Below, one piece after another: positions 1-64,000 of a stretch of 64,000 nucleotides of DNA. The position numbers and the translations under genes were made by a program. The stretch is from Microtetraspora niveoalba (GTDB lineage: Bacteria > Actinomycetota > Actinomycetes > Streptosporangiales > Streptosporangiaceae). Numbering within the stretch: the first letter of the stretch is position 1; every line of letters starts with the position of its first letter. The notes below the pieces were generated by a model. It worked only from the letters and a program-made list of their open reading frames with translations. It ran no database searches and was not told the origin of the DNA. The stretch covers positions 50,909 to 114,908 of the forward strand of contig NZ_BBYM01000010.1 in NCBI RefSeq assembly GCF_001570405.1, written 5' to 3'.

Positions 1-332
1 CGCTGGTGGTGCGCGGGATGCAGACGCCGCCTCCGCCGGAGGGCGGCCCCACGACGATCACGCAGCCGACCCCGACCGCCGAGGACCCCGCGACACGTCC
101 TCCCAGGTCGGTCCCTCCGACCGTGGCGCCGTCCCGTATCCGGCCCACGCCAACCCGGCCGTCCCCTTCGGCGTCGGCTACCGTAAGCACGTCGGCTTCG
201 CCCACTCGGAAGCCGACGCCCTCCCCGACGCCCACTCCGAAGAGAACCCCGACCCCCACCCCGACGCCAAGTGACACTCAAGCTTCCACACCCACCCCAA
301 CACCCGCTAACTCGTCCAATACGGAGACGTGA
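1..332 (+). CDS. C-terminal tail of a gene cut by the left window edge
   Basis: The reading frame is open from the first bases of the window and ends at a TGA at 330-332. Only a low-complexity Pro/Thr/Ser-rich tail of about 100 residues is visible (repeated PTPTP and PSPTP stretches), with no catalytic motif. pknB begins about 70 bp downstream on the same strand. In actinobacterial pkn/pbp clusters the preceding gene is usually a PknA-type kinase or a penicillin-binding protein. Extracytoplasmic Pro/Thr-rich tails fit either one, so the identity is inference. The real start lies outside the window. Confidence 0.6.
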   Translation, partial: LVVRGMQTPPPPEGGPTTITQPTPTAEDPATRPPRSVPPTVAPSRIRPTPTRPSPSASATVSTSASPTRKPTPSPTPTPKRTPTPTPTPSDTQASTPTPTPANSSNTET

Positions 333-399
333 TGCGAAAAGGGGTCGATGATGGACACCGGCGGCACCCCAAGATGAACGGCAAGGGACAGTGCAGGAA

Positions 400-2268
<1,869 letters not shown>

Positions 2269-2295
2269 CGCCCCGGCGTAGCCCGTAGGTCGTGG

Positions 2296-2325
2296 AAGGG
2301 GCCCGCTCATCCGAGCGGGCCCCTT
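2296..2325 (+). terminator. Rho-independent-type hairpin after pknB
   Basis: A perfect GC-rich inverted repeat has arms AAGGGGCCCGCTC and GAGCGGGCCCCTT around a 4-nt loop, 27 bp after the pknB stop. It is followed by a short T/C stretch. It is well placed to end pknB transcription. Confidence 0.8.
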
Positions 2326-2339
2326 CTCGTCGTCTCGGG

Positions 2340-2504
2340 ATCCCATGAGGGGACGCCGCGGCCGACGGCGCGCGGTGGACCAGGGTTCCCGCCGGGCTGG
2401 GGATAGCGGGCGATGACTGCCGTCGGTCCTGGGAATGCGGGGGGCTTGCGCCGTCTCTGAGGGGACAGCTGTGGGCGATGGCCGCCGTTGCCCCTGAACG
2501 TGGA
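2340..2504. repeat. Intergenic segment with an imperfect direct repeat
   Basis: There is no convincing gene between pknB and the glutamine amidotransferase gene. Two loosely matching segments, each starting GGGCGATG followed by CCG-rich sequence and ending in GGCTT.CGCC, lie at about 2410-2453 and 2473-2518. The second copy runs into the terminator stem at 2505. This could be terminator duplication. No function is assigned. Confidence 0.35.
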
Positions 2505-2543
2505 GAGGGCTTCCGCCACTCGGGGGCAATGGCGGAAGCCCTC
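2505..2543 (-). terminator. Terminator hairpin of the TrpG/PabA gene
   Basis: A perfect 14-bp inverted repeat (arms GAGGGCTTCCGCCA and TGGCGGAAGCCCTC) encloses an 11-nt loop. It lies 30 bp beyond the stop of the minus-strand amidotransferase gene. Confidence 0.8.
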
Positions 2544-2573
2544 GTCTGTTAGTCGTGCCGGGGGGTGGAAGCG

Positions 2574-3161
2574 TTACACGATCCGGGCGAGCCAGTTGCC
2601 GAGGAGCCGGTGGCCGTGTTCGGAGAGGATCGACTCGGGGTGGAACTGGACGCCTTCGATGGGGGCGTCGCGGTGGCGCAGGCCCATGACGACGCCTTCC
2701 GGTGTGGTGGCGCTGACGTCGAGTACGGCGGGCACGTCGGTGACGACGAGGGAGTGGTAGCGCGTCATGGTGACGGGTGAGGGGATCCCGGCGAAGACGC
2801 CTTCGCCGTCGTGGACGATCTGGCTGGTGCGGCCGTGCATGAGTTCGGCGGCGGGGCCGACGGTGCCGCCGTAGGCGACGGCGATGGCCTGGTGGCCGAG
2901 GCAGACGCCGAGCAGGGGGATGCCGTGTGCGGCGCAGTGGTGGACCATGGGGACGCTGACTCCGGCGGCTTCGGGGGTGCCGGGTCCGGGGGAGACGAGC
3001 ACGCCGTCGTATCCGTCGGCGTCGTCCACGGTGACGTCGTCGCGGGGCCGGACGTCGCAGGCGGCGCCGAGCTCGCGCAGGTATTGCACGATGGTGTGGA
3101 CGAAGCTGTCGTGGTTGTCCACGACGAGGACACGGGCTGGGAATCGCGGTCGGTCGACCAT
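2574..3161 (-). CDS. Anthranilate/aminodeoxychorismate synthase glutaminase subunit (TrpG/PabA type)
   Basis: This class I glutamine amidotransferase of 195 residues releases ammonia from glutamine for a chorismate-using partner. Visible are the N-terminal strand LVVDNHDSF, the oxyanion motif SPGPG, the nucleophile Cys in GVCLGHQ and the His/Glu pair in HPESILSEHG. Length is normal for the family. Sequence alone does not separate TrpG (tryptophan) from PabA (folate), and no partner TrpE/PabB gene is in the window. A copy beside pknB and crgA is a common actinobacterial arrangement. It is divergent from crgA with 47 bp between the starts. Confidence 0.9.
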   Translation of the reverse strand: MVDRPRFPARVLVVDNHDSFVHTIVQYLRELGAACDVRPRDDVTVDDADGYDGVLVSPGPGTPEAAGVSVPMVHHCAAHGIPLLGVCLGHQAIAVAYGGTVGPAAELMHGRTSQIVHDGEGVFAGIPSPVTMTRYHSLVVTDVPAVLDVSATTPEGVVMGLRHRDAPIEGVQFHPESILSEHGHRLLGNWLARIV

Positions 3162-3208
3162 GCAGACTATCCTTACTCGGAACTGCGCCCACTAACGAGG
3201 GAACTGCC

Positions 3209-3454
3209 GTGCCGAAGTCCAAGATCCGCAAGAAGGCCGTCTACACGCCGCCGCAGAAGGCGCAGACGGTGAAGGTCAGCCCCCGGTGGCTCGCTCCGCT
3301 GATGGTCGTGTCCTGGATCCTCGGGGTCGCCTGGATCGCGGTGTACTACATCGCGCCGGACGCTCCGGGTCTGGGTGCCCTCGGCAACTGGAACCTGCTG
3401 ATCGGCTTCGGCATGATCATCTTCGGTGTGATCCTGTCGACCCGCTGGCGCTGA
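3209..3454 (+). CDS. crgA: Cell division protein CrgA
   Basis: This small membrane protein (81 residues) stabilises the actinobacterial divisome and coordinates growth with septation. The N-terminus is basic (MPKSKIRKKAVYTPP). Two membrane helices follow (about 30-50 and 60-77), ending STRWR, which is the family layout and length. The GTG start at 3209 has a GAGGGA site 6 nt upstream. It lies divergently from the amidotransferase gene and converges on the rhomboid gene. Confidence 0.95.
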   Translation: MPKSKIRKKAVYTPPQKAQTVKVSPRWLAPLMVVSWILGVAWIAVYYIAPDAPGLGALGNWNLLIGFGMIIFGVILSTRWR

Positions 3455-3463
3455 CGAAGATTG

Positions 3464-3495
3464 TTGTCCACAGGCTTATCCACACCTGTGGACAT
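3464..3495. promoter_or_regulatory. Hairpin built of DnaA-box-like 9-mers between convergent genes
   Basis: Three DnaA-box-like 9-mers are packed in 32 bp. TTGTCCACA at 3464-3472 is the high-GC actinobacterial form. TTATCCACA at 3476-3484 is the perfect consensus. ATGTCCACA lies on the opposite strand at 3487-3495. The outer two also form a perfect 10-bp inverted repeat (TGTCCACAGG / CCTGTGGACA). The element may therefore act as a bidirectional terminator for crgA and the rhomboid gene, as a DnaA-binding site, or both. Confidence 0.6.
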
Positions 3496-3500
3496 CCGGA

Positions 3501-4358
3501 TCACGCCATCACGCCGTACGGCGGCAATGTCAGCAGGATGATCGCCATGGCGGCGAGCACCGCGGCGACGGCGGAGAGCTGGACGGCGTTCCGGGATCGG
3601 CGGGGGGCGTAGACGAAGGCGGCGGCGATCGCGGTGCCGGTCACGAGCCCGCCGAGGTGGCCCTGCCAGCTGATCCCGGAGACCACGAAGGTCAGGACGA
3701 TGTTGATCCCGATCAGCCAGAGGACTCCGCGGGCGTCGAAGCCGAGTTTCCTGGACACGACGAAGAGCGCGCCGAACATTCCGTAGATCGCTCCGGACGC
3801 GCCGACGGCCAGGGAGCCGAAGAGGTAGACGGCGACGGAGCCGCCGAGCGCGGACAGCAGGTAGAGCGCGGCGAAGCGGAGGTGGCCGAGCCGCCGTTCC
3901 AGCTCGGGGCCGATGGCCCACAGTGCCCACATGTTGAAGAGGATGTGGGAGGCGGCCCAGGTGGACGTGAGCGGCGCGTGCAGGAACGCGCCGGTGATGA
4001 GGCGCCACCACTCGCCGTGGTAGATGCCGAGGGACCAGGTCGAGAAGCGGCCGATGACCTGGTCGGGGTCGGCGATCTCGGCGAGGTAGGCGAGCACGTT
4101 GATGATCAGCAGGGTCCAGGTCACGCGTGGTGTGGTGACCGTGGCCCCGCCGAACATCGCTTGCGTGCGCCGGACGCTCCGGTTGCCTTCCTGGACGCAT
4201 TCGACGCACTGGTGGCCGACGGCGGCGTCGCGCATGCAGTCAGGGCAGATGGAGCGCTCGCAGCGCTGGCATCGTACGTACGTCTCGCGCTCGGGGTGGC
4301 GGTAGCAGGTCGGCGCGGCTTCCGCCCCCGGGTGCGTCGGCGGTGGCTGGGAGGTCAT
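3501..4358 (-). CDS. Rhomboid-family intramembrane serine protease
   Basis: A 285-residue polytopic protease that would cleave transmembrane helices within the bilayer. The N-terminus carries a Cys/His cluster resembling a B-box zinc finger (CYRHPERETYVRCQRC, then CPDC...GHQC...C, about residues 18-58). Six or seven helices follow. The catalytic Ser sits in GASGAIYG and the catalytic His in GHLGG, and the HILFNMWAL loop is present. The N-terminal zinc-finger plus rhomboid layout is typical of actinobacterial members next to the cyclophilin gene. It is transcribed towards crgA. Confidence 0.92.
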   Translation of the reverse strand: MTSQPPPTHPGAEAAPTCYRHPERETYVRCQRCERSICPDCMRDAAVGHQCVECVQEGNRSVRRTQAMFGGATVTTPRVTWTLLIINVLAYLAEIADPDQVIGRFSTWSLGIYHGEWWRLITGAFLHAPLTSTWAASHILFNMWALWAIGPELERRLGHLRFAALYLLSALGGSVAVYLFGSLAVGASGAIYGMFGALFVVSRKLGFDARGVLWLIGINIVLTFVVSGISWQGHLGGLVTGTAIAAAFVYAPRRSRNAVQLSAVAAVLAAMAIILLTLPPYGVMA

Positions 4359-4409
4359 GGAGTCCTTCCGAAGGGCGTGTCCACGGCCTCCTAGCCTATA
4401 AGCCGTTTT

Positions 4410-4940
4410 TCACGAACGCTCGATGGTGACCTCTTCGAGGACCACGTCGTTCACGGGGCGGTCCTGCCGGCCGGTCGGGGTCTTGGCGATGGAGTCGACG
4501 ACCTCGGTGCCCTCGATGACCTCGCCGAAGATGGTGTGGCCCTGGTTGAGGTGGGGCTGCGGCGAGACGGTGATGAAGAACTGGGAGCCGTTGGTGCCCT
4601 TGCCGAAGCGCTTGCCGGCGTTGGCCATGGCGAGCAGGTAGGGCCGGTTGAAGATGTTCTCCGGGTGGATCTCGTCGTCGAAGCTGTAGCCGGGGCCGCC
4701 GATGCCCTGGCCGAGCGGGTCGCCGCCCTGGATCATGAAGCCGTTGATGACGCGGTGGAAGATCGTGCCGTCGTACAGCTTGGCGGTGCTCTTCTCCCCG
4801 GTCTCGGGGTGCGTCCACTCCCGGGTGCCTTCGGCGAGCTCGACGAAGTTGCGCACGGTCTTCGGCGCGAGGAACGGGAAGAGCTTGACCCGGATGGTGC
4901 CGTGATTGGTGCGAAGGTTCGCGATGAGGTTCTCAGCCAC
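4410..4940 (-). CDS. Cyclophilin-type peptidyl-prolyl cis-trans isomerase
   Basis: A 176-residue cytosolic cyclophilin that isomerises Xaa-Pro bonds. Visible are FHRVINGFMIQGGDP, the AMANAG strand and GSQFFITV of the active-site groove, and GHTIFGEVIEG near the end. No signal peptide is present. The frame stays open far upstream, but GTG at 4940 is preceded by an AAAGGGGGC ribosome site and gives the family N-terminus (AENLIANLRTNHGTI), so it is chosen. It is divergent from the next gene. Confidence 0.92.
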   Translation of the reverse strand: MAENLIANLRTNHGTIRVKLFPFLAPKTVRNFVELAEGTREWTHPETGEKSTAKLYDGTIFHRVINGFMIQGGDPLGQGIGGPGYSFDDEIHPENIFNRPYLLAMANAGKRFGKGTNGSQFFITVSPQPHLNQGHTIFGEVIEGTEVVDSIAKTPTGRQDRPVNDVVLEEVTIERS

Positions 4941-5090
4941 GATGGCCGCCCCCTTTTCGTGCGTGTTTCGGTTGTCCGTTGAACTTCGGTGAACAGCGTA
5001 TCGACCCGGCCTGCGGAGCCCGCTCATGATTGAGCCGCTTTGACACGGGAAGAGGGTCGTCACGGGGCCCCAACAACGGGGAGGTTTGTC

Positions 5091-5672
5091 GTGTCCCTGA
5101 CACTCAGAAGAACTCGCGTCAAAGTACCGACACCGCGGACGCGGTTGGGCCGTGTGAAGGCCCAGATGAGCCCGATGGCGGGCAAGATGAGCCCGATGGT
5201 CAGCAAGATGAGCCCGGTGGCGGGCAAGGTGGGCCCGATGGTGGGCAAGGTGACTCCGATGATGGGGAACGCGCGCGACGTCACCGCCACGCGCATCACC
5301 GATGCCCGGGTGTGGGCGGCGCCGAAGCTGGACCAGGCCGCGTGCACGGTCGAGGAGCAGCTCGCCCCGCGGGTGAGCTCTCTTCTGCACGAGGCGGCCA
5401 GGCGGGTCGATCCCGGCATGATGGCGAGGACCCGGCGCCGCTGGCCGATGCTGATGCTGTTCGCCGGTCTCGCGATCGGCGTGGCCGGCGCGGTGATGTA
5501 CCGGAACAGGTCCGGGCGGTGGACGGAGAGCATGAAGGACACCGCGGCGGAGGCCACCAGGTGGGCCGGCGAGAAGGCCGAGCAGGCCGGCGCCAGGGCC
5601 GGTGGCAAGGCCGAGCAGGCCGGAGGGAAGGTCGGCGGCAAGGCCGACGAGATCGCGGGAAAGATCCAGTAG
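5091..5672 (+). CDS. DUF5324-like single-helix membrane protein with heptapeptide repeats
   Basis: A 193-residue protein. It has a basic start, then five tandem 7-residue repeats of the type MSPMAGK (about residues 27-61), a soluble middle, one membrane helix (about 125-143) and an Ala/Gly/Lys tail of repeated AEQAG and GGKA units. It resembles DUF5324 proteins found beside the cyclophilin gene in other actinomycetes, a family recognised from memory. Function is unknown. GTG at 5091 is chosen because GGGGAGG ends 6 nt upstream. Confidence 0.75.
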   Translation: MSLTLRRTRVKVPTPRTRLGRVKAQMSPMAGKMSPMVSKMSPVAGKVGPMVGKVTPMMGNARDVTATRITDARVWAAPKLDQAACTVEEQLAPRVSSLLHEAARRVDPGMMARTRRRWPMLMLFAGLAIGVAGAVMYRNRSGRWTESMKDTAAEATRWAGEKAEQAGARAGGKAEQAGGKVGGKADEIAGKIQ

Positions 5673-5830
5673 TGCGTACGGCCGGCGCTCCGGCGCCGGT
5701 CGCACCACTGGCGGGCCGGCGCCTCAGGGCGCGCGGCCCGTTCTCGTTTCCCGGCCCGGATTTCCCCTCGCAGCGCGGATGCCCGCGCGTCCCGGTTTCC
5801 CCGCGTCGTGTTCCTCGGTGTCCGGTGCGT

Positions 5831-8101
5831 TCACTCTGCCGGAGGGGTGTCGCCGACCAGCCGGGCGAGCATGGCGGGCAGGTCGCCGTCGTGCAGCACG
5901 GTGAGGCGGCGGGTGGCCCTGGTGATCGCGACGTACAGGTCCTGGCCGCCCTTGGGCGACTGCGCGAGGATCTCGGCGGGCTGGACGACCACCACCGCGT
6001 CGAACTCCAGGCCCTTGCACCGGTTCACGGTGAGTACGGCGACCGGCGACTCCAGCGGGTCGCCCTCCTGGGGAAGGAGCGCGGCGATCTCCGCGTGCCG
6101 GGCGTCGGGGGTGAGCACCACGAGCCGCCCTTCCCCGATCGCCGCCAGCTCCTCCTCCGCCAGGGCGCGCAGGTCCGTCCCCTCGTACGGCAGGGCACGG
6201 GGAGGCGCCTCGCCGTCCCGCACGGACTCGGGAGGCTCCTGCTCCGGGGCGACCACCCTGAGCACGTCGGCGGCCACGTCCATGATCTCGGCAGGGGTCC
6301 GGTAGTTCACGAGCAGCCGCTCCTCGCGCCAGCGGCCCTTGACGTACGGGTCGAGGATCTCGCCCCATGAGCGGGCGCCGGCGGCGGAGCCGGTCTGCGC
6401 GATGTCGCCGACCACGGTGAGGGATCGGGCCGGGATCCGGCGCATGATGGTGCGCCACGCCATGGCGGACAGCTCCTGCGCCTCGTCCACGATCACGTGG
6501 CCGTACGCCCAGGAGCGGTCGGCCAGTGCGCGCTGCGCCGTGGTCACGGCCGGGCCGCCGTCGTGGTGCCGTGCGGCGAACGCCGCGGCCTCCATCATCC
6601 CGGTGAGGTCGGCGATCTCCAGGACGCCCTTCGCGTACGCCTCCTCCTCGTCGCGTTCCTCGGCGGCCGCCCGCTCGCGCGCCTTGGCCTCGGCGTCGTC
6701 CTCGCCGAGGAGCTCGGCGGCCTCGTCGAGCAGGGGCACGTCCCCGACCGTCCAGGGGGAGCCCGCCGGGCGGAGCAGCGCGTCGCGCTCCTCGTCGCCG
6801 AGCAGCCCGGCCGCGGCCGCGGCCAGCCGGGCCGGGTCCGAGAGCAGCTCGCCGACGAGCCGTTCCGGGGTGAGGTACGGCCACAGCTCCTCGAGCGCCG
6901 CCCGCACCGACTGCTGCTGCCAGAGGGCTTCGCGCGCGTAGCGCAGGTCCTCCTCGTCGTACGGCCGGTCGAGCTGCCTGGCCTCGTCCACGGCGAGGCC
7001 CATGAGCATCTTGTTGACGAACGACCGGCGGGCCAGGTTGTGCGGCCGGCCGAGGGCTCGCGCCCGGTCGCGGGCGCGCAGGCACGCGTCGTGGTCCAGG
7101 CGCAGCGCCATCCGCTCGACGACGACCTCGACGCCGCCGCGGATGGAGGTCCGCACGTCGATCAGCACCTCCAGGTCGCCGTCCGGCACACGCTGGCGGT
7201 CGCGTACGGCTGCCTCGATCACCTCGGCCATCCGCGGGTCGCCCTTGACCACGGCGACGGCGGGGACGTCGTCCGCGGTCGCGTGGACGCCGCGGTGCAG
7301 CTCGCCGACGCTGGACAGGACCACCTCGGTCTCGCCGAGCGAGGGCAGCACCTGGCTGATGTAGCGGCTGAACATGGCGTTCGGGCCGACCACGAGCACG
7401 CCGCGCCGCTCCAGCGTGGCGCGGTGCGCGTACAGGAGGTAGGCCGCCCGGTGGAGGGCGGCGACGGTCTTGCCGGTGCCCGGCCCTCCCTGGACGACGA
7501 GCGCCCCGCCGAGGCCGGACCGGATCACCCGGTCCTGCTCGGTCTGGATGGTGGCGACGACGTCGCCCATCCGTCCGGTGCGCCCGCGGCGCAGCGACGC
7601 CATCAGCGCGGCCTCGCCGACGAGGTTCCTCCGGTCGCGCTCGTCCATCCGGTCGAGGTCGAAGACCTCGTCGTCGAGCCCGGTGACGGTACGGCCCCGG
7701 GTGTGGATGTGCCTGCGGCGCACGAGGGAGCCCGGGTCGCTGGGGCTGGCGACGTAGAAGGACCGGGCGACGGGGGCCCTCCAGTCGATGAGGACGGAGT
7801 CGTGCTCGTCGTCGCGCAGCCCGATCCTGCCGATGTAGTAGGTCTCGCCGTCGGAGTCGTCGATCCGGCCGAAGCAGAGGCCGCGTTCGACCGCCGAGAG
7901 CTGGGTGACGCGGCGGGCGTGCTCGTCCGCGGACACCTCGCGCTCGATGAGGGCCTGCCGGGTGCCGCCCGCGCCGCCGCGGGCCAGGACGGTGGTCAAC
8001 GCCGCCTCGCTGCGCTGCCGTGCGGTGTCGAGCCGGTCGTACAGCATGGAGATGTAGGACTGTTCTTCCCTGATAGCGTCCGCGACTTGACGACTCGTCA
8101 T
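5831..8101 (-). CDS. helD: HelD/HelR-type superfamily 1 ATPase (RNA polymerase recycling factor)
   Basis: A 756-residue UvrD-like motor. The Walker A motif GGPGTGKT lies in the first third. DEAQELSAM acts as Walker B, and GDIAQTGS, VNYRTPAEIM and TVNRCKGLEFD are the later helicase motifs, ending with YVAITRATRRL. The N-terminal antiparallel helices (REEQSYISMLYDRLD...) and the DDEHDSVLIDWRAPVARSFY segment are typical of HelD proteins. HelD proteins remove stalled RNA polymerase, and actinobacterial HelR proteins protect it from rifampicin. No rifamycin-associated element is visible upstream, so a resistance role is open. Confidence 0.88.
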   Translation of the reverse strand: MTSRQVADAIREEQSYISMLYDRLDTARQRSEAALTTVLARGGAGGTRQALIEREVSADEHARRVTQLSAVERGLCFGRIDDSDGETYYIGRIGLRDDEHDSVLIDWRAPVARSFYVASPSDPGSLVRRRHIHTRGRTVTGLDDEVFDLDRMDERDRRNLVGEAALMASLRRGRTGRMGDVVATIQTEQDRVIRSGLGGALVVQGGPGTGKTVAALHRAAYLLYAHRATLERRGVLVVGPNAMFSRYISQVLPSLGETEVVLSSVGELHRGVHATADDVPAVAVVKGDPRMAEVIEAAVRDRQRVPDGDLEVLIDVRTSIRGGVEVVVERMALRLDHDACLRARDRARALGRPHNLARRSFVNKMLMGLAVDEARQLDRPYDEEDLRYAREALWQQQSVRAALEELWPYLTPERLVGELLSDPARLAAAAAGLLGDEERDALLRPAGSPWTVGDVPLLDEAAELLGEDDAEAKARERAAAEERDEEEAYAKGVLEIADLTGMMEAAAFAARHHDGGPAVTTAQRALADRSWAYGHVIVDEAQELSAMAWRTIMRRIPARSLTVVGDIAQTGSAAGARSWGEILDPYVKGRWREERLLVNYRTPAEIMDVAADVLRVVAPEQEPPESVRDGEAPPRALPYEGTDLRALAEEELAAIGEGRLVVLTPDARHAEIAALLPQEGDPLESPVAVLTVNRCKGLEFDAVVVVQPAEILAQSPKGGQDLYVAITRATRRLTVLHDGDLPAMLARLVGDTPPAE

Positions 8102-8282
8102 GGCTTTGCTACGATCCTATCGTTGGGTTTTTTGTTTGCCCTTCGAGACACAGAGGGTCGAGGATATCAGTTCTCCCCTCGCGTTGTCGTCCATCCCGCT
8201 TCTCGGTGCGTGTCGGCTCTCGCCCACCCCTCGGCCTTGCTCACACGGCCCACCGCTCGTCGCGCGGCCTTGCTCCCGCCTG

Positions 8283-8939
8283 TCAGGGTTCGACCAGGCC
8301 GGCCCGGATGGCGTACTTCGTCAGCTCGATCCGATCGCGCATGCCGAGCTTCTGCAGGATGTTGGCACGGTGCCGATCGACGGTCTTGACGCTGATGACG
8401 AGCGTCTCGGCGATCTCCTTCGACGAGTTCCCCTCCGCGATCAGCTTGACGATCTCCTCCTCGCGCGGAGTGAGGATGTTGTCCGGCATCGCCTCGCCCT
8501 GCCGGTTGCGCTGCAGGTAGTCGCGGATCAGCGCGGCGACCGCCCCGGGGTAGAGGAACGGCTCTCCGCGTACGGCCGCCCGGCACGCCTCGAGCAGGTC
8601 GCGATCCGCGACCGACTTCAGCACGTAGCCGGACGCGCCCGCCTTGAGCGCCTCGAAGAAGTACTGCTCGTTGTCGTACATCGACAAGATCAGGATCCGG
8701 ATGCCCGGCGCGCGGCGGGAGATCTCGCGCGCCGCCTGGATCCCGGTCATGCGCGGCATCGCGATGTCCAGGATGGCCAGGTCGATCTCCTCCTCGGAGG
8801 CGCGCTCGACCGCCTCCGCGCCGTCGGCCGCCTCGGCGACGACCGTGAGGTCCGGCTCCGCGTCGATGATCAGCCGTAGGCCCTGGCGGACTAGAGCGTG
8901 GTCGTCCGCCAGCAGGATCCGGGTCGTGGGCGTGTCCAC
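8283..8939 (-). CDS. NarL/FixJ-family response regulator
   Basis: 218 residues. The N-terminal receiver has the acidic pocket in LLADDHALVRQG, the phospho-acceptor Asp in DLAILDIAMP and the conserved Lys in YVLKSV. The C-terminal LuxR-type helix-turn-helix contains LTPREEEIVKLIAEGNSSKEIAE and SVKTVDRHRANIL. The GTG start at 8939 lies 5 bp after the histidine kinase stop, so the two are one operon and almost certainly cognate. The partner kinase shows no obvious ligand domain, so the stimulus is unknown. Targets are not evident. Confidence 0.93.
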   Translation of the reverse strand: MDTPTTRILLADDHALVRQGLRLIIDAEPDLTVVAEAADGAEAVERASEEEIDLAILDIAMPRMTGIQAAREISRRAPGIRILILSMYDNEQYFFEALKAGASGYVLKSVADRDLLEACRAAVRGEPFLYPGAVAALIRDYLQRNRQGEAMPDNILTPREEEIVKLIAEGNSSKEIAETLVISVKTVDRHRANILQKLGMRDRIELTKYAIRAGLVEP

Positions 8940-8944
8940 AGGGT

Positions 8945-9991
8945 TCAACTCCGTTCCGCCGTCTGCTCCGCCCCCGGCCGCGCGGGGAGGGGGATGACGA
9001 GCCGTATCTCCGTGCCGCCGCCGGGAGGCGAGGTGATGGTCAGGGACGCGCCGACGAGCAGGGCCCTCTCGCGCATGCCCCGGATGCCCGCGCCCTCCTG
9101 GAGCACCCCGCCACGGCCATTGTCGGCGACGCGCAGCACCACCGCGTCCGGCTCGGCCGTCAGCGACAACTCCACCCGGGTGGCCCCGGAGTGCCGGGTC
9201 ACGTTCGTAAGGCTCTCCTGCGTGATCCGATAGATGACGAGTTCGACGTCCCCGGACAGCGCGGGCAGGTCCGGGTCGGTCCTGCGGGTCACCGACAGCT
9301 TGCTGACCTGGGCGACGTCCGTCGCCAGCGCGCTGAGCGCACTGAGCAGCCCCAGATCCTCCAGCACGCCGGGGCGCAGCCTGCGGGCGATCTGCCGTAC
9401 CTCGTCCAGGCTGGAGCGGACCGTCTCCTGGACCGCGTGCAGGTCGTCGCGCAGGTCGTCCGGCGCGCGGTCGATGGCGCGCTTCAGGCCCAGCAACACC
9501 ACCGTGAGGGTCTGGCCGATCTCGTCGTGCAGTTCCCTGGCGATGCGCCCGCGTTCGGCCTCCTGCGCGGCCAGCGCGTGCGCGCTGCTGGTGCTGCGCT
9601 CGGCCTCCAGCCGGTCGAGCATGGCGTTGAAGGTCTCGACCAGATGGGTCAGGTCGCCGCTGCCGCGCAGGGCGAGCCGGTCGCCGCTGGACCGCAGCAG
9701 GTCGACCCGCTGCATCAGCGTCGCCAGCGCGCCGAGCGGCGCGAGGCCGGCGCGCAGCAGCAACGCGTTCGCGCCGAGGATCAGCGCCAGCCCGACCGTC
9801 AGGACCGGCACCTCTTTCAGGAGGACCGGGGAGGAGACGGTGGCCGGGGAGAGTGCGAGGATCAGCGTGCCCGCGGTGAAGACCAAGCCGTTGATCAAGA
9901 AGAGTCGCCAGAACAGCGTGCGGGGCGCCCTCCACCGGGAGCGGGACGCCTGGGTCCGCCCGCCCTCCTGCCGGTCGGCGAGATTGCTCAT
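8945..9991 (-). CDS. NarX/DesK-type sensor histidine kinase
   Basis: 348 residues. Two N-terminal membrane helices (about 28-48 and 60-85) enclose almost no extracytoplasmic loop, which suggests sensing in or near the membrane. A HAMP-like linker follows (about 85-140). The HisKA_3 dimerisation helix has the phosphorylated His in RIARELHDEIGQTLT. The ATPase domain has an N-box (ITQESLTNVTRHS) and G-boxes (VADNGRG, GIRGMRERA). It is co-transcribed with the response regulator. Confidence 0.93.
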   Translation of the reverse strand: MSNLADRQEGGRTQASRSRWRAPRTLFWRLFLINGLVFTAGTLILALSPATVSSPVLLKEVPVLTVGLALILGANALLLRAGLAPLGALATLMQRVDLLRSSGDRLALRGSGDLTHLVETFNAMLDRLEAERSTSSAHALAAQEAERGRIARELHDEIGQTLTVVLLGLKRAIDRAPDDLRDDLHAVQETVRSSLDEVRQIARRLRPGVLEDLGLLSALSALATDVAQVSKLSVTRRTDPDLPALSGDVELVIYRITQESLTNVTRHSGATRVELSLTAEPDAVVLRVADNGRGGVLQEGAGIRGMRERALLVGASLTITSPPGGGTEIRLVIPLPARPGAEQTAERS

Positions 9992-10338
9992 ACCCCCACC
10001 GTGGTGGGGGCGACGAGCGTTTGTCCATCCGGCCCATCACGCATTCGCGCGGGTCACCGCGCCGCCTCGTGCTCCGTTTCTACATGCCGTCCCCCATCGG
10101 GGATGGGTGCTGGACCCGATGGCGGCCGAGGGCCGCGCGCGGCGAGACTTGGAACGGCGGGAGCCCGGGGTCCCGCCGCCAAACGCCCAGGTGCCCGACG
10201 TACCCGCCGGCTCGCGGTGTGCCGTCCGGGTCCGCGCGTTCCGGTTCCGGTCGCGTCTCGGGTCACGGGCGTGCCGGGTTTCCGGCGTCGTGCCACGGCG
10301 TACGGGCATCGGGCGCCCGCGGGGGAGCGAGCGCGATT
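9992..10338. other. Gene-free GC-rich stretch between the two-component operon and the KhtT-like gene
   Basis: Overlapping open frames exist on both strands here, but none has a ribosome site or a recognisable domain. The leftmost part should contain the promoter of the histidine kinase operon, including a short inverted repeat around CCCCCACCGTGGTGGGGG just upstream of its start. Nothing else is supported. Confidence 0.4.
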
Positions 10339-10388
10339 CCGGTCAACGGGTCCGGTCAACGGTTCCGGTCAACGGTTCCGGTCACAGG
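10339..10388. repeat. Tandem 13-bp repeat (3.8 copies)
   Basis: Three adjacent units of CCGGTCAACGGTT (the first has GGGT at its end) are followed by a partial fourth, CCGGTCACAGG. The array is about 80 bp upstream of the KhtT-like gene start. Iterated sites at this distance could be operators, but no regulator is identified. Confidence 0.75.
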
Positions 10389-10467
10389 GAGGAGAGTCAT
10401 GGCCTTATCCGCGTGCTGACGTCACCACCGGTCATCACCAGGGACGACGAACGGAGACACATCGGAC

Positions 10468-10740
10468 ATGGACATCACCCGCACGACCGTCCCCGGCGTC
10501 GGCGTGCTGCACCATTGCGGGACGCGCGCCGGCCAGCGCTTCGGCGTCATGGTGGACGACGCCGAACGGCGCTCACTGCTGATCTACGAAGCCTCCGGCG
10601 ACCCCGACGTGCCCCGGCAGACCATCGTCATGGACAGGGACGAGGCCGACCAGGTCGCCGAGATCCTGCGCGACCAGACCGTCTCCGAGCGGCTCGCCGT
10701 ACTCGAACGACGGCTGGCCGAGCTCACGGGGAAGTCATGA
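10468..10740 (+). CDS. KhtT-like regulatory domain protein (short)
   Basis: 90 residues. The first 60 resemble the N-terminal domain of KhtT-type subunits that regulate CPA2 cation:proton antiporters ([13 protein letters not shown], then ...[12 protein letters not shown]). Full family members have about 160 residues and end in a TrkA-C ligand-binding domain. Here that domain is missing and is replaced by a short helix ([15 protein letters not shown]). A CBS-domain gene follows 49 bp downstream, and an ion-transporter gene further on. It may be a stripped-down regulator. The assignment rests on N-terminal resemblance only. Confidence 0.55.
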
Positions 10741-10789
10741 CCGCCCGGTACGACGTCCGCCTGTGGAAGAGAGCCGACGGGATGGTGAC

Positions 10790-11248
10790 ATGCGGGCGCG
10801 TGACATAGCGGTACAACTGCCGACGGTGACCGTCGGCGACCCGGTGACCAGAGCGGTCCGGGTGATGGCCCTCGGCCGCCTGCCGGGCCTCATCGTCGTC
10901 GACGGCGCGGGACGCCCCCGCGTGGTGCTGCCCGGAACGCAGGTGCTCCGTCTGGCGGTCCCGCGGACGTACCAGGAGGATCCGGCCCTGGCCCGGACGG
11001 TGGACGAGGCCCACGCCGACCTGTTCTGGCAGGAGCTGGGCGCCCGCACGGTGGGCGAGTGCCTGCCGTCGCAACTCGTCCGGCCGGTCATCGTGGCCCT
11101 GGACGCGACGCTGCTCGAAGTGGCGGCCGTCATGGCGTCCGCGCGCAGTCCGCTGGTGGCGGTGGTCGACCGCTCGGGCGTGCTCGCCGGAGCGATCACC
11201 CTCGACGGGTTGCTCACCGGCATGGCCGTCTCGGACTCCGAGACCTGA
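10790..11248 (+). CDS. CBS-domain protein
   Basis: 152 residues forming a pair of CBS motifs (about 1-60 and 85-145: [21 protein letters not shown] and [19 protein letters not shown]...LVAVVDRSG). Such pairs bind adenine nucleotides and often regulate transporters. ATG at 10790 matches the usual CBS start (MRARDI) and follows a weak GGGATGG site; GTG at 10763 has none. The downstream transporter suggests a regulatory partner, but 748 bp of repeat-rich DNA separate them. The last codons lie within the first 14-bp repeat of the array that follows. Confidence 0.75.
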
Positions 11249-11295
11249 GCTCGGAGAACTGAGCTCCGAGAACTGAGCTCCGAGACCCGCGCTCG
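11240..11295. repeat. Four tandem 14-bp repeats at the end of the CBS gene
   Basis: Units of the form GAGAMCTGAGCTCS start at 11240, 11254, 11268 and 11282. The array begins inside the last codons of the CBS gene. Related GCTCGGAGACCTG elements are scattered to about 11430. Each unit contains the palindrome GAGCTC or a variant. Confidence 0.8.
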
Positions 11296-11593
11296 GACTC
11301 GAAAGCGTGGCTTCGGGGCCTGATCCGGCCTCGGAGACCTGCGCTCGGACTCGCGGGTCCGCGCTCGGAGACCTGGCCGGCCTTGGGGATCCGCTCCCGG
11401 AGATCTGCGCTCGGAGACCTGACCTCGGCGCCCGGCGCGATGCTCCCGGCACCCCGACACCCGAACGCCCGGCGCCGCGCTCGCACCACCCCGGAACATC
11501 CTGACCGCCTCTGGCGCCGTGCCATCCGGAGACATTCGGAACGCCCAGGGTGGTCGGGGCCCCTCGCCCGCTCGATCCGCCCGGCTCACCCTT
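11296..11593. other. Gene-free stretch with dispersed repeat fragments
   Basis: Long open frames on several strands are compositional. They contain no domain and no ribosome site. Fragments of the upstream repeat (GCTCGGAGACCTG variants) recur at about 11336, 11368 and 11410. Nothing else is supported. Confidence 0.4.
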
Positions 11594-11777
11594 TGCCCGC
11601 TCAACCCCTGCCTGCTCACCCCCTGCCTGCTCACTGCCGGCCGGGCTCGACCTGTGCCCGCTCACGCCCTGCCTGCTCACCGCGGGCCGGGGCTCGACCT
11701 ATGCCCGCCCAACCCCTGCCTGCTCACCGCCGGCCGGGCTCGACCTGTGCCCGCCCAACCCCGTGTTGCTCAACCCC
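11594..11777. repeat. About 3.5 copies of a 46-47-bp tandem repeat
   Basis: Units begin TGCCCGCTCA or TGCCCGCCCA, continue with CCTGCCTGCTCAC and end GGCCGGGCTCGACCT. They start at about 11594, 11655, 11702 and 11748. The first unit contains an extra internal copy of CCCTGCCTGCTCAC. The array is in frame with the downstream transporter but is not in its likely coding part. Confidence 0.8.
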
Positions 11778-11996
11778 CTGGCCGGGACGGACCCCCGTCA
11801 CACCGGCCGGTACCGCCGGTACGGCACGGCCTGGGGCGGCGCATGCCCGCATATCGTTCGGAGGCCATCTCGTGCACCGCTTTTCCGCGGCGACGCCGTT
11901 CCGGCGCGCCTCGTCATCCTGCCCAGCCGTACCGTCCGCGCGTTCAGCCGTCCGGACCGCGACCGGGCGGCACGGCGGCCCGCCGGGGTGGACCGG

Positions 11997-13283
11997 ATGA
12001 GCGCCGTCGTCGCGCTCGCCATCTTCGTCGTCGCGTTCTTCCTCATCGCGACGGAGAAGGTCGACAAGGTCAAGGTCGTGCTCGTCGCGGCGGGGGCGAT
12101 GGCCGTCCTCGGGCTGATCCCGGGGGCCAAGGTCTTCTTCTCCGAGCACGAGGGCATCGACTGGAACGTCGTCTTCCTGCTCCTCGGCATGATGATCATC
12201 GTCGGGATCATCAAGCAGACGGGGCTGTTCGACTTCCTGGCCATCTGGGCGGCCAAGAAGTCGCGCGGCCGGCCGTACCGGCTCATGGTGATGCTGATGG
12301 TGATCACCGCCGTGGCCTCACCGTTCCTGGACAACGTCACCACGATCATGCTGGTGGCCCCGGTGACCGTCCTGGTCTGCGACCGGCTGCGCATCCCCGC
12401 CCAGCCGTACCTCATCGCGGAGGTCCTCGCCTCGAACATCGGCGGCGCGGCCACGCTCATCGGCGACCCGCCCAACATCATCATCGGCAGCCGGGCCGGA
12501 CTGACGTTCAACGACTTCCTCGTCCACATGACGCCGGTCGTCGTGGTGATCTTCGTGGTGTTCGTGCTGTTCACCGGGCTGCTGTTCCGGAAGTCGTTCA
12601 AGTACAACCCCGACCACGTGGCGTCGGTGATGGCCCTGCAGGAGCGGCGCGCCATCACCGACCCGCGGCTGCTGGCGCGCTGCCTGGCCGTGCTCGGGCT
12701 CGTCATCGCCGGGTTCGGGCTGCACTCCGTCGTCCACATCGAGCCCTCGATCGTCGCCCTGGTCGGCGCCGGTCTGATGATCATGGTGGCCCGTCCGGAC
12801 GTCCCCGAGGTCCTCCGTGAGGTCGAATGGCCGACCCTGGTGTTCTTCATGGGCCTGTTCGTCATGGTCGCCGGGCTGGTGCACACCGGGGTCATCTCCG
12901 CGATCGGCACCTGGGCGATCGACGCCGTGGGGGACGACTTCTTGGCGGCGGCGACCTCACTGCTGTTCGGCTCGGCCGTGCTCGGTGCCTTCTTCGACAA
13001 CATCCCGTACGTGGCGACCATGGCGCCGGTCGTCGAGGGGCTGGTCGCCCAGGCGCCGGACGCGGGTGTCGGGCAGGCGCTGTGGTGGGCCTTCGCCCTC
13101 GGCGCCGACTTCGGCGGCAACGGCACGGCGGTGGCCGCGAGCGCCAACGTCGTGGCCGTCGGCATCGCCGCCAGGACCGGTCACCGGATCTCGTTCTGGC
13201 AGTTCACCAAGTACGGCATCGTCGTCACGATCCTCAGCACCCTGCTGGCCTGGCTCTACGTCTGGCTCCGGTACTTCATGTGA
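11997..13283 (+). CDS. ArsB/NhaD-family ion transporter
   Basis: 428 residues with about 11-12 membrane helices, of the ion transporter (IT) superfamily. Visible are the ATLIGDPPNIIIGS motif, typical of ArsB/NhaD/citrate carriers, LDNVTTIMLVAPV in the first half and the matching FFDNIPYVATMAPV in the second, and GADFGGNGTAVAASANVV near the end. This is the inverted-repeat fold of the family. The substrate (Na+/H+, arsenite or anion) cannot be told from sequence. ATG at 11997 follows GGGGTGG. The frame is open further up through tandem repeats, which are not taken as coding. KhtT-like and CBS genes upstream suggest regulated ion exchange. Confidence 0.88.
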   Translation: MSAVVALAIFVVAFFLIATEKVDKVKVVLVAAGAMAVLGLIPGAKVFFSEHEGIDWNVVFLLLGMMIIVGIIKQTGLFDFLAIWAAKKSRGRPYRLMVMLMVITAVASPFLDNVTTIMLVAPVTVLVCDRLRIPAQPYLIAEVLASNIGGAATLIGDPPNIIIGSRAGLTFNDFLVHMTPVVVVIFVVFVLFTGLLFRKSFKYNPDHVASVMALQERRAITDPRLLARCLAVLGLVIAGFGLHSVVHIEPSIVALVGAGLMIMVARPDVPEVLREVEWPTLVFFMGLFVMVAGLVHTGVISAIGTWAIDAVGDDFLAAATSLLFGSAVLGAFFDNIPYVATMAPVVEGLVAQAPDAGVGQALWWAFALGADFGGNGTAVAASANVVAVGIAARTGHRISFWQFTKYGIVVTILSTLLAWLYVWLRYFM

Positions 13284-13337
13284 CGCGTGGCGCCGGGCTC
13301 TGACGCGCTCTCTCGTGTCCGCGCCCCGACGCGAATC

Positions 13338-13374
13338 GACGGGCCCCGTTCCCTCGTGGGATCGGGGCCCCGTC
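13338..13374. terminator. Bidirectional terminator between transporter and TetR genes
   Basis: Arms GACGGGCCCCG and CGGGGCCCCGTC (one bulged G) surround a 14-nt loop, midway between the convergent transporter and TetR genes. Confidence 0.75.
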
Positions 13375-13397
13375 GGCGTTCGGGGGCGCGTGCTTCT

Positions 13398-14009
13398 CTA
13401 GCGGAACGGCTGGGCCACCTCGGCGAGGACCTCTTCCGCGAGGTCGAGGAGGCTGGGGAGCCCGGAGTCGCCGGAACCCGACTGCTGCCCCTCGATCCAG
13501 ATGTTGGAGGCGATGCGGAGGCCCGTCAGATACGCGGCCGCCAGCACGCGCGGCCGCGACGCGTCCGGCTCCGTCCCCTCCCGTACGGCGATGGCCTGCG
13601 CCAGTTCCCGCTCGACGCGGACGTGGTTGGCCATCTGCCTGGCCAGCAGGGACGGGTGCTGCTTGGCGAGGCGCGTCTGGAGCGCCCACTCACGGTTCGG
13701 CTCGCCCATCTCCTCGTACAGGCTCCGCATGGCGTTGAGCAGCGCCTGCCAGGCGCTCTCCTCGGCCGGGCGCTCACGGAACGCGGTCACCAGTGACCAG
13801 ACGCGGCGCTGCTCGCCGTACAGGAGGGCGTCCTCCTTGCCGGCGAAGTAGTTGGAGAACGTCCGGCGCGAGATGTTGGCCGCGTCGGCGATCGCCTCGA
13901 CGGTGACGTTGTCCAGGCCGAACTCCACCGTCAGCCGCATCGCGGCCTCGTGGACGGCCTGCCGGGTCTCGGCCTTCTTGCGCTCGCGCAACCCCACCGT
14001 CGTGTCCAT
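13398..14009 (-). CDS. TetR-family transcriptional repressor
   Basis: 203 residues with the N-terminal HTH typical of TetR proteins: ETRQAVHEAAMRLTVEFGLDN, then VEAIADAANISRRTFSNYFAGKEDAL (about 12-60). The C-terminal ligand domain is variable. It is divergent from an MFS multidrug exporter, and a 16-bp dyad lies in the shared promoter region. The simplest reading is autoregulation plus repression of the exporter until a toxic ligand binds. Confidence 0.92.
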   Translation of the reverse strand: MDTTVGLRERKKAETRQAVHEAAMRLTVEFGLDNVTVEAIADAANISRRTFSNYFAGKEDALLYGEQRRVWSLVTAFRERPAEESAWQALLNAMRSLYEEMGEPNREWALQTRLAKQHPSLLARQMANHVRVERELAQAIAVREGTEPDASRPRVLAAAYLTGLRIASNIWIEGQQSGSGDSGLPSLLDLAEEVLAEVAQPFR

Positions 14010-14046
14010 GGTCAGGAAATCCTAGCGTCCGGGAATAACTGCCCAG

Positions 14047-14062
14047 TGAGCAAAGTTGCTCA
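14047..14062. promoter_or_regulatory. TetR operator-like palindrome in the TetR/MFS promoter region
   Basis: TGAGCAA-AG-TTGCTCA has perfect 7-bp arms. A TATATT at 14070-14075 could be the -10 box of the MFS gene. Its expected -35 region then falls on the palindrome, so bound repressor would block polymerase. Confidence 0.7.
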
Positions 14063-14120
14063 GCGTGCATATATTATGCGATGGCTCGCATCCCCTTACC
14101 ACCTGCTACGGAGGCAGTTC

Positions 14121-15695
14121 TTGAGCGCGCAGTCCGCTTCGCCGCCAGGCCCGGCACCGATGTCCCACCGGCAGATCTTGGAAGCCCTGAGCGGCCTCCT
14201 CCTGGTGCTGTTCGTCGCCATGATCAGCAGCACGATCGTGTCGGTGGCCCTCCCCCAGATCATCGGGGCGCTCAACGGCACGCAGTCGCAGTACACGTGG
14301 GTGGTCACCGCGTCCCTGCTGGCGGCGACCGCGTCCACGCCCATCTGGGGCAAGCTGGCGGACCTGTTCAGCAAGAAGATGCTGCTCCAGGTCTCCATCA
14401 TCATCTTCCTGCTCGGCTCGCTGGCCTCCGGCTTCGCGCAGAACACCGGGCAGCTCATCGCGTTCCGCGCCTTCCAGGGCCTCGGCATGGGCGCGCTGCA
14501 GATCCTCGTCCAGGTCATCATCGCCGCGATGATCCCGCCGAAGGAGCGCGGCAAGTACAACGGCTACCTGGGCGGCGTCATGGCGGTCGCGACCGTCGGC
14601 GGCCCGCTGCTCGGCGGTCTGATCGCCGACACCTCGTGGCTGGGCTGGCGGTGGTGCTTCTTCATCGCCGTGCCGTTCACGCTGATCGCGTTCGTCCTCC
14701 TGCACAAGACGCTGAAGATCGTCTCGGTGCGGCGGCCCGACGCCAAGGTGGACTACGTCGGCGCCACCCTGATCGCGGCCGGCGTCAGCCTCCTGCTCAT
14801 CTGGGTGACCTTCGTCGGCAACTCCTTCGACTGGATCTCGTGGCAGACGGGCGTCATGGTCGGCTGCTCGGTGCTCATCCTGGCCCTCGCCGTGTGGGTC
14901 GAGGCCCGGGTGAAGGAGCCGGTCGTGCCGCTGCACATCGTGCGGATGCGCACCCCCGCGCTCGCCATCGTGGCCAGCCTCGCGGTCGGCATGGCGATGT
15001 TCGGCGGCTCGGTGTTCCTCGGGCAGTACTTCCAGATCGGCCGCGGCTACAGCCCCACCGAGGCCGGCCTGCTGACCATCCCGATGATGTTCGGCGTGCT
15101 CGTGTCGTCCACGATCTCGGGCCGGCTCATCTCCAAGAGCGGCAAGATCAAGCCGTACATCGTGGTGGGCTCCATCGTGCTGACCATCGGCTTCCTGTGC
15201 CTGTCCACGATCGACCACGAGACCTCGCTGGTGATCATCGGCGGTTCCATGATGCTGGTCGGCGTCGGCGTGGGCATGTCGATGCAGAACCTCGTCCTCG
15301 CCATCCAGAACACCGTCCCGTTGCGTGAGCTGGGAGCGGCCAGCGGCGCCGTCACCTTCTTCCGCTCGCTCGGCGGCACCATCGGCGTCTCGGTCCTGGG
15401 CGCGGTCCTCGCCAACCAGGTCGCCACCAACATCGCCCAGGGCCTGGCCAAGATGGGCATCCAGCCGACCGGTTCCGGGACCGGCACCCTGAACATCGCG
15501 GCCCTGCCCGCCCCGATCAGGGAGATCGTGCGCGCGGCCTACGGCGACGCGACCGGGCACATCTTCCTGATCTCCGCGGGCATCGCGGTGATCGGCATCA
15601 TCGCCGTCCTCTTCCTCAAGCCGGTCAGGCTGCGGGAGACCGTGGACCTCACCGAGGCCATGAAGAAGACCGAGGAGCCCGCGCCCGCCCGGTGA
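14121..15695 (+). CDS. MFS multidrug exporter of the DHA2 (EmrB/QacA) family
   Basis: 524 residues and about 14 membrane helices, which is the DHA2 layout. Helix 1 contains VALPQIIGAL, the motif A loop GKLADLFSKKMLL is present, and motif C is GGVMAVATVGGPLLGG. A TTG start at 14121 is chosen because GGAGG at 14110-14114 lies 6 nt upstream; ATG at 14160 has no such site. It probably exports a lipophilic drug or natural product by proton antiport, under the divergent TetR. Confidence 0.9.
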   Translation: MSAQSASPPGPAPMSHRQILEALSGLLLVLFVAMISSTIVSVALPQIIGALNGTQSQYTWVVTASLLAATASTPIWGKLADLFSKKMLLQVSIIIFLLGSLASGFAQNTGQLIAFRAFQGLGMGALQILVQVIIAAMIPPKERGKYNGYLGGVMAVATVGGPLLGGLIADTSWLGWRWCFFIAVPFTLIAFVLLHKTLKIVSVRRPDAKVDYVGATLIAAGVSLLLIWVTFVGNSFDWISWQTGVMVGCSVLILALAVWVEARVKEPVVPLHIVRMRTPALAIVASLAVGMAMFGGSVFLGQYFQIGRGYSPTEAGLLTIPMMFGVLVSSTISGRLISKSGKIKPYIVVGSIVLTIGFLCLSTIDHETSLVIIGGSMMLVGVGVGMSMQNLVLAIQNTVPLRELGAASGAVTFFRSLGGTIGVSVLGAVLANQVATNIAQGLAKMGIQPTGSGTGTLNIAALPAPIREIVRAAYGDATGHIFLISAGIAVIGIIAVLFLKPVRLRETVDLTEAMKKTEEPAPAR

Positions 15696-15797
15696 CACCC
15701 CGGTGACATCGGCGCCGCGCCTCGTCGCGCGTACGGCAGGCCGGCGGCTCCGGAGCGGCGGAGGTGCTCCGGAGCCGCGCAGGATGTTCGAGCGGCA

Positions 15798-15826
15798 CAG
15801 GGCGTCCCACGCGGTGGGACGCCCTG
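15798..15826. terminator. Bidirectional terminator between MFS and DUF916 genes
   Basis: A perfect 13-bp inverted repeat (CAGGGCGTCCCAC / GTGGGACGCCCTG) with a 3-nt loop lies between the convergent MFS and DUF916-like genes, 6 bp beyond the latter's stop. Confidence 0.85.
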
Positions 15827-15832
15827 GAGCCG

Positions 15833-16861
15833 TCAGTACGGCACCGCACGACGGCGGCGGCGCGTGAACACCACCACCGCGAGGATCAGCACGCCGAGAA
15901 GGGTCACCCCGGCGACCAGCCCGACCACCGTCGTGAGCGGGGAATCCGTCGCGGCCGGGGCGCCCCGGCCCCCCGACTCGTCGGGAAACGTCAGCGTGCC
16001 CGTCACCGTGTGCTTGACCCGGCCGCTCTGCAGCGTGAACTGGAACTTCCACGGCCCGTCCGGCAGCCGGTCGTCCAGCAGGACGGACACCGTCCCCTCG
16101 TCGCCCGGGGCGAGCGTCGTGCCGCTCGCGACCCGGAACGGCCCCGCCCGCACCCCGCCCGGCCCGTCGGACAACGAGAGCCGGCCGTCCATGTCGAGGG
16201 CGCGGCGGCCGGTGTTGCGAACGGCGGCCGTGATCACCGGGCTGCCGTCCTCGGTGCGCTGCGGGATCACGTCGCCGACCCGGAACTCCGAAGGAGGGTC
16301 TCCTCCCGGCCCCACGTCGAGATAGGCCCGGACGCCGACCCGGTTGACGAGCGCGACGTTCCGCTTCGCGTTCGGCTGTCCGGAGGAGACCTGCGCCCAG
16401 ATGACGGCGTACCGCTCTCCCTTGGTGGCCCGGCCGGGCACGGCGATCGTGGCCTTCACCTCGGCCTCGCCGTACGGCGGCAGGTCGACCGCCGAGCGGT
16501 CGAGCCTGATCCAGGAGGTCAGGTCGTTCGCCGTACGGCCCGGGGCGAACGTGAAGGTCCCGTGCGCGATGCCGGCCGCCGCGGCGTAGAGCTCCACATG
16601 CTGCCGCCTGGGCGAACTGCTGTTGACTCGCAGCCGCCGGGTGAACGTGGTCCCCGGATTGACGTGATCGACGATGAAGACGTGCGCGCGGGGGTCGTCC
16701 ATCCGGTTCCTGGGCGCTTCGAGAAGCCTGATCCCGATGGAGCCGCCCGCACTTGGGGGTTTCGAGCCCGACGCCGCGCCCACCGGTCCGCCGAGTGCCC
16801 CGATCAGCGGGAGCGCGAGCAGCGTGACCAGCAGGCGCGGCGGGGCGAACGGACTACGCAA
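15833..16861 (-). CDS. DUF916-like (WxL-interacting) cell-surface protein
   Basis: 342 residues. A signal peptide comes first (about 1-30, ending GPVGAASG), then two beta-rich Ig-like domains, a membrane helix (about 310-332) and a basic tail RRRRRAVPY. Motifs such as GIRLLEAP, INPGTTFTRRLRV-type sequence and TKGERYAVIWA resemble DUF916/DUF3324 proteins, which bind WxL proteins at Gram-positive surfaces. Its start overlaps the end of the upstream WxL-like gene by 8 bp, so the two are translationally coupled. The family call is from pattern recognition. Confidence 0.7.
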   Translation of the reverse strand: MRSPFAPPRLLVTLLALPLIGALGGPVGAASGSKPPSAGGSIGIRLLEAPRNRMDDPRAHVFIVDHVNPGTTFTRRLRVNSSSPRRQHVELYAAAAGIAHGTFTFAPGRTANDLTSWIRLDRSAVDLPPYGEAEVKATIAVPGRATKGERYAVIWAQVSSGQPNAKRNVALVNRVGVRAYLDVGPGGDPPSEFRVGDVIPQRTEDGSPVITAAVRNTGRRALDMDGRLSLSDGPGGVRAGPFRVASGTTLAPGDEGTVSVLLDDRLPDGPWKFQFTLQSGRVKHTVTGTLTFPDESGGRGAPAATDSPLTTVVGLVAGVTLLGVLILAVVVFTRRRRRAVPY

Positions 16862-17444
16862 CGGAGTGGTTCACCGTCCCGGTGTACGTGCCTCCGACCG
16901 CACTGGCGGGGACGTTCACCTCGATCGTCGGGTTCCAGGTGGCGCTGTTCATCCCGGATCCGGTCGTCTTGCTGAAGGCCGTACGCGCGATGTCCAATGA
17001 CTGGGCGGCCCCGGCGTTGGCCTGGCCGGGCACGAACGTTCCCGTCCCGGTCGTCGCGGTCGCGGGGCCCGACCAGTACAGGACGTCGGTGTTGGGGATG
17101 GTCTCCGCCGCGGTGCCGCCGCCCGTCGTGAAGCCGCCCGTCGCCGCGACCACGGTGGCGACCCAGGTGGCCGTGAGGATGGCGCGCTCGTCCGCCACCT
17201 GGACCGAGCCGAGCTGGCCGCTGATCGTCCCGCCCGGCGCGCCGCCGCCGATGTTGACCGGCCCGTTGGGCACGGTGATGGTCAGGCCATCGGGGCTGTC
17301 CACCGTGAAGTTCACCGTGGTGGGACACGTGGTCGACGCGGGACAGGTGCCCGCCTGCGCCGGCAGCGCGGGCAGCGTCGCCACCGTCGCCGCCACCAGG
17401 CTCGCGACTCCCGAACACACCATGCCGAGACGGCTTGCGGACAT
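16854..17444 (-). CDS. Secreted WxL-like domain protein
   Basis: 196 residues. A cleavable signal peptide ends near LPALPAQA. A Cys pair (CPASTTCP) and a Gly/Thr-rich beta domain follow. The C-terminus, SATWNPTIEVNVPASAVGGTY then TGTVNHSVA, matches the closing strand of WxL domains in actinobacteria. It overlaps the DUF916-like gene by 8 bp. The pair looks like a secreted ligand and its membrane-anchored surface partner. What it binds is unknown. Confidence 0.7.
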   Translation of the reverse strand: MSASRLGMVCSGVASLVAATVATLPALPAQAGTCPASTTCPTTVNFTVDSPDGLTITVPNGPVNIGGGAPGGTISGQLGSVQVADERAILTATWVATVVAATGGFTTGGGTAAETIPNTDVLYWSGPATATTGTGTFVPGQANAGAAQSLDIARTAFSKTTGSGMNSATWNPTIEVNVPASAVGGTYTGTVNHSVA

Positions 17445-17657
17445 GGCCGCTCCTCTTCATCGGATCAACGCCCAGCTCAGGGCGTGCTTACGCGGCTCAT
17501 AGTGCGTTGTCAGGATTCGCCGCAAGTCGCGTCCGCGTGGTGTCTGCTATCTCTTCATCGCGACTTGTCGGATCTTGGCCACCCACTTCGGAGGCGGTTT
17601 CCCCGCCCCCGGCGTGCCGCACGGCGGGGCGCGGGAACAGCCGGAACAGCCGGAAAC
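17445..17657. other. Promoter side of the WxL operon and spacer
   Basis: This gene-free stretch should contain the promoter of the WxL/DUF916 operon on its left. A short GGAACAGCC tandem duplication lies at about 17634-17652. No ORF here has a ribosome site or domain. Confidence 0.4.
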
Positions 17658-17696
17658 GCCTCCGCGGCCGGTCCGTGGAGAACCGGCCGCGGAGGC
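17658..17696 (-). terminator. Terminator hairpin of the ScyD-like gene
   Basis: A perfect 15-bp inverted repeat (GCCTCCGCGGCCGGT / ACCGGCCGCGGAGGC) with a 9-nt loop lies about 60 bp past the stop of the minus-strand ScyD-like gene. Confidence 0.8.
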
Positions 17697-17754
17697 GGCG
17701 GACGAGCCATGCGGGACGAGGGCCCACACAGGGCTACGCGGGGAGGGGCATCGG

Positions 17755-18954
17755 CTACTCGGAGAGGGCGACCCGGACGATCTCGCCCTTGCCCGGCGCG
17801 TACGGGTTCTGCGAGACGTAGGCCGAGCCGTCGTCGGCGAGGGCCATCGCGATCGGGGCCTTCAGCGTCCCCGGCTTGAGGAGCTCGGTGTGGCTGCCGT
17901 CCGCCTCGACCCGGTAGATCGTGGTCAGGGCCTGGCCGTCGGCCGGGATCTTCCCGACCGACCCGAGGACGATCATGCGGCCCTTCGCGTCGAAGGCGAC
18001 GTCCACCACGGTGGTGAAGCCCTTGGCCGCCACCGTCGGCTTGCCCTTGCCCTTGCCGGACAGGCGGAACACCCGCGCCACGCCCACCGGCTGCGGGAAG
18101 CCGGCGTGCTCGGCGACGTAGTACGCCCCGTCCGGCCCCTGGGTGATGCCCATCGGCACCGACTGGAGCGGCAGCTTGCTGCCCTTGGGCATCTTCAGCT
18201 CCGGGGGAGCGTCGGCGCTGCGGGCGTGGAAGACCGCCCGAGTGCTGATCTTGCCCTTCGCGCTCACCTTCAGCACGTCGTTGCCGCCGACGTCGGTGAC
18301 GAGGGCGCCCCCGTCGGACGTGGCGACGACACCGAAGGGGTAGGCGTCCACGGCGCTCCCCTTGTCCTTGCGGTCGGGGTTGTGCCTGACCTCGTACGCC
18401 ACCAGGTCGGCGATGCGGGCGGTCCTGCCGTTCGCGCTGACGCTCATCAGCGTGCCGAGGTTGCGCGCCTTCGGGCCGAGCTTGGCGCGCAGCTTCGCGT
18501 CGCCGCCGAGGCCGATCGTGATCAGCATGCGGCCGTCCTCGGCGACCGCCACGTCGTGCGGGCCCAGGCCGAAGCCGCCGGACGCGGCGGAGGGCAGTTT
18601 GGAGACGACGGTCGAGGTCGAACCGTCCTTGATCTTGATGATCTTCCCGCTGTAACCGAAGCACATCTTCTCCGGCTTGGCGCCCTGCTCGGCGGGCATC
18701 GCGGCACACTTGGTCTTGCCGCCGCTGCCCGCCAGGGCGACGTACAGCGCCCCGTCCGGGCCGAATGACAGGCCGCGCGGGTTGTCCAGGCCCTTCGCGA
18801 CGACGGTCACGGCGTCGTCGGCCGCCGCCGCGGCGTCGCTCGTGGTCGCGGACGCCGGCACGGACCCGGCGGTCGCGACCGCCTGGAAGGTCAGTACGGC
18901 GAGGCCCCCGGTGGCGGCCGCGAGCATCCGGCGCGAAGTGGTGATACGGCTCAT
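17755..18954 (-). CDS. ScyD/ScyE-family secreted beta-propeller-like protein
   Basis: 399 residues. A signal peptide (MSRITTSRRMLAAATGGLAV, ending about residue 35) precedes NHL/SMP-30-like repeats: NPRGLSFGPDGALYVAL, GPHDVAVAEDGRMLIT, PMGITQGPDGAYYVAEHAG and APIAMALADDGSAYVSQNP. This is the layout of ScyD/ScyE-family proteins, which are widespread in actinomycetes and mostly unstudied. It is probably an extracellular binding protein or lactonase-like enzyme. ATG at 18954 is chosen for its GGGGG site; the frame continues upstream without one. Confidence 0.85.
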   Translation of the reverse strand: MSRITTSRRMLAAATGGLAVLTFQAVATAGSVPASATTSDAAAAADDAVTVVAKGLDNPRGLSFGPDGALYVALAGSGGKTKCAAMPAEQGAKPEKMCFGYSGKIIKIKDGSTSTVVSKLPSAASGGFGLGPHDVAVAEDGRMLITIGLGGDAKLRAKLGPKARNLGTLMSVSANGRTARIADLVAYEVRHNPDRKDKGSAVDAYPFGVVATSDGGALVTDVGGNDVLKVSAKGKISTRAVFHARSADAPPELKMPKGSKLPLQSVPMGITQGPDGAYYVAEHAGFPQPVGVARVFRLSGKGKGKPTVAAKGFTTVVDVAFDAKGRMIVLGSVGKIPADGQALTTIYRVEADGSHTELLKPGTLKAPIAMALADDGSAYVSQNPYAPGKGEIVRVALSE

Positions 18955-19251
18955 GTGTGACCCCCTGTGAAAGAACAGCCGGGCCAGAACGGACGGCGAC
19001 CCAGCGCAACGAACAGGGAGAAAGTTAGGGTTGACCCCGAATCGCGGTAATCCACCCCGCGACGGATTCACCGTCCACCACGATGATGACCGAACCCGGG
19101 AGCTCCGCCGACCGGCTACGAGGCCATCGCCGACGCGAACGAGACGCGCTCCACCGTGAGAGGGAGCGCGAAGATCGCTCGGACCACCGATCCCTTCGCC
19201 TTCGGGCGGAGCGAGGATTCACTGCATGATCCGTAGTCAAGGAGAGTGCCT

Positions 19252-19830
19252 GTGAACCCCCGCCTCGCGTTCGTCGCCGCCCCGCTGCTCACGGCGGCGT
19301 ACGGAGTGATCCGCATCCTGGACGGACTCGACGGCAGCCGGGGGCCGGGCCTCGCCTGGACCTCCGGCCATCTCGCCTTCGTCGCGGCCCTGGTCCTGTT
19401 CGTCCCGGTCTTCTGGGAGATGCGCCGGCTCGCCGGCCGCGGCCCCGTGGCCGCCACGAGCGTGGCGATCGGGCTGGCCGGGGCGCTGGCGCTCATCGCG
19501 CAGTTCGGCATCGACATCGTGGTCGGTTTCCAGGCCGCCGATCACGACGCCATGGGCCCGCTCTTCGACCGGGTGCGGAGCGTGCCGGGCGTCCCCTTCG
19601 TCGTCTACGACGCCGTCCCGGTCCTCTTCTACGTCGGGCAACTCGCGCTCATCGTGCGGCTCGCGGCCCTCCGGACCGTCAAGGTCTGGGTTCCACTCGT
19701 GTTCGCGCTCGGCATCGTCCTGCCGCTGGTGGACAAGGACCTCATCCCGCTCGGCGCCGTCTTCATGCTCGTGTCCTTCGTCCCGCTGATCGGGCGGGTC
19801 TCCCGTACGGCGTCGCCCGTTCCCGCCTGA
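19252..19830 (+). CDS. Polytopic membrane protein of unknown function
   Basis: 192 residues with about 6 hydrophobic segments and short loops, and no catalytic motif that I recognise. It resembles small actinobacterial integral membrane proteins described only as hypothetical. The GTG start at 19252 sits 5 nt after AAGGAGAG. There is no evident operon partner. Confidence 0.75.
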   Translation: MNPRLAFVAAPLLTAAYGVIRILDGLDGSRGPGLAWTSGHLAFVAALVLFVPVFWEMRRLAGRGPVAATSVAIGLAGALALIAQFGIDIVVGFQAADHDAMGPLFDRVRSVPGVPFVVYDAVPVLFYVGQLALIVRLAALRTVKVWVPLVFALGIVLPLVDKDLIPLGAVFMLVSFVPLIGRVSRTASPVPA

Positions 19831-19885
19831 CGGCCGGCGGGGCTTTCCGGGAGGTTTTGTCGCCCCCTGTCAGTACGGTCGGACC

Positions 19886-20104
19886 ATGGGCGACGACCTC
19901 AGGAACGGCCTCATCTGGTGGTCCACTCACCGGGCCACCGTCGGGCTGGTCGTGAGAGACGGCGTCGTGGTCGAGTCCGCGCCGTACGCCCGGCGGTGGG
20001 CGCGGGGACGCGACGCCGGGGAGATCTATCGCAGGGGAGACCGGCAGAAGGGGGTCACGGTCGTCTGGATCCCCGCGGATGAGACATGGCCGGACAGTCC
20101 GTAA
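19886..20104 (+). CDS. Small hypothetical protein
   Basis: 72 residues, mixed charge and rich in Arg and Trp (GLIWWSTHRATVGLVVRDG, VTVVWIPADETWP), with alternating strands suggesting a small beta fold. It has no signal peptide. It starts with ATG about 55 bp after the membrane protein gene. It is not recognised. It could be a real small gene or a chance frame. Composition favours coding. Confidence 0.5.
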   Translation: MGDDLRNGLIWWSTHRATVGLVVRDGVVVESAPYARRWARGRDAGEIYRRGDRQKGVTVVWIPADETWPDSP

Positions 20105-20176
20105 GAGATCGCGCTCTCGCGGACGGTCGGCGAGGCTGTGGAACACCTCGCCGAGCGCCCGGTACGAGAGCCACGG

Positions 20177-20788
20177 TCAGCTCCAGGTGGCCTTCCGGAG
20201 CACACCCGACAACCCTGAGGTGTTCCAGACGTCCACGACAAGGATCTTCGAGGTGGGCAGGAACCACTCCCGCTGGGTGAACCGCTTCGTCCGCCGGCCG
20301 CCGTCGTTCGTCACGCACTGGTTGGGCCAGGCGGTGTACAGCGCCTTGTGACCGCGGCCGACCTGGCGCAGCCCCGTCGAGGCGGCCTTCTCGGCCGGGT
20401 ACCAGCTCGTCCCGGAGTCGAACGGGCAGGGGATGACGCCGCTGAAGGGGTGGAACTGCTGCTTGCCGGTGTAGGTGAGGGACCCGCCCCCGACCGGCAC
20501 GTTCGTGAACGCCTTCGGACCGAACACCCAGAACGACCGGCAGTTCGCGGCGAATGCCTCGGCGCGGCCGCACTTCCCGGTCACCACCACGACCGTGTCG
20601 CCGTCACGGTGTGCCGTCCAGCCGGCGGGGATCTTCAGGTGCATCCCCCGGAACGAAAGGCTCTTCGTCCCCGAGGAGGAGGAGGAGGAGGAGGCCGCGG
20701 CGGCTGCGGTGCCTGCGGTGGCGGTGGCGGTGGCGGCGAGCACGGCAGCGGCCACCACGGCGAGGATGGAGGAGGGTCTATCGAGCAT
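20177..20788 (-). CDS. Secreted hypothetical protein with poly-Ser linker
   Basis: 203 residues. An Ala-rich signal peptide (about 1-32) is followed by a run of seven Ser residues. The mature domain begins KSLSFRGMHLKIPAGWTAHRDGDT and has four Cys, which may form two disulfides. The N-terminal strand pattern is common in actinobacterial secreted or lipoprotein domains of unknown role. The Ser run is encoded by GGA/GGAGG-type DNA repeats on the plus strand (about 20677-20697) and may vary in length. Confidence 0.75.
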   Translation of the reverse strand: MLDRPSSILAVVAAAVLAATATATAGTAAAAASSSSSSSGTKSLSFRGMHLKIPAGWTAHRDGDTVVVVTGKCGRAEAFAANCRSFWVFGPKAFTNVPVGGGSLTYTGKQQFHPFSGVIPCPFDSGTSWYPAEKAASTGLRQVGRGHKALYTAWPNQCVTNDGGRRTKRFTQREWFLPTSKILVVDVWNTSGLSGVLRKATWS

Positions 20789-20857
20789 GCCGGGAAGCTA
20801 CCGGGCCCCACTTGGCGTTCTCTGGTCGTTCGGTTGCGGCGCCGCGTCCGCTCCCGG

Positions 20858-21709
20858 TCAGAAGAGGGTCAGCGGCTCGGACGGCATGGGCTCGGGAAGC
20901 GGCTCGACCTCGGGCAGCAGGGCCCGTACCTCGTCGTGGAAACGGCGGGCGAGCTCCAGCGCGTCGGCGTTGTCGGGGGTGTGGACGAACACGGTCGGCG
21001 AGCGGCCCTCCCGCAGCCATTCGACGACCGTGCCGACCCAGTGCCGCCAGCCCTCGACCGTGCTCGCCGTGTCGTCCCGGCCGAGGTAGCGGACGATCGG
21101 ACGGTCGGTGAGAGCGGACGAACGCCGTGGAACGCGCGGCTTCTTGGTCCACGCGTCGCGTTCGGCGTCGCTGGTCGGAGGCCGCTGGAAAAGGGTGACG
21201 GTGTCGAACGGGACCCATTCGGCGTCGACGTCGGCGAGGACCCGTTCGAGAAGCCGCTCCGACCGTTCCTCCTCGAAGAACGCGCGGTGACGGACTTCGA
21301 CGGCGTACCTGTGCGAGCGGGGGAGCCGCCGGAGAAAGCCCGCCAGCGTGCCCAGGTCGCCGGGGCCGAACGATCCCGGCAGTTGGATCCACAGGGCGTG
21401 GACTCGCGGCCCGAGCGGCTCGATCGTGTCCAGGAACGAGCGGACTTCCTCGTCGACACCGTTGAGACGGCGCTCATGCGTGATCGGTTTGGGCAGCTTG
21501 ACCACGAAACGGAAGTCGGGGTCGGTCTGCCGCGCCCACGATTCCACGGTGCTCCTCGTCGGCGTCGCGTAGAACGTCGTGTTGCCCTCCACCGCGTTGC
21601 ACCAGGTCGCGTACGCCCGCAGGCGTTCGCCGGGAGGAAGCGGATGCGGGAGAAACCGCCCCTGCCATGGCGTGTGAGTCCACATCGCACATCCCACATG
21701 AAGCCGCAT
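20858..21709 (-). CDS. DUF72 (YecE-like) protein
   Basis: 283 residues. The family start MRLHVGCAMWTHTPWQGRFLP, the motif NAVEGNTTFYATP, the FVVKLPKPITH strand and AVEVRHRAFF define the DUF72 TIM-barrel. Its biochemical role is unknown; family members are often placed near DNA-repair genes. No signal peptide is present. ATG at 21709 is the conserved start, although the frame is open upstream through the repeat region. Confidence 0.9.
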   Translation of the reverse strand: MRLHVGCAMWTHTPWQGRFLPHPLPPGERLRAYATWCNAVEGNTTFYATPTRSTVESWARQTDPDFRFVVKLPKPITHERRLNGVDEEVRSFLDTIEPLGPRVHALWIQLPGSFGPGDLGTLAGFLRRLPRSHRYAVEVRHRAFFEEERSERLLERVLADVDAEWVPFDTVTLFQRPPTSDAERDAWTKKPRVPRRSSALTDRPIVRYLGRDDTASTVEGWRHWVGTVVEWLREGRSPTVFVHTPDNADALELARRFHDEVRALLPEVEPLPEPMPSEPLTLF

Positions 21710-21743
21710 GACCACGACGCTATCCAAGATCTGAGCCCGACCG

Positions 21744-21901
21744 GACGAGGCGGGTAAGCGGCCCGACGGCGAGCGGGGGATACCGAGCGACCCCGAGGGG
21801 CGCGGCCTCGCTCTGGACCGAGAAGCGCACGGGAGCGAAGCGACCACGCGCGACGAGGGAAGACGAGGCGTGTAAGCGGCCCGACGGGGAGTGGGGGATA
21901 C
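21744..21901. repeat. Pair of 40-bp direct repeats upstream of the MerR gene
   Basis: Two 40-bp segments (21744-21783 and 21862-21901) match at about 36 positions. Both contain GTAAGCGGCCCGACGG and end GGGGGATAC. They are 118 bp apart. The spacer is rich in CGAGCGACC/CGAAGCGACC elements. This could be an interspersed intergenic repeat. No function is assigned. Confidence 0.7.
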
Positions 21902-21902
21902 G

Positions 21903-21931
21903 TTGACCCTGACACGGTGTGAGGCCATAGA
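21903..21931 (+). promoter_or_regulatory. Promoter with MerR-type dyad
   Basis: TTGACC (21903-21908) and CATAGA (21926-21931) are separated by 17 bp. The near-palindrome CCTGACAC-G-GTGTGAGG (21908-21924) fills the spacer, the usual MerR operator position. It lies just ahead of the merR-like gene and suggests autoregulation. Confidence 0.65.
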
Positions 21932-21942
21932 CGTGAGGCGTC

Positions 21943-22791
21943 ATGTTCAGCATTGGAGATTTCGCCCGTCTTGGCCGGGTTTCCATACGGATGCTCCGGC
22001 ACTACGACGCACTTGGACTGCTCCGGCCCGCCCGGGTCGACGAGGTCACCGGATACCGCTACTACGAGGCGCGGCAGTTGTCCCGGCTCAACCGGCTCAT
22101 CGCCCTCAAGGACCTCGGCCTCAGCCTCCAGCAGGTGGGCCGGATCCTCGATGAGCAGGTCGGCCCGGAGGAGCTGCACGGCATGCTGCGGCTCCGCCGT
22201 GCGGAGCTGGAGGCGCGGGTGGCCGATGAGACGGCACGGCTGGCCAGGGTCGAGGCGAGACTCCGGATGATCGAAACGGAGGGCGTCATGTCGCCAGATG
22301 TCGTGATCAAGAGTGTTCCCGCGATCCGTCTCGCCGAGCTCAGCGGTACGGCGGAGAGCTACGAGTCCGACCACATCACCCCGGTGATCCAGCCCCTGTA
22401 CACGGAGCTGTGCCGGAGGCTCGACGCGGCCGGAGTCGCGATCACCGGTCCGGCGGTCGCGTACTACGAGCCGGTCCCCGAGGGCGTACGGGTGCACGCC
22501 GGAGCCCCGGTGAACGTGGAGCACGGCAGGACGTACGACTTCGACGTCGTCGACCTGCCCGCGATCGAGCGTGCGGCCACCCTCATCCACCACGGGCGCA
22601 TGGACGACGCGGACGTCACGTTCCAGCGGCTCGCCCGGTGGGTCGAGGACAACGGCTACCACGGCTCGGGCGTCGCCCGCGAGGTGTACCTCAATTACGG
22701 CGACGGCGACCCGGCGACCTGGGTGACCGAGCTGCAGGAGATCATCACGATCAGCGGAGAGCCCGGCGACTCGCCCGCCTCCACAGGGTGA
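21943..22791 (+). CDS. MerR-family regulator with GyrI-like effector domain
   Basis: 282 residues. The N-terminal winged helix has MFSIGDFARLGRVSIRMLRHY and TGYRYYEARQLSRLNRL. A coiled coil covers about 80-118. The C-terminal GyrI-like/BmrR-type small-molecule domain covers about 125-275 (VPAIRLAEL..., YYEPVPEG, YDFDVVDLPA, REVYLNYG). Such proteins activate exporter genes when a lipophilic drug binds. No exporter gene is adjacent in the same direction. The dyad promoter just upstream indicates autoregulation. Confidence 0.92.
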   Translation: MFSIGDFARLGRVSIRMLRHYDALGLLRPARVDEVTGYRYYEARQLSRLNRLIALKDLGLSLQQVGRILDEQVGPEELHGMLRLRRAELEARVADETARLARVEARLRMIETEGVMSPDVVIKSVPAIRLAELSGTAESYESDHITPVIQPLYTELCRRLDAAGVAITGPAVAYYEPVPEGVRVHAGAPVNVEHGRTYDFDVVDLPAIERAATLIHHGRMDDADVTFQRLARWVEDNGYHGSGVAREVYLNYGDGDPATWVTELQEIITISGEPGDSPASTG

Positions 22792-22800
22792 CGCCGCGCC

Positions 22801-22832
22801 GCTGAACGCCATGCTCAGGAGCGGCGTTCAGC
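22801..22832 (+). terminator. Terminator hairpin after the MerR gene
   Basis: A perfect 10-bp inverted repeat (GCTGAACGCC / GGCGTTCAGC) with a 12-nt loop begins 9 bp beyond the merR-like stop. Confidence 0.8.
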
Positions 22833-22906
22833 CGGTGAGACCCCGCATCCGGCGGCACCCTCTCGAACCGGACGGTCGTCAGGGTGACGCCGGAGGCGGC
22901 CACCCC

Positions 22907-23029
22907 TTACTCGGGCAACTCCACCCCATACGCCCTGAGCGCCTCGCGAGCCCGTTGAACGCATTCCTCCACGGAGTCAACGTCGAATCGGATGTGCCAC
23001 CTGTCCTGGTTTTCGGATAACCCGGACAT
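22907..23029 (-). CDS. Possible 40-residue gene or gene fragment
   Basis: A short frame encodes 40 residues beginning MSGLSENQDRWHIRFDVDSV and ending ALRAYGVELPE. The second half is strongly amphipathic (VEECVQRAREALRAYG), as in real coding sequence. No good ribosome site precedes the ATG, and the sequence reads like the C-terminal end of a larger immunity- or DUF-type protein. A remnant is as likely as a gene. Confidence 0.35.
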   Translation of the reverse strand: MSGLSENQDRWHIRFDVDSVEECVQRAREALRAYGVELPE

Positions 23030-23242
23030 GTGTTCAGGCGGCCCGCCTGAGGTTCATCAAGCGGCCCGCCTGATTTCGATGAAGGCCCATGGCCGAACGC
23101 CTCCATGTTCGGCGGGGCGTGCCGATGCCGGGCACGCCCCTGTCACGTTCTGGCGGCCGACGCCCGTGCTCGGGCAGGTCGCCCCCTGCCGGAAATCCAC
23201 AACGGCAAGCGGGCTGCAAGCAGGCTCCGCACAATGGCTGGC
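23030..23242. other. Spacer with two short GGCGGCCCGCCTGA-type repeats
   Basis: Two near-identical palindromic elements (GCGGCCCGCCTGA at about 23039 and 23062) lie 23 bp apart. Otherwise the stretch should hold the promoter of the lipoprotein gene. No gene is supported. Confidence 0.4.
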
Positions 23243-24133
23243 ATGAAAGCCTCCCCCAGCCTGCCCCTCCGGCTTGCCGCCGGTGCGGCCCTCGTGCTCC
23301 TGACCATCACCGGATGCGGCGCCGGCGGCGCCGGCACGTCCCGGAACGATCAGTCCATACCGGAACGTGTGATCAGCACAGCGAGCGCCGAAACCACGCC
23401 GACCGCCGCGGCCGCCCAAGCCACGGAGAACGGCGAGCCGGCCACGACCGAGACGGACGCTCCGGCCCAGGCTCAGACGGCCGTACAACCCGGTGGGGCC
23501 CTCGTCGACGGCAGCACCGTCGCGGCCGAGCTCACCCGCGCCGGGCAGCGGGACAAGTTCACGCTGGACCTGGGCGACGCCAGGGAGTTCTACGTCACCG
23601 ACATGACCGGCGACGACATCCAGCTCCAGGTGTTCTCGGAGGTCGACGGCCAGCCGGTCGGCCCGTCCGGCGTCGCTCTGAGCTGGGGAACGTCGGTCGT
23701 CAAGTTGACCAAGGCGGGCAAGCACCGGCTGGAGGTCTTCGGGAACACGAACGTGATCGGTCCGTACAGTTTCCGGATCGCGACGGTGAAGGTGCGCACG
23801 TTCCCGGCGGCGATCGGCTTGCAGATCGGCGAGGGCAGCCCGGACGGTGCGGGGCGGCTGGACGTACCAGGACGCATCGACCGCTTCGAGTTCGACGCGG
23901 ACGGCGCGTCGGCCATCAAGATCCTCGGCGGTGCCGGGGCGTGCACCGCTGTCGAGCTGGAGCTCACCGATTCCGCCGAGAAGAGCATCGCCACCCCGCG
24001 GCAGCCCGTCCCGCTCTGCGGGTACGAGCTCGACATCCCGCTCTCCAACGGAGACGGCCGGTACGCGCTCGTGGTCAGGTCGGGCGCGGCGAAGACCGGG
24101 GCCTACTCGTTCCAGATCGCGCGGGCCGGTTGA
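23243..24133 (+). CDS. Lipoprotein of unknown function with beta-sandwich repeats
   Basis: 296 residues. A lipoprotein signal peptide ends in the lipobox TITGC (Cys about residue 26). A Thr/Ala/Gln-rich linker follows, then two similar halves (about 85-190 and 195-296). Each resembles a bacterial pre-peptidase C-terminal-type beta-sandwich: ...RDKFTLDLGDAREFYV...YSFRIATV and ...IDRFEFDADGASAI...AYSFQIARAG. It is probably anchored on the outer face of the membrane. The start could instead be ATG 23234, in the same frame. It converges on the kinase gene. Confidence 0.75.
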   Translation: MKASPSLPLRLAAGAALVLLTITGCGAGGAGTSRNDQSIPERVISTASAETTPTAAAAQATENGEPATTETDAPAQAQTAVQPGGALVDGSTVAAELTRAGQRDKFTLDLGDAREFYVTDMTGDDIQLQVFSEVDGQPVGPSGVALSWGTSVVKLTKAGKHRLEVFGNTNVIGPYSFRIATVKVRTFPAAIGLQIGEGSPDGAGRLDVPGRIDRFEFDADGASAIKILGGAGACTAVELELTDSAEKSIATPRQPVPLCGYELDIPLSNGDGRYALVVRSGAAKTGAYSFQIARAG

Positions 24134-24175
24134 CCGTCGACCCGGGCGTGATCATGCGCCCGGGCCGGCCGCGCG

Positions 24176-25789
24176 TCAGGACCGGCTCAGGCTCCCGCGA
24201 TACTCCAGCGCGCCCGCGCCCTCCTGGCCCACGAAGTCCAGTGTCAGCGGGTCTTTCAGGGTGAGGGTGATGTCTCCGCCCACGCACTGGTCCCGCTGTA
24301 CGCGGGTCAGGTCGAGCACGTTCCCGGTCCTGACCCGGGTCAGCGTGACCTGCTGCTCGCACCCGCCGGCCCGCCACGTCCCCGTCGACCGGTCAGGCAC
24401 CAGGGTGAGCGTCACGTCGGCGGTCTTCTTCCGATCGTCCTGCGAGACGACCTGACCCGTCCACGTTCCCGCGAACGCCTCCGGGACTCCGCCTCCTGCC
24501 TGGACCGGGGACGGTGTCGAGGGGCTCGCGGAGGCCGGTCGCCCGCCTGAGACCGAACGCGATCCGGAGTCCCCGTCGACGGCACCGGCCTCCGGCCTCG
24601 TCACGTCGTCACCGGATTGGCCGCCGAGCACCCCTGACGCGTACAGCGCCACCCCGGTCACGAGCGCCGCGGCGGTGACGGTGATCGCGATCAGTACGGC
24701 GGGCTTCCGCGCTCGCCGCGGCACCGGCTCGCCGGGCACCGTCTCCTGCGCCGCCGTATCGGAACGGCGGAGATCGCCGACGGTGTCGGGTGCGGCCGCA
24801 CTCCGTGCCCCGGACGAGCCGGGTGAGGGCGGTCCGGTGGGTCCGGGTGAGGGCGGTCCGGTGGGTCCGGGTGAGGGCGGTCCGGTGGGTCCGGGACCGG
24901 CCGCGACCGGGACCCGATCCGTCCGGCCGCTCCAGTCGGCGGGAAGGTGGGCGGTGGGCACCGGGCCGACGTCGGGAACCGTCACGTCGGGGGCTCCGGG
25001 CTCGACCAGGCGGATCATGAGCGCCCGGGCGGAGGGACGTGACGCGGGATCCTTGGCCAGGCAGGCGGCCAGCGTCTCCCTCAGGGGCGACGGAACCTCC
25101 GCGAGGTCGGGCTCGGCGTTGAGGATCCGGCCGAAGACCGCGGCGACGGTGTCGTTGCCGAACGGCGCCCGGCCGGTGGCGGCGTAGTACATGGTCGCGG
25201 CCCAGGAGAACACGTCGGCCGCCGGTGATCCGTACACGCCGTTGAGCTGTTCGGGAGCCATGTACGGCGGGGTGCCGGAGAGCGCCGACGACATCGTGCT
25301 CGCGTCGAGCACCTGGGCGATGCCGAAGTCGACCACGCGTGGGCCGTCCGGGCCGAGCAGCACGTTGGCCGGTTTGAAATCCCGGTGGATGACTCCCGCG
25401 CTGTGGATGGCGGCGAGCGCGTTGGCCGTGGCGACCGCCAGGCGATCGAGGTCGCCCCCGCGCAGCGGACCCTCGTCACGCACCCGATCCCGCAGTGAGG
25501 GCCCCGCGACGAACTCGCTCACGACGTACGGGTCCGGGCGGTCGGTCTCCGCCGCCAGCACCCGGGCCGTGCAGAAGGGAGCCACCCGCAGCGCCGACTG
25601 CAACTCCCTGGCCAAGCGACGGCGTGAGGCGGGGTCGGCGCCGCCGCGCAGGACTTTGATCGCCACCCGCTCGCCGGACCGGCTCCACCCCTCGTAGACG
25701 ATCCCCTGCCCGCCCTCGCCCAGACGCCCGACGATCTCGTACTCGCCCAGTACGCGCGGGTCCCCCGGCTCCAGTGGATCAGCGGGCAT
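24176..25789 (-). CDS. Membrane Ser/Thr protein kinase with a C-terminal extracytoplasmic domain
   Basis: 537 residues. The kinase has GEGGQGIVYEG, the Lys in VAIKVL (about 45), HRDFKPANVLL (Asp about 137), DFG (about 154) and APEQL. A juxtamembrane Pro-rich linker contains three perfect GPTGPPSP repeats. One membrane helix (about 360-382) is followed by a Ser/Pro linker and a beta-rich extracytoplasmic domain (about 440-537, AFAGTWTGQVVSQDDRKKTAD...) with two Cys. There is no PASTA domain, so it senses something other than muropeptides. ATG at 25789 is chosen because GGAGG lies 5 nt upstream, inside an alternative ATG at 25801. Confidence 0.92.
   Translation of the reverse strand: MPADPLEPGDPRVLGEYEIVGRLGEGGQGIVYEGWSRSGERVAIKVLRGGADPASRRRLARELQSALRVAPFCTARVLAAETDRPDPYVVSEFVAGPSLRDRVRDEGPLRGGDLDRLAVATANALAAIHSAGVIHRDFKPANVLLGPDGPRVVDFGIAQVLDASTMSSALSGTPPYMAPEQLNGVYGSPAADVFSWAATMYYAATGRAPFGNDTVAAVFGRILNAEPDLAEVPSPLRETLAACLAKDPASRPSARALMIRLVEPGAPDVTVPDVGPVPTAHLPADWSGRTDRVPVAAGPGPTGPPSPGPTGPPSPGPTGPPSPGSSGARSAAAPDTVGDLRRSDTAAQETVPGEPVPRRARKPAVLIAITVTAAALVTGVALYASGVLGGQSGDDVTRPEAGAVDGDSGSRSVSGGRPASASPSTPSPVQAGGGVPEAFAGTWTGQVVSQDDRKKTADVTLTLVPDRSTGTWRAGGCEQQVTLTRVRTGNVLDLTRVQRDQCVGGDITLTLKDPLTLDFVGQEGAGALEYRGSLSRS
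24821..24892 (-). repeat. Three perfect 24-bp tandem repeats inside the kinase gene
   Basis: Three identical 24-bp units (24821, 24845, 24869) encode the Gly-Pro-Thr-Gly-Pro-Pro-Ser-Pro repeats of the kinase juxtamembrane linker. Perfect DNA identity suggests recent expansion, so copy number may vary between strains. Confidence 0.9.
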
Positions 25790-26054
25790 CGGCTCCTCCA
25801 TGCGCGGTGATCCGTTCACATTAGCGATGCGAGACCCGGCCCACCATGGCCCTCCGTCAAGGCCATGGCGGCGGGCCGCCGAGGAGCGGTTTCTCAGGCG
25901 CGCGCCGCCGCCACGGTGGTCCGCGCGCACGCTCCGGTCTTTTTCCTATGGAGCGACAGGGCGATGGCGAACCGCCGGACGGAGTTCTGTTCCGCCCGGC
26001 GATCGACCCGGCCGGCCGGCTGGTGTCAGGCGCGGCCGACCGGTTCGTCCCCAC

Positions 26055-27098
26055 TCATCGAATGGTGACGCGGTCCCCCTTCGGCGCCTCGACCGGCGAG
26101 TTCTTCACGATGTACGACGCCAACGCCCCCCTGTCGTCCGGCCCGCCGCGGTAGACGGTGGTGGTTCCCTCCCATTTCGGGAAGCCCTCCTGGCCACCCA
26201 TCAGGAGGTAGTTGGCCGCCACCTTGATCACCTGGGTGTCGGTCACCGGAGCACCGTTCAACGTGATCTCGGTCACCGCCCCTCCCTCCACCGTGTAGCG
26301 AAGCGAGGCCGAGGGGGTCAGCACCCAGCCCGAGGGATTCCGGTACGCCAGCAGCTTCTTGAGCTGCGCGCCGGTCATCGCGTTCACGTCAACGGCGAGC
26401 CCGGCCGGCCGGGTGTCCCACAGTTCCTCATAGGTGACCGGACCCGCGTTCAGGTCCGTCCGGAACCCGTACCTGCTGACGAGGGCGACCTCCGCGCCGG
26501 AGAGGGCCTGGACCGAGTCCAGGTAGGCGTCGGCGACCAGTTCCGCCAGCGGGCCACCGGCGGCGGTGAGTCCGATGTTCTCGGTGGTCGCGCCGAACGT
26601 CTCCTCCGCGCCCGGCGAACCGCACTTGAAGTAGTAGAGGGTGTTGGACCTGAGGCCGTTCGGCTGTCTGATCTCGATCTGCACCGAGAACTTGCCCGTC
26701 TCCCAGTCCCATTCCCAGTCGAGCGTTTCCAGCACGGTGGTGAAGACGTCGCCGTGGTCGGCCGGCACGTTGACGGTCTTCCACTCGTCGGTGCCGACGA
26801 GGCGATATTCGACGACCTGCGCGCCGGAGGGAAGCCCCTCGAAGGAGCCATGGACCTTGAAGGTCAACGGACATTTCGACGCGGTGGTCCGCTCGAAGAG
26901 GATGGTCACCTTCCCCACGGGGTTCTGAGCCGGGTCATCCCCCTGACCGGGCGGCGTGTCGACCTCCACGTCCGAGGCGGACACGGCGTTCCACGGTTTC
27001 GCGGCGGCATGCGCCGCCGGGACGAAGGTGCCGGACGCCAGGACGGCAACGGCCGCCAGCTTCCCGAATCGACGCCCAGCCCTACCTGATAGGCCCAC
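26055..27098 (-). CDS. Secreted protein with orphan 5'-nucleotidase C-terminal domain
   Basis: 347 residues. A signal peptide (about 1-33, ending PAAHAA) precedes an N-terminal beta domain of unknown type (about 40-165, two Cys). The rest (about 170-330) follows the 5_nucleotid_C pattern: NIGLTAAGGPLAELVADAYLD, ALVSRYGFRTDL.AGPVTYEELW, NAMTGAQLKKLL and KVAANYLLMGGQEGF. That domain normally binds the nucleotide base next to a metallophosphatase domain, which is absent here. It may bind a nucleotide or sugar without hydrolysis. The GTG start at 27098 follows GAGAGGAA. Confidence 0.75.
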   Translation of the reverse strand: MGLSGRAGRRFGKLAAVAVLASGTFVPAAHAAAKPWNAVSASDVEVDTPPGQGDDPAQNPVGKVTILFERTTASKCPLTFKVHGSFEGLPSGAQVVEYRLVGTDEWKTVNVPADHGDVFTTVLETLDWEWDWETGKFSVQIEIRQPNGLRSNTLYYFKCGSPGAEETFGATTENIGLTAAGGPLAELVADAYLDSVQALSGAEVALVSRYGFRTDLNAGPVTYEELWDTRPAGLAVDVNAMTGAQLKKLLAYRNPSGWVLTPSASLRYTVEGGAVTEITLNGAPVTDTQVIKVAANYLLMGGQEGFPKWEGTTTVYRGGPDDRGALASYIVKNSPVEAPKGDRVTIR

Positions 27099-27345
27099 AG
27101 CATTCCTCTCTTGCGATCTGCGAAAAGGAATAAGGGATCAGCCCGTTCCCTTGGAGAAACAGACGCTAGCCGGACCGGCCGACAATTCCGCGCGGGCCTG
27201 AAGAGGGAAAGCGCGGACACGTCGAAAAGGAGCCGGCCGACCACGCGGCCGACCGGCGGTTCGAATCGCCGATTCCGCTAACGTTCGCCCGCACCGCGAT
27301 GGAGCGAGGCGGTCGCGTCCGGCCGGGCGCACACCGATCTCGAAC
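27099..27345. other. Spacer between the orphan nucleotidase-domain gene and the TPR gene
   Basis: This stretch should contain the promoter of the secreted protein gene. A TTCGAA-centred palindrome (about 27256-27271, GGCGGTTCGAATCGCC) resembles a tRNA T-arm, but no tRNA can be built around it. No gene is supported. Confidence 0.4.
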
Positions 27346-27378
27346 GCGGGCCCTTCGACTGCGAGGCGGAGGGCCCGC
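27346..27378 (-). terminator. Terminator-like hairpin after the TPR gene
   Basis: Arms GCGGGCCCT and AGGGCCCGC (perfect 9 bp) surround a 15-nt loop, about 60 bp past the TPR gene stop. Confidence 0.65.
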
Positions 27379-27436
27379 GCACGGGAGCCCGTCACTTCCG
27401 CGATCTCGGGCGTACGCCGCCCGGTTCGGTCGGCGG

Positions 27437-29140
27437 TCAGCCGGCCATGGCGCGGCGGCAGCGGGCCAGTGCCGCGCGCAGGTCGCGTCGCAGCGGCCGG
27501 TCCAGGCCGGGCTGGGCGAGCGCCTCGGTGAAGTCGCGGGCGGCCTCGTCCCACCGCTCCAGGCGCATCAGCGCCGTACCGCGGTTGTAGCGGGGCACCG
27601 GCGCCGCCGACAGCGCCACCGCCCGGTCCAGGTCGGCCACGGCCGCGGCCGCGTCGCCGCGCTCGAACCGGACGGCGGCCCGGTTCGTCCATGCCTCGAC
27701 CAGCTCCGGATCGCCGACCAGCGCGCGGGTGAGCAGCTCGTCGGCTTCGGCGAGGCTGCCGCGCTCCGAACGGATCAGCCCGAGAGTGCACAGCAGCGCG
27801 GGCTCCTCCGGGGCCAGCGCCAGCCCGGCCCGCGCGCCCGCCTCGGCCGCGTCGAGCGCACCGCGCTCCACCTGCAGGTTGACCAGGGCGATCCGGGCGT
27901 CGAGGTGCCCGGGGTCGATGGCGAGCACACGCTCCAGGTCGTCACGCGCCGCTTCCGAGCGGCCACGCTCCTGCTGCAGCACGGCCCGGTTGTAGTACGC
28001 CTCGGGCAGGTGAGGCCCCAGCCGGATGGCCGTGCCGTAGTCCCTGATCGCGGCCTGGGACCGACCCGCCGCCCGGTGCAGGGCGGCCCGGTCCACGTAG
28101 TACTCGCAGTTGCCGGGGTCGTGTGCGATCACGGTGTCGAGATCGGCCAGGGCCTGTGCCTGATCGCCCAGGGCCAGGTGCACCTGCGCCCGGTTGTGGC
28201 GTAGCCGAGCCAGGTCCTGCGGACGCTCGCCGGGAGCGAGCACCGCCGTCAGCCGGGCCAGCCCGTCGTCGACCAGCCGCAGCGCGCGGGCGGGCTCACC
28301 CGCCTTGGAGTCCAGCAGTGCCACGCCCTGCTCGTAGAAGACGGTGGACAACACCCGCTGCCGCGGGTTGTCCAGTCCGGAGGCGAGGTGGATCGCCTGT
28401 TCCAGCCAGTGCCGCGCCTGCGCCTGGTCCTGGTCCTCCGCCGGCAGGTGCCTGGCGTAGAGCATGGCGGTGGTGTACGCGGCCGACATGGTGATCTTGG
28501 GGTCGTCGGTGGCGGCGCGCGCCTCGTTGTAGAGGTCGAGCGCTTCGGCGGCTCTGTCCAGCGCCGCCAGGGCGGTGGCCAGGCCGGTGGTGAACGCCCA
28601 CCAGTGCCGCAGGTCGCCGTCCGGGGTCACCATGGCGCGCCCGCGCCTGGCGACTCGGGCCGCGTGGTGGTAGAAGCCGCGGGCCAGGCTGTCGCCCAGG
28701 GCTGCGCGGATCGCCTCCGGCGCCGGGTCGGCCGCGACCGGCTCGCGGGGGCCGCCGTCGTGCAGATCCAGGCGCACCGGGGACGCCGCGAGCCGGCGGA
28801 TCAGCACGTCCAGCAACTCGCGGGTGGTCTCGTCGGCATCGGCGACGTGGTCGAACCGCACCTTGACCGGCTGCCGGAGCGTGTCCGCCCAGGCCGCCGC
28901 GAACTCCGCCGCGCCGTACGCGAGGCAGGCGGTGCGCCGGGCGGGATGGAACCGGATCGGCTCCTCCTCGGCGGCCGGTCGTGCCGTCTGGTCGAGCCAG
29001 GGTGCGATGGCGTGCAGCTCGACCTCGTGGCGGGACGCCAGGCGGGGGCGGTCGGCGGCGATCCGGCCGAGGAAGTCCGCGATCCCGGCGTACGGCCCGT
29101 GGTCGCGATGGCAGTCGTAGGCGTCCGGCTCTTCGGTCAC
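27437..29140 (-). CDS. TPR protein with a degenerate AAA/STAND-like N-terminal region
   Basis: 567 residues. The first ~170 include HRDHGPYAGIADFLGRI and a segment VKVRFDHVADADETTRELLD then RRLAASPVRLDL. The latter resembles the Walker B region of MalT/LuxR-type ATPases, but no P-loop is visible. The remainder is about ten tetratricopeptide repeats (for example NCEYYVDRAALHRAAGRSQAA and AWTNRAAVRFERGDAAAAV), a protein-binding superhelix. It is cytosolic. It starts with GTG 55 bp after a 27-residue peptide gene on the same strand, so both are probably one transcript, and the TPR domain may handle that peptide. No DNA-binding domain is seen. Confidence 0.8.
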   Translation of the reverse strand: MTEEPDAYDCHRDHGPYAGIADFLGRIAADRPRLASRHEVELHAIAPWLDQTARPAAEEEPIRFHPARRTACLAYGAAEFAAAWADTLRQPVKVRFDHVADADETTRELLDVLIRRLAASPVRLDLHDGGPREPVAADPAPEAIRAALGDSLARGFYHHAARVARRGRAMVTPDGDLRHWWAFTTGLATALAALDRAAEALDLYNEARAATDDPKITMSAAYTTAMLYARHLPAEDQDQAQARHWLEQAIHLASGLDNPRQRVLSTVFYEQGVALLDSKAGEPARALRLVDDGLARLTAVLAPGERPQDLARLRHNRAQVHLALGDQAQALADLDTVIAHDPGNCEYYVDRAALHRAAGRSQAAIRDYGTAIRLGPHLPEAYYNRAVLQQERGRSEAARDDLERVLAIDPGHLDARIALVNLQVERGALDAAEAGARAGLALAPEEPALLCTLGLIRSERGSLAEADELLTRALVGDPELVEAWTNRAAVRFERGDAAAAVADLDRAVALSAAPVPRYNRGTALMRLERWDEAARDFTEALAQPGLDRPLRRDLRAALARCRRAMAG

Positions 29141-29195
29141 GGCCGGGCCGAACGCCGCAGGGGCGGGCGCCCGGGAGCGCCCGCCGTGCCGGCAG

Positions 29196-29279
29196 TTACC
29201 AGCACCACTCGAACCAGAGCCGGCGGGCGCCGGACAGCAGGCGCAGCGTGCTGTTGCGGCGGACGGTCATCTTCTTCAT
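29196..29279 (-). CDS. 27-residue peptide ending WFEWCW, candidate RiPP precursor
   Basis: This small frame has an excellent ribosome site: GGAGGTG on the minus strand at 29283-29289, with the GGAGG core 5 nt from ATG. The product is a basic leader-like half (MKKMTVRRNSTLRLLSGARR) followed by the aromatic tail LWFEWCW and a stop. A short basic leader with a dense Trp/Cys tail recalls precursors of crosslinked aromatic peptides (tryptorubin/atropopeptide type). No P450 or other modifying enzyme is adjacent, only the TPR protein gene 55 bp downstream. Alternatives are a regulatory leader peptide or a signalling peptide. That it is translated is fairly secure; its role is inference. Confidence 0.6.
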   Translation of the reverse strand: MKKMTVRRNSTLRLLSGARRLWFEWCW

Positions 29280-29780
29280 GGACACCTCCGAGTGATCCAC
29301 TTCCGAACTGCCCAGAGCATAATCCGGCCCAGCGAAAATATGTAGATACCTCACGATCAAAGTAATGCGACCAGGTATTGCGCTATATGGGGCCTTCGGC
29401 GGCCTTTGCCCCATTCTGGAAAACGCTTCATTTCGGCCGGCCGAGTCAAGAGGATCGAACCCCGACATCCGGCCCGCCAATCGGCCTGACCTTCAGAAAT
29501 AACGGCCGCAACCTGACCGAAACCCAGACTTCGTACGACCGGAAACACTTTCAGAACCCGCTTCGCGGGCCTCGATGTCTCTCGCGAGAGGCGCTGCCGG
29601 ACAGGATCCGTCCGAGAGAGAAGATCCTCGCGCACCTGTCCCGCAGTCCCGATCCGCTACCTTGACGACGTGTCGGACAGCGAGCGTCATCTGTGCGGCG
29701 GCATCAGGTGGCGAAGGAGATCGACGGCTTCTCAGGGGGACAGCTCAAGACCGGGTCGGGCCGGCGCCGCTGTCGTGTCC
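29280..29780. other. Upstream region of the peptide-TPR operon, otherwise empty
   Basis: The left part holds the peptide gene's ribosome site and a possible -10 box (TATGCT on the minus strand near 29316-29321) in a locally AT-richer stretch. Further right is GC-rich sequence with small frames on both strands but no ribosome site or domain. A CCGCTTCGCGGG hairpin lies near 29558. No other gene is supported. Confidence 0.4.
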
Positions 29781-30161
29781 TCAAGCCTCGGCGTTCTGGG
29801 CAGCCATCAAAGTTTCGTAGAGGTGCCATCCGTCGACTTCCCTGGTGCGGGGCTCCGTGTGCAACTCTCCGCGCGCTGCCGCAGTCCGAAGAAGGCGGTG
29901 GACCGTCTTGGGCTCGTAGAGGTTCAACCACTCCCCTTCGGGGAACGTCCCTACGCTCCCGGCGTCGAAGTAGGTGTTGGAAACGGCCCTGTTCGGGCCG
30001 GGCCGGAAGACGATCAACAGGCGGGAACGTGAGCCCTCACGATGAAGTGACAGGGTTGTACGGCAGTTCTCGTAGCAGTCCCTGTCGACCTTCTGGCGCA
30101 CCGACCAGAGCCATACGGTGTCGCCATCGACGAGGCGGCGCAGCCTGTGATCGTCCTTCAT
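29781..30161 (-). CDS. Hypothetical actinobacterial protein
   Basis: 126 residues with no signal peptide or membrane segment. It is rich in Arg and contains three Cys. A strand-rich start (LVDGDTVWLWSVRQKV) is followed by TTLSLHREGSRSRLLIVFRPGP and a C-terminal helix with an aromatic motif (EVDGWHLYETLMAAQNAEA). It resembles small conserved actinobacterial proteins without known function. It stands alone between the peptide operon and a divergent lipoprotein gene. Confidence 0.6.
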   Translation of the reverse strand: MKDDHRLRRLVDGDTVWLWSVRQKVDRDCYENCRTTLSLHREGSRSRLLIVFRPGPNRAVSNTYFDAGSVGTFPEGEWLNLYEPKTVHRLLRTAAARGELHTEPRTREVDGWHLYETLMAAQNAEA

Positions 30162-30419
30162 GCCTTCTCCCTGGGGTCAGCCACCGCCGACTCTAGTGAT
30201 CACAGCACGGTCCCGCAGGGTCCGAGGTAGCGGGCCGCGTTGGTCCCATCCTGACGAATGCCCCTTCCTCGGCTCTCCGCCCCGGTCTCCCAGTCCGGCT
30301 CGGGCACGGGTACGGAACAGCCGACCGTCCCCTCAAGCACCCCACTGCCGCTGGCCTTCTTTCGGGCCGGGGCGGACAATCCCACACAAGAAGGTCTCCC
30401 AAGGTTGCGGGGGTCGAAC

Positions 30420-30896
30420 GTGGCCACGATCAGAAGTGGCGTCTCCACCCTGGGCACACTCGTCTTCCTGGCGGCGGGGTGCTCGGCGAGCGGCCCTGCC
30501 GAACACGCCCCGGCATCGGCCGGCGCGTGCGTTTCCACCGTCACCAGGGACGCGCTGCCCACCTGGGCGAGAGCCGGGTTCAGCCATGACGGCTCAGGCG
30601 TCCCCCACGTGTTCAGCGAGCATGGCGACATCATCGCCGTACTGTTCAACTATCCGCCGGTGGCCTCCGCCGATCCCGACGTCACGAACAAGATCCTCTG
30701 GGTCTCGCGGTTGCCGCAGCAACCGATGCGACCGCTGACCATCGAAGCCGTACTGCACGGGACGACGACGTCGGTGGTCCGCGAGATCGCGGGCGGCGCC
30801 GGGCCCTCGTCGGTCAACCTGCCCGAAGCGGGATGCTGGCACCTGACGTTGAGCTGGTCCGGGCACAACGACGCCATCACGCTCAGCTTCACCTGA
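30420..30896 (+). CDS. Small lipoprotein
   Basis: 158 residues. A lipoprotein signal ends FLAAGC (Cys about residue 21), followed by an Ala/Ser/Pro linker and a compact beta domain (about 45-158) with Cys near both ends: ACVSTVTRD and GCWHLTLSWSG. The closing motif GCWHLTLSW is common in actinobacterial lipoproteins of unknown role. GTG at 30420 with GCGGGGG upstream fits the lipobox position. The frame is open further upstream without a ribosome site. Confidence 0.7.
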   Translation: MATIRSGVSTLGTLVFLAAGCSASGPAEHAPASAGACVSTVTRDALPTWARAGFSHDGSGVPHVFSEHGDIIAVLFNYPPVASADPDVTNKILWVSRLPQQPMRPLTIEAVLHGTTTSVVREIAGGAGPSSVNLPEAGCWHLTLSWSGHNDAITLSFT

Positions 30897-31219
30897 CCCG
30901 GGAGACATGATCCGGACGACTGCCTCCGTCGACCCGAGCGGAAGGTGCACGTCCCCTCCTCGTCGCCCTCGGCGTTCGACCCGCATGGCCAGGCAGATCG
31001 GTCACGACGAACGTCTCCCATCAGAGGAGAAGCGCAAGGCGCTCAAGCGGCTCGGCGACCGGCCGGAGAGCATGCCTTCTCAGGAGCTGCCGCATTCGCC
31101 TGATCGGCGGTAGCCGACGAGGCGGCGTCTTAATCGCTTGCCGTGCGCCCTGCCGGGACAGTACGTTCCGCCGGTCGCCCGCGTTTCGGCGGGCTCATCG
31201 TGAAGGAGGTGTACGGCAG
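30897..31219. other. Spacer between lipoprotein and GNAT genes
   Basis: A frame from ATG 30986 (MARQIGHDERLPSEEKRKA...) has coding-like charge but no ribosome site and no recognised family; it may be a remnant. The right end carries the strong AAGGAGGTG at 31202-31210 that serves the short leader frame. Nothing else is supported. Confidence 0.35.
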
Positions 31220-31306
31220 ATGCGCACGAGCTTTCCCCGGCCGACCCCTGCCCTGATCCACATCCCCACGATGGAGACAGCGTGTCCATTCGCATCACCC
31301 CACTGA
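31220..31306 (+). CDS. Possible 28-residue leader peptide ahead of the GNAT gene
   Basis: A near-perfect Shine-Dalgarno AAGGAGGTG (31202-31210) lies 9 nt before ATG 31220. The short frame (MRTSFPRPTPALIHIPTMET, then eight more residues) ends 25 bp inside the GNAT gene in another frame. This layout suggests translational coupling: ribosomes loaded at the strong site could restart at the weakly served GTG 31282. It could also be non-functional. Confidence 0.35.
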   Translation: MRTSFPRPTPALIHIPTMETACPFASPH

Positions 31307-32163
31307 CCGACCCCGACCACACCCACTCCAGCCGTCGCCTCGCATGGCTGGCATCCCACCCCGACGGGACGCCCGCCGGATCGGCGTTCCTGCGCCTGTC
31401 CAGCCGGCCGGGCCAGGCCCACCGGGCCGAGCTCAACCTCACCGTCCATCCCGCCGAACGGCGACGCGGCGTCGGCACCCTGCTGCTCGCGGCCGCCGTC
31501 GGAGCGGCCCGGGATGACGACCGGTCCAGCGTTTTCGCACAGGTCGAGGCCGGATCGGCCGGCGACCTGTTCCTGAGTGTCCGGGACTTCCGCCGGGTCC
31601 TCACCCTGACGTACGCGCGGCTGCCCCTGGCGGAGATCGACCCGGACGAGCTCGCCGAGATCGTCGAACGGCCCCACCCCGGCTATCGGCTGGCGTCGTG
31701 GGATGGCATCGTCCCGGACGAGCTCGCCGTGACCTTCGCCGCGTCCCGCCGGGCAATGGACGACATGCCGATGGACGAGACCGACTACGGCACCGAGACC
31801 TGGGACGTGGACCGAGTCCGGGCCGTGGCCCGGGCTGTCGGCGATCGCGGCGACCTGCTGCACACCGTCGTCGCCATCGACGAGTCGGACGGCTCGATCG
31901 CAGGGTTCACAGAACTGGTCGTCCGAGGCGACGGCAGGGGTGACGGCCAGCACTACGGTACGGGTGTCCTCCCCGAACATCGCGGCCACGGCCTGGGCCT
32001 GTGGATGAAGGCCGAGGCGATCCGGCAGGCGAGAGAGCGCCACCCGGCTCTGGACGGCCTGCTGACCGATACCGCCGACAGCAACCGCCACATGCGCGCC
32101 ATCAACGACACGTTGGGCTACGCGCCGACTCACCGGGCCTACGGCTACCAACTCGACCTCTGA
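31282..32163 (+). CDS. GNAT-family protein with two acetyltransferase domains
   Basis: 293 residues. The first GNAT half (about 1-110) has the acetyl-CoA loop HPAERRRGVGTLLL. The second (about 130-293) has GTGVLPEHRGHGLGLWMKAEAIR and ends with TDTADSNRHMRAINDTLGYAPT, the usual closing helix. Tandem GNATs of this size are common in actinomycetes, and related proteins include mycothiol synthase and drug acetyltransferases. The substrate is unknown. The GTG start has only GGAG as its own site. Confidence 0.88.
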   Translation: MSIRITPLTDPDHTHSSRRLAWLASHPDGTPAGSAFLRLSSRPGQAHRAELNLTVHPAERRRGVGTLLLAAAVGAARDDDRSSVFAQVEAGSAGDLFLSVRDFRRVLTLTYARLPLAEIDPDELAEIVERPHPGYRLASWDGIVPDELAVTFAASRRAMDDMPMDETDYGTETWDVDRVRAVARAVGDRGDLLHTVVAIDESDGSIAGFTELVVRGDGRGDGQHYGTGVLPEHRGHGLGLWMKAEAIRQARERHPALDGLLTDTADSNRHMRAINDTLGYAPTHRAYGYQLDL

Positions 32164-32370
32164 TCCGTCCGCAGGCCGGGGAGGCGCTCTCCCCGGCCTC
32201 CGGGCGCCCCAAGCTCCGGCCTTCCGGTCCACCTGGCAGACCGGATCTCTGGGTGATGTTCGCGCCCCTCGCCTTACAGCCCACCGCGACAAGCACGTCC
32301 TCTGATCATGAGGGCATACGCCAGTGGTGCGCAGGAGGTGGCCGCAGATTCGGCATCGGAGATGCCAACC

Positions 32371-32430
32371 GCACGAACGCCGCTTCGCGAGACCGGGGAA
32401 GCGGCGGTTCGGCTGGGTGAAATTCGTGTT
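32371..32430. repeat. Degenerate copy of the tRNA-Ala terminator, probable old integration scar
   Basis: This stretch starts with the same 16 nt (GCACGAACGCCGCTTC) as the terminator of tRNA-Ala at 41397. It keeps the hairpin and the GGCTGG that precedes the tRNA 3' end in the other copies. The tRNA-like part is then eroded (GTGAAATTCG). It lies 1.57 kb left of the second copy. The spacer around it (32164-32557) contains no supported gene. Confidence 0.6.
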
Positions 32431-32557
32431 CAGCGAACGCCCCACCCATCGTGGCCGTGCAAGGCCGTTCGCGGAAATCCGCGACTGTACACGCGGGTGG
32501 CTCCCACTTGAGCCCGCGGGGCTTCTGGTCGCGCAACGTGATCGATACTCTGCCCCC

Positions 32558-33157
32558 ATGGGCGACCGCGAACCATCCCTGCGGCTGACGGACGTCACAA
32601 CCACGTTGGACACGGCACTTACGGCCCTGAGAGCCGCAGGCGCCGACCTCGATTATCGGGTGGGTGGCACCAGTGCCGCTCTTCTGCAGGGTGTCCAACT
32701 TCCGGCCGGGGACATCGACGTCTTAATGGCCCGACGAGAGGATGTGGACACGTTTGCCGCGGCCCTCTCAACGTTTCCTTGCCTTCACCCGGCATCCTGG
32801 CTCCCAGAGGCTTCGCAGTACTTCGCCAGGTACGAGATCAACGGAGTTGCGATAGAGATCAGCACCGTCGAGTGGCAAGTCGACTCGGACGGGATGGAAT
32901 GCGTCGGCCCTGGCCCATGGCAGCACTATGTCGTGGTCACCTGCGGCTCTCATCGCGTCCCTGTTGTCCGCCTGGAGCTCCGGTTGGCCACGGAGGTTCT
33001 ACGGGATCGACCTGATCGCTATGGGCCCCTCATCGACCACATGGGCGCCCACGGATTCGATCCTGATCTTCTGCAGACGGCGATGAGTGCTCGCAGCCTT
33101 CCAGTGGAACGCCGGCGGATGATTCGAGATCGCCTCGCACGTGCCCTCCCGGCCTGA
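32558..33157 (+). CDS. Nucleotidyltransferase-fold protein
   Basis: 199 residues. The start region has the minimal nucleotidyltransferase signature: YRVGGTSAALLQG (GG-S motif) followed by GDIDVLMARR (DxD). A helical tail comes after it. Similar proteins include antibiotic adenylyltransferase-like and MNT/AbiEii-like enzymes. Which nucleotide and which substrate cannot be told. It sits between two scars of the tRNA-Ala 3' end, so it was probably brought in by an integrated element. Confidence 0.65.
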   Translation: MGDREPSLRLTDVTTTLDTALTALRAAGADLDYRVGGTSAALLQGVQLPAGDIDVLMARREDVDTFAAALSTFPCLHPASWLPEASQYFARYEINGVAIEISTVEWQVDSDGMECVGPGPWQHYVVVTCGSHRVPVVRLELRLATEVLRDRPDRYGPLIDHMGAHGFDPDLLQTAMSARSLPVERRRMIRDRLARALPA

Positions 33158-33248
33158 TCTTCGGTAAGGACCTCGCACAGGGGCCTGAGCGGCTCAACCG
33201 ACGGTCTCCCGGATGGAGACGGGGTGACTGCTGCCGACGGTTGAGCGG

Positions 33249-33911
33249 GTGTCCGCGGCGCTTACCCTCGACGAGGACAGGCGGCGTGAGTCGGACGCGC
33301 TGCTGCTGCGGCTGCGTGATGAGGTGTCCCGGTTGAAGAGTGGCCTTGCCGGTCGAGAGGCGGCGAACGCCGCACGGGTTCGCTCGGCTCAGTGGATGGC
33401 CGTGTTCTCCCCGGCGATGATTCCACCGCTGTTGCAGACGGCCTCCTATGCCCGGCTCGCTCTCTCCATCGGTCAGGATGTGGACCCAGACGACGCGGCC
33501 AAGGCGGCGGCCGTACGAGTCGAGTCTCAGGCCGTGGTTTTCGAGCCTGGTCGGAAGTTCGCGTTCGTACTGACTGAGGGCGCGGTGCGGACGTGGCCGG
33601 GGTCGCCGTCGTTGATGCCGGCGCAGCTCGACCGGCTCGCCCAGGTGTCCACGCTTCCCCACGTGCGCCTGGGGATCGTGCCCTGGAGTGTGGAAGCGCC
33701 GGCCTTCCCTCTCCACGGGTTCACGATCTACGACGGCGCGGTGAGCGTGGTCGAGAGCCTGACGGGTGATCTCACCCTGACGGAGACCGGCGAGATCGAC
33801 ACGCATATGGACGTCTTCGAGGCGTTCGCGGCTGCCGCTGTGTACGACGATGGCCTGCGGGATCTTCTGGGTCAGATCGGGGCGGACTACCGCGCTCTCG
33901 CGATCAAGTAG
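33249..33911 (+). pseudogene. DUF5753 regulator lacking its N-terminal HTH
   Basis: 220 residues correspond to the DUF5753 domain: MAVFSPAMIPPLLQTASYARLAL, VRVESQAVVFEPG, FVLTEGAVRTWPG, VRLGIVPW and FTIYDGAVSVVESLTGD. Family members begin with a ~70-residue XRE helix-turn-helix that is absent here; the frame upstream meets a stop at 33225-33227. The usual DUF397 partner is missing from this locus. The only DUF397 gene in the window is at 43.2 kb. It lies 30 bp from a tRNA-Ala scar, so truncation during element insertion or decay is likely. A short free-standing ligand domain is the alternative. Confidence 0.7.
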
Positions 33912-33942
33912 CCAGCACTGGCATGCTTATACCCCGCTAATG

Positions 33943-34028
33943 CACGAACGCCGCTCCTCTTGATCGCGGAAGCGGCGTTTTGGCTGGTGGAGCCCAGGAG
34001 ATTCGAACTCCCGACTTCCTGCTGCAAA
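33943..34028. repeat. Partial tRNA-Ala 3' end with terminator: attachment-site duplicate
   Basis: 33943-33984 repeats the terminator found beside the intact tRNA-Ala. 33985-34015 repeats its CCA end, acceptor arm and T-arm with two differences. 34016-34028 matches up to the anticodon loop with a 1-nt deletion, after which homology stops. This is what one end of an element integrated into the tRNA 3' half looks like. The other end is the intact tRNA at 41440-41515, with integrase remnants next to it. Confidence 0.8.
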
Positions 34029-34234
34029 CACGTAAGCCAATCCTGATCGGCCCGCGTTTATGCCGCCCGGTACCAGTGGTTGAAGCGCGGATGCCGCCGC
34101 CTCGTTCATGCGGATAGTGGTACCGACCTCGGTGGTGGCTTACCAGATTTGAAGAATTCAGGAAGGCGCCCCGGCCAACGAATGGCACGCCGGCCGGTGA
34201 AGTTCATGCACCAGAGCCAGTACCGTCACGGGGC

Positions 34235-34627
34235 ATGGGACTGCTGTTGATGTTGCGTCCTCCGCAGCCTCGTCCGAAAAGCCTGCGTCGGGCTACTCGT
34301 GCGCAGCGTCGTGAGCATCGCCGTGCCGACGCCGAGGAGTGGGGGACGGCACAGGCGCGAGGCCGGCTGCTGGACGTGGAGGTGGAGAAGCTACTGCTGC
34401 TGGTGAACGATGCCGGGGGCAGCAGGCTACCGATTCTCGGGCAGCTCGACCCGTGGTCGGACACCGTTCTCGATCGCCACGACCTACCCCGGCTTGAGGC
34501 TGATGTCGATCGTCTGGAGGCAGTTGCCAGCGATGACGCACAGCGTGAGTTGGTGGCGGCCCTGCGGAAGCTGCTGATGAGCTGGCATGCGGAGTCCGAA
34601 TTGGTGTTGCACTGGTACGGGGATTGA
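34235..34627 (+). CDS. Hypothetical protein in the accessory region
   Basis: 130 residues. The basic N-terminus (RPPQPRPKSLRRATRAQRREH) is followed by an acidic, helical remainder (LEADVDRLEAVASDDAQRELVAAL...). It ends LMSWHAESELVLHWYGD. No membrane segment is present. The charge pattern supports coding over the overlapping minus-strand frame. No family is recognised. It is the first gene inside the inferred element. Confidence 0.5.
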   Translation: MGLLLMLRPPQPRPKSLRRATRAQRREHRRADAEEWGTAQARGRLLDVEVEKLLLLVNDAGGSRLPILGQLDPWSDTVLDRHDLPRLEADVDRLEAVASDDAQRELVAALRKLLMSWHAESELVLHWYGD

Positions 34628-34831
34628 TCGCGCTTCGCAGGCCCCCTGTTGGGTCCGGCAGCCACTTAGATCCCGGATGTGAGCTTGGGAATCGCATGAA
34701 TCACGCCCGGCAGGGGGCTGACCGGGGCGTAAGTCCGGTCGTGAGTAGCCGTGGTCGACCCCTCGTCGCCCTGTCCAATTGCACGTTAATTGCACGGCGG
34801 CGATCGCGTGCCTCCGTCGCTGCTCCGTCGG

Positions 34832-35296
34832 CTAAGGGAGTTGCTCTCGGAGCGCCAGCCACTGGTCAAGCTCTCTCGCCGTCGGCGTCGTCGACAAATA
34901 GTCCCGGATGCGCTGGGCCGGCCCCAGCAGGTTCTTGCACCGGCGGAGAGCCAGGATCTCTTTCCGGGGTCGCTGTTGCCAGTTTCCGGCCCACTCTGCG
35001 GCTTGCTCCAATCGCAGAGGGAGGGCCGCCAGGATATCCGCGGCGAGTGAGTCGGGATTCCAGAGAGACGAGCCCATGGGGCCGAGGTCGCTGATCAGAC
35101 CTGCGCGCAAGTAGAAGCGGCTCACATCGGCGCTGATCGTATCTGGACCTGCGGCCTCGGCTCTGCCAAGCGCGTACATGGCCGTCTCCGCCCACATTCG
35201 CTGTCTTTCGCCCTGCTCAGGTTGACGGGCGTAGAAGCTGTTCAGCTCCCACACGCTGAGCCAGTAGTTGATGAGGGTGGAAGGATCGTCGACCAC
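34832..35296 (-). CDS. Hypothetical helical protein in the accessory region
   Basis: 154 residues, Trp-rich and mostly helical (STLINYWLSVWELNSFYARQP, MWAETAMYALGRAEA, QWLALREQLP). It has no signal peptide, membrane segment or known motif. The GTG start has only a weak ribosome site. Its function is not recognised. It is the only minus-strand gene in the left half of the element. Confidence 0.5.
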   Translation of the reverse strand: MVDDPSTLINYWLSVWELNSFYARQPEQGERQRMWAETAMYALGRAEAAGPDTISADVSRFYLRAGLISDLGPMGSSLWNPDSLAADILAALPLRLEQAAEWAGNWQQRPRKEILALRRCKNLLGPAQRIRDYLSTTPTARELDQWLALREQLP

Positions 35297-35590
35297 GAGG
35301 TCACTTTCTCAAGCGCGGCGCACAAGTCTCCACTGCGGCGCCTATCAGCGGCGCGGAGCATCGGATCACAACGCGGATGCGCACGTCCTCCCCGCCCGAT
35401 CATCCCGTCTGCCGTCGTCCCGCCCGTCAGGGGAGATGATCGGGCTCGTCTCAGCCACGTACGGCCCTTCTCAGGACGAGTCGCGATCATCCCGGAGCCG
35501 GAGACCTCCGCCGGAGGCACAAGGACCTTGACCGGCTTCGACCGGACGGACACGCTGACTTCAGCGATCAGGACCTAAGGGAGCGCATGC

Positions 35591-35680
35591 ATGTTCGGTC
35601 TGGGCTGGCTTGAGTTGCTGATCATCGTCATCGCAGCCGTCTTTGTCATCGCGTGGCTGGCACGAGGCAGGCGACCATAG
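35591..35680 (+). CDS. 29-residue TatA-like micro membrane protein
   Basis: The frame begins MFGLGWLELLIIVIAAVFVI and ends WLARGRRP: one membrane helix followed by a basic end. The MFGLG..ELLII start is strikingly like the first residues of TatA/MttA proteins, but the amphipathic helix and tail are missing. AAGGGAG at 35577-35582 lies 8 nt before the ATG, so translation is plausible. It could be a remnant of a tatA gene or a genuine small membrane protein. It sits just before the first structured repeat. Confidence 0.5.
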   Translation: MFGLGWLELLIIVIAAVFVIAWLARGRRP

Positions 35681-35682
35681 TC

Positions 35683-35842
35683 GTGCGGCGTCGGACGGCG
35701 GGACGCTTGGGTACGGCGGACTGGTGTGCGGCGGGCGGCCCGAGCCGCTGCCGACCGGGACCGGCTCCCAGGCTGCACGCCCGGACGGCGCCGCGCGACG
35801 GGCCGCGGTGCGGCGACGCGCCGTGCTTCGGGCAGCGAGGAG
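35683..35842. repeat. Structured repeat, copy A (left of phosphotransferase gene)
   Basis: About 160 bp that align imperfectly with 37014-37172. The core is a small GCGTC...GGACGC hairpin and then a large hairpin with arms GGTGTGCGGC (35723-35732) and GCTGCACGCC (35772-35781). Compared with copy B, two pairs change to G-U wobbles, so pairing is kept. The frame open through it is not regarded as coding. Confidence 0.6.
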
Positions 35843-35982
35843 GACGGGCTTCCAAGTTGAAGCCGAGGCCCCGCCGGAGACAGAAGCGCCGAGGAGAGAG
35901 CAACCCGCATCGCGCCATAAGGCCTCAAGAGCTTTCTGAAGTGATCTACGGCCCTGCGGTGAGTGAGACAGAATGTCGGCGC

Positions 35983-36996
35983 ATGAGGGATGAACCGGCA
36001 GGTCTGGCGGAGGCCGAACTGATGGTGGCACTGACCGAGGGCTGGGGCATAGAGCCCCACTCGGTCGAGTACCTCCCGGTGGGCGCAGGCAGCTACCACT
36101 GGTCTGTGGTGGATCAACGTGAGACGGCGTGGTTCGTCAAGGTGGATGACCTCGGCGTCGAGGACGCCGGGCGTGATGATGCGTTCGACCGGCTCGGCCG
36201 ATCCTTCGGTGCCGCCCTGACACTGCGCCGGGACGCGGGGCTCGACTTCGTCCTTGCGCCGATCCCGACCACGACCGACGCCGCGATCTGGCGGCTAACC
36301 TCGCGGTACGCCCTGTCGGTGTTTCCAATGGTGGCGGGTGCCGCCGGGCACTTCGGCGCGCACCGGCCCGAGGACCGTGCCGAGGTAATCGACCTGCTGG
36401 CCGAGCTGCACGAGGCAACCCCGATCGTGGTGGACACCGCGTCACGGGCTGACCTGGTGCTGCCCGCTCGGGACAGGCTGGAGGAGGCGCTGCAGGACCT
36501 CGATCGAGAGTGGACCGGTGGGCCTTATGCCGAGCCGGCCCGCAAACTGCTGTCCCTCCATGCCGGGCATGTCCAACGATTGCTCACCGACTTCGATCGG
36601 CGGGTCGATCAGGTACGAAACACCGCGGCGGTGTGGGTGGTCACGCACGGCGAACCGCACCCCGGAAACATCATGCGTACCCCGGCTGGACTGCGTCTCG
36701 TCGACTGGGGCACCGTGCAGATCGCTCCGCCGGAGCGGGACCTGTGGATGCTCACCCCCGCCCTCGCCCGCATGCTCGGCAAGAACCCGCTTGACGACGA
36801 TGACGTACTCGTCCGTTACACCCGGGCCACCGGCCGGACCGTCTCACCGGCCGGCCTCGCTCTCTATCCGCTTTGGTGGCGGCTCGCCGACATCGCCATC
36901 TTCGTCGACGAGCTGCGCCGGCCGCACGGCACCGGTGAGGACATCGCCGCGTCGTTGACCTATCTCACCGGCTATCTCGAATCCGGCCGAGACTGA
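35983..36996 (+). CDS. APH-like phosphotransferase
   Basis: 337 residues of the aminoglycoside phosphotransferase/choline kinase fold. The nucleotide-binding Lys is in TAWFVKVDD (about residue 50). The catalytic loop is THGEPHPGNIM, with Glu where most relatives have Asp. The metal-binding Asp is in LVDWGTVQIAPPERDLW. The set resembles spectinomycin (APH(9)) or hydroxyurea-type phosphotransferases, but the substrate is uncertain. ATG at 35983 is chosen; GTG 35959 is an in-frame alternative. It is flanked by two copies of a structured repeat, so it may have moved as a unit. Confidence 0.8.
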   Translation: MRDEPAGLAEAELMVALTEGWGIEPHSVEYLPVGAGSYHWSVVDQRETAWFVKVDDLGVEDAGRDDAFDRLGRSFGAALTLRRDAGLDFVLAPIPTTTDAAIWRLTSRYALSVFPMVAGAAGHFGAHRPEDRAEVIDLLAELHEATPIVVDTASRADLVLPARDRLEEALQDLDREWTGGPYAEPARKLLSLHAGHVQRLLTDFDRRVDQVRNTAAVWVVTHGEPHPGNIMRTPAGLRLVDWGTVQIAPPERDLWMLTPALARMLGKNPLDDDDVLVRYTRATGRTVSPAGLALYPLWWRLADIAIFVDELRRPHGTGEDIAASLTYLTGYLESGRD

Positions 36997-37013
36997 CCTG
37001 CGGTCCGGATGGC

Positions 37014-37172
37014 GGTGCGACGTCCCATGCGGCGGGACGCGTTGGTGCCGCCGGTGGCGTAAGGCGTGCGGCCCGAGCCGCCGACGGCCGGGGCCGGCCT
37101 CCAAGCCGCACGCCCGGCCGCCGAGCGGGTGTAGGGCCGTGAGACGGCGCGCAGCGCCGTCCTTGATCAGCA
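37014..37172. repeat. Structured repeat, copy B (right of phosphotransferase gene)
   Basis: A CGTCCC...GGGACG hairpin (37021-37039) is followed by a large hairpin with perfect 10-bp arms GGCGTGCGGC (37063-37072) and GCCGCACGCC (37105-37114), with nested GGCCGG/CCGGCC pairing. A further palindromic GACGGCGCGCAGCGCCGTC follows. It is the same order as in copy A. Confidence 0.65.
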
Positions 37173-37470
37173 CGGTTCACACGAACGGCAACGCGAGGTG
37201 GCCGACCGGCTCAACTCCCTCGCAACGAGGACAACTCAAAAGCAGATCGGGTACGGAGCGGGCACGGAAAGGGAGAACGGCCGCGATCTGGGCGAGGGGC
37301 GGTCCGTGGGTGACCGTGACTGGCCCCTGTTGACCGCCCCTAATGCCCGACGATCAGTTCAGCCACGTGGATCCCGAGTTACCACCGGGACACGCACGCC
37401 CACCACGTGCGCGTGTCCACGGAACGCCCTACCCCTCACGGTTGTGTCGGACATAAAGGAGGAGGAAGCC
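37173..37470. other. Spacer ahead of the ribbon-helix-helix gene
   Basis: A 37-codon frame (37343-37456, MPDDQFSHVDPELPPGHARP...) ends 14 bp before the next gene but has no ribosome site; it may be the remnant of a partner gene. A CACGTGCGCGTG palindrome lies near 37404. Nothing else is supported. Confidence 0.35.
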
Positions 37471-37830
37471 ATGACCGAGCACCGAGAAGCGTGGCCACCT
37501 GACGACATCGAGTTGGTCCTGGATCACGACTCCGAGATCGACAGTGACTTCGAAGAGATCTACGAGAGCAAGGGCAATCGGATCACCGACAAGTATGTGG
37601 ATGATGCGGTCGCCGATGTTCACCGTGCGATCGACGAGGGACGTGTAGCCGCCCCGACCAGCCGCGGCGGGCGCCCCTCGCTGACACGCGAAGGGACGCA
37701 CTCACCAAGGGTCTCCTTCCGGGTACCCGAAGAACTACGCGAACGCGCGAAGGCTCGAGCCGAGCAAGAGGGTAAGACGGTGTCCGCACTGGCCCGAGAA
37801 GCATTCGAGCAGTTCCTCAAGGCAGGCTGA
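37471..37830 (+). CDS. Ribbon-helix-helix (CopG-like) antitoxin-type protein
   Basis: 119 residues. The acidic N-terminal half (DIELVLDHDSEIDSDFEEIYE) is the usual toxin-binding type of segment. The C-terminal RHH motif is RVSFRVPEELRERAKARAEQ, then EGKTVSALAREAFEQFL. An excellent AAAGGAGGAGG precedes the ATG. No intact toxin gene flanks it; a short frame just upstream could be a remnant. It may therefore be an orphan antitoxin or a simple DNA-binding regulator left behind by element decay. Confidence 0.7.
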   Translation: MTEHREAWPPDDIELVLDHDSEIDSDFEEIYESKGNRITDKYVDDAVADVHRAIDEGRVAAPTSRGGRPSLTREGTHSPRVSFRVPEELRERAKARAEQEGKTVSALAREAFEQFLKAG

Positions 37831-37847
37831 CATTCAGAACCGGCCTG

Positions 37848-38678
37848 TTGATAGCCGAACGCAATCCGCCGGAGGCCGATTGCCCCTGCGTCGGTTCCGT
37901 ACTTCGCCGCTTCACAAGATCGGAAGGCCAGCGGGTCGGTCAGGCCGGCCTGCGCGTCGGAGAGGAAGATTCGCAGGTCGAGGGCTCCCACGGCGTGGCC
38001 TGGTACGCGCGGACGCTCGGCTCAACACTGATCGCGGCCCTGACCCAAAGCGCCGGCACCTTGACCGAGATCCTGGCGGAAGGCATCAAAGCCACAACGT
38101 CGCTGCATGACTTCACCTGCGACGTGAGCCATCCCGGCTCGCCCTCGGCAATCGTCGCCATGCTCCGCCGTACCGGTGACGATCTGGACTATCTCGTCCT
38201 GGCCGACTCCGTCCTCGTGCTCGACGTGATCGGCATGGATGAGCCGATGGTCATCACCGATGACCGGGAAGCACAGGTCGGCACGCGCTACCGGACGGCT
38301 ATGGATGCGCTGGACTCCGGCCCCCCCGATCACACCGCTGCTCTGCGTGCGTACGTCGAGGCCATGCGGGCGCACCGCAACCGCGACGGCGGATTCTGGG
38401 TCGCCGCATCCGACCCCCTCGCCGCCGAACATGCACTCACAAGAACACTGCCCGCTGACCAGATTCGCGCGGCGGCACTCCTCAGTGACGGAGCATCCCG
38501 CCTCGTCGACCGATTCCAGCTCGCCACCTGGCGGCAAGCCCTCGACATCCTCACGCAGCTCGGCCCCGGAGAGCTCATCCGCCAAGTCCGCCAGGCGGAA
38601 CACTCAGACATACACGGCAAGCGCTGGCCCCGTGGGAAGTCTTTGGACGACGCCACTGCGGCCTACAGCATGCCGTAG
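37848..38678 (+). pseudogene. PP2C-family phosphatase-like protein, probably truncated at the N-terminus
   Basis: From about 37977 on, the frame follows actinobacterial PP2C-like proteins: GVAWYARTLGSTLIAAL, DDLDYLVLADSVLVLDV (GDS-type strand), AALLSDGASRLVDRF (SDG motif) and GKSLDDATAAY (DD-T motif). The preceding 40 codons do not look like the family N-terminus, which should contain the first metal-binding Asp motif. The TTG start has no ribosome site. The metal sites are incomplete, so it is probably an inactive remnant. It overlaps the end of the convergent DUF4386 gene by 16 bp. Confidence 0.55.
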
Positions 38679-39379
38679 CTATCCGCACGGTTATCCGGCG
38701 CGGTTATCGTCAAGGCCTTCGTATCGAAGCCTCTTGTGATCAGCCACACGGCCAGGACCAAGGTTTGTAGGGCTAGTGGTGCGTTCATGGACAGGTAGAG
38801 CGGCGTGACGACGTCAGTCACACGAAACAGCACCAAGAAGCTCGCCAACATGGCTAGTCCAGCCCCAAGGATTCCCCATACAGACAGCCAGCAAGGGACA
38901 AATCTCCACCGATACAGAATGGCGAACAGCAGGAGATCTCCGAGGCTCAGCGAGATGATCACGCCGGCATGATTGACCAGGTCGCGCCCCGTCCGCAACA
39001 ACTCGCCCAAGGATCCGAGGTGAGATGCGCCCACAGCGCCGGCTTGGGTGAATTCCTGACCCAGCACCAGGAACAATGGTAAGAGAATCACGCCTACGAG
39101 ATGGAACGTCGCTGCGATCATCCTGAATCCAAGGAAGCCCAGACTGAGCGCTTCATTCGCCATTCTCAATGTCGGGTACAGGTACAGCGCAAACCCGACA
39201 TAGGCGGGGATCATGATGAACTGAGAAGCTGCGCCGATGATGATCTGGCTCTCATGCGCAGAAATGAGATCGAGGTAGTGCGGCTCCTCTATGGCGGGAA
39301 CAACACTGAACACTCCGGCGACCATGCCCACGATGACTAGTGCGCCGGCAATTGCAGTTGCTCGCCTGGCTGTATTCAT
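38663..39379 (-). CDS. DUF4386 membrane protein
   Basis: 238 residues and about six membrane helices. It starts MNTARRATAIAGALVIVGMV and has the family motifs EEPHYLDLISAHESQIIIGA, GFRMIAATFHLVGVI and WGILGAG. DUF4386 proteins are small integral membrane proteins of unknown role, often controlled by TetR regulators. Local GC content is lower than in the rest of the window, which fits transfer. Two palindromic sites lie 45-90 bp upstream, but no regulator gene is next to it. Confidence 0.85.
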   Translation of the reverse strand: MNTARRATAIAGALVIVGMVAGVFSVVPAIEEPHYLDLISAHESQIIIGAASQFIMIPAYVGFALYLYPTLRMANEALSLGFLGFRMIAATFHLVGVILLPLFLVLGQEFTQAGAVGASHLGSLGELLRTGRDLVNHAGVIISLSLGDLLLFAILYRWRFVPCWLSVWGILGAGLAMLASFLVLFRVTDVVTPLYLSMNAPLALQTLVLAVWLITRGFDTKALTITAPDNRADSYGML

Positions 39380-39423
39380 GACACTTCTCCCCGTGTATGT
39401 CGCCGCGGCCGGCCGCTCCGCCT

Positions 39424-39469
39424 CTTACACCCGTAAGGCTGCTGCAGACGCTATCCTTACATCCGTAAG
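39424..39469 (-). promoter_or_regulatory. Two TetR-type operator palindromes upstream of the DUF4386 gene
   Basis: CTTACACCCGTAAG (39424-39437) and CTTACATCCGTAAG (39456-39469) are two copies of a 14-bp palindrome with perfect 5-bp arms, 32 bp apart. That is three helical turns. CTTAC-N4-GTAAG is a common TetR-type site. No tetR gene is adjacent. Confidence 0.7.
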
Positions 39470-39522
39470 GCCGCAAGCGTTCCTGCGCATCACGCCGCCG
39501 ACCCCGATGGATCAGGAGAGAA

Positions 39523-40206
39523 ATGGACCTCGATCCTGGTCGCGGCGACAGCCTGCCCGCAGCCGTGTCCGCGGACATGTACCGGGAAACCGTGCTCGCG
39601 GGGCGAGTGGGCGACTGGACCGTGCTCATCGAGGAGAGCGGGTGGACGTGCACGGAAGCCGACAAGGCACAGGCACTTTCGGCCGAGACCGTGGCCGTGG
39701 CGGTGCTGAGGCATGACTAAGCATCCGACGACTTCGTTCACGCGGTGGACGGGGAGTTGGTCACGTACTTCGACCCCAAGGTTCCAGAACGGCGGCACGG
39801 AAGCGATCCTGATCGGCTCAACGACCTGATGAGGGAGGCGGGCCTTGATCCGGATGGTGTACCCGGAACTGGCGCTGAGGCGCCGTCGTCGGTGTCCGGA
39901 GCGCTTCTCCTCGCAGCCCGGTTGACCGGCGTGGTGCTACCCCCGGATCAGAGGGCGACTCATGAGCGGCGTCGTCGGTTGACCTGTCCCCGACGTCCGG
40001 CGGCCAGCGTTGAGGGCGGGTGCCAGACGAGATCCTGCCTCCGGTACCCCAGAATCCCCGCGCTACATCAGGGCCCCAACTCAAACCTGCGGATCAAAAG
40101 ATCGACCCTACGCTGTTCCGGGCAGTTCAATGCAGTCCAGAGGGCATGGGCGGACCATTCTGAACCGCCTCGACTGCAACTGGAAATGCAACCGGGTGGA
40201 ATCTAG
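39523..40206 (+). pseudogene. DUF6461-like gene split by an in-frame stop
   Basis: 39523-39720 encodes GDWTVLIEESGWTCTEADKAQ...VAVLRHD and stops at a TAA. The same frame then continues without shift as ASDDFVHAVDGELVTYFDPKVPER, DPDRLNDLMREAGLDPDG and SGALLLAARLTGVVL, together a DUF6461 protein. One nonsense mutation therefore breaks it. The N-terminus also looks short, and the tail after LPPDQ diverges from the family. DUF6461 function is unknown. Confidence 0.7.
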
Positions 40207-40290
40207 CTCAGAGTGGCTCCTGGCCTTGATAAATCTCACTACACTCCGGCCAGCTGAAATCGTCAGTGACGGACTATATGCTTCCCACCC

Positions 40291-40812
40291 ATGAGCAGAG
40301 ACGAGTCTTCTGTCGTGTACACGAAGCGGATGGACGTGGAGGTGGAGGACTGCGGTCAGGTCTATCTGCTGGATCGGGGGGACTACGAGGCCACCGACAG
40401 GCCAGATGACTCACCGACTCACTCCGTCGGGCTCATCGAAGTGAAAGGGAGAGGCGTCGCCAACCTGTACATCGCCACACAGTGGGGAATGATTCCCTTC
40501 ACAGTGACTGTCGCCGACCGGGATCCGGGTGCTGACCTTGACGGCTATGAGGACATCGTGGAGATCAGTTTCGAGTCCCCGTCGGGCGAGGTCTTCCTGG
40601 TGGGATGGCTCATGGATTGGGACGACGAAAAGGCGCACAACCTTTCGCCGCTGCTTTCTGGTCCCGGTACGTACCGATTGCGTTATCACGTCCGAGGCAT
40701 GGATGAAGAGCGCTGCGCGGTAGATGACCACTACCTTCAGATATGGCCTGCGCCACAGCGTGATCCGGCCGTTCTGAAAACTACGGATGAAACCTTACGT
40801 CCTGAAGCCTGA
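40291..40812 (+). CDS. Hypothetical protein in the accessory region
   Basis: 173 residues, acidic, with no signal or membrane segment. It looks like an all-beta domain: MDVEVEDCGQVYLLDRGDYE, GRGVANLYIATQWGMIPFTV, DIVEISFESPSGEVFLVGW and GTYRLRYHVRGMDEE. Conserved proteins of this type occur beside mobile elements and in polymorphic-toxin immunity contexts, but I cannot name a family. Composition is less GC-rich than the backbone. Confidence 0.65.
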   Translation: MSRDESSVVYTKRMDVEVEDCGQVYLLDRGDYEATDRPDDSPTHSVGLIEVKGRGVANLYIATQWGMIPFTVTVADRDPGADLDGYEDIVEISFESPSGEVFLVGWLMDWDDEKAHNLSPLLSGPGTYRLRYHVRGMDEERCAVDDHYLQIWPAPQRDPAVLKTTDETLRPEA

Positions 40813-41067
40813 CTTGAATCGAACCCACAGCGTCAGCTTGGAAATGATCTACTGACCTTGACGGGCTGAGCTGGGAAAACGGGGGTGCAGGTCAGGGTGG
40901 GTCGAGTTCCCGTGATTCCCCGTGAGTGACCGCGGTTCCCCGTCTGTTCTGGCACTGATCTGGCACGTGATCAAGGTGGTGACCTGTTGCCTTGTCACGG
41001 TGACGAGCCTGGTCGCCCGGTGGGCCGGGACTGAAGCACGAAGCCCCTGCCCGGCGATCGCCCCCAC
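40813..41067. other. Spacer left of the integrase fragment
   Basis: No gene is supported. Three repeats of CCCGTGA/CCCCGT lie at about 40910-40950. The missing N-terminal part of the integrase is not found here, so the deletion joins this spacer to the catalytic-domain fragment. Confidence 0.4.
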
Positions 41068-41385
41068 CCCCGAGGGGCGTTCCTGCGCGGCGGCAATTTC
41101 CGGCGTGAGGCCAAGTGGGCGAACGCGCTCAAGGAGATGGGCGTCTCCGACCTGCACTTCCACGACCTTCGGCACACCGGCGACACGCTCGCCGCCCAGT
41201 CAGGGGCGAGTCTCGCCGACCTCAAGGCGCGGATGGGGCACGACAGCGACCGGGCGGCGCTCATCTACGAGCACGCGACGCGCGACGCTGACCGGAAGAT
41301 CGCCGACGCCCTCGACACGCGGGTCATGGAAGTGCGCAGAGACGGGGGAGACGAAGGCACGGCCGGTGCGGTACCCGCAAGCTAA
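41068..41385 (+). pseudogene. Tyrosine-recombinase (integrase) C-terminal fragment
   Basis: About 105 codons of a pSAM2/SLP1-type integrase: GAFLRGGNFRREAKWANALK, LHFHDLRHTGDTLAAQSGAS (HxLRH box with the second catalytic Arg), ARMGHDSDRAALIYEHAT (catalytic Tyr in ALIYEHA) and a Lys/Asp-rich end. The N-terminal arm and core domains and the first catalytic Arg are missing, so it cannot be active. It ends 12 bp from the terminator and 55 bp from the tRNA-Ala CCA end. That is the normal position of int beside attP. Confidence 0.85.
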
Positions 41386-41396
41386 TGGCACGTTTG

Positions 41397-41436
41397 GCAC
41401 GAACGCCGCTTCCCTTGATCAGGAAGGCGGCGTTTT
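41397..41436. terminator. Hairpin beside the tRNA-Ala gene
   Basis: Arms GAACGCCGC and GCGGCGTT surround a TTGATC-containing loop, with a T-run on the plus side. It lies just beyond the CCA end of tRNA-Ala and after the integrase fragment. Copies recur at 33943 and 32371. Confidence 0.75.
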
Positions 41437-41439
41437 GGC

Positions 41440-41515
41440 TGGTGGAGCCTAGGAGATTCGAACTCCTGACATCCTGCTTGCAAAGCAGGCGCTCTGCCAA
41501 CTGAGCTAAGGCCCC
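41440..41515 (-). tRNA. tRNA-Ala (anticodon UGC), CCA encoded
   Basis: A 73-nt cloverleaf plus CCA is read from the minus strand. The acceptor GGGGCCT/AGGCTCC contains the G3-U70 pair that marks alanine tRNAs. The D-arm starts TAGCTCAGTTGG. The anticodon stem-loop CTGCTTTGCAAGCAG has anticodon TGC at 41480-41482, and the T-arm is GGAGTTCGAATCTCC. It lies 16 bp downstream of the HAD gene on the same strand. It is the attachment site of the adjacent element, and its 3' half was restored by integration. Confidence 0.97.
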
Positions 41516-41531
41516 TGGTGCTAGGGAAAGC

Positions 41532-42254
41532 TTACCGGGCGGAAGTGGCAACCTGGTGCGAGCCGACCCCGGCGGTGGTGTTGAGCAACGCGGGGAACTC
41601 CGCGATCGACTCGATGATGTGGGTGGCGCCGCCGTCGAGGAGGCGTTCCCGGCTGTGGCCGCCGGACAGCATCCCGGCGACGATCGAGGCGCCGGCGCGT
41701 CGGCCGGCGAGCATGTCGTTCTCCGAGTCGCCGAGGACGGCGACCTCGCGTACGTCTTCGACGCCGGCACGCAGGACGGCGGTGAGGATGAGGTCCGGGA
41801 AGGGGCGTCCCCGTCCGGCGCAGTCCTCCGGGCAGAGGGCGAAGTCGAGCTCGCCCGCCCATCCGAGAGTGCCGAGGACACGTCCGAGAGTGGAGCGGCT
41901 GAACCCCGTGAGCAGAGCGACCTTGATCTCGGCCTCGTGGAGCTTTTCCAGGGCTTCGACGGCCTCGGGCAGGGGGAACAGGCCCGTCCTCTCGATGGCG
42001 CCCTCATAGGAGCGCTCGAACGTCAGGTTGGCGGCCTGCGCCTGGGGTTCGTTGCCCGGGAAGATACCGCGGAAGACCTCGATCGTCGGGCATCCCCGGG
42101 ACCTGTGCACCTGCACCATGGCGCGCGCGTACGCGCCGGTCCCGGGGACGATGCCCTGGGTGGCGATCGCCTCGGCGAACGCCCGCTCCACCATGGCGAT
42201 GTCGCCGATCGTGGTGCCGGCCAGGTCCAGGCAGACCAGCCGTACGGGCGTCAT
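41532..42254 (-). CDS. HAD hydrolase, phosphonatase-like
   Basis: 240 residues. HAD motif I is LVCLDLAGTTIGD, where the second Asp of DxD is replaced by Ala as in phosphonatase-like members. A helical cap domain (about 15-95) follows, then motif II LLTGFSRS, and motif IV VAVLGDSENDMLAGRRAGA. It belongs near the PhnX-like hydrolases, which act on small phosphorylated compounds. No phosphonate genes are nearby. ATG at 42254 has AAGGAG 6 nt upstream. The tRNA-Ala follows on the same strand. Confidence 0.88.
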   Translation of the reverse strand: MTPVRLVCLDLAGTTIGDIAMVERAFAEAIATQGIVPGTGAYARAMVQVHRSRGCPTIEVFRGIFPGNEPQAQAANLTFERSYEGAIERTGLFPLPEAVEALEKLHEAEIKVALLTGFSRSTLGRVLGTLGWAGELDFALCPEDCAGRGRPFPDLILTAVLRAGVEDVREVAVLGDSENDMLAGRRAGASIVAGMLSGGHSRERLLDGGATHIIESIAEFPALLNTTAGVGSHQVATSAR

Positions 42255-42293
42255 GCCCGCTCCTTCCCCACGATCAAGGTCCACCCCCGGTTG

Positions 42294-42413
42294 TCAGTTC
42301 TCGCTGCCGGTGGCCTCAGTCCACAGGTCCAGCTCGGCGCGGTCCGCCTGCACCTTGCGCCAGACGAGCAGTCCCCCAAGAGCGACCAGCGCGAGAACGA
42401 GCAGCTTCTTCAC
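42294..42413 (-). CDS. DLW-39 family protein
   Basis: 39 residues: one N-terminal membrane helix (KKLLVLALVALGGLLVWRKV) followed by a conserved tail containing AELDLWTEATG. It has exactly the family length, the Asp-Leu-Trp motif and the position beside tRNA-Ala that give the family its name. Function is unknown. It normally lies close to gyrA and the tRNA-Ile/tRNA-Ala genes in actinobacteria, a landmark for the oriC neighbourhood. GTG start. Confidence 0.92.
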   Translation of the reverse strand: MKKLLVLALVALGGLLVWRKVQADRAELDLWTEATGSEN

Positions 42414-42699
42414 GGTGTGACCCCACTTCTTGACGGTCTCACCTGCCGGGTGAGACAACGCCCGGTTCTACGGTTCCTTGCAGCCTAGCAAGTGATCGGC
42501 GTTCAGCCCTGCTCACAGGGGAACCGGTTGGACCTTAATTCAAGGGTCAATCGGCCCGTATGGCAGGCCGTACGCCTGGCGACGCACGGTGTACTGGTGA
42601 GATTGCCCAGGTCACAGATGCGCTAATCCCTGGAGCGCGAGCGGGACCGTCGGATTTTCGGACGGCCGACGTTGACTCCGCCCTGAGCAAAAAACCTTC

Positions 42700-43083
42700 T
42701 CAGGGGATGGCTGCGGAGAGGAGCACGGCCGTGCCCTCGGGTCCGGTGCGGATGCTGACGTCCGCGAGCCGATGCATCAACCAGATTCCCCGGCCGCCGA
42801 AATCGAACCGGGCCAGGCGCTTGCGGTGCAGCGTCCGATCGGGGATGCCAGGCCCGCTGTCGGTGACCTCGCAACGCAGGACGCCCGGCTCCCTCCACAT
42901 CGCGATGCCCCGGGGTGCGATGCCGTACCGGACCGCGTTGGTGACCGCCTCGTGGACGGCGAGGACGAAGTCCTCCAGCGCCGTGCCGACCAGTCCGGCG
43001 GTGCGCGCCGACTCGGTGACCATGTGCCGGACCATGGTGATCGCGCCGCGATCGAACTCCAGGCTCAACAGGGTGCCCGACAC
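42700..43083 (-). CDS. Anti-sigma-type ATP-binding protein (RsbW-like HATPase)
   Basis: 127 residues of a Bergerat-fold ATPase. The N-box is LAVHEAVTNAVRYG, the G1 box is EVTDSGPGIPD and the G2 is GRGIWLMHRLADVS. Actinomycetes carry many such kinases, which control sigma factors through anti-anti-sigma partners or act with DUF397/DUF5753 systems. A DUF397 gene lies 92 bp upstream on the same strand, so co-transcription is plausible. No sigma or STAS gene is nearby. Confidence 0.88.
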   Translation of the reverse strand: MSGTLLSLEFDRGAITMVRHMVTESARTAGLVGTALEDFVLAVHEAVTNAVRYGIAPRGIAMWREPGVLRCEVTDSGPGIPDRTLHRKRLARFDFGGRGIWLMHRLADVSIRTGPEGTAVLLSAAIP

Positions 43084-43175
43084 CTCATCACCGCCTCATG
43101 CCGCCTACCGCTTTCGCTTCTACTTACCGCTCATGCTTGGCTGACACGTCTTGCCGAAAAATCGGTAGAAAAAGG

Positions 43176-43415
43176 TCAGTCGCCGAGCAGGTCGTCGAAC
43201 TCGCCCGCCTTGACGGCGTACGCGAAGAGGCGCAGGTCAGCGGCCGGGTACACGAGCGCGGGCCCCTCCGGGTGCCGCGAGTTGCGCATCGCCACGCCGC
43301 CTCCGGGCAGCGGCGCGAGCTCGACGCAGTTGCCGTTCGGGTTGCTGTGCCGGCTCTTACGCCAGGGAAGGTCGCCCAGTTCGGCGCTCGGCATTCCGTT
43401 GCGGAACTCGCTCAT
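43176..43415 (-). CDS. DUF397 protein
   Basis: 79 residues with the family motif WRKSRHSNPNGNCVELAPLP and the ending MRNSRHPEGPALVYP...FDDLL. DUF397 proteins normally sit beside an XRE/DUF5753 regulator and act with it in development and metabolism control. Here that partner is absent. The only DUF5753 in the window is the truncated copy about 9 kb away in the accessory region. ATG at 43415 is the conserved start, and the ATPase gene follows. Confidence 0.92.
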   Translation of the reverse strand: MSEFRNGMPSAELGDLPWRKSRHSNPNGNCVELAPLPGGGVAMRNSRHPEGPALVYPAADLRLFAYAVKAGEFDDLLGD

Positions 43416-43529
43416 CCATGCCTCACTCTCTTGTTGATCATGGGCAAGAATACGTCCCTCTACATTTGCACGTGCATCGGTACATGCAGCGGCAAATGCG
43501 CGAGCCATGCCGAACCGGCAGCGTACGAA

Positions 43530-44264
43530 CTAGCGCGAGGTGCGGGCGCGGACCAGGATGAAGGCCACCACGAGCAGCACGCCGAACGCGACCCCGACGA
43601 GGAAGCCGGAGGCGCCGTCCCGGGCTCCCAGGCTGATCCCCAGGACGCCGACCAGGGCCAGCACCAGGAGGTACACGGTGGTGAAGACGTAGAACCGGCG
43701 GCCGAAGAAGGTCCGCCGCCCGGGCGCCTCCGGCGGCGAGGCGACCTCCGCGGCCGGTCCCGCGCTGGCGGAGGCCGGACGCTTGAAATATTCGTAGTAC
43801 ATCCAGGCGCCGCACGGCTCCCAGCCGTCGGGGGCGAGGCGGTCGCTCAGGGCGCGCCGCCCGGCGATCGGCACCCGCTCCCGGCGGTACTCCCACTGGA
43901 GCGGCCGCTCGGCGTCGCGGCGGCAGACGAACCGGCCGAGGCCGTCGACCCGCTGGACCTCCCAGCCCTGCCGACCGAAGTGGTCGAGCATCTGCCTGTC
44001 CTGGAAGATGTCGGCCGTCCACCGCCACTCGCTCGCCCGCGGCGGGGCCTCGTCCTCGCCGGCCGTACGCGCGGTGAGCTCGGCGGCGAAGTCGGCCGCG
44101 GGGCCGAACTCGGCCTCGGGCTCCGTACCGGTCTCGTCGAGGTGGGCGGCGAGGTCGTCGATCGTGGCGGCCACCCGGTCCGCCGGCACACCCGCAGCGC
44201 GCAACCGCTCCGTCAGTTCCTCGAAGTAGTCGAGGGAGCCCGTGTGATCAGAGTTGCCCGTCAT
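43530..44264 (-). CDS. PadR-linked membrane protein with DUF2812-like domain
   Basis: 244 residues. The N-terminal helices (YFEELTERLRAAGVPADRVAA, then DDLAAHLDE) resemble the HAAS/DUF1700 signalling domain found after PadR genes. A central DUF2812-like beta domain follows (DHFGRQGWEVQRVDGLGRFVC, WEYRRERVP and GWEPCGAWMYYEYFKRP). Two C-terminal membrane helices end with a basic tail. Its ATG overlaps the PadR stop (ATGA), so the two are translationally coupled. It is probably a membrane partner or target of the regulator. Confidence 0.8.
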   Translation of the reverse strand: MTGNSDHTGSLDYFEELTERLRAAGVPADRVAATIDDLAAHLDETGTEPEAEFGPAADFAAELTARTAGEDEAPPRASEWRWTADIFQDRQMLDHFGRQGWEVQRVDGLGRFVCRRDAERPLQWEYRRERVPIAGRRALSDRLAPDGWEPCGAWMYYEYFKRPASASAGPAAEVASPPEAPGRRTFFGRRFYVFTTVYLLVLALVGVLGISLGARDGASGFLVGVAFGVLLVVAFILVRARTSR

Positions 44265-44599
44265 TCGATCTTTCCCTTGGACAGCACGGCGCGTACGGAG
44301 TCGTCGAACGCCAGCCACAGCCGGCCCTGCTCCTCGAGGGTCCGGTGGCCCTCCTCGGTGAGGCTGTAGTAGCGGCGGCCCGGCCCCCTCTCGGTGGCCC
44401 GGAACTCGGCCGCCACCAGCCCCGCCTCCTCCAGCCGGTTGAGCACGGGGTAGAGCGTGCCGCCCCTGATCTGGCCCAGCCCGGCTCCCGCCAGTGTCTT
44501 GGCGATCTCGTATCCGTAGTTCTCGCCCTCGGTCAGGCTGGCGAGCACCAGGAGGTCGAGGACGCCCTTGAGCCAGCTCGCGCGTCGGTCGGTGGCCAT
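44261..44599 (-). CDS. PadR-family transcriptional regulator
   Basis: 112 residues of the short PadR-s2 type. The winged HTH runs LKGVLDLLVLASLTEGENYGY, then EIAKTLAG, RGGTLYPVLNRLEEAGLVAAE and GPGRRYYSLTEEGHRTL. It lies 4 bp after the CPBP gene and overlaps the DUF2812-like gene. The three form one operon, probably autorepressed at the dyad upstream of the CPBP gene. Confidence 0.93.
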   Translation of the reverse strand: MATDRRASWLKGVLDLLVLASLTEGENYGYEIAKTLAGAGLGQIRGGTLYPVLNRLEEAGLVAAEFRATERGPGRRYYSLTEEGHRTLEEQGRLWLAFDDSVRAVLSKGKIE

Positions 44600-44603
44600 G
44601 CGC

Positions 44604-45362
44604 TCATCCTCGCACCGGTTCGATCGCCCCTGTGTCGGCACGTCCGGCCCGTGTGGGGGCGGGCACGAGGAGCAGACCGCGCAGGTCGATGAGGACGTGG
44701 GCGATGATCGGGATGAGCAGGCTGCCCTGGGAGAGGTACATCCCGGTCAGGGCGCACCCGAGCAGGGCCACCATGATCATGCCCTTCCAGCCCTGGTACC
44801 AGTGGCCGGCGACGAAGACGACCAGAGCCGCTCCGGCGGCCACCTTGACGTCGAGGCCGAACACGCCCACGCCGAGCGCGATGAGGAAGCCGCGATAGAG
44901 CACCTCCTCGCAGACACCCGCGGTCACCGCCATGGCGGCCGCGGCCCAGCGCTCGGCCGTCGTACGCGGCAACATCGCGCTGAAGGCGGCCTGGCCGGGG
45001 ATGTCGCGGCCCGACTTCGCCCGGCGCCGGAGCACCACGGTCACGACGGCCAGGCCGATCGTCGCCCCGACGACCATTCCGGTGACGTGGGAACCGCCGC
45101 CGGGCGGCGCCACGAGGCCCAGGTCGGCGAGGCCGACGCCCGGCGACATCGCGGCGAGGACGAGCGCGACCGCCATCAGGCCCCACGACTCTGCGATCCA
45201 GGAGCGGAACATCCGCAGGAGCGCCCGGGGGTCGCCGTCCCGGTGGCGGACCAGCCTCTCGTACGAGCGCCTGCCCAGCCAGGGGGTGAGGAGCAGCAGG
45301 TACGCCACCAGCGGGGCGGCGAGCCAGGCGGCGAGGGTGGAGAACTCGGGGGAGATCGTCAT
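44604..45362 (-). CDS. CPBP-family intramembrane glutamic protease
   Basis: 252 residues and about seven membrane helices. The Abi/CPBP signature is complete: EEVLYRG (Glu-Glu-x3-Arg), the central FVAGHWYQG His, and AHVLIDLR with His and Asp. Such proteases act on membrane substrates, and some confer self-immunity to bacteriocins or prenylated peptides. Leading a PadR operon suggests an inducible envelope function. The promoter upstream is well formed. Confidence 0.88.
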   Translation of the reverse strand: MTISPEFSTLAAWLAAPLVAYLLLLTPWLGRRSYERLVRHRDGDPRALLRMFRSWIAESWGLMAVALVLAAMSPGVGLADLGLVAPPGGGSHVTGMVVGATIGLAVVTVVLRRRAKSGRDIPGQAAFSAMLPRTTAERWAAAAMAVTAGVCEEVLYRGFLIALGVGVFGLDVKVAAGAALVVFVAGHWYQGWKGMIMVALLGCALTGMYLSQGSLLIPIIAHVLIDLRGLLLVPAPTRAGRADTGAIEPVRG

Positions 45363-45397
45363 CGCCGTGTCCTTTCATTCGTAGCGTGACGATCTAA

Positions 45398-45431
45398 ACC
45401 GTAGAACAACCTAGTTAGGATTACAACCTAG
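45398..45431 (-). promoter_or_regulatory. Promoter and operator-like repeats of the CPBP-PadR operon
   Basis: On the minus strand TTGTAA (45421-45426) and TACGGT (45398-45403) are spaced 17 bp. Between and over them lie two direct copies of CTAGGTTGT (plus-strand ACAACCTAG at 45406-45414 and 45423-45431) and a CCTAGTTAGG dyad, good candidates for PadR binding. Confidence 0.65.
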
Positions 45432-45643
45432 ATGAGATCGCGAGTACGGATGAAGGCGGACGGAGAGCCGCGAAGCGGATCGTGCTCCGGGACCACAGCT
45501 CCGCCACAGGGCGGCGCCGCCATCCCCGGCCGGCGCCGCGACGCTCCGCCGTCGTTTCCGCCGCGCGGCGGGGCAACTCCTACGGGGCACCGGCAGACGT
45601 CCGCCCGGGCATGACCTGGGCCGACGAGGGTAAGTGCGGGCCC

Positions 45644-47407
45644 ATGGCTCGAATAGCGTCGGAATCTCTGATCGAACGGCTGGCCGCCTGGGGCGTGGAG
45701 ACGGTCTTCGGGCTGCCCGGCGACGGCATCAACGGGATCATGGAGGGGCTGAGACGCCACCAGGACAAGGTGCGTTTCCTCCTGGTCCATCACGAGGAGG
45801 CGGCGGCCTTCATGGCCACCGCCCACGCGAAGGCCACCGGCCGGATCGGCGTGTGCCTGGCGACGTCGGGCCCCGGGGGCGTCCACCTGCTCAACGGCCT
45901 GTACGACGCGAAGCTCGACCACGTGCCCGTGCTGGCGATCACCGGGATGCAGGAGACCTCCGTGCTCGGCACCGGCTACCAGCAGGAGGTGCACCTGGAG
46001 CGCCTGTACGAGGACGTCACCGTCTACAACGAGATGATCTACAACCCGGTGCAGCTCCCCGCGCTGGTGGACATCGCGATCAGGACGGCGTACGCGCGGC
46101 GCGGGGTGGCCCACCTGACCCTGCCGAACGACATCCAGGTCGCGCCCGCCGGCGCGGACCCCTGGGAGCACGTGGCGCCGGCCCGGCCGCCGGAGACCGC
46201 GCCCGTCTATCTCCGGCCGCCGGCCCGGCCGCGCGAGGCCGACCTGGAGCAGGCCGCGACCGTGCTGAACTCCGCCGAACGGCCCGCGATGCTGGTCGGC
46301 GCGGGGGCGCTGCACGCGCGCGAGGAGGTCCTCGCCGTGGCCGAACGGCTCGGCGCGCCGGTGATCAAGACGCTCCCCGGCAAGGCGGTGATCCCGGACG
46401 ACTCGCCGTACACGACGGGCGGGATCGGGCTGCTCGGCACGCGGCCGAGCGAGGAACTGGTCGACGACGTGGACGTGCTGTTCATGGTCGGCACGAACTT
46501 CCCCTACACCAAGCACCTGCCGCCGCCGGGGAAGGTCAAGGTGGTGCAGTTGGAGGTGGACCCGTCGCGGGCGGGCGTCCGGATCCCCACCGACGTGCCG
46601 GTCATCGGCGACGCCAGGGAGGGCCTGCGCGCGCTGCTGCCGATGCTCACCGAGCACGACCACGCCCATCTCCAGAAATATCAGGAGAAGATGAGGTCCT
46701 GGCGGTCGGACATGGAGGCGCTGGAGAGCCCCGAGCGCGACCCGGTCGCCCCGCAGTACCTCATGTCGGTCATCGACGACCTCGCGACCGACGACGCGAT
46801 CCTCACCTGCGACAGCGGCACCATCGCCACCTGGGCGGCCCGGCACTGGACGATCAGGGGGAACCGGGGCTTCTACCTCTCCGGCAACCTCGCCACGATG
46901 GCGCCCGGCCTGCCGTACGCGGTGGCGATGCAGCACGCATTCCCGGGGCGGCAGGTGATCGCGTTCGTCGGCGACGGCGGGTTCGCCATGCTGATGGCCG
47001 AGTTCCTCACCGCCGCGCAGCACAACCTGCCGATCACGGTCGTGATCAACAACAACAACTCGCTCGGCCAGATCCTCTGGGAGCAGATGGTGCTCGGCTA
47101 TCCGGAGCACGGCGTGCGCTTCAACGAGCCGTGGCCCGACTTCTCGGTGTGGGCCCGCGCCTGCCACGGCTTCGGGGCGAAGGTCACCCGCGCCGCCGAC
47201 GTCGCCTCGGCGATCAGGGAGGCGCTGGCGCACGACGGGCCCGCGCTCGTGGACGTGAACGTCGACCCGAACGAGCCGCCGATGCCGGGCAAGGTGACGT
47301 ACCAGCAGGCCAAGAAGTTCACCGAGGCGTTCCTGCGCGGCCAGCCGCACAAGGCGGCGATCGCGACCACGTTGTTCAAGGACCGGATCCAGCAGATGGG
47401 CGACTAG
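45644..47407 (+). CDS. Pyruvate-oxidase-like thiamine diphosphate enzyme
   Basis: 587 residues with three ThDP-family domains. The PYR domain has the catalytic Glu in LLVHHEEAAAFMA and the start VETVFGLPGDGINGIMEGL. The central FAD/nucleotide-type domain is at about 190-340. The PP domain has the cofactor motif GDGGFAMLMAEFLTA...NNNNSL. Closest in style to PoxB-type pyruvate oxidases, which decarboxylate pyruvate to acetate or acetyl phosphate. The acceptor (quinone or oxygen) is undetermined. It is first in a four-gene operon, with the next gene 3 bp downstream. ATG 45611 is an in-frame alternative start. Confidence 0.88.
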   Translation: MARIASESLIERLAAWGVETVFGLPGDGINGIMEGLRRHQDKVRFLLVHHEEAAAFMATAHAKATGRIGVCLATSGPGGVHLLNGLYDAKLDHVPVLAITGMQETSVLGTGYQQEVHLERLYEDVTVYNEMIYNPVQLPALVDIAIRTAYARRGVAHLTLPNDIQVAPAGADPWEHVAPARPPETAPVYLRPPARPREADLEQAATVLNSAERPAMLVGAGALHAREEVLAVAERLGAPVIKTLPGKAVIPDDSPYTTGGIGLLGTRPSEELVDDVDVLFMVGTNFPYTKHLPPPGKVKVVQLEVDPSRAGVRIPTDVPVIGDAREGLRALLPMLTEHDHAHLQKYQEKMRSWRSDMEALESPERDPVAPQYLMSVIDDLATDDAILTCDSGTIATWAARHWTIRGNRGFYLSGNLATMAPGLPYAVAMQHAFPGRQVIAFVGDGGFAMLMAEFLTAAQHNLPITVVINNNNSLGQILWEQMVLGYPEHGVRFNEPWPDFSVWARACHGFGAKVTRAADVASAIREALAHDGPALVDVNVDPNEPPMPGKVTYQQAKKFTEAFLRGQPHKAAIATTLFKDRIQQMGD

Positions 47408-47410
47408 ATC

Positions 47411-50332
47411 ATGGCTTCGCGCAACCTTCTGCTCGAACGCGAGCTGCGCCGCCGTGTGGACGGCGAGGTCAGGTTCGACGACGGCAGCCGGGCGCTGTAC
47501 GCCACGGACGCGAGCAACTACCGCCAGGTGCCGGTCGGCGTCGTCGTCCCGCGTACGGTGGAGGCCGCCGTGGACGCGGTGGCGGTGTGCCGTGAGCACG
47601 ACGTCCCCGTGCTGTCGCGCGGCGGCGGCACCAGCCTCGGCGGCCAGTGCTGCAACGCGGCCGTCGTGATCGACTGGTCGAAGTACTGCGACCGGGTCGT
47701 CGAGATCGACCCGGACGCGAAGACCGTGACCGTCGAGCCGGGCATCGTGCTCGACACGCTCAACGCGCGCACCGCCGAGCACGACCTCATGATCGGCCCG
47801 CGCCCGGCCACGCACGACCACTGCACGATCGGCGGGATGCTCGGCAACAACTCCTGCGGGTCGACCGCCCAGGCGTACGGCAAGATGTCCGACAACGTGC
47901 TCGGGCTCGACGTGCTGACGTACGACGGCGACCGCTTCTGGGCGGGCCCCGGGGGAGGCGACGGCGTGCCGCCGCGGATCACCGCGCGGCTGCGCTCGAT
48001 CGCCGAGCGGTACGGCGAGGAGATCCGGCGCCGCTTCCCCGACATCCCGCGCCGGGTCTCGGGATACAACCTCGACGCCCTCCTGCCGGAGAACGGGTTC
48101 GACCTCGCGAACGCGCTGGTCGGGTCGGAGTCGACGCTGGTGACGATCCTGCGGGCGCGGATGCGGCTGGTGGACCGGCCGAAGGCGCGGGCGATGGTGG
48201 TCTTCGGCTTCCCGTCGATCTTCGAGGCGGCGGACGCGGTGCCGTCGATCCTGCCGCACCGGCCGCTCGCCCTGGAGGGGCTGGACGACAAGCTGATCGG
48301 CTTCGAGAAGCGCAAGCACCTCAACGCCGAGGCGCTGCGGCTGCTGCCCGAGGGCGCGGGCTGGCTGGTCGTCATATTCGGCGGGGACGACCAGGACGAG
48401 GCGGACAGCAGGGCGCGGGCGCTGGCCGACGAGCTCGGCCACGCGGTGCGCTTCTTCGACGACCCCAAGCACGAGGACGAGCTGTGGCAGGTGCGCGAGG
48501 CCGGCCTCGGCGCGACCGCCTGGGTGCCGCTCGAACCCGACACCTGGCCCGGCTGGGAGGACTCCGCGGTGGGCCCGGACGACCTCGGCGCCTACCTGCG
48601 CGACATGCACCGGCTCCAGGAGGAGTACGGCTACGCCGAGGCGTCCTCGCTGTACGGGCACTTCGGGCAGGCGTGTGTACACACCCGCATCCCGTTCGAC
48701 CTGGTCACCGCAGACGGGATCAGGAAATATCGGGAGTTCATCGAGCGGGCGGCCGACCTGGCCGTCTCCTACAACGGGTCCCTCTCGGGAGAGCACGGCG
48801 ACGGGCAGGCCCGCGGCGAGTTGTGGCCACGCATGTTCGGCGCCGAGCTCATGCCGGCGTTCGCCGAGTTCAAGTCCGTCTTCGACCCGAACGAGCGGAT
48901 GAGCCCGGGGAAGCTGATCCGCCTCTCGGGGGCGGAGCCGTACCGGATGGACGAGAACCTGCGCCTGGGCACGGACTACGCGCCGCCCGACCTCGACACG
49001 CACTTCGCCTATCCGCACGACCGGGGCTCGTTCGCGCGCGCCGCGCTGCGCTGCGTGGGCGTGGGCAAGTGCCGCCACGAGAAGGGCGGCGTCATGTGCC
49101 CGAGCTACCGCGCCACACGTGAGGAGAAGCACTCCACCCGGGGCCGCGCCCGGCTGCTGTTCGAGATGGTGAACGGCGGCGTCATCGACGACGGCTGGCG
49201 GTCCGAGGCCGTCATGGACGCCCTCGACCTGTGCCTCGCCTGCAAGGGCTGCAAGAGCGACTGCCCCGTCAACGTGGACATGGCGACCTACAAGGCCGAG
49301 TTCATGGCCCACCACTACGCCGGACGGCTCCGCCCGCGCGCGCACTACTCCATGGGCTGGCTGCCGGTGTGGGCGCGGTTGGCGGCGTTCGCGCCCGGCC
49401 TGGTCAACCTCCTCACCCGGACGCCGCCGCTCGACGCCCTGGTCAAGCGTGTCGGCGGCATCGCGCCCGAACGGACCCTCCCGGCCTTCGCCGCCGCCAG
49501 GTTCAGCCGGGCCTACCGCCGCCGCGGGCCGCGCGGCGACGGCCACCGGGGTGAGGTGCTGCTGTGGCCGGACACCTTCACCGACAACTTCCACCCGGAG
49601 GTCGGCGCCGCCGCCGTCCGGGTCCTGGAGCGGGCGGGGTTCACCGTACGGCTGCCGCGCGCGGCGGCGTGCTGCGGCCTGACCTGGATCTCCACCGGGC
49701 AGCTCGGCGTCGCGCGCAAGGTGATCGAGCGCACGCTCGGGGTGCTGCGCGACGAGATCAGGGCGGGCCTCCCGATCGTCGGCCTCGAACCGTCCTGCAC
49801 CGCCGTGTTCCGCGCCGACGCGGCCGAGCTGATGCCGCACGACCTCGACGTCAGGCGGCTGCGCGACCAGACGCGCACGCTCGCCGAGCTGCTGGACGAG
49901 CACGGCGTGGAGCCGCCGCCGATGGACCGCGACGTGATCGCGCAGCCGCACTGCCACCAGCACGCGGTGATGCGGTTCGACGCCGACCGGCGGCTGCTGG
50001 AGGCGAGCGGCGCCCGGCTGACCGTGCTCGACGCCGGATGTTGCGGCCTCGCCGGGAACTTCGGGTTCGAGGACGGCCACCACGCCGTGTCCATGGCCTG
50101 CGCCGAGGACGCCCTGCTGCCCGCGCTGCGTGCCGCACCGGCCGACGCGGTCGTCCTCGCCGACGGGTTCAGCTGCCGTACGCAGATCGAGGAGGCGGGG
50201 ATCGGGCGGCATCCGGTCCATCTCGCCGAGGTCCTGGACGCGGCCTGGCGGGCCGCCCTGGCCGGCGCGCTGCCCCGGCAGGCGCGCCGTACGGTGCCGG
50301 TGCCCGCGGATCGGACCCCCGGAACACGATGA
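47411..50332 (+). CDS. FAD-linked and Fe-S 2-hydroxyacid dehydrogenase (D-lactate/YdiJ type)
   Basis: 973 residues. The N-terminal FAD_binding_4 domain has SRGGGTSLGGQ and IGGMLGNNSCGS. A GlcD-type oxidase domain follows (...LSGEHGDGQARG). Two [4Fe-4S] motifs come next (CVGVGKCRHEKGGVMCPSYR and CLACKGCKSDCP), then two CCG domains (ACCGLTW and DAGCCGLAGNFGFE). This fused GlcD-GlpC layout is that of membrane-associated dehydrogenases oxidising D-lactate or D-2-hydroxyglutarate to 2-oxoacids. Paired with a pyruvate-oxidase-like enzyme, D-lactate is a sensible substrate (inference). Its stop overlaps the next start (ATGA). Confidence 0.88.
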   Translation: MASRNLLLERELRRRVDGEVRFDDGSRALYATDASNYRQVPVGVVVPRTVEAAVDAVAVCREHDVPVLSRGGGTSLGGQCCNAAVVIDWSKYCDRVVEIDPDAKTVTVEPGIVLDTLNARTAEHDLMIGPRPATHDHCTIGGMLGNNSCGSTAQAYGKMSDNVLGLDVLTYDGDRFWAGPGGGDGVPPRITARLRSIAERYGEEIRRRFPDIPRRVSGYNLDALLPENGFDLANALVGSESTLVTILRARMRLVDRPKARAMVVFGFPSIFEAADAVPSILPHRPLALEGLDDKLIGFEKRKHLNAEALRLLPEGAGWLVVIFGGDDQDEADSRARALADELGHAVRFFDDPKHEDELWQVREAGLGATAWVPLEPDTWPGWEDSAVGPDDLGAYLRDMHRLQEEYGYAEASSLYGHFGQACVHTRIPFDLVTADGIRKYREFIERAADLAVSYNGSLSGEHGDGQARGELWPRMFGAELMPAFAEFKSVFDPNERMSPGKLIRLSGAEPYRMDENLRLGTDYAPPDLDTHFAYPHDRGSFARAALRCVGVGKCRHEKGGVMCPSYRATREEKHSTRGRARLLFEMVNGGVIDDGWRSEAVMDALDLCLACKGCKSDCPVNVDMATYKAEFMAHHYAGRLRPRAHYSMGWLPVWARLAAFAPGLVNLLTRTPPLDALVKRVGGIAPERTLPAFAAARFSRAYRRRGPRGDGHRGEVLLWPDTFTDNFHPEVGAAAVRVLERAGFTVRLPRAAACCGLTWISTGQLGVARKVIERTLGVLRDEIRAGLPIVGLEPSCTAVFRADAAELMPHDLDVRRLRDQTRTLAELLDEHGVEPPPMDRDVIAQPHCHQHAVMRFDADRRLLEASGARLTVLDAGCCGLAGNFGFEDGHHAVSMACAEDALLPALRAAPADAVVLADGFSCRTQIEEAGIGRHPVHLAEVLDAAWRAALAGALPRQARRTVPVPADRTPGTR

Positions 50333-51441
50333 CGCCGATCCGGAGCCTGCGCGCCGCCACGTACGTCGTGCCGACGGACCGGCCGGAGGCCGACGGCACG
50401 CTGGCCTGGGACCGCACGACCGTCGTCGTGGTGCAGGTCACCGGAGGCGGGCAGACGGGCCTCGGCTGGACGTACGGCGCCGCCGCCTGCGCCGCCGTCG
50501 CGTGCGACACGCTGGCGCCGGTCGTGTTCGGGCGGAACGCGTTCGACGTGCCCACCGCGTTCCAGGAGATGGTCCGCAAGGTGCGCAACGACGGCCGGGC
50601 CGGCGTGTGCGGGTACGCCGTCTCGGCCGTCGAGACCGCGCTGTGGGACCTGAAGGCACGGCTGCTCGGCGTGCCGCTGTGCGCGCTGTTCGGCCAGGCG
50701 GCGGACGGGGTGCGCGTCTACGGAAGCGGCGGGTTCACCACCTATCCGCACGCGGTCCTCGCCGAGCAGCTCGGCGGCTGGGTCCACGACCGGGGCATCC
50801 CGCGCGTGAAGCTCAAGATCGGCGAGAGCTGGGGCACGCGGGAGGATCGCGACCTCCAGCGTGTACGGCAGGCCCGCGACGCCATCGGCTCCGGCGCCGA
50901 GCTGTACGTCGACGCCAACGGCGCGTACACGCCCAAGCAGGCGATCCGGCTCGGCCGCGTGATGGAGGAGTGGGACGTCCGCTGGTTCGAGGAGCCGGTC
51001 TCCTCCGACGATCTCCACGGGTTGCGCCGGGTCCGCGACGCGGTGCGCGCCGACGTCGCGGCGGGGGAGTACGGCTGCGACCCGTACACCTTCCGGCGGC
51101 TCGCCCGGGTCGTGGACTGCCTGCAGATCGACGTCACCCGCTGCGGCGGGATGCTGGAGTGGCGGCGGGCCGCCGCGCTGGCCGCCGCGCGCGGCCTGGA
51201 GGTGTCCGGGCACTGCGCGCCGCAGCTCCACCTGCACGTCGCGCTCGCGACCCCGAACGTCCGGCACCTGGAGTGGTTCCACGACCACGTCAGGATCGAG
51301 TCGATGTTCTTCGACGGCTTCCGCGAGCCGGTCGAGGGTGTGCTGCGGCCCGACCCGTCCCGGCCCGGTCTCGGTCTCGACCTGCGTGAGGCGGACGTGG
51401 CGAGGTACCGGACGGGAGGCGCCGATGCCACGGGCGATTGA
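50329..51441 (+). CDS. Enolase-superfamily enzyme (mandelate racemase-like)
   Basis: 370 residues. A capping domain (about 1-120) is followed by a beta/alpha barrel with catalytic Lys in VKLKIG (KxK) and metal ligands in DANGAY, FEEPV and AGEYGCD. The terminal SGHCAPQLH His is also present. The KxK/His set marks acid-sugar dehydratases or racemases. The exact sugar acid is unknown. It overlaps its neighbours by 4 and 17 bp, so it is tightly coupled in the operon. It may feed 2-keto acids into the two preceding enzymes (inference). Confidence 0.87.
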   Translation: MTPIRSLRAATYVVPTDRPEADGTLAWDRTTVVVVQVTGGGQTGLGWTYGAAACAAVACDTLAPVVFGRNAFDVPTAFQEMVRKVRNDGRAGVCGYAVSAVETALWDLKARLLGVPLCALFGQAADGVRVYGSGGFTTYPHAVLAEQLGGWVHDRGIPRVKLKIGESWGTREDRDLQRVRQARDAIGSGAELYVDANGAYTPKQAIRLGRVMEEWDVRWFEEPVSSDDLHGLRRVRDAVRADVAAGEYGCDPYTFRRLARVVDCLQIDVTRCGGMLEWRRAAALAAARGLEVSGHCAPQLHLHVALATPNVRHLEWFHDHVRIESMFFDGFREPVEGVLRPDPSRPGLGLDLREADVARYRTGGADATGD

Positions 51442-53191
51442 GGACTACGCGCTGATCGGCGACCGGCACACCGCCGCGCTGGTGGGGCTGGACGGCTCCG
51501 TCGACTGGTTGTGCCTTCCCCGGTTCGACTCCGGCGCGTGCTTCGCCGCCCTGCTCGGCCGTCCGGAGCACGGCCGCTGGCTGATCGGCCCCGCCGACGA
51601 AAGCGGCGCTGTACGACGGGCCTACCGGGACGGCACGCTGGTGCTGGAGACGGAGTTCGCGACCGGCGACGGGCGGGTGCGGCTGACCGACTGGATGCCG
51701 CTGCGCGAGGGCGGGGCCGAGGTCGTGCGCCGGGTCGAGGGGATCTCCGGGCGGGTGCGGATGCGCTGCGAGCTGGTCCCGGCCTTCGACTACGGGCACA
51801 TCGTGCCGTGGCTGCGGCGCGAGGGCCGGCGGGTGCAGGCCTTCGCCGGCCCCGACACGCTGACGCTGACCTGCGACGTCGAGCCGTCCCTCGACGACGG
51901 CCGGGTGAGCGGGGAGTTCGAGCTGGCCGAGGGGAGCACGGCCGACTTCCACCTCGTCTGGACGCCGCTCGACCGCGAGCCGCGGGAGCCGGCGGACCTC
52001 AGCCGCTCTCTGGAGGAGACCACCCGCTGGTGGCGCGACTGGGCCGGCCGGTGCGCGTACGACGGGCCCTACCGCGACGCGGTCGTCCGCTCCCTGATCA
52101 CGTTGAAGGCGCTGACGTACGCCCCGAGCGGCGGCGTCGTCGCCGCGCCGACCACGTCGCTGCCCGAGCGGATCGGCGGCGTGCGCAACTGGGACTACCG
52201 CTACTGCTGGATCAGGGACGCCACGTTCACGCTCAAGGCCCTGCTCGAAGCCGGGTACGAGGAGGAGGCGGTGGCCTGGCGCGACTGGCTGCTGCGCGCG
52301 GTCGCCGGCCGGCCCGAGCAGGTGCAGATCCTGTACGGCGTGGCCGGGGAGCGGCGGCTCGTCGAGACCGAGCTGCCGTGGTTGCCCGGCTACGCCGGCT
52401 CGACGCCGGTGCGCGTCGGCAACTCCGCCACCGGACAGCTCCAACTGGACATGTACGGCGAGCTCATGGACGCGATGCACCAGGCCAGGCGGTACGGCAT
52501 CGCGCCGGACGACCGTGCCTGGGAGGTCCAGCGCGACCTGCTGGAGTTCCTGGAGTCCAACTGGCGGCGGCCGGACCGGGGCATCTGGGAGATCCGCGGG
52601 CCCGCCCGCCAGTTCACCTTCTCCAAGGTGATGGCGTGGGTGGCGGCGGACCGGGCGGTGCGGGCCACCGAGCGTCTCGGGCTGCAAGGCCCGGTGGACC
52701 GCTGGCGGCGGCTCCGCGAGGACATCTTCACCGAGGTCTGCGCCAAAGGGTACGACGCCGAACGCCGGACCTTCACCCAGTACTACGGCGGAAAGGACCT
52801 GGACGCGGCGCTGCTGCGGATGGCGCCCGTCGGCTTCCTCCCCGCGGACGACGAGCGGATGCGCGGGACCGTGGCCGCCATCGAGTCCGACCTGGACCAC
52901 AGGGGCCTGCTGCGGCGCTACGACAGCGACTCGGAGGTGGACGGCCTGCCGCCGGGCGAGTCGGCGTTCCTCGCGTGCAGCTTCTGGCTGGCGGACAACT
53001 ACCTGCTGCAGGGCAGGGTCCGCGAGGCCGGGACGCTCTTCGAGCGGCTGCTCGGCCTGCGCAACGACGTGGGCCTGCTGTCGGAGGAGTACGAGCCGGA
53101 CGAGGGGCGGATGACCGGCAACTTCCCGCAGGCGCTCTCGCACATACCGCTCGTCGGCACCGCGCTCGGCCTCGCCCGCGCCTCCGCGTAA
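51425..53191 (+). CDS. Glycoside hydrolase family 15 enzyme (glucoamylase/trehalase type)
   Basis: 588 residues. The N-terminal beta-sandwich starts IEDYALIGDRHTAALVGLDGS, the usual GH15 bacterial start. The (alpha/alpha)6 barrel contains NWDYRYCWIRDATFTL and the catalytic Glu in LLSEEYEPDEGRMTGNFPQA. No signal peptide is present, so it acts on cytosolic alpha-glucosides such as trehalose. It overlaps the enolase-type gene by 17 bp and ends the operon. Confidence 0.92.
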   Translation: MPRAIEDYALIGDRHTAALVGLDGSVDWLCLPRFDSGACFAALLGRPEHGRWLIGPADESGAVRRAYRDGTLVLETEFATGDGRVRLTDWMPLREGGAEVVRRVEGISGRVRMRCELVPAFDYGHIVPWLRREGRRVQAFAGPDTLTLTCDVEPSLDDGRVSGEFELAEGSTADFHLVWTPLDREPREPADLSRSLEETTRWWRDWAGRCAYDGPYRDAVVRSLITLKALTYAPSGGVVAAPTTSLPERIGGVRNWDYRYCWIRDATFTLKALLEAGYEEEAVAWRDWLLRAVAGRPEQVQILYGVAGERRLVETELPWLPGYAGSTPVRVGNSATGQLQLDMYGELMDAMHQARRYGIAPDDRAWEVQRDLLEFLESNWRRPDRGIWEIRGPARQFTFSKVMAWVAADRAVRATERLGLQGPVDRWRRLREDIFTEVCAKGYDAERRTFTQYYGGKDLDAALLRMAPVGFLPADDERMRGTVAAIESDLDHRGLLRRYDSDSEVDGLPPGESAFLACSFWLADNYLLQGRVREAGTLFERLLGLRNDVGLLSEEYEPDEGRMTGNFPQALSHIPLVGTALGLARASA

Positions 53192-53278
53192 CCGGCCGGG
53201 AACAGAAGCCTCCGCTTAGCCGACCGGGAACAGAACACGCGCCCCGCGTGATCGAGGCGCGTGCCGGCGGCGCCGAAC

Positions 53279-53323
53279 CGGGGCCCGGCGGCGAGCGCCG
53301 GACCCCGATGGCATCCCTTTTTT
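53279..53323 (+). terminator. Terminator of the four-gene operon
   Basis: Arms CGGGGCCCGGCG and CGCCGGACCCCG (one mismatch) enclose a 5-nt loop. Eleven bases later comes TTTTTT at 53318-53323. It is 88 bp past the GH15 stop. Confidence 0.8.
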
Positions 53324-53389
53324 CCTAGGAGTCATCCCAGGTCGTGTTCTCCCTGAGAGGGGATCTCCCGCTGTGGGCCCAGGTCGTGT

Positions 53390-53421
53390 CCACGGATCTC
53401 CGCCGTGGCGAGGATCCGTGG
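53390..53421 (-). terminator. Terminator of the secreted trypsin-like protein gene
   Basis: A perfect 9-bp stem (CCACGGATC / GATCCGTGG) with a 14-nt loop lies 9 bp past the minus-strand stop. CCCAGGTCGTGT is duplicated just beside it. Confidence 0.65.
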
Positions 53422-53430
53422 GGACACTTC

Positions 53431-54984
53431 CTAGACGATCGAACCGGACCAGACGTTGGCGGCCTGCTTGTAGACGCCGTACGTCTCCCCGTCGAAGTAC
53501 GGGGACATGCTGGTGTCGATCCGCTTGTTGCCGTCACGGTCCGCGACGGCGATGGTCACGCCGTTGAGGTAGCCGAGGCGGCGGTTGTTCTTGTAGTTGA
53601 GCAGCCACGCCGAGCCGAGCGAGCCCTCACCGGTGAAGGACGACTTCACGCCGACGAGCTCCTCGCCCTTGATGGCCGGGGCCTTGGCGGCGAACGTCTT
53701 GCCGTACGACCACTTGAGCGTCTGGCCGGTGTAGGCGTGGTTGCCGTCCGGGTGGGAGCCGCTCGGGTAGCCGAAGACGAAGACGTTCTTGCCGACCTTC
53801 TGGTTGTAGGCCAGGCCCTGGCCGCCGACGTTGTCGCCCAGGCGGCCGGCGTTGGAGACGCTGCGGATGTAGTAGTGGTCCTTGTAGTACTTCTCCTTGC
53901 TGGAGGTCTTGATCCAGCGCTTGAGGAAGTACTGCTTCTTGTACGCCTCGACGTAGCGCTTGCCGCGCACGATCTTGAGGTCGCCCAGGAAGTTCTTGTC
54001 CCTGCGCAGCTTGTGGTACTCGATCATGGAGATCCGGTTCCACTGGTCGCTGCTGTTGCCGCACCAGGACGGGCACTTCTCGCCGTTCTTCATGGCGTTG
54101 GTGCCGTTCGGGGCCGCCTTGTAGGTCTTGGCGTCCACCTCGACGGCGGTCAGCTTGATGCCGTCGATGCCCTTGGTGTAGTACTCCTCGTGCTTGGCGT
54201 GGCCGTCGGCGGGCGGGTCCACCTCCACGCTCTCGGGGTCGAGCACCTTCTTCCAGTACGGTCCGCCCTCGGTGTACTTCTCGGCGAACTCGGCGGCGCT
54301 GACCTCCTCGGAGAGGATCTGCTTGTCGCCGGTGTAGGCGTCGTAGGTCTTCTTGTCGACTTCCTTGTCACCGGCCAGCTTGATGCCGTTGTAGACGGTG
54401 ACGAACGCGTAGTCGCGGTCGCCGTCCTCGTAGACGTCGAAGTCGTAGTGCGTGAACGCCTGCTTGCCGACGTAGATGCCCCACGGGGTCTTGCCCTGGT
54501 AGTAGCCGGGCACGAAGACCCACTTGTCGAGGGTGGCCTTGTTGCTCACGGTGTCGTACACGCAGTGGCCGGCGGTGGCGACCAGGTTGCGGTACTTCGA
54601 CTGCACGGAGGTGGCGGTGCACCAGTGCGGCTTGTTGTCGGCGCCGAGGAAGAACACCTTGCCGGTGGTCTTGGGCAGGTTGACGTTCTTGGACTTCGAG
54701 GACGACTTCTTCTCGTCCCCGATGGCGGGGACCGTACCGGCCTTGCTGCTCGCGGACGGTCCGCCGGTCGAGATGTGCTTGGCCGAGACGGTGGTCTCGA
54801 CGTTGTACGGCGTGGCCTGCTTCAGCATCTGCGCCGACCAGAAGAAGGCGACCTGCTGTGCGGCCTGAGAGGTCCCGGCCAGCGTCTCCTTGACGCTGTA
54901 GCCGCCCGCCTGGGCCGGGGAGGCCACCAGTCCGGCGGCCAGGAGGCCGGTGAGGGTTCCGCCGATGGCGAGGGTGCGCTTCAA
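53431..54984 (-). CDS. Secreted trypsin-like protein, nucleophile apparently replaced
   Basis: 517 residues. A signal peptide (about 1-26, ending SPAQA) and a Lys/Ser-rich propeptide-like segment come first. The chymotrypsin-fold core has the catalytic His in LVATAGHCVYD and an Asp in DRDYAFVTV. Where relatives have G-x-SGG-PW, this protein has TGEGSLGSAWLL, so Leu occupies the usual Ser position in the straightforward alignment. A Lys/Tyr-rich insertion of about 150 residues (KKTYDAYTGDKQILSEE...KEKYYKDHYYIR) separates the two halves. It is probably secreted. It may be a binding protein rather than a protease, unless the neighbouring Ser substitutes. Confidence 0.78.
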   Translation of the reverse strand: MKRTLAIGGTLTGLLAAGLVASPAQAGGYSVKETLAGTSQAAQQVAFFWSAQMLKQATPYNVETTVSAKHISTGGPSASSKAGTVPAIGDEKKSSSKSKNVNLPKTTGKVFFLGADNKPHWCTATSVQSKYRNLVATAGHCVYDTVSNKATLDKWVFVPGYYQGKTPWGIYVGKQAFTHYDFDVYEDGDRDYAFVTVYNGIKLAGDKEVDKKTYDAYTGDKQILSEEVSAAEFAEKYTEGGPYWKKVLDPESVEVDPPADGHAKHEEYYTKGIDGIKLTAVEVDAKTYKAAPNGTNAMKNGEKCPSWCGNSSDQWNRISMIEYHKLRRDKNFLGDLKIVRGKRYVEAYKKQYFLKRWIKTSSKEKYYKDHYYIRSVSNAGRLGDNVGGQGLAYNQKVGKNVFVFGYPSGSHPDGNHAYTGQTLKWSYGKTFAAKAPAIKGEELVGVKSSFTGEGSLGSAWLLNYKNNRRLGYLNGVTIAVADRDGNKRIDTSMSPYFDGETYGVYKQAANVWSGSIV

Positions 54985-55157
54985 GGGAAAAGCTCCTTGG
55001 GCTGTCGTGGGACGTCATCTGCGCCCCATCCGTCAGTTAAGGACAGGTCAAGAACCTACAAGCCACACCAACTGCCCGTAAGGCTGTTTGAGGTCATCGT
55101 TTGCGCAGGTCGGACGAGTGACCATTTCGTTATCCAAAAGACGATCAGTTCGAGACA
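54985..55157. other. Leader region of the trypsin-like protein gene
   Basis: This stretch holds the minus-strand ribosome site (GGAGC before the start) and presumably the promoter. It is locally AT-richer than the rest. No gene is supported. Confidence 0.4.
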
Positions 55158-55184
55158 ATGGCATTTGACCAGGTCAGATGCCAT
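55158..55184. promoter_or_regulatory. 27-bp near-perfect palindrome upstream of the secreted protein gene
   Basis: Arms ATGGCATTTGACC and GGTCAGATGCCAT (12 of 13 pairs) are centred on an A at 55171, about 175 bp upstream of the trypsin-like gene start. The inner TGACC-A-GGTCA is itself perfect. No T-run follows, so an operator is likelier than a terminator. Confidence 0.65.
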
Positions 55185-55513
55185 ATTTGGCACTACCTCA
55201 TGACCGGCCCTCGCTTCGGCAGTCAGGGCGCGAACTGTGACGTGAATCACATAAAGAAGATGGCACGGATTTCGCCTTGGAACCGTCTAAATCGGCCGCG
55301 CTGCGGCGAGCGCCCCCTGAACGATCTCTGGGAGCGCCGCACACAACACCCACCCGGTCACTGTGCGACATCACTCATGCCGGTTCGGTAACCAACGAAG
55401 GGGTGCGGCGCCTCTCACACCGGTACGGGCACTTCCACCTTGGACTCGAATGTCGGGCGAGGAGGAGAACGGGCGGCGCCTGAGGCGGAGGGCCCGGGAC
55501 GGGCGGCCGGAGC
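55185..55513. other. Gene-free spacer
   Basis: This stretch lies between the palindrome and the end of the MFS gene. Short frames on both strands have no ribosome site or domain. A GTGACGTGAATCACAT dyad-like element lies near 55238-55253. Nothing else is seen. Confidence 0.35.
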
Positions 55514-56800
55514 CTAGGCGCCGGCCTCCGCGGGGGCGGCGTCCGGCGCGGGGGCGGCGTCCGGCGCGGCCTCCTCGATCGGCGCGCGCAGACCGCGTAC
55601 GCCGGGGGAGAGCAGCGCGAGCAGGGAGACGGAGGCGACGATCGCCGCGCAGCCGAGCAGCGCCGGGCGCGGACCGACCGCGACGGCGACCGGGCCGGCC
55701 AGCAGCAGGCCGATCGGGCCGAACATCAGCGAGCCCAGCGCGTCGTACGAGCTGACCCGCGACAGCGCCTCCGGCGGCACCTCCCGCTGCATCGTGGTGT
55801 TCCACAACACGCCGAAGATGTCGAAGCAGATGCCCATCACGACCGCCGCCGCCACCACTGTCCACAGCGGAGCCGCCGACCCGAGCAGCAGGTACGGCAG
55901 AGCAGTCGGCAGGGTGAGCAGGGTCGCGACCAGGATGGGACGGCGCGGCCGCAGCCGCAGGGTCACCAGGATGCCGGCGATCATGCCGACGGCCTCGCCC
56001 GCGAGGACCGCCGACCAGGCCGGCGCCCCGCCCAGGCTCTGCTTGGCCACCAGCGGCCCGAGCACGCCGTGGGCGGCCTGCATCGCCATCACCAGGATGG
56101 AGAACTGCGCGACCACCACCCACAGCCACTGCCGCGAGATGAACTCGCGCCAGCCCTCGCGCAGGTCGGCGAGCACCGAGTGACGTTCCGCGGCGGAACG
56201 TTCCGCGGGGGTGAGACGCAGCGCGCTCACCAGCACGGCCGCCGTCGTGAACATCGCGCCGCTGACCACGAGCGACCAGCCGGCGCCGAGCAGGACCACC
56301 GCCGCTCCGCTCAGGACGAGCCCGGCGACCCGCGAGATGTTGGTGCCGAGCCCGAGCAGGGCGTTCGCCGTCTGCAGCCGCTCGGCGGGGACGACGTCGG
56401 GCACGACCCCGGTCAGCGCGGGAAAGAAGATCGCGGTCGCGACGCCGCTGACGGCCGCCGCCGTCACCAGACCGGGAAGCGGCGTCCATCCGGTGAGCAT
56501 CATCGCGGCGAGGCAGAAGTACGCCGCCGCGTTGAGCCCCTCACCCGCCATCATCACGCGGTGCCGGGGGAACCGGTCCGCGATGACGCCGCCGACCAGC
56601 ATGAACGCCACCATCGGCAGCGCCTCGGCGGTGAGGACCATCGACAGCGTGGTGGGGGTCGCTCCCGGCAGCGCGAGCACGCCGAAGGCGAGGGCGACGG
56701 GGGCGAAGCCGGTGCCGAGCACCGAGATCGTACGCGCGGCGAGCAGCAGGGCGAAGCGCCGATCCCGGAGCATGCCGAGATCGCGACGGACGTTGTGCAC
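55514..56800 (-). CDS. MFS transporter of the MFS_3/EntS-like group
   Basis: 428 residues and about twelve membrane helices. The start RRFALLLAARTISVLGTGFAPV and motif ALPGATPTTLSMVLTAEALP, then GGVIADRFPRHRVMM, are typical of the EntS-like group, which exports siderophores or macrolides. The C-terminus is an Ala/Pro/Asp repeat (APDAAPAPDAAPAEAGA). GTG at 56800 is chosen because GAGGAG lies 5 nt upstream; the frame continues further without one. No siderophore gene is nearby, so the substrate is open. Confidence 0.87.
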   Translation of the reverse strand: MHNVRRDLGMLRDRRFALLLAARTISVLGTGFAPVALAFGVLALPGATPTTLSMVLTAEALPMVAFMLVGGVIADRFPRHRVMMAGEGLNAAAYFCLAAMMLTGWTPLPGLVTAAAVSGVATAIFFPALTGVVPDVVPAERLQTANALLGLGTNISRVAGLVLSGAAVVLLGAGWSLVVSGAMFTTAAVLVSALRLTPAERSAAERHSVLADLREGWREFISRQWLWVVVAQFSILVMAMQAAHGVLGPLVAKQSLGGAPAWSAVLAGEAVGMIAGILVTLRLRPRRPILVATLLTLPTALPYLLLGSAAPLWTVVAAAVVMGICFDIFGVLWNTTMQREVPPEALSRVSSYDALGSLMFGPIGLLLAGPVAVAVGPRPALLGCAAIVASVSLLALLSPGVRGLRAPIEEAAPDAAPAPDAAPAEAGA

Positions 56801-60383
<3,583 letters not shown>

Positions 60384-60390
60384 TCACTGA

Positions 60391-60422
60391 GCGGTGGGCG
60401 GTCACGGGGGACCGCCCACCGC
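60391..60422 (+). terminator. Terminator of the double metallopeptidase gene
   Basis: A perfect 13-bp inverted repeat (GCGGTGGGCGGTC / GACCGCCCACCGC) with a 6-nt loop begins 7 bp after the stop. Confidence 0.85.
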
Positions 60423-60524
60423 TTCACTCTCCGAATCTGAAATGTCACGCTCCAAACGAAACAGATCGTTATTTCGTGACGTGGCTTGATTGCACAGACA
60501 ACACAAGCGCCGTACTTTCCGGCT

Positions 60525-61484
60525 ATGGATCTGGAGCTGCGTCACCTGAAAATCGTGACCGCGGTAGCGGAGGCGGGAAGCATCACCAAGGCCGCGACGC
60601 TGCTCGGCCTCGCCCAGCCCGCACTGACCGCGCAGCTCAAGCGGATCGAGCGCACGCTCGGCGGCGCTCTCTTCGAGCGCGACCGTTACGGCGCCCGCCC
60701 CACGCCCCTCGGCGAACTGGTCCTCAGCCGCGCCCGCGTGGTCCTGCCCGCGGTGCGGGAGCTCCAGGAAGAGGCGGTTCGGTTCGCCAACACGTACGAC
60801 GGCATCACCTGCTTCCGCATGGGCGCCACCAACGGACCGATCCTCGGCGGCCTCGTCGCCCGGCTGACCACGAGCTGCCCCGAGACCCCGGTGAACACCT
60901 ACACCTCGTGGTCCGCGCGGGAGCTGACCGGGATGCTGGCCACCGGCCGCCTGGACTTCGCGCTCGTCGGCACCTGCGGGGAGAGTCCGCCCCCTTCAGG
61001 CGACCCCGTGTTGTGGAGCACCGTCGGCACCGTCCCGGTCTTCGTCCTGCTCGGCGAGGACCATCCGCTCGCCGGCGCGGACGAGATCGAGCTCGCCCAG
61101 CTCGCCGACGAGAGCTGGGCGGTCACCCCCGGGGACGGCTGCTTCGGCGACTGCTTCGCCGCCGCCTGCGCCCGCGTGGGCTTCACCCCGTCCACCATGT
61201 ACGAGACCGACCTGGCCACCTGCATCTACCTCGCCCAGCTCGGCCGCGCCGTGGTGCTCTGCCAGGCCACCTTCCAGCTCGTGCCCGGGATCGTCATGGT
61301 CCCCCTGGCCGGCGCGCCCCTGCACTGGCGGCAGCGCATCGGCTGGCACGCCGACGCCCCCGCCGCCCGGGCCGCGCCCATGATGATCGACCTCGCGATG
61401 GCCGCGCACGCCGACGCGATACAACGCAGCCCGCGATGCGCCGAATGGTTCAGGGCGAACCCGCAGTTCCACGCCATTCCATAA
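60525..61484 (+). CDS. LysR-family transcriptional regulator
   Basis: 319 residues. The N-terminal winged HTH is MDLELRHLKIVTAVAEAGSI, then TKAATLLGLAQPALTAQLKRIERTLG and LFERDRYGARPTPLGE. The effector-binding domain (about 92-300) contains unusual paired Cys (DGCFGDCFAAACA). It lies between the two genes for chitin-binding secreted proteases and reads in the same direction, so it may control one or both. The inducer is unknown. Confidence 0.92.
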   Translation: MDLELRHLKIVTAVAEAGSITKAATLLGLAQPALTAQLKRIERTLGGALFERDRYGARPTPLGELVLSRARVVLPAVRELQEEAVRFANTYDGITCFRMGATNGPILGGLVARLTTSCPETPVNTYTSWSARELTGMLATGRLDFALVGTCGESPPPSGDPVLWSTVGTVPVFVLLGEDHPLAGADEIELAQLADESWAVTPGDGCFGDCFAAACARVGFTPSTMYETDLATCIYLAQLGRAVVLCQATFQLVPGIVMVPLAGAPLHWRQRIGWHADAPAARAAPMMIDLAMAAHADAIQRSPRCAEWFRANPQFHAIP

Positions 61485-61535
61485 CACCGAGACAGGGGAA
61501 AATCGGTAGATACCCCGGATATGTGATGGCCGTTA

Positions 61536-61565
61536 CCTTGAGGGCATCCCCCACCCCCCTCAAGG
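61536..61565 (+). promoter_or_regulatory. Hairpin covering the ribosome site of the S1 protease gene
   Basis: CCTTGAGGG (61536-61544) pairs perfectly with CCCTCAAGG (61557-61565). The second arm runs into the Shine-Dalgarno AAGGAG (61563-61568). Folding would hide the first bases of the ribosome site. The loop contains the CACCCCCC motif shared with the metalloprotease leader. Confidence 0.6.
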
Positions 61566-61575
61566 AGAAAACGGC

Positions 61576-62925
61576 ATGCTCCGCAGACACTCCGTCATCG
61601 CGGGCTGCGCGCTCACCGTCGCCGCACTGGCCTTCCCCGCCACCACGGCGCTCGCACAGCCCTCGACCCCCAGCCAGGAAACGTACGCCGCCCAGCCCGC
61701 CCCGCAGCCGCCGCCCGGCGTCGCCGAGGCGATGCAGCGCGACCTCGGCCTCAGCGCCGAACAGGCGCGGACCCGCCTCGCCAACGAGCAGCGGGCCGGC
61801 CAGACCGAGGCGGCGCTGCGCGCGGGCCTCGCCGACAACTTCGGCGGCTCCTGGCTGAGCGGGCCCACCGCCTCCCTCGTGGTCGCAACCACCGACGCGA
61901 ACGCGGTGTCCGGCATCGTGGCGACGGGAGCCGAGGCCAAGGTCGTCAAGCACTCCCTCGCCTCGCTGAACGCCACCAAGGAGGCCCTCGACCGGGCCTC
62001 GGCCAAGGCCCCCGGCACCGCACCCGTCTGGTATGTGGACGTGCGGACCAACAGCGTCGTCGTGCTGTCCTCCGAGCCCGCCAAGGCCGAGGCGTTCGTC
62101 GCCGCCAGCGGCGCCGACCGCTCCCTCGTACGGGTCGAGAAGTCGGCCGAGCAGCCGCGGCCGCTCTACGACCTGCGCGGCGGCGACGCGTACTACATCG
62201 GCAGCGGCACCCGCTGCTCGATCGGCTTCCCGGTGACCCGCGGCGCCACGCAGGGATTCGTCACCGCCGGGCACTGCGGCACCACCGGCAGCTCCACCAG
62301 CGGCTACAACCGCGTCGCCCAGGGCACCTTCCAGGGCTCGTCCTTCCCGGGCAACGACTACGCCTGGGTCGCGGCCAACAGCAACTGGACCGCCCGGCCG
62401 TGGGTGTACAGCAACGGCGCCAACCTCCCCGTGCGCGGCGCGAACGTGGCGATCGAGGGCGCGTCCGTCTGCCGCTCCGGCTCGACCACCGGCTGGCACT
62501 GCGGCACGGTGCTGCAGCGCAACAGCAGCGTCACCTACCAGCAGGGCACCGTCTACGAGGTGACCCGCACCAACGTCTGCGCCGAGCCCGGCGACTCCGG
62601 CGGGTCGTTCATCTCCGGCGACCAGGCCCAGGGCGTCACCTCCGGCGGCACCGGCAACTGCGGCAGCGGCGGTGTCACCTACTTCCAGCCGGTCGGCGAG
62701 ATCCTCGCGACCTACGGCCTCACGCTGACGGTCGAGGGCGGCGGCGGCAACCCCAGCCCGAGCCCCAGCATCCCGCCCGGCGGCACCACCTGGCAGGCCG
62801 GCACGTCGTACGCGGCGGGCGCCACGGTGACCTACGGCGGCGTCTCCTACCGGTGCCTCCAGGGGCACACGTCGATTACCGGGTGGGAGCCCCCGAACGT
62901 GCCCGCCCTCTGGCAGCGGATCTGA
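61576..62925 (+). CDS. Secreted S1 protease of alpha-lytic/streptogrisin type with CBM5/12
   Basis: 449 residues. A signal peptide (about 1-28) precedes an alpha-lytic protease prodomain (about 45-205, AMQRDLGLSAEQARTRLANE and WYVDVRTNSVVV). The mature protease starts about YDLRGGDAYYIG. The catalytic triad is His 233 (TAGHCG), Asp 261 (NDYAWV) and Ser 341 (PGDSGGS). A Gly/Pro/Ser linker leads to a chitin-binding CBM5/12 (TWQAGTSYAAGATVTYGG... GWEPPNVPALWQRI), nearly the same as in the M4-M28 protein. The layout matches streptogrisin C. The strong ribosome site is partly covered by a hairpin. Confidence 0.95.
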   Translation: MLRRHSVIAGCALTVAALAFPATTALAQPSTPSQETYAAQPAPQPPPGVAEAMQRDLGLSAEQARTRLANEQRAGQTEAALRAGLADNFGGSWLSGPTASLVVATTDANAVSGIVATGAEAKVVKHSLASLNATKEALDRASAKAPGTAPVWYVDVRTNSVVVLSSEPAKAEAFVAASGADRSLVRVEKSAEQPRPLYDLRGGDAYYIGSGTRCSIGFPVTRGATQGFVTAGHCGTTGSSTSGYNRVAQGTFQGSSFPGNDYAWVAANSNWTARPWVYSNGANLPVRGANVAIEGASVCRSGSTTGWHCGTVLQRNSSVTYQQGTVYEVTRTNVCAEPGDSGGSFISGDQAQGVTSGGTGNCGSGGVTYFQPVGEILATYGLTLTVEGGGGNPSPSPSIPPGGTTWQAGTSYAAGATVTYGGVSYRCLQGHTSITGWEPPNVPALWQRI

Positions 62926-63018
62926 TCACACGAAACGGCTCGCGCCGGCCGCCGTCTCCACCGCGGCGGCCGGCCCGCCCACCTGGTACCACCAACGGTT
63001 CGAACAGTGAGGACCATC

Positions 63019-63315
63019 ATGACGATCGACGCCGTCGGCCACCTGGAGCGACTCGGCACGGAGCTGGAGCAGCGGCGCTTCGCCGTACGCGTCCGGGCCC
63101 GCGAGGGCCACGCCATGCTGAACGTCACCAACGTCGCCGCCCCCGCCCTGGCGGAGAGCGTGTTCACCGCACCGGACGAGGACGGCGACCTCTGGTTCTG
63201 GTTCCCCTGGCAGACTCCCATCGGCCCGGTGGCCGACATCACCGCGGCGGCCGACCGCATCGAGCGGGTCCTCGCCGAGGTCGGGCGTCCCGGCCGCGCC
63301 CCCGCGACTCCCTGA
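63019..63315 (+). CDS. Small hypothetical protein
   Basis: 98 residues, cytosolic. Amphipathic N-terminal helix (AVGHLERLGTELEQRRFAVR), a strand pair, and an aromatic motif DEDGDLWFWFPWQTPIGPV followed by a helix. Proteins of this size ending with FWFPW.TPIGP occur in actinomycetes beside regulatory genes; their role is unknown. ATG at 63019 has GAGGA 5 nt upstream. Confidence 0.75.
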   Translation: MTIDAVGHLERLGTELEQRRFAVRVRAREGHAMLNVTNVAAPALAESVFTAPDEDGDLWFWFPWQTPIGPVADITAAADRIERVLAEVGRPGRAPATP

Positions 63316-63399
63316 CATCAACGCCGGCGGCGCGCGCATGACACGTCACACCCGGGGTAGGCGGGGGCGACCCCGGTTGCGACGAGTCGAGGAGATGCC

Positions 63400-63609
63400 G
63401 TGGCCACCGCTGATCCCGTACATGTGAGCGAGACCCTCTCGGCCTTCCCCTATCCGGGGACCCGGGAGGACCTCGTCCGCTTCGCGAGGCGCACGGGTGC
63501 GGACGAGAGCGTCGTGACGGCGCTGACCAAGCTGCCCGCCGGGCGGTACGCGAACTCCGCCGAGGTCATGCGGGCGGTCGCCGGCGACGACACCGGCCCC
63601 GGCCGCTGA
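63400..63609 (+). CDS. DUF2795 protein
   Basis: 69 residues. The family pattern is FPYPGTREDLVRFARRTGAD followed by VVTALTKLPAGRYANSAEVM, a small helical domain of unknown function that is frequent in actinomycetes. GTG at 63400 with GAGGAG upstream. It stands alone, with a tandem repeat just after it. Confidence 0.85.
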   Translation: MATADPVHVSETLSAFPYPGTREDLVRFARRTGADESVVTALTKLPAGRYANSAEVMRAVAGDDTGPGR

Positions 63610-63630
63610 GCACCGGCGGACCCGGAGTCC

Positions 63631-63714
63631 GGCCGGCGGGCCTGGCCGGACCGCGGGCCTGGCCGGACGCGCGGGCCTGGCCGGACGCGCGGGCCTGGCC
63701 GGACGCGCGGGCCT
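63631..63714. repeat. 18-bp tandem repeat (three perfect and two degenerate units)
   Basis: Units GGCCGGACGCGCGGGCCT are perfect at 63661, 63679 and 63697, preceded by two shortened versions at 63631 and 63644. It lies between the DUF2795 gene and the end of the MBL gene. It is highly GC-rich and able to fold, so it may also terminate transcription. Confidence 0.9.
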
Positions 63715-63738
63715 GAACCGGGCGGCATGATCAGGTGG

Positions 63739-64000
63739 TCAGGCGGGCGAGGCCGCCACGGCCACCGGCAGGCGCAGCGTCTCACCTCGGTGGATGTAGC
63801 GCACACGGTCCGAGAGACCCGCCCGATCCACTCGGCGGCGGAAGTCGTCGAGCGGCGAGGTGAACGCCTCGTAGTCGTCGTAGTGAATCGGAACGGCGAT
63901 CCCGGGAGCGATCAGGCGCAGCCAGTCGACACCTTCCCGCCCGTCCATGGTCACGAGCACCCCGAGAATCTTCGTCCCGCCGAGGTGGACGATCCCGAGA
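63739..64000 (-). CDS. MBL-fold metallo-hydrolase (C-terminal part, cut by the window edge)
   Basis: The frame is open to the right edge, and its N-terminal part is outside the window. The visible end contains HLGGTKILGVLVTMDGREGV, then PGIAVPIHYDDYEAFTSPL (metal-ligand His in PIHYDDY) and a C-terminal RYIHRGETLRL. This is the closing part of UlaG/RomA-like metallo-beta-lactamase-fold hydrolases. The substrate is unknown. Confidence 0.75.
   Translation of the reverse strand, partial: LGIVHLGGTKILGVLVTMDGREGVDWLRLIAPGIAVPIHYDDYEAFTSPLDDFRRRVDRAGLSDRVRYIHRGETLRLPVAVAASPA

Follow-up and report, generated by a model that had tools for sequence, protein, structure and literature searches.

The peptide gene, the intergenic hairpin and the TPR gene

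The minus strand of the window (the whole 64,000-nucleotide stretch of Microtetraspora niveoalba DNA that was analysed) carries a gene for a 27-residue peptide at 29279..29196, stop included, with an ATG start codon at 29279-29277 and a TAA stop codon at 29198-29196. Its translation, MKKMTVRRNSTLRLLSGARRLWFEWCW, ends in the tail WFEWCW and belongs to the conserved type M[KR]KMTVRRxSxLRLLSGARRLW[IFM]EWCW. The Shine-Dalgarno sequence GGAGGTG (29283..29289, minus strand) lies three bases 5' of the ATG and closes a longer upstream block, CTACATATTT..GGATTATGCTCTGGG..GAAGTGGATCAC..GGAGGTG (29283..29345, minus strand). Compared by eye, this block is kept in most of 25 loci, is partial in Catellatospora (L052) and is absent from Hamadaea (L054 and L056); it probably comprises the promoter and 5' UTR. 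The ORF, its GGAGGTG site and its WFEWCW tail had been described in a sequence-only reading that gave no strand, and proved real on the minus strand.

Fourteen short ORFs (15-50 codons) stand behind a strong Shine-Dalgarno sequence in the window, and one of the 14 has at least three Trp among its final six. Sixty first-order Markov sequences with the length and dinucleotide composition of the window contained no such Shine-Dalgarno-preceded ORF, in agreement with the earlier view that the tail is non-random, for which the conservation described below is decisive. The peptide has a pI of 11.8. Its best 10-residue mean hydropathy is 0.49, and none of 56 family peptides reaches 1.6, as a secretion-like stretch would. 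Pfam and NCBIfam scans gave no model that names the family; apart from one weak Pfam match to a relative, below cut-off, the scanned peptides matched neither collection.

The TPR gene (27437..29140, minus strand) starts 55 nt after the peptide gene with a GTG codon, has no evident Shine-Dalgarno sequence and encodes 567 residues. Its AlphaFold2 (AF2) model has a pLDDT of 90.4 and a pTM of 0.84. From about residue 150 to residue 567 (27437..28690, minus strand) the model and its fold match predict a superhelix of helical repeats, for which the nearest fold is the repeat region of O-GlcNAc transferase (OGT TPR, 1w3b, E 7.9e-12); this likeness says something about the fold of the predicted structure, not about function. 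The N-terminal part, residues about 8-150 (28691..29119, minus strand), appears to be a degenerate AAA_16-like remnant, which we take to be of STAND type, judging by the AF2 secondary structure and by weak AAA_16 matches in the N-terminal parts of three of five homologues (E 1e-4 to 6e-4, short of the curated threshold), all starting only at profile position 72 or 103. The window protein itself gave no AAA match, and no DNA-binding domain, helix-turn-helix included, was found in it. At a threshold of 1e-40 the TPR protein was detected in three of 396 genomes of the phylum sample, own included. Separately, L042 and L023 (Nonomuraea pusilla), L031 and L050 have GTGACCGGCCCTGCT-like repeat units in the start region of their TPR genes (six in L023), which multiply the possible start codons.

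In the gap between the two genes, a 10-bp GC-rich hairpin (29162..29185, minus strand) begins 10 nt past the peptide stop and is present in all 25 loci. Over 22 distinct rows, 99.5% of the cells are paired, and four pairs show changes in both partners, compared with a mean of 1.2 after shuffling. The strong Shine-Dalgarno sequence of the peptide, this hairpin and the lack of an evident Shine-Dalgarno sequence before the TPR gene suggest that the peptide gene would be expressed more strongly than the TPR gene. The simplest reading of this D-type (WxEWCW) hairpin is that of a transcript-level brake, which would hold the peptide above the TPR protein.

Conservation and gene neighbourhood

The WxEWCW peptide was found at 74-100% identity in 15 of 297 family genomes, own included. 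Matches were accepted at E values up to 0.05, giving 16 genomes, of which one (G021; E 0.02, 53% over 19 residues) was dropped because the fetched locus lacks a WxEWCW tail. Within the genus, three of four genomes, own included, have the peptide. The sequence-only reading had made its proposal depend on homologous short ORFs upstream of the TPR gene in other genomes; these were sought by a TPR-alignment scan, and each of the 24 named loci had the peptide immediately before the TPR gene, the two search patterns of the scan reaching close relatives only and some of the loci being in the same genomes as those of the peptide search. Together with the window, these are the 25 loci compared here, from Microtetraspora, Streptosporangium, Nonomuraea, Spongiactinospora, Micromonospora, Catellatospora and Hamadaea.

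The tail W[IFM]EWCW is present in every one of the 25, with W22, E24, W25, C26 and W27 invariant and position 23 being I, F or M. Likewise M4, R7, R13 and L14 are invariant throughout, and the alignment bears out the basic N-terminal half and distinct C-terminal part noted earlier. Coding constraint, also raised in that reading, is evident from a dN/dS of 0.25 (mean dN 0.091, mean dS 0.361; 298 of 300 pairs), falling to 0.12 over codons 13-27 (286 pairs); the peptide is under purifying selection. On this comparative evidence, the Trp-tailed peptide is a real and strongly conserved gene of some rare actinomycetes.

The TPR gene follows the peptide and the hairpin in 25 of 25 loci, with a spacing of 55-130 nt in the first 15. 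It is the sole constant neighbour: in 14 relatives compared over about 10 kb per side (less at contig ends), it was the only window gene common to all 14, and three other window genes were each matched in one or two. When the 261 ORFs called mechanically in the 25 loci (about 6 kb per side, shorter at contig ends) were clustered all against all, the TPR protein formed the largest cluster, in 23 loci, the other two being TPR loci as well that were lost in the choice of ORFs. The next cluster, transporter-like by eye, occupied scattered positions in six loci, and the remaining ones covered at most three; besides the TPR gene, nothing, and hence no linked modifying gene, recurs in more than six of the 25 neighbourhoods. 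Motif checks on the same ORFs found the P450 signature in 0 of 261 and CxxxCxxC in one, consistent with the earlier remark that no P450 or radical SAM gene is nearby; neither recurs. As far as these neighbourhoods go, the peptide and TPR genes form an islet of two, set in surroundings that change from locus to locus.

In the TPR tree of the WxEWCW branch, two Microtetraspora cluster with Nonomuraea pusilla (96/99). This grouping suggests a transfer from one genus to another, although the inner branching is open: 13 of the 22 inner branches are, and with them the order between families. Viral scans gave no relative and phages no match, and a plasmid collection yielded only three records, all below 60% identity, so that neither a phage or viral nor a plasmid origin was retained. 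Next after the TPR gene, the window has a gene whose product carries a 5'-nucleotidase C-terminal domain, followed by one for a Ser/Thr protein kinase (24176-25930 and 26055-27098, minus strand), which are not kept as neighbours in the relatives.

Sister peptides with other tails and other neighbours

TPR homologues at 36-39% identity belong to a wider family, with matches in 140 of 297 order-sample genomes, close relatives included. Forty of these loci were picked by hand from the listed TPR matches and read with a peptide pattern written from the peptides of the same loci; in 37 of them the TPR gene is preceded, on its own strand, by a peptide of 23-27 residues. The peptide is close by in 30; in the other seven, all of C type, it begins about 2.2 kb before the matched TPR part, which leaves room for a further gene. 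No recognisable peptide was seen at the remaining three (L093, L124 and L125). Four types were distinguished, namely A (MKKVVVHKPGTVQLSGQASAKHHA), B (MKRIVVRKPGTARLAGTSSVIHKG), C (MKKIKIRKAGPVRLTAAACSIYKNPN) and D, the WxEWCW peptide, which can be aligned gap-free up to and including residue 23 (22 sequences). The N-terminal half is alike across the branches (M-K/R-K-h-x-h-R/H-K..L) and the C-terminal half is branch-specific, ARRLW[IFM]EWCW in the D branch and tails such as SSVIHKG, SPKHVG and CSIYKNPN in its sisters. In a TPR tree of 27 rows across the types, the four peptide types correspond to four supported clades with three changes, the minimum for four groups. Judged by these alignments, the WxEWCW type is one branch of a micropeptide family of probable leader-plus-core build, whose partners are TPR proteins with the degenerate STAND-like N-terminus.

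Tryptorubin and the atropopeptides come from short precursors with an aromatic C-terminus and are crosslinked by a P450. The WxEWCW peptide, too, is short with an aromatic C-terminus, and the sequence-only reading had linked it to them; however, the neighbour ORFs lack a P450 signature and the tails that the sister branches carry in place of the aromatic one are not aromatic-rich. The proposal of a precursor of a new peptide family stands in part: the peptide is conserved and without a Pfam or NCBIfam name, whereas crosslinking and atropopeptide kinship found no support.

The peptide and its partner are inherited together. Among family genomes listed in both searches, the TPR gene is present in 16 of 16 with the peptide and absent from 20 of 20 without it, each search having scored a limited number of candidates per genome. 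Copy numbers among the matches listed agree in 13 of the 16 and differ in G061, G047 and G008; the window genome has three peptides and three TPR genes, side by side. A peptide-profile search of the class sample gave matches in 20 of 394 genomes, own included, with up to four peptides per genome among the matches listed. At 30 peptide loci that were read, the next gene was TPR-type (GPY or APY motif) in 19, M50-type in seven and neither in four. Two loci (L133, with a lengthened tail, and L149) hold A/B-like peptides without an adjoining TPR or M50 gene; L156 is alike, with the contig ending within 400 bases, and L147 is not convincing as a peptide.

Other GC-rich folds, different in sequence, were seen after A- and C-type peptides (12 loci, -23.5 to -40.9 kcal/mol, computed over 50 nt and without a shuffled control). 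With the B type, in place of the hairpin spacing, the longest TPR frame begins one base before the peptide stop in seven of eight loci. Several A-type pairs (L075 and L077, also L096 and L106) lie downstream of the end of an SRP54-type GTPase gene, called by Pfam for the L075 piece and by eye for the other three, which we take to be ftsY; this site may be a fixed chromosomal place for A-type pairs. NsdA is a TPR regulator near ftsY in Streptomyces. Kinship with it was unsupported, the matches being partial, within the repeat part, in four of six genomes of one genus, presumed to be Streptomyces.

Downstream of the C-type peptides is a gene for a membrane protein that bears an HExxH motif (M50-like), the gene order being peptide, M50, TPR in G413, with an M50-like gene between peptide and TPR also in G138. 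Of two such proteins, one has a weak Pfam match to M50 (E 0.066, short of the cut-off), and the single lasso PqqD match from NCBIfam was weak too (E 0.067). The M50-like model is of middling quality (pLDDT 75.4, pTM 0.60, 5 rows). Its N-terminal bbbaaa domain nevertheless has RREs at the first eight PDB ranks (lasso B1, TbiB1 with leader, McbB), at E 0.13 and weaker and probabilities of 0.98-1.00, with PqqD and ThcOx ranking lower. This RRE-like fold was found beside sister peptides, not at the WxEWCW locus. At L186, the leader MKKIVVRKPGTVRLT is joined to a Cys-rich tail beside an M50-type gene; together with the C-type loci, this indicates that the leader half is common to TPR-paired and RRE-M50-paired peptides. 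The L185 and L146 peptides end in CWPF and CWPV.

Further peptides were noted in such settings. L186, L185, L188 and L195 have leader-like peptides with Cys-rich or other tails, e.g. MKKIVVRKPGTVRLTAMACYCYGCCCCGGRAAI and MKKLVVRKLEPIKTSANADCVPAAA, before RRE-M50-like genes, and look like an unexplored RiPP-like assemblage. Short peptides with IxIRxLDxIETT precede M50-type genes in L193, L197, L191 and L199, with a DUF6879 gene in between in L193. At L187, the M50-type gene comes after a ThiF-family gene, and no peptide was found there.

Possible functions of the peptide-TPR pair

The reading that we favour, to which we give about an even chance, is that the peptide and the TPR protein are a ligand-receptor pair, acting in an RRNPP-like manner with a separate make-up. 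The N-terminal half of the peptide would be a leader and the C-terminal half a branch-specific tail; the tail, free or released from the leader, would be bound in the groove of the TPR superhelix, and this binding would switch the TPR protein. Since the peptides have no secretion-like stretch, intracellular action, or export by some other route, must be assumed. The invariant tail, the TPR linkage, the fit to the tree, the co-inheritance, the superhelix model and the covariation of the hairpin count for this reading; the missing secretion stretch and DNA-binding domain, the lone peptides at L133 and L149, the peptide-free TPR loci and the copy-number mismatches count against it.

The RRNPP systems of Bacillota (Rap-Phr, Rgg-SHP, PlcR-PapR) likewise have a small propeptide gene directly beside a TPR gene, co-inherited with it, and the informative part is probably C-terminal in both. 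PMC10075063 gives five criteria, namely a propeptide of 10-100 aa, a receptor length of 250-500 aa, TPRs in the receptor, a gene spacing of -60 to 400 bp and a Sec signal, or PptAB-type export for SHP/PrgQ. The WxEWCW-TPR pair has a 27-residue propeptide, a TPR-bearing receptor and adjacent genes (55 nt); it lacks a Sec signal by hydropathy, and its receptor, at 567 aa, is outside the range. With three of the five features present and two not, the pair is not filed as RRNPP; it may still work alike. It further differs in belonging to Actinomycetota, in having no helix-turn-helix that was found, and in its degenerate STAND-like receptor N-terminus and conserved leader half. An AAA_16-like N-terminal remnant with a TPR superhelix is shared with the STAND-derived TPR proteins of actinomycetes, from which the present system differs in its accompanying branch-specific micropeptide.

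Alternatively, the peptide may be a RiPP precursor, with a leader and a cleaved, perhaps modified core, enzymes encoded elsewhere, the TPR protein as carrier, scaffold or immunity factor and an exported product; we regard this as possible, if rather unlikely. The leader-like N-terminus and variable C-terminus resemble RiPP precursors that work with a PqqD/RRE protein (lasso B1, PqqD), and the gene just downstream of sister peptides with a similar leader encodes an M50-like membrane protein fused to an RRE-like domain, which points to maturation over plain ligand action. The Cys-rich core behind the L186 leader, the CWPF and CWPV tails and the hairpin after the peptide gene fit as well. However, no RRE, protease, transporter or tailoring gene, nor any other modifying gene, recurs in more than six of the 25 WxEWCW loci, where the partner is the TPR protein; no neighbour ORF has a P450 signature, and the RRE match is weak by E-value. 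Moreover, most antibiotic cores vary, unlike this tail, which is almost invariant across two orders.

Near its end the peptide gene has codons for three Trp and one Cys, and a conserved hairpin stands just past the stop. Translation of this tail, or ribosome stalling on it, could decide the state of the hairpin and through it the expression of the TPR gene, with no function left for the peptide. The 5' arm of the hairpin can indeed pair alternatively with peptide codons 16-21 (mean duplex -24.25), but this pairing shows no covariation (partner-shuffled mean -24.47, 172 of 200 shuffles as low). Conservation extends well beyond the Trp and Cys codons, to M4, R7, R13 and L14 and to an N-terminal half that is alike across branches. 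The A- and B-type sequences shown have no Trp or Cys, the C type has no Trp (a C26-like Cys aside), and in the C branch (G138, G413) the M50-like gene intervenes before the TPR gene. Because of the sister peptides, the N-terminal conservation and the lack of covariation, we consider such an amino-acid attenuator improbable. Most doubtful is a toxin-antitoxin or defence islet in which a basic, Trp-tailed, membrane-active peptide is neutralised by the TPR protein: the high pI, the spread of a patchy two-gene islet through changing contexts and the signs of transfer would suit it, but three proteins scanned with PADLOC (TPR proteins, including one M50-like) gave no match, no viral or phage match was obtained, and relatives are widespread in the family, some beside the ftsY-like gene in what looks like a housekeeping-type place.

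Neither the peptide sequence strings nor, by title or abstract start, a description of a peptide-TPR family was found in open-licence literature, and PMC12710340 and PMC5431353 had no hit for the terms searched. A micropeptide family with this leader and these tails is thus apparently undescribed so far. Signals in Actinomycetota are typically small molecules, and peptide-TPR pairs are known from Bacillota, according to PMC10075063. Returning to the ligand-receptor reading, a broader and more tentative possibility, which we think somewhat doubtful, is that actinomycetes sense peptides by way of RiPP-type leader peptides, some of them RRE-M50-processed, whose branch-specific tails, WxEWCW among them, would be read by dedicated STAND-derived TPR receptors, with several parallel channels in each genome. 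The leader sequence can be used to mine unannotated precursors, some beside RRE-M50-like proteins, and each peptide-TPR pair is directly testable, consisting of two small genes with the partner already identified. If true, a field of peptide signalling, or of new RiPPs, would open in antibiotic producers.
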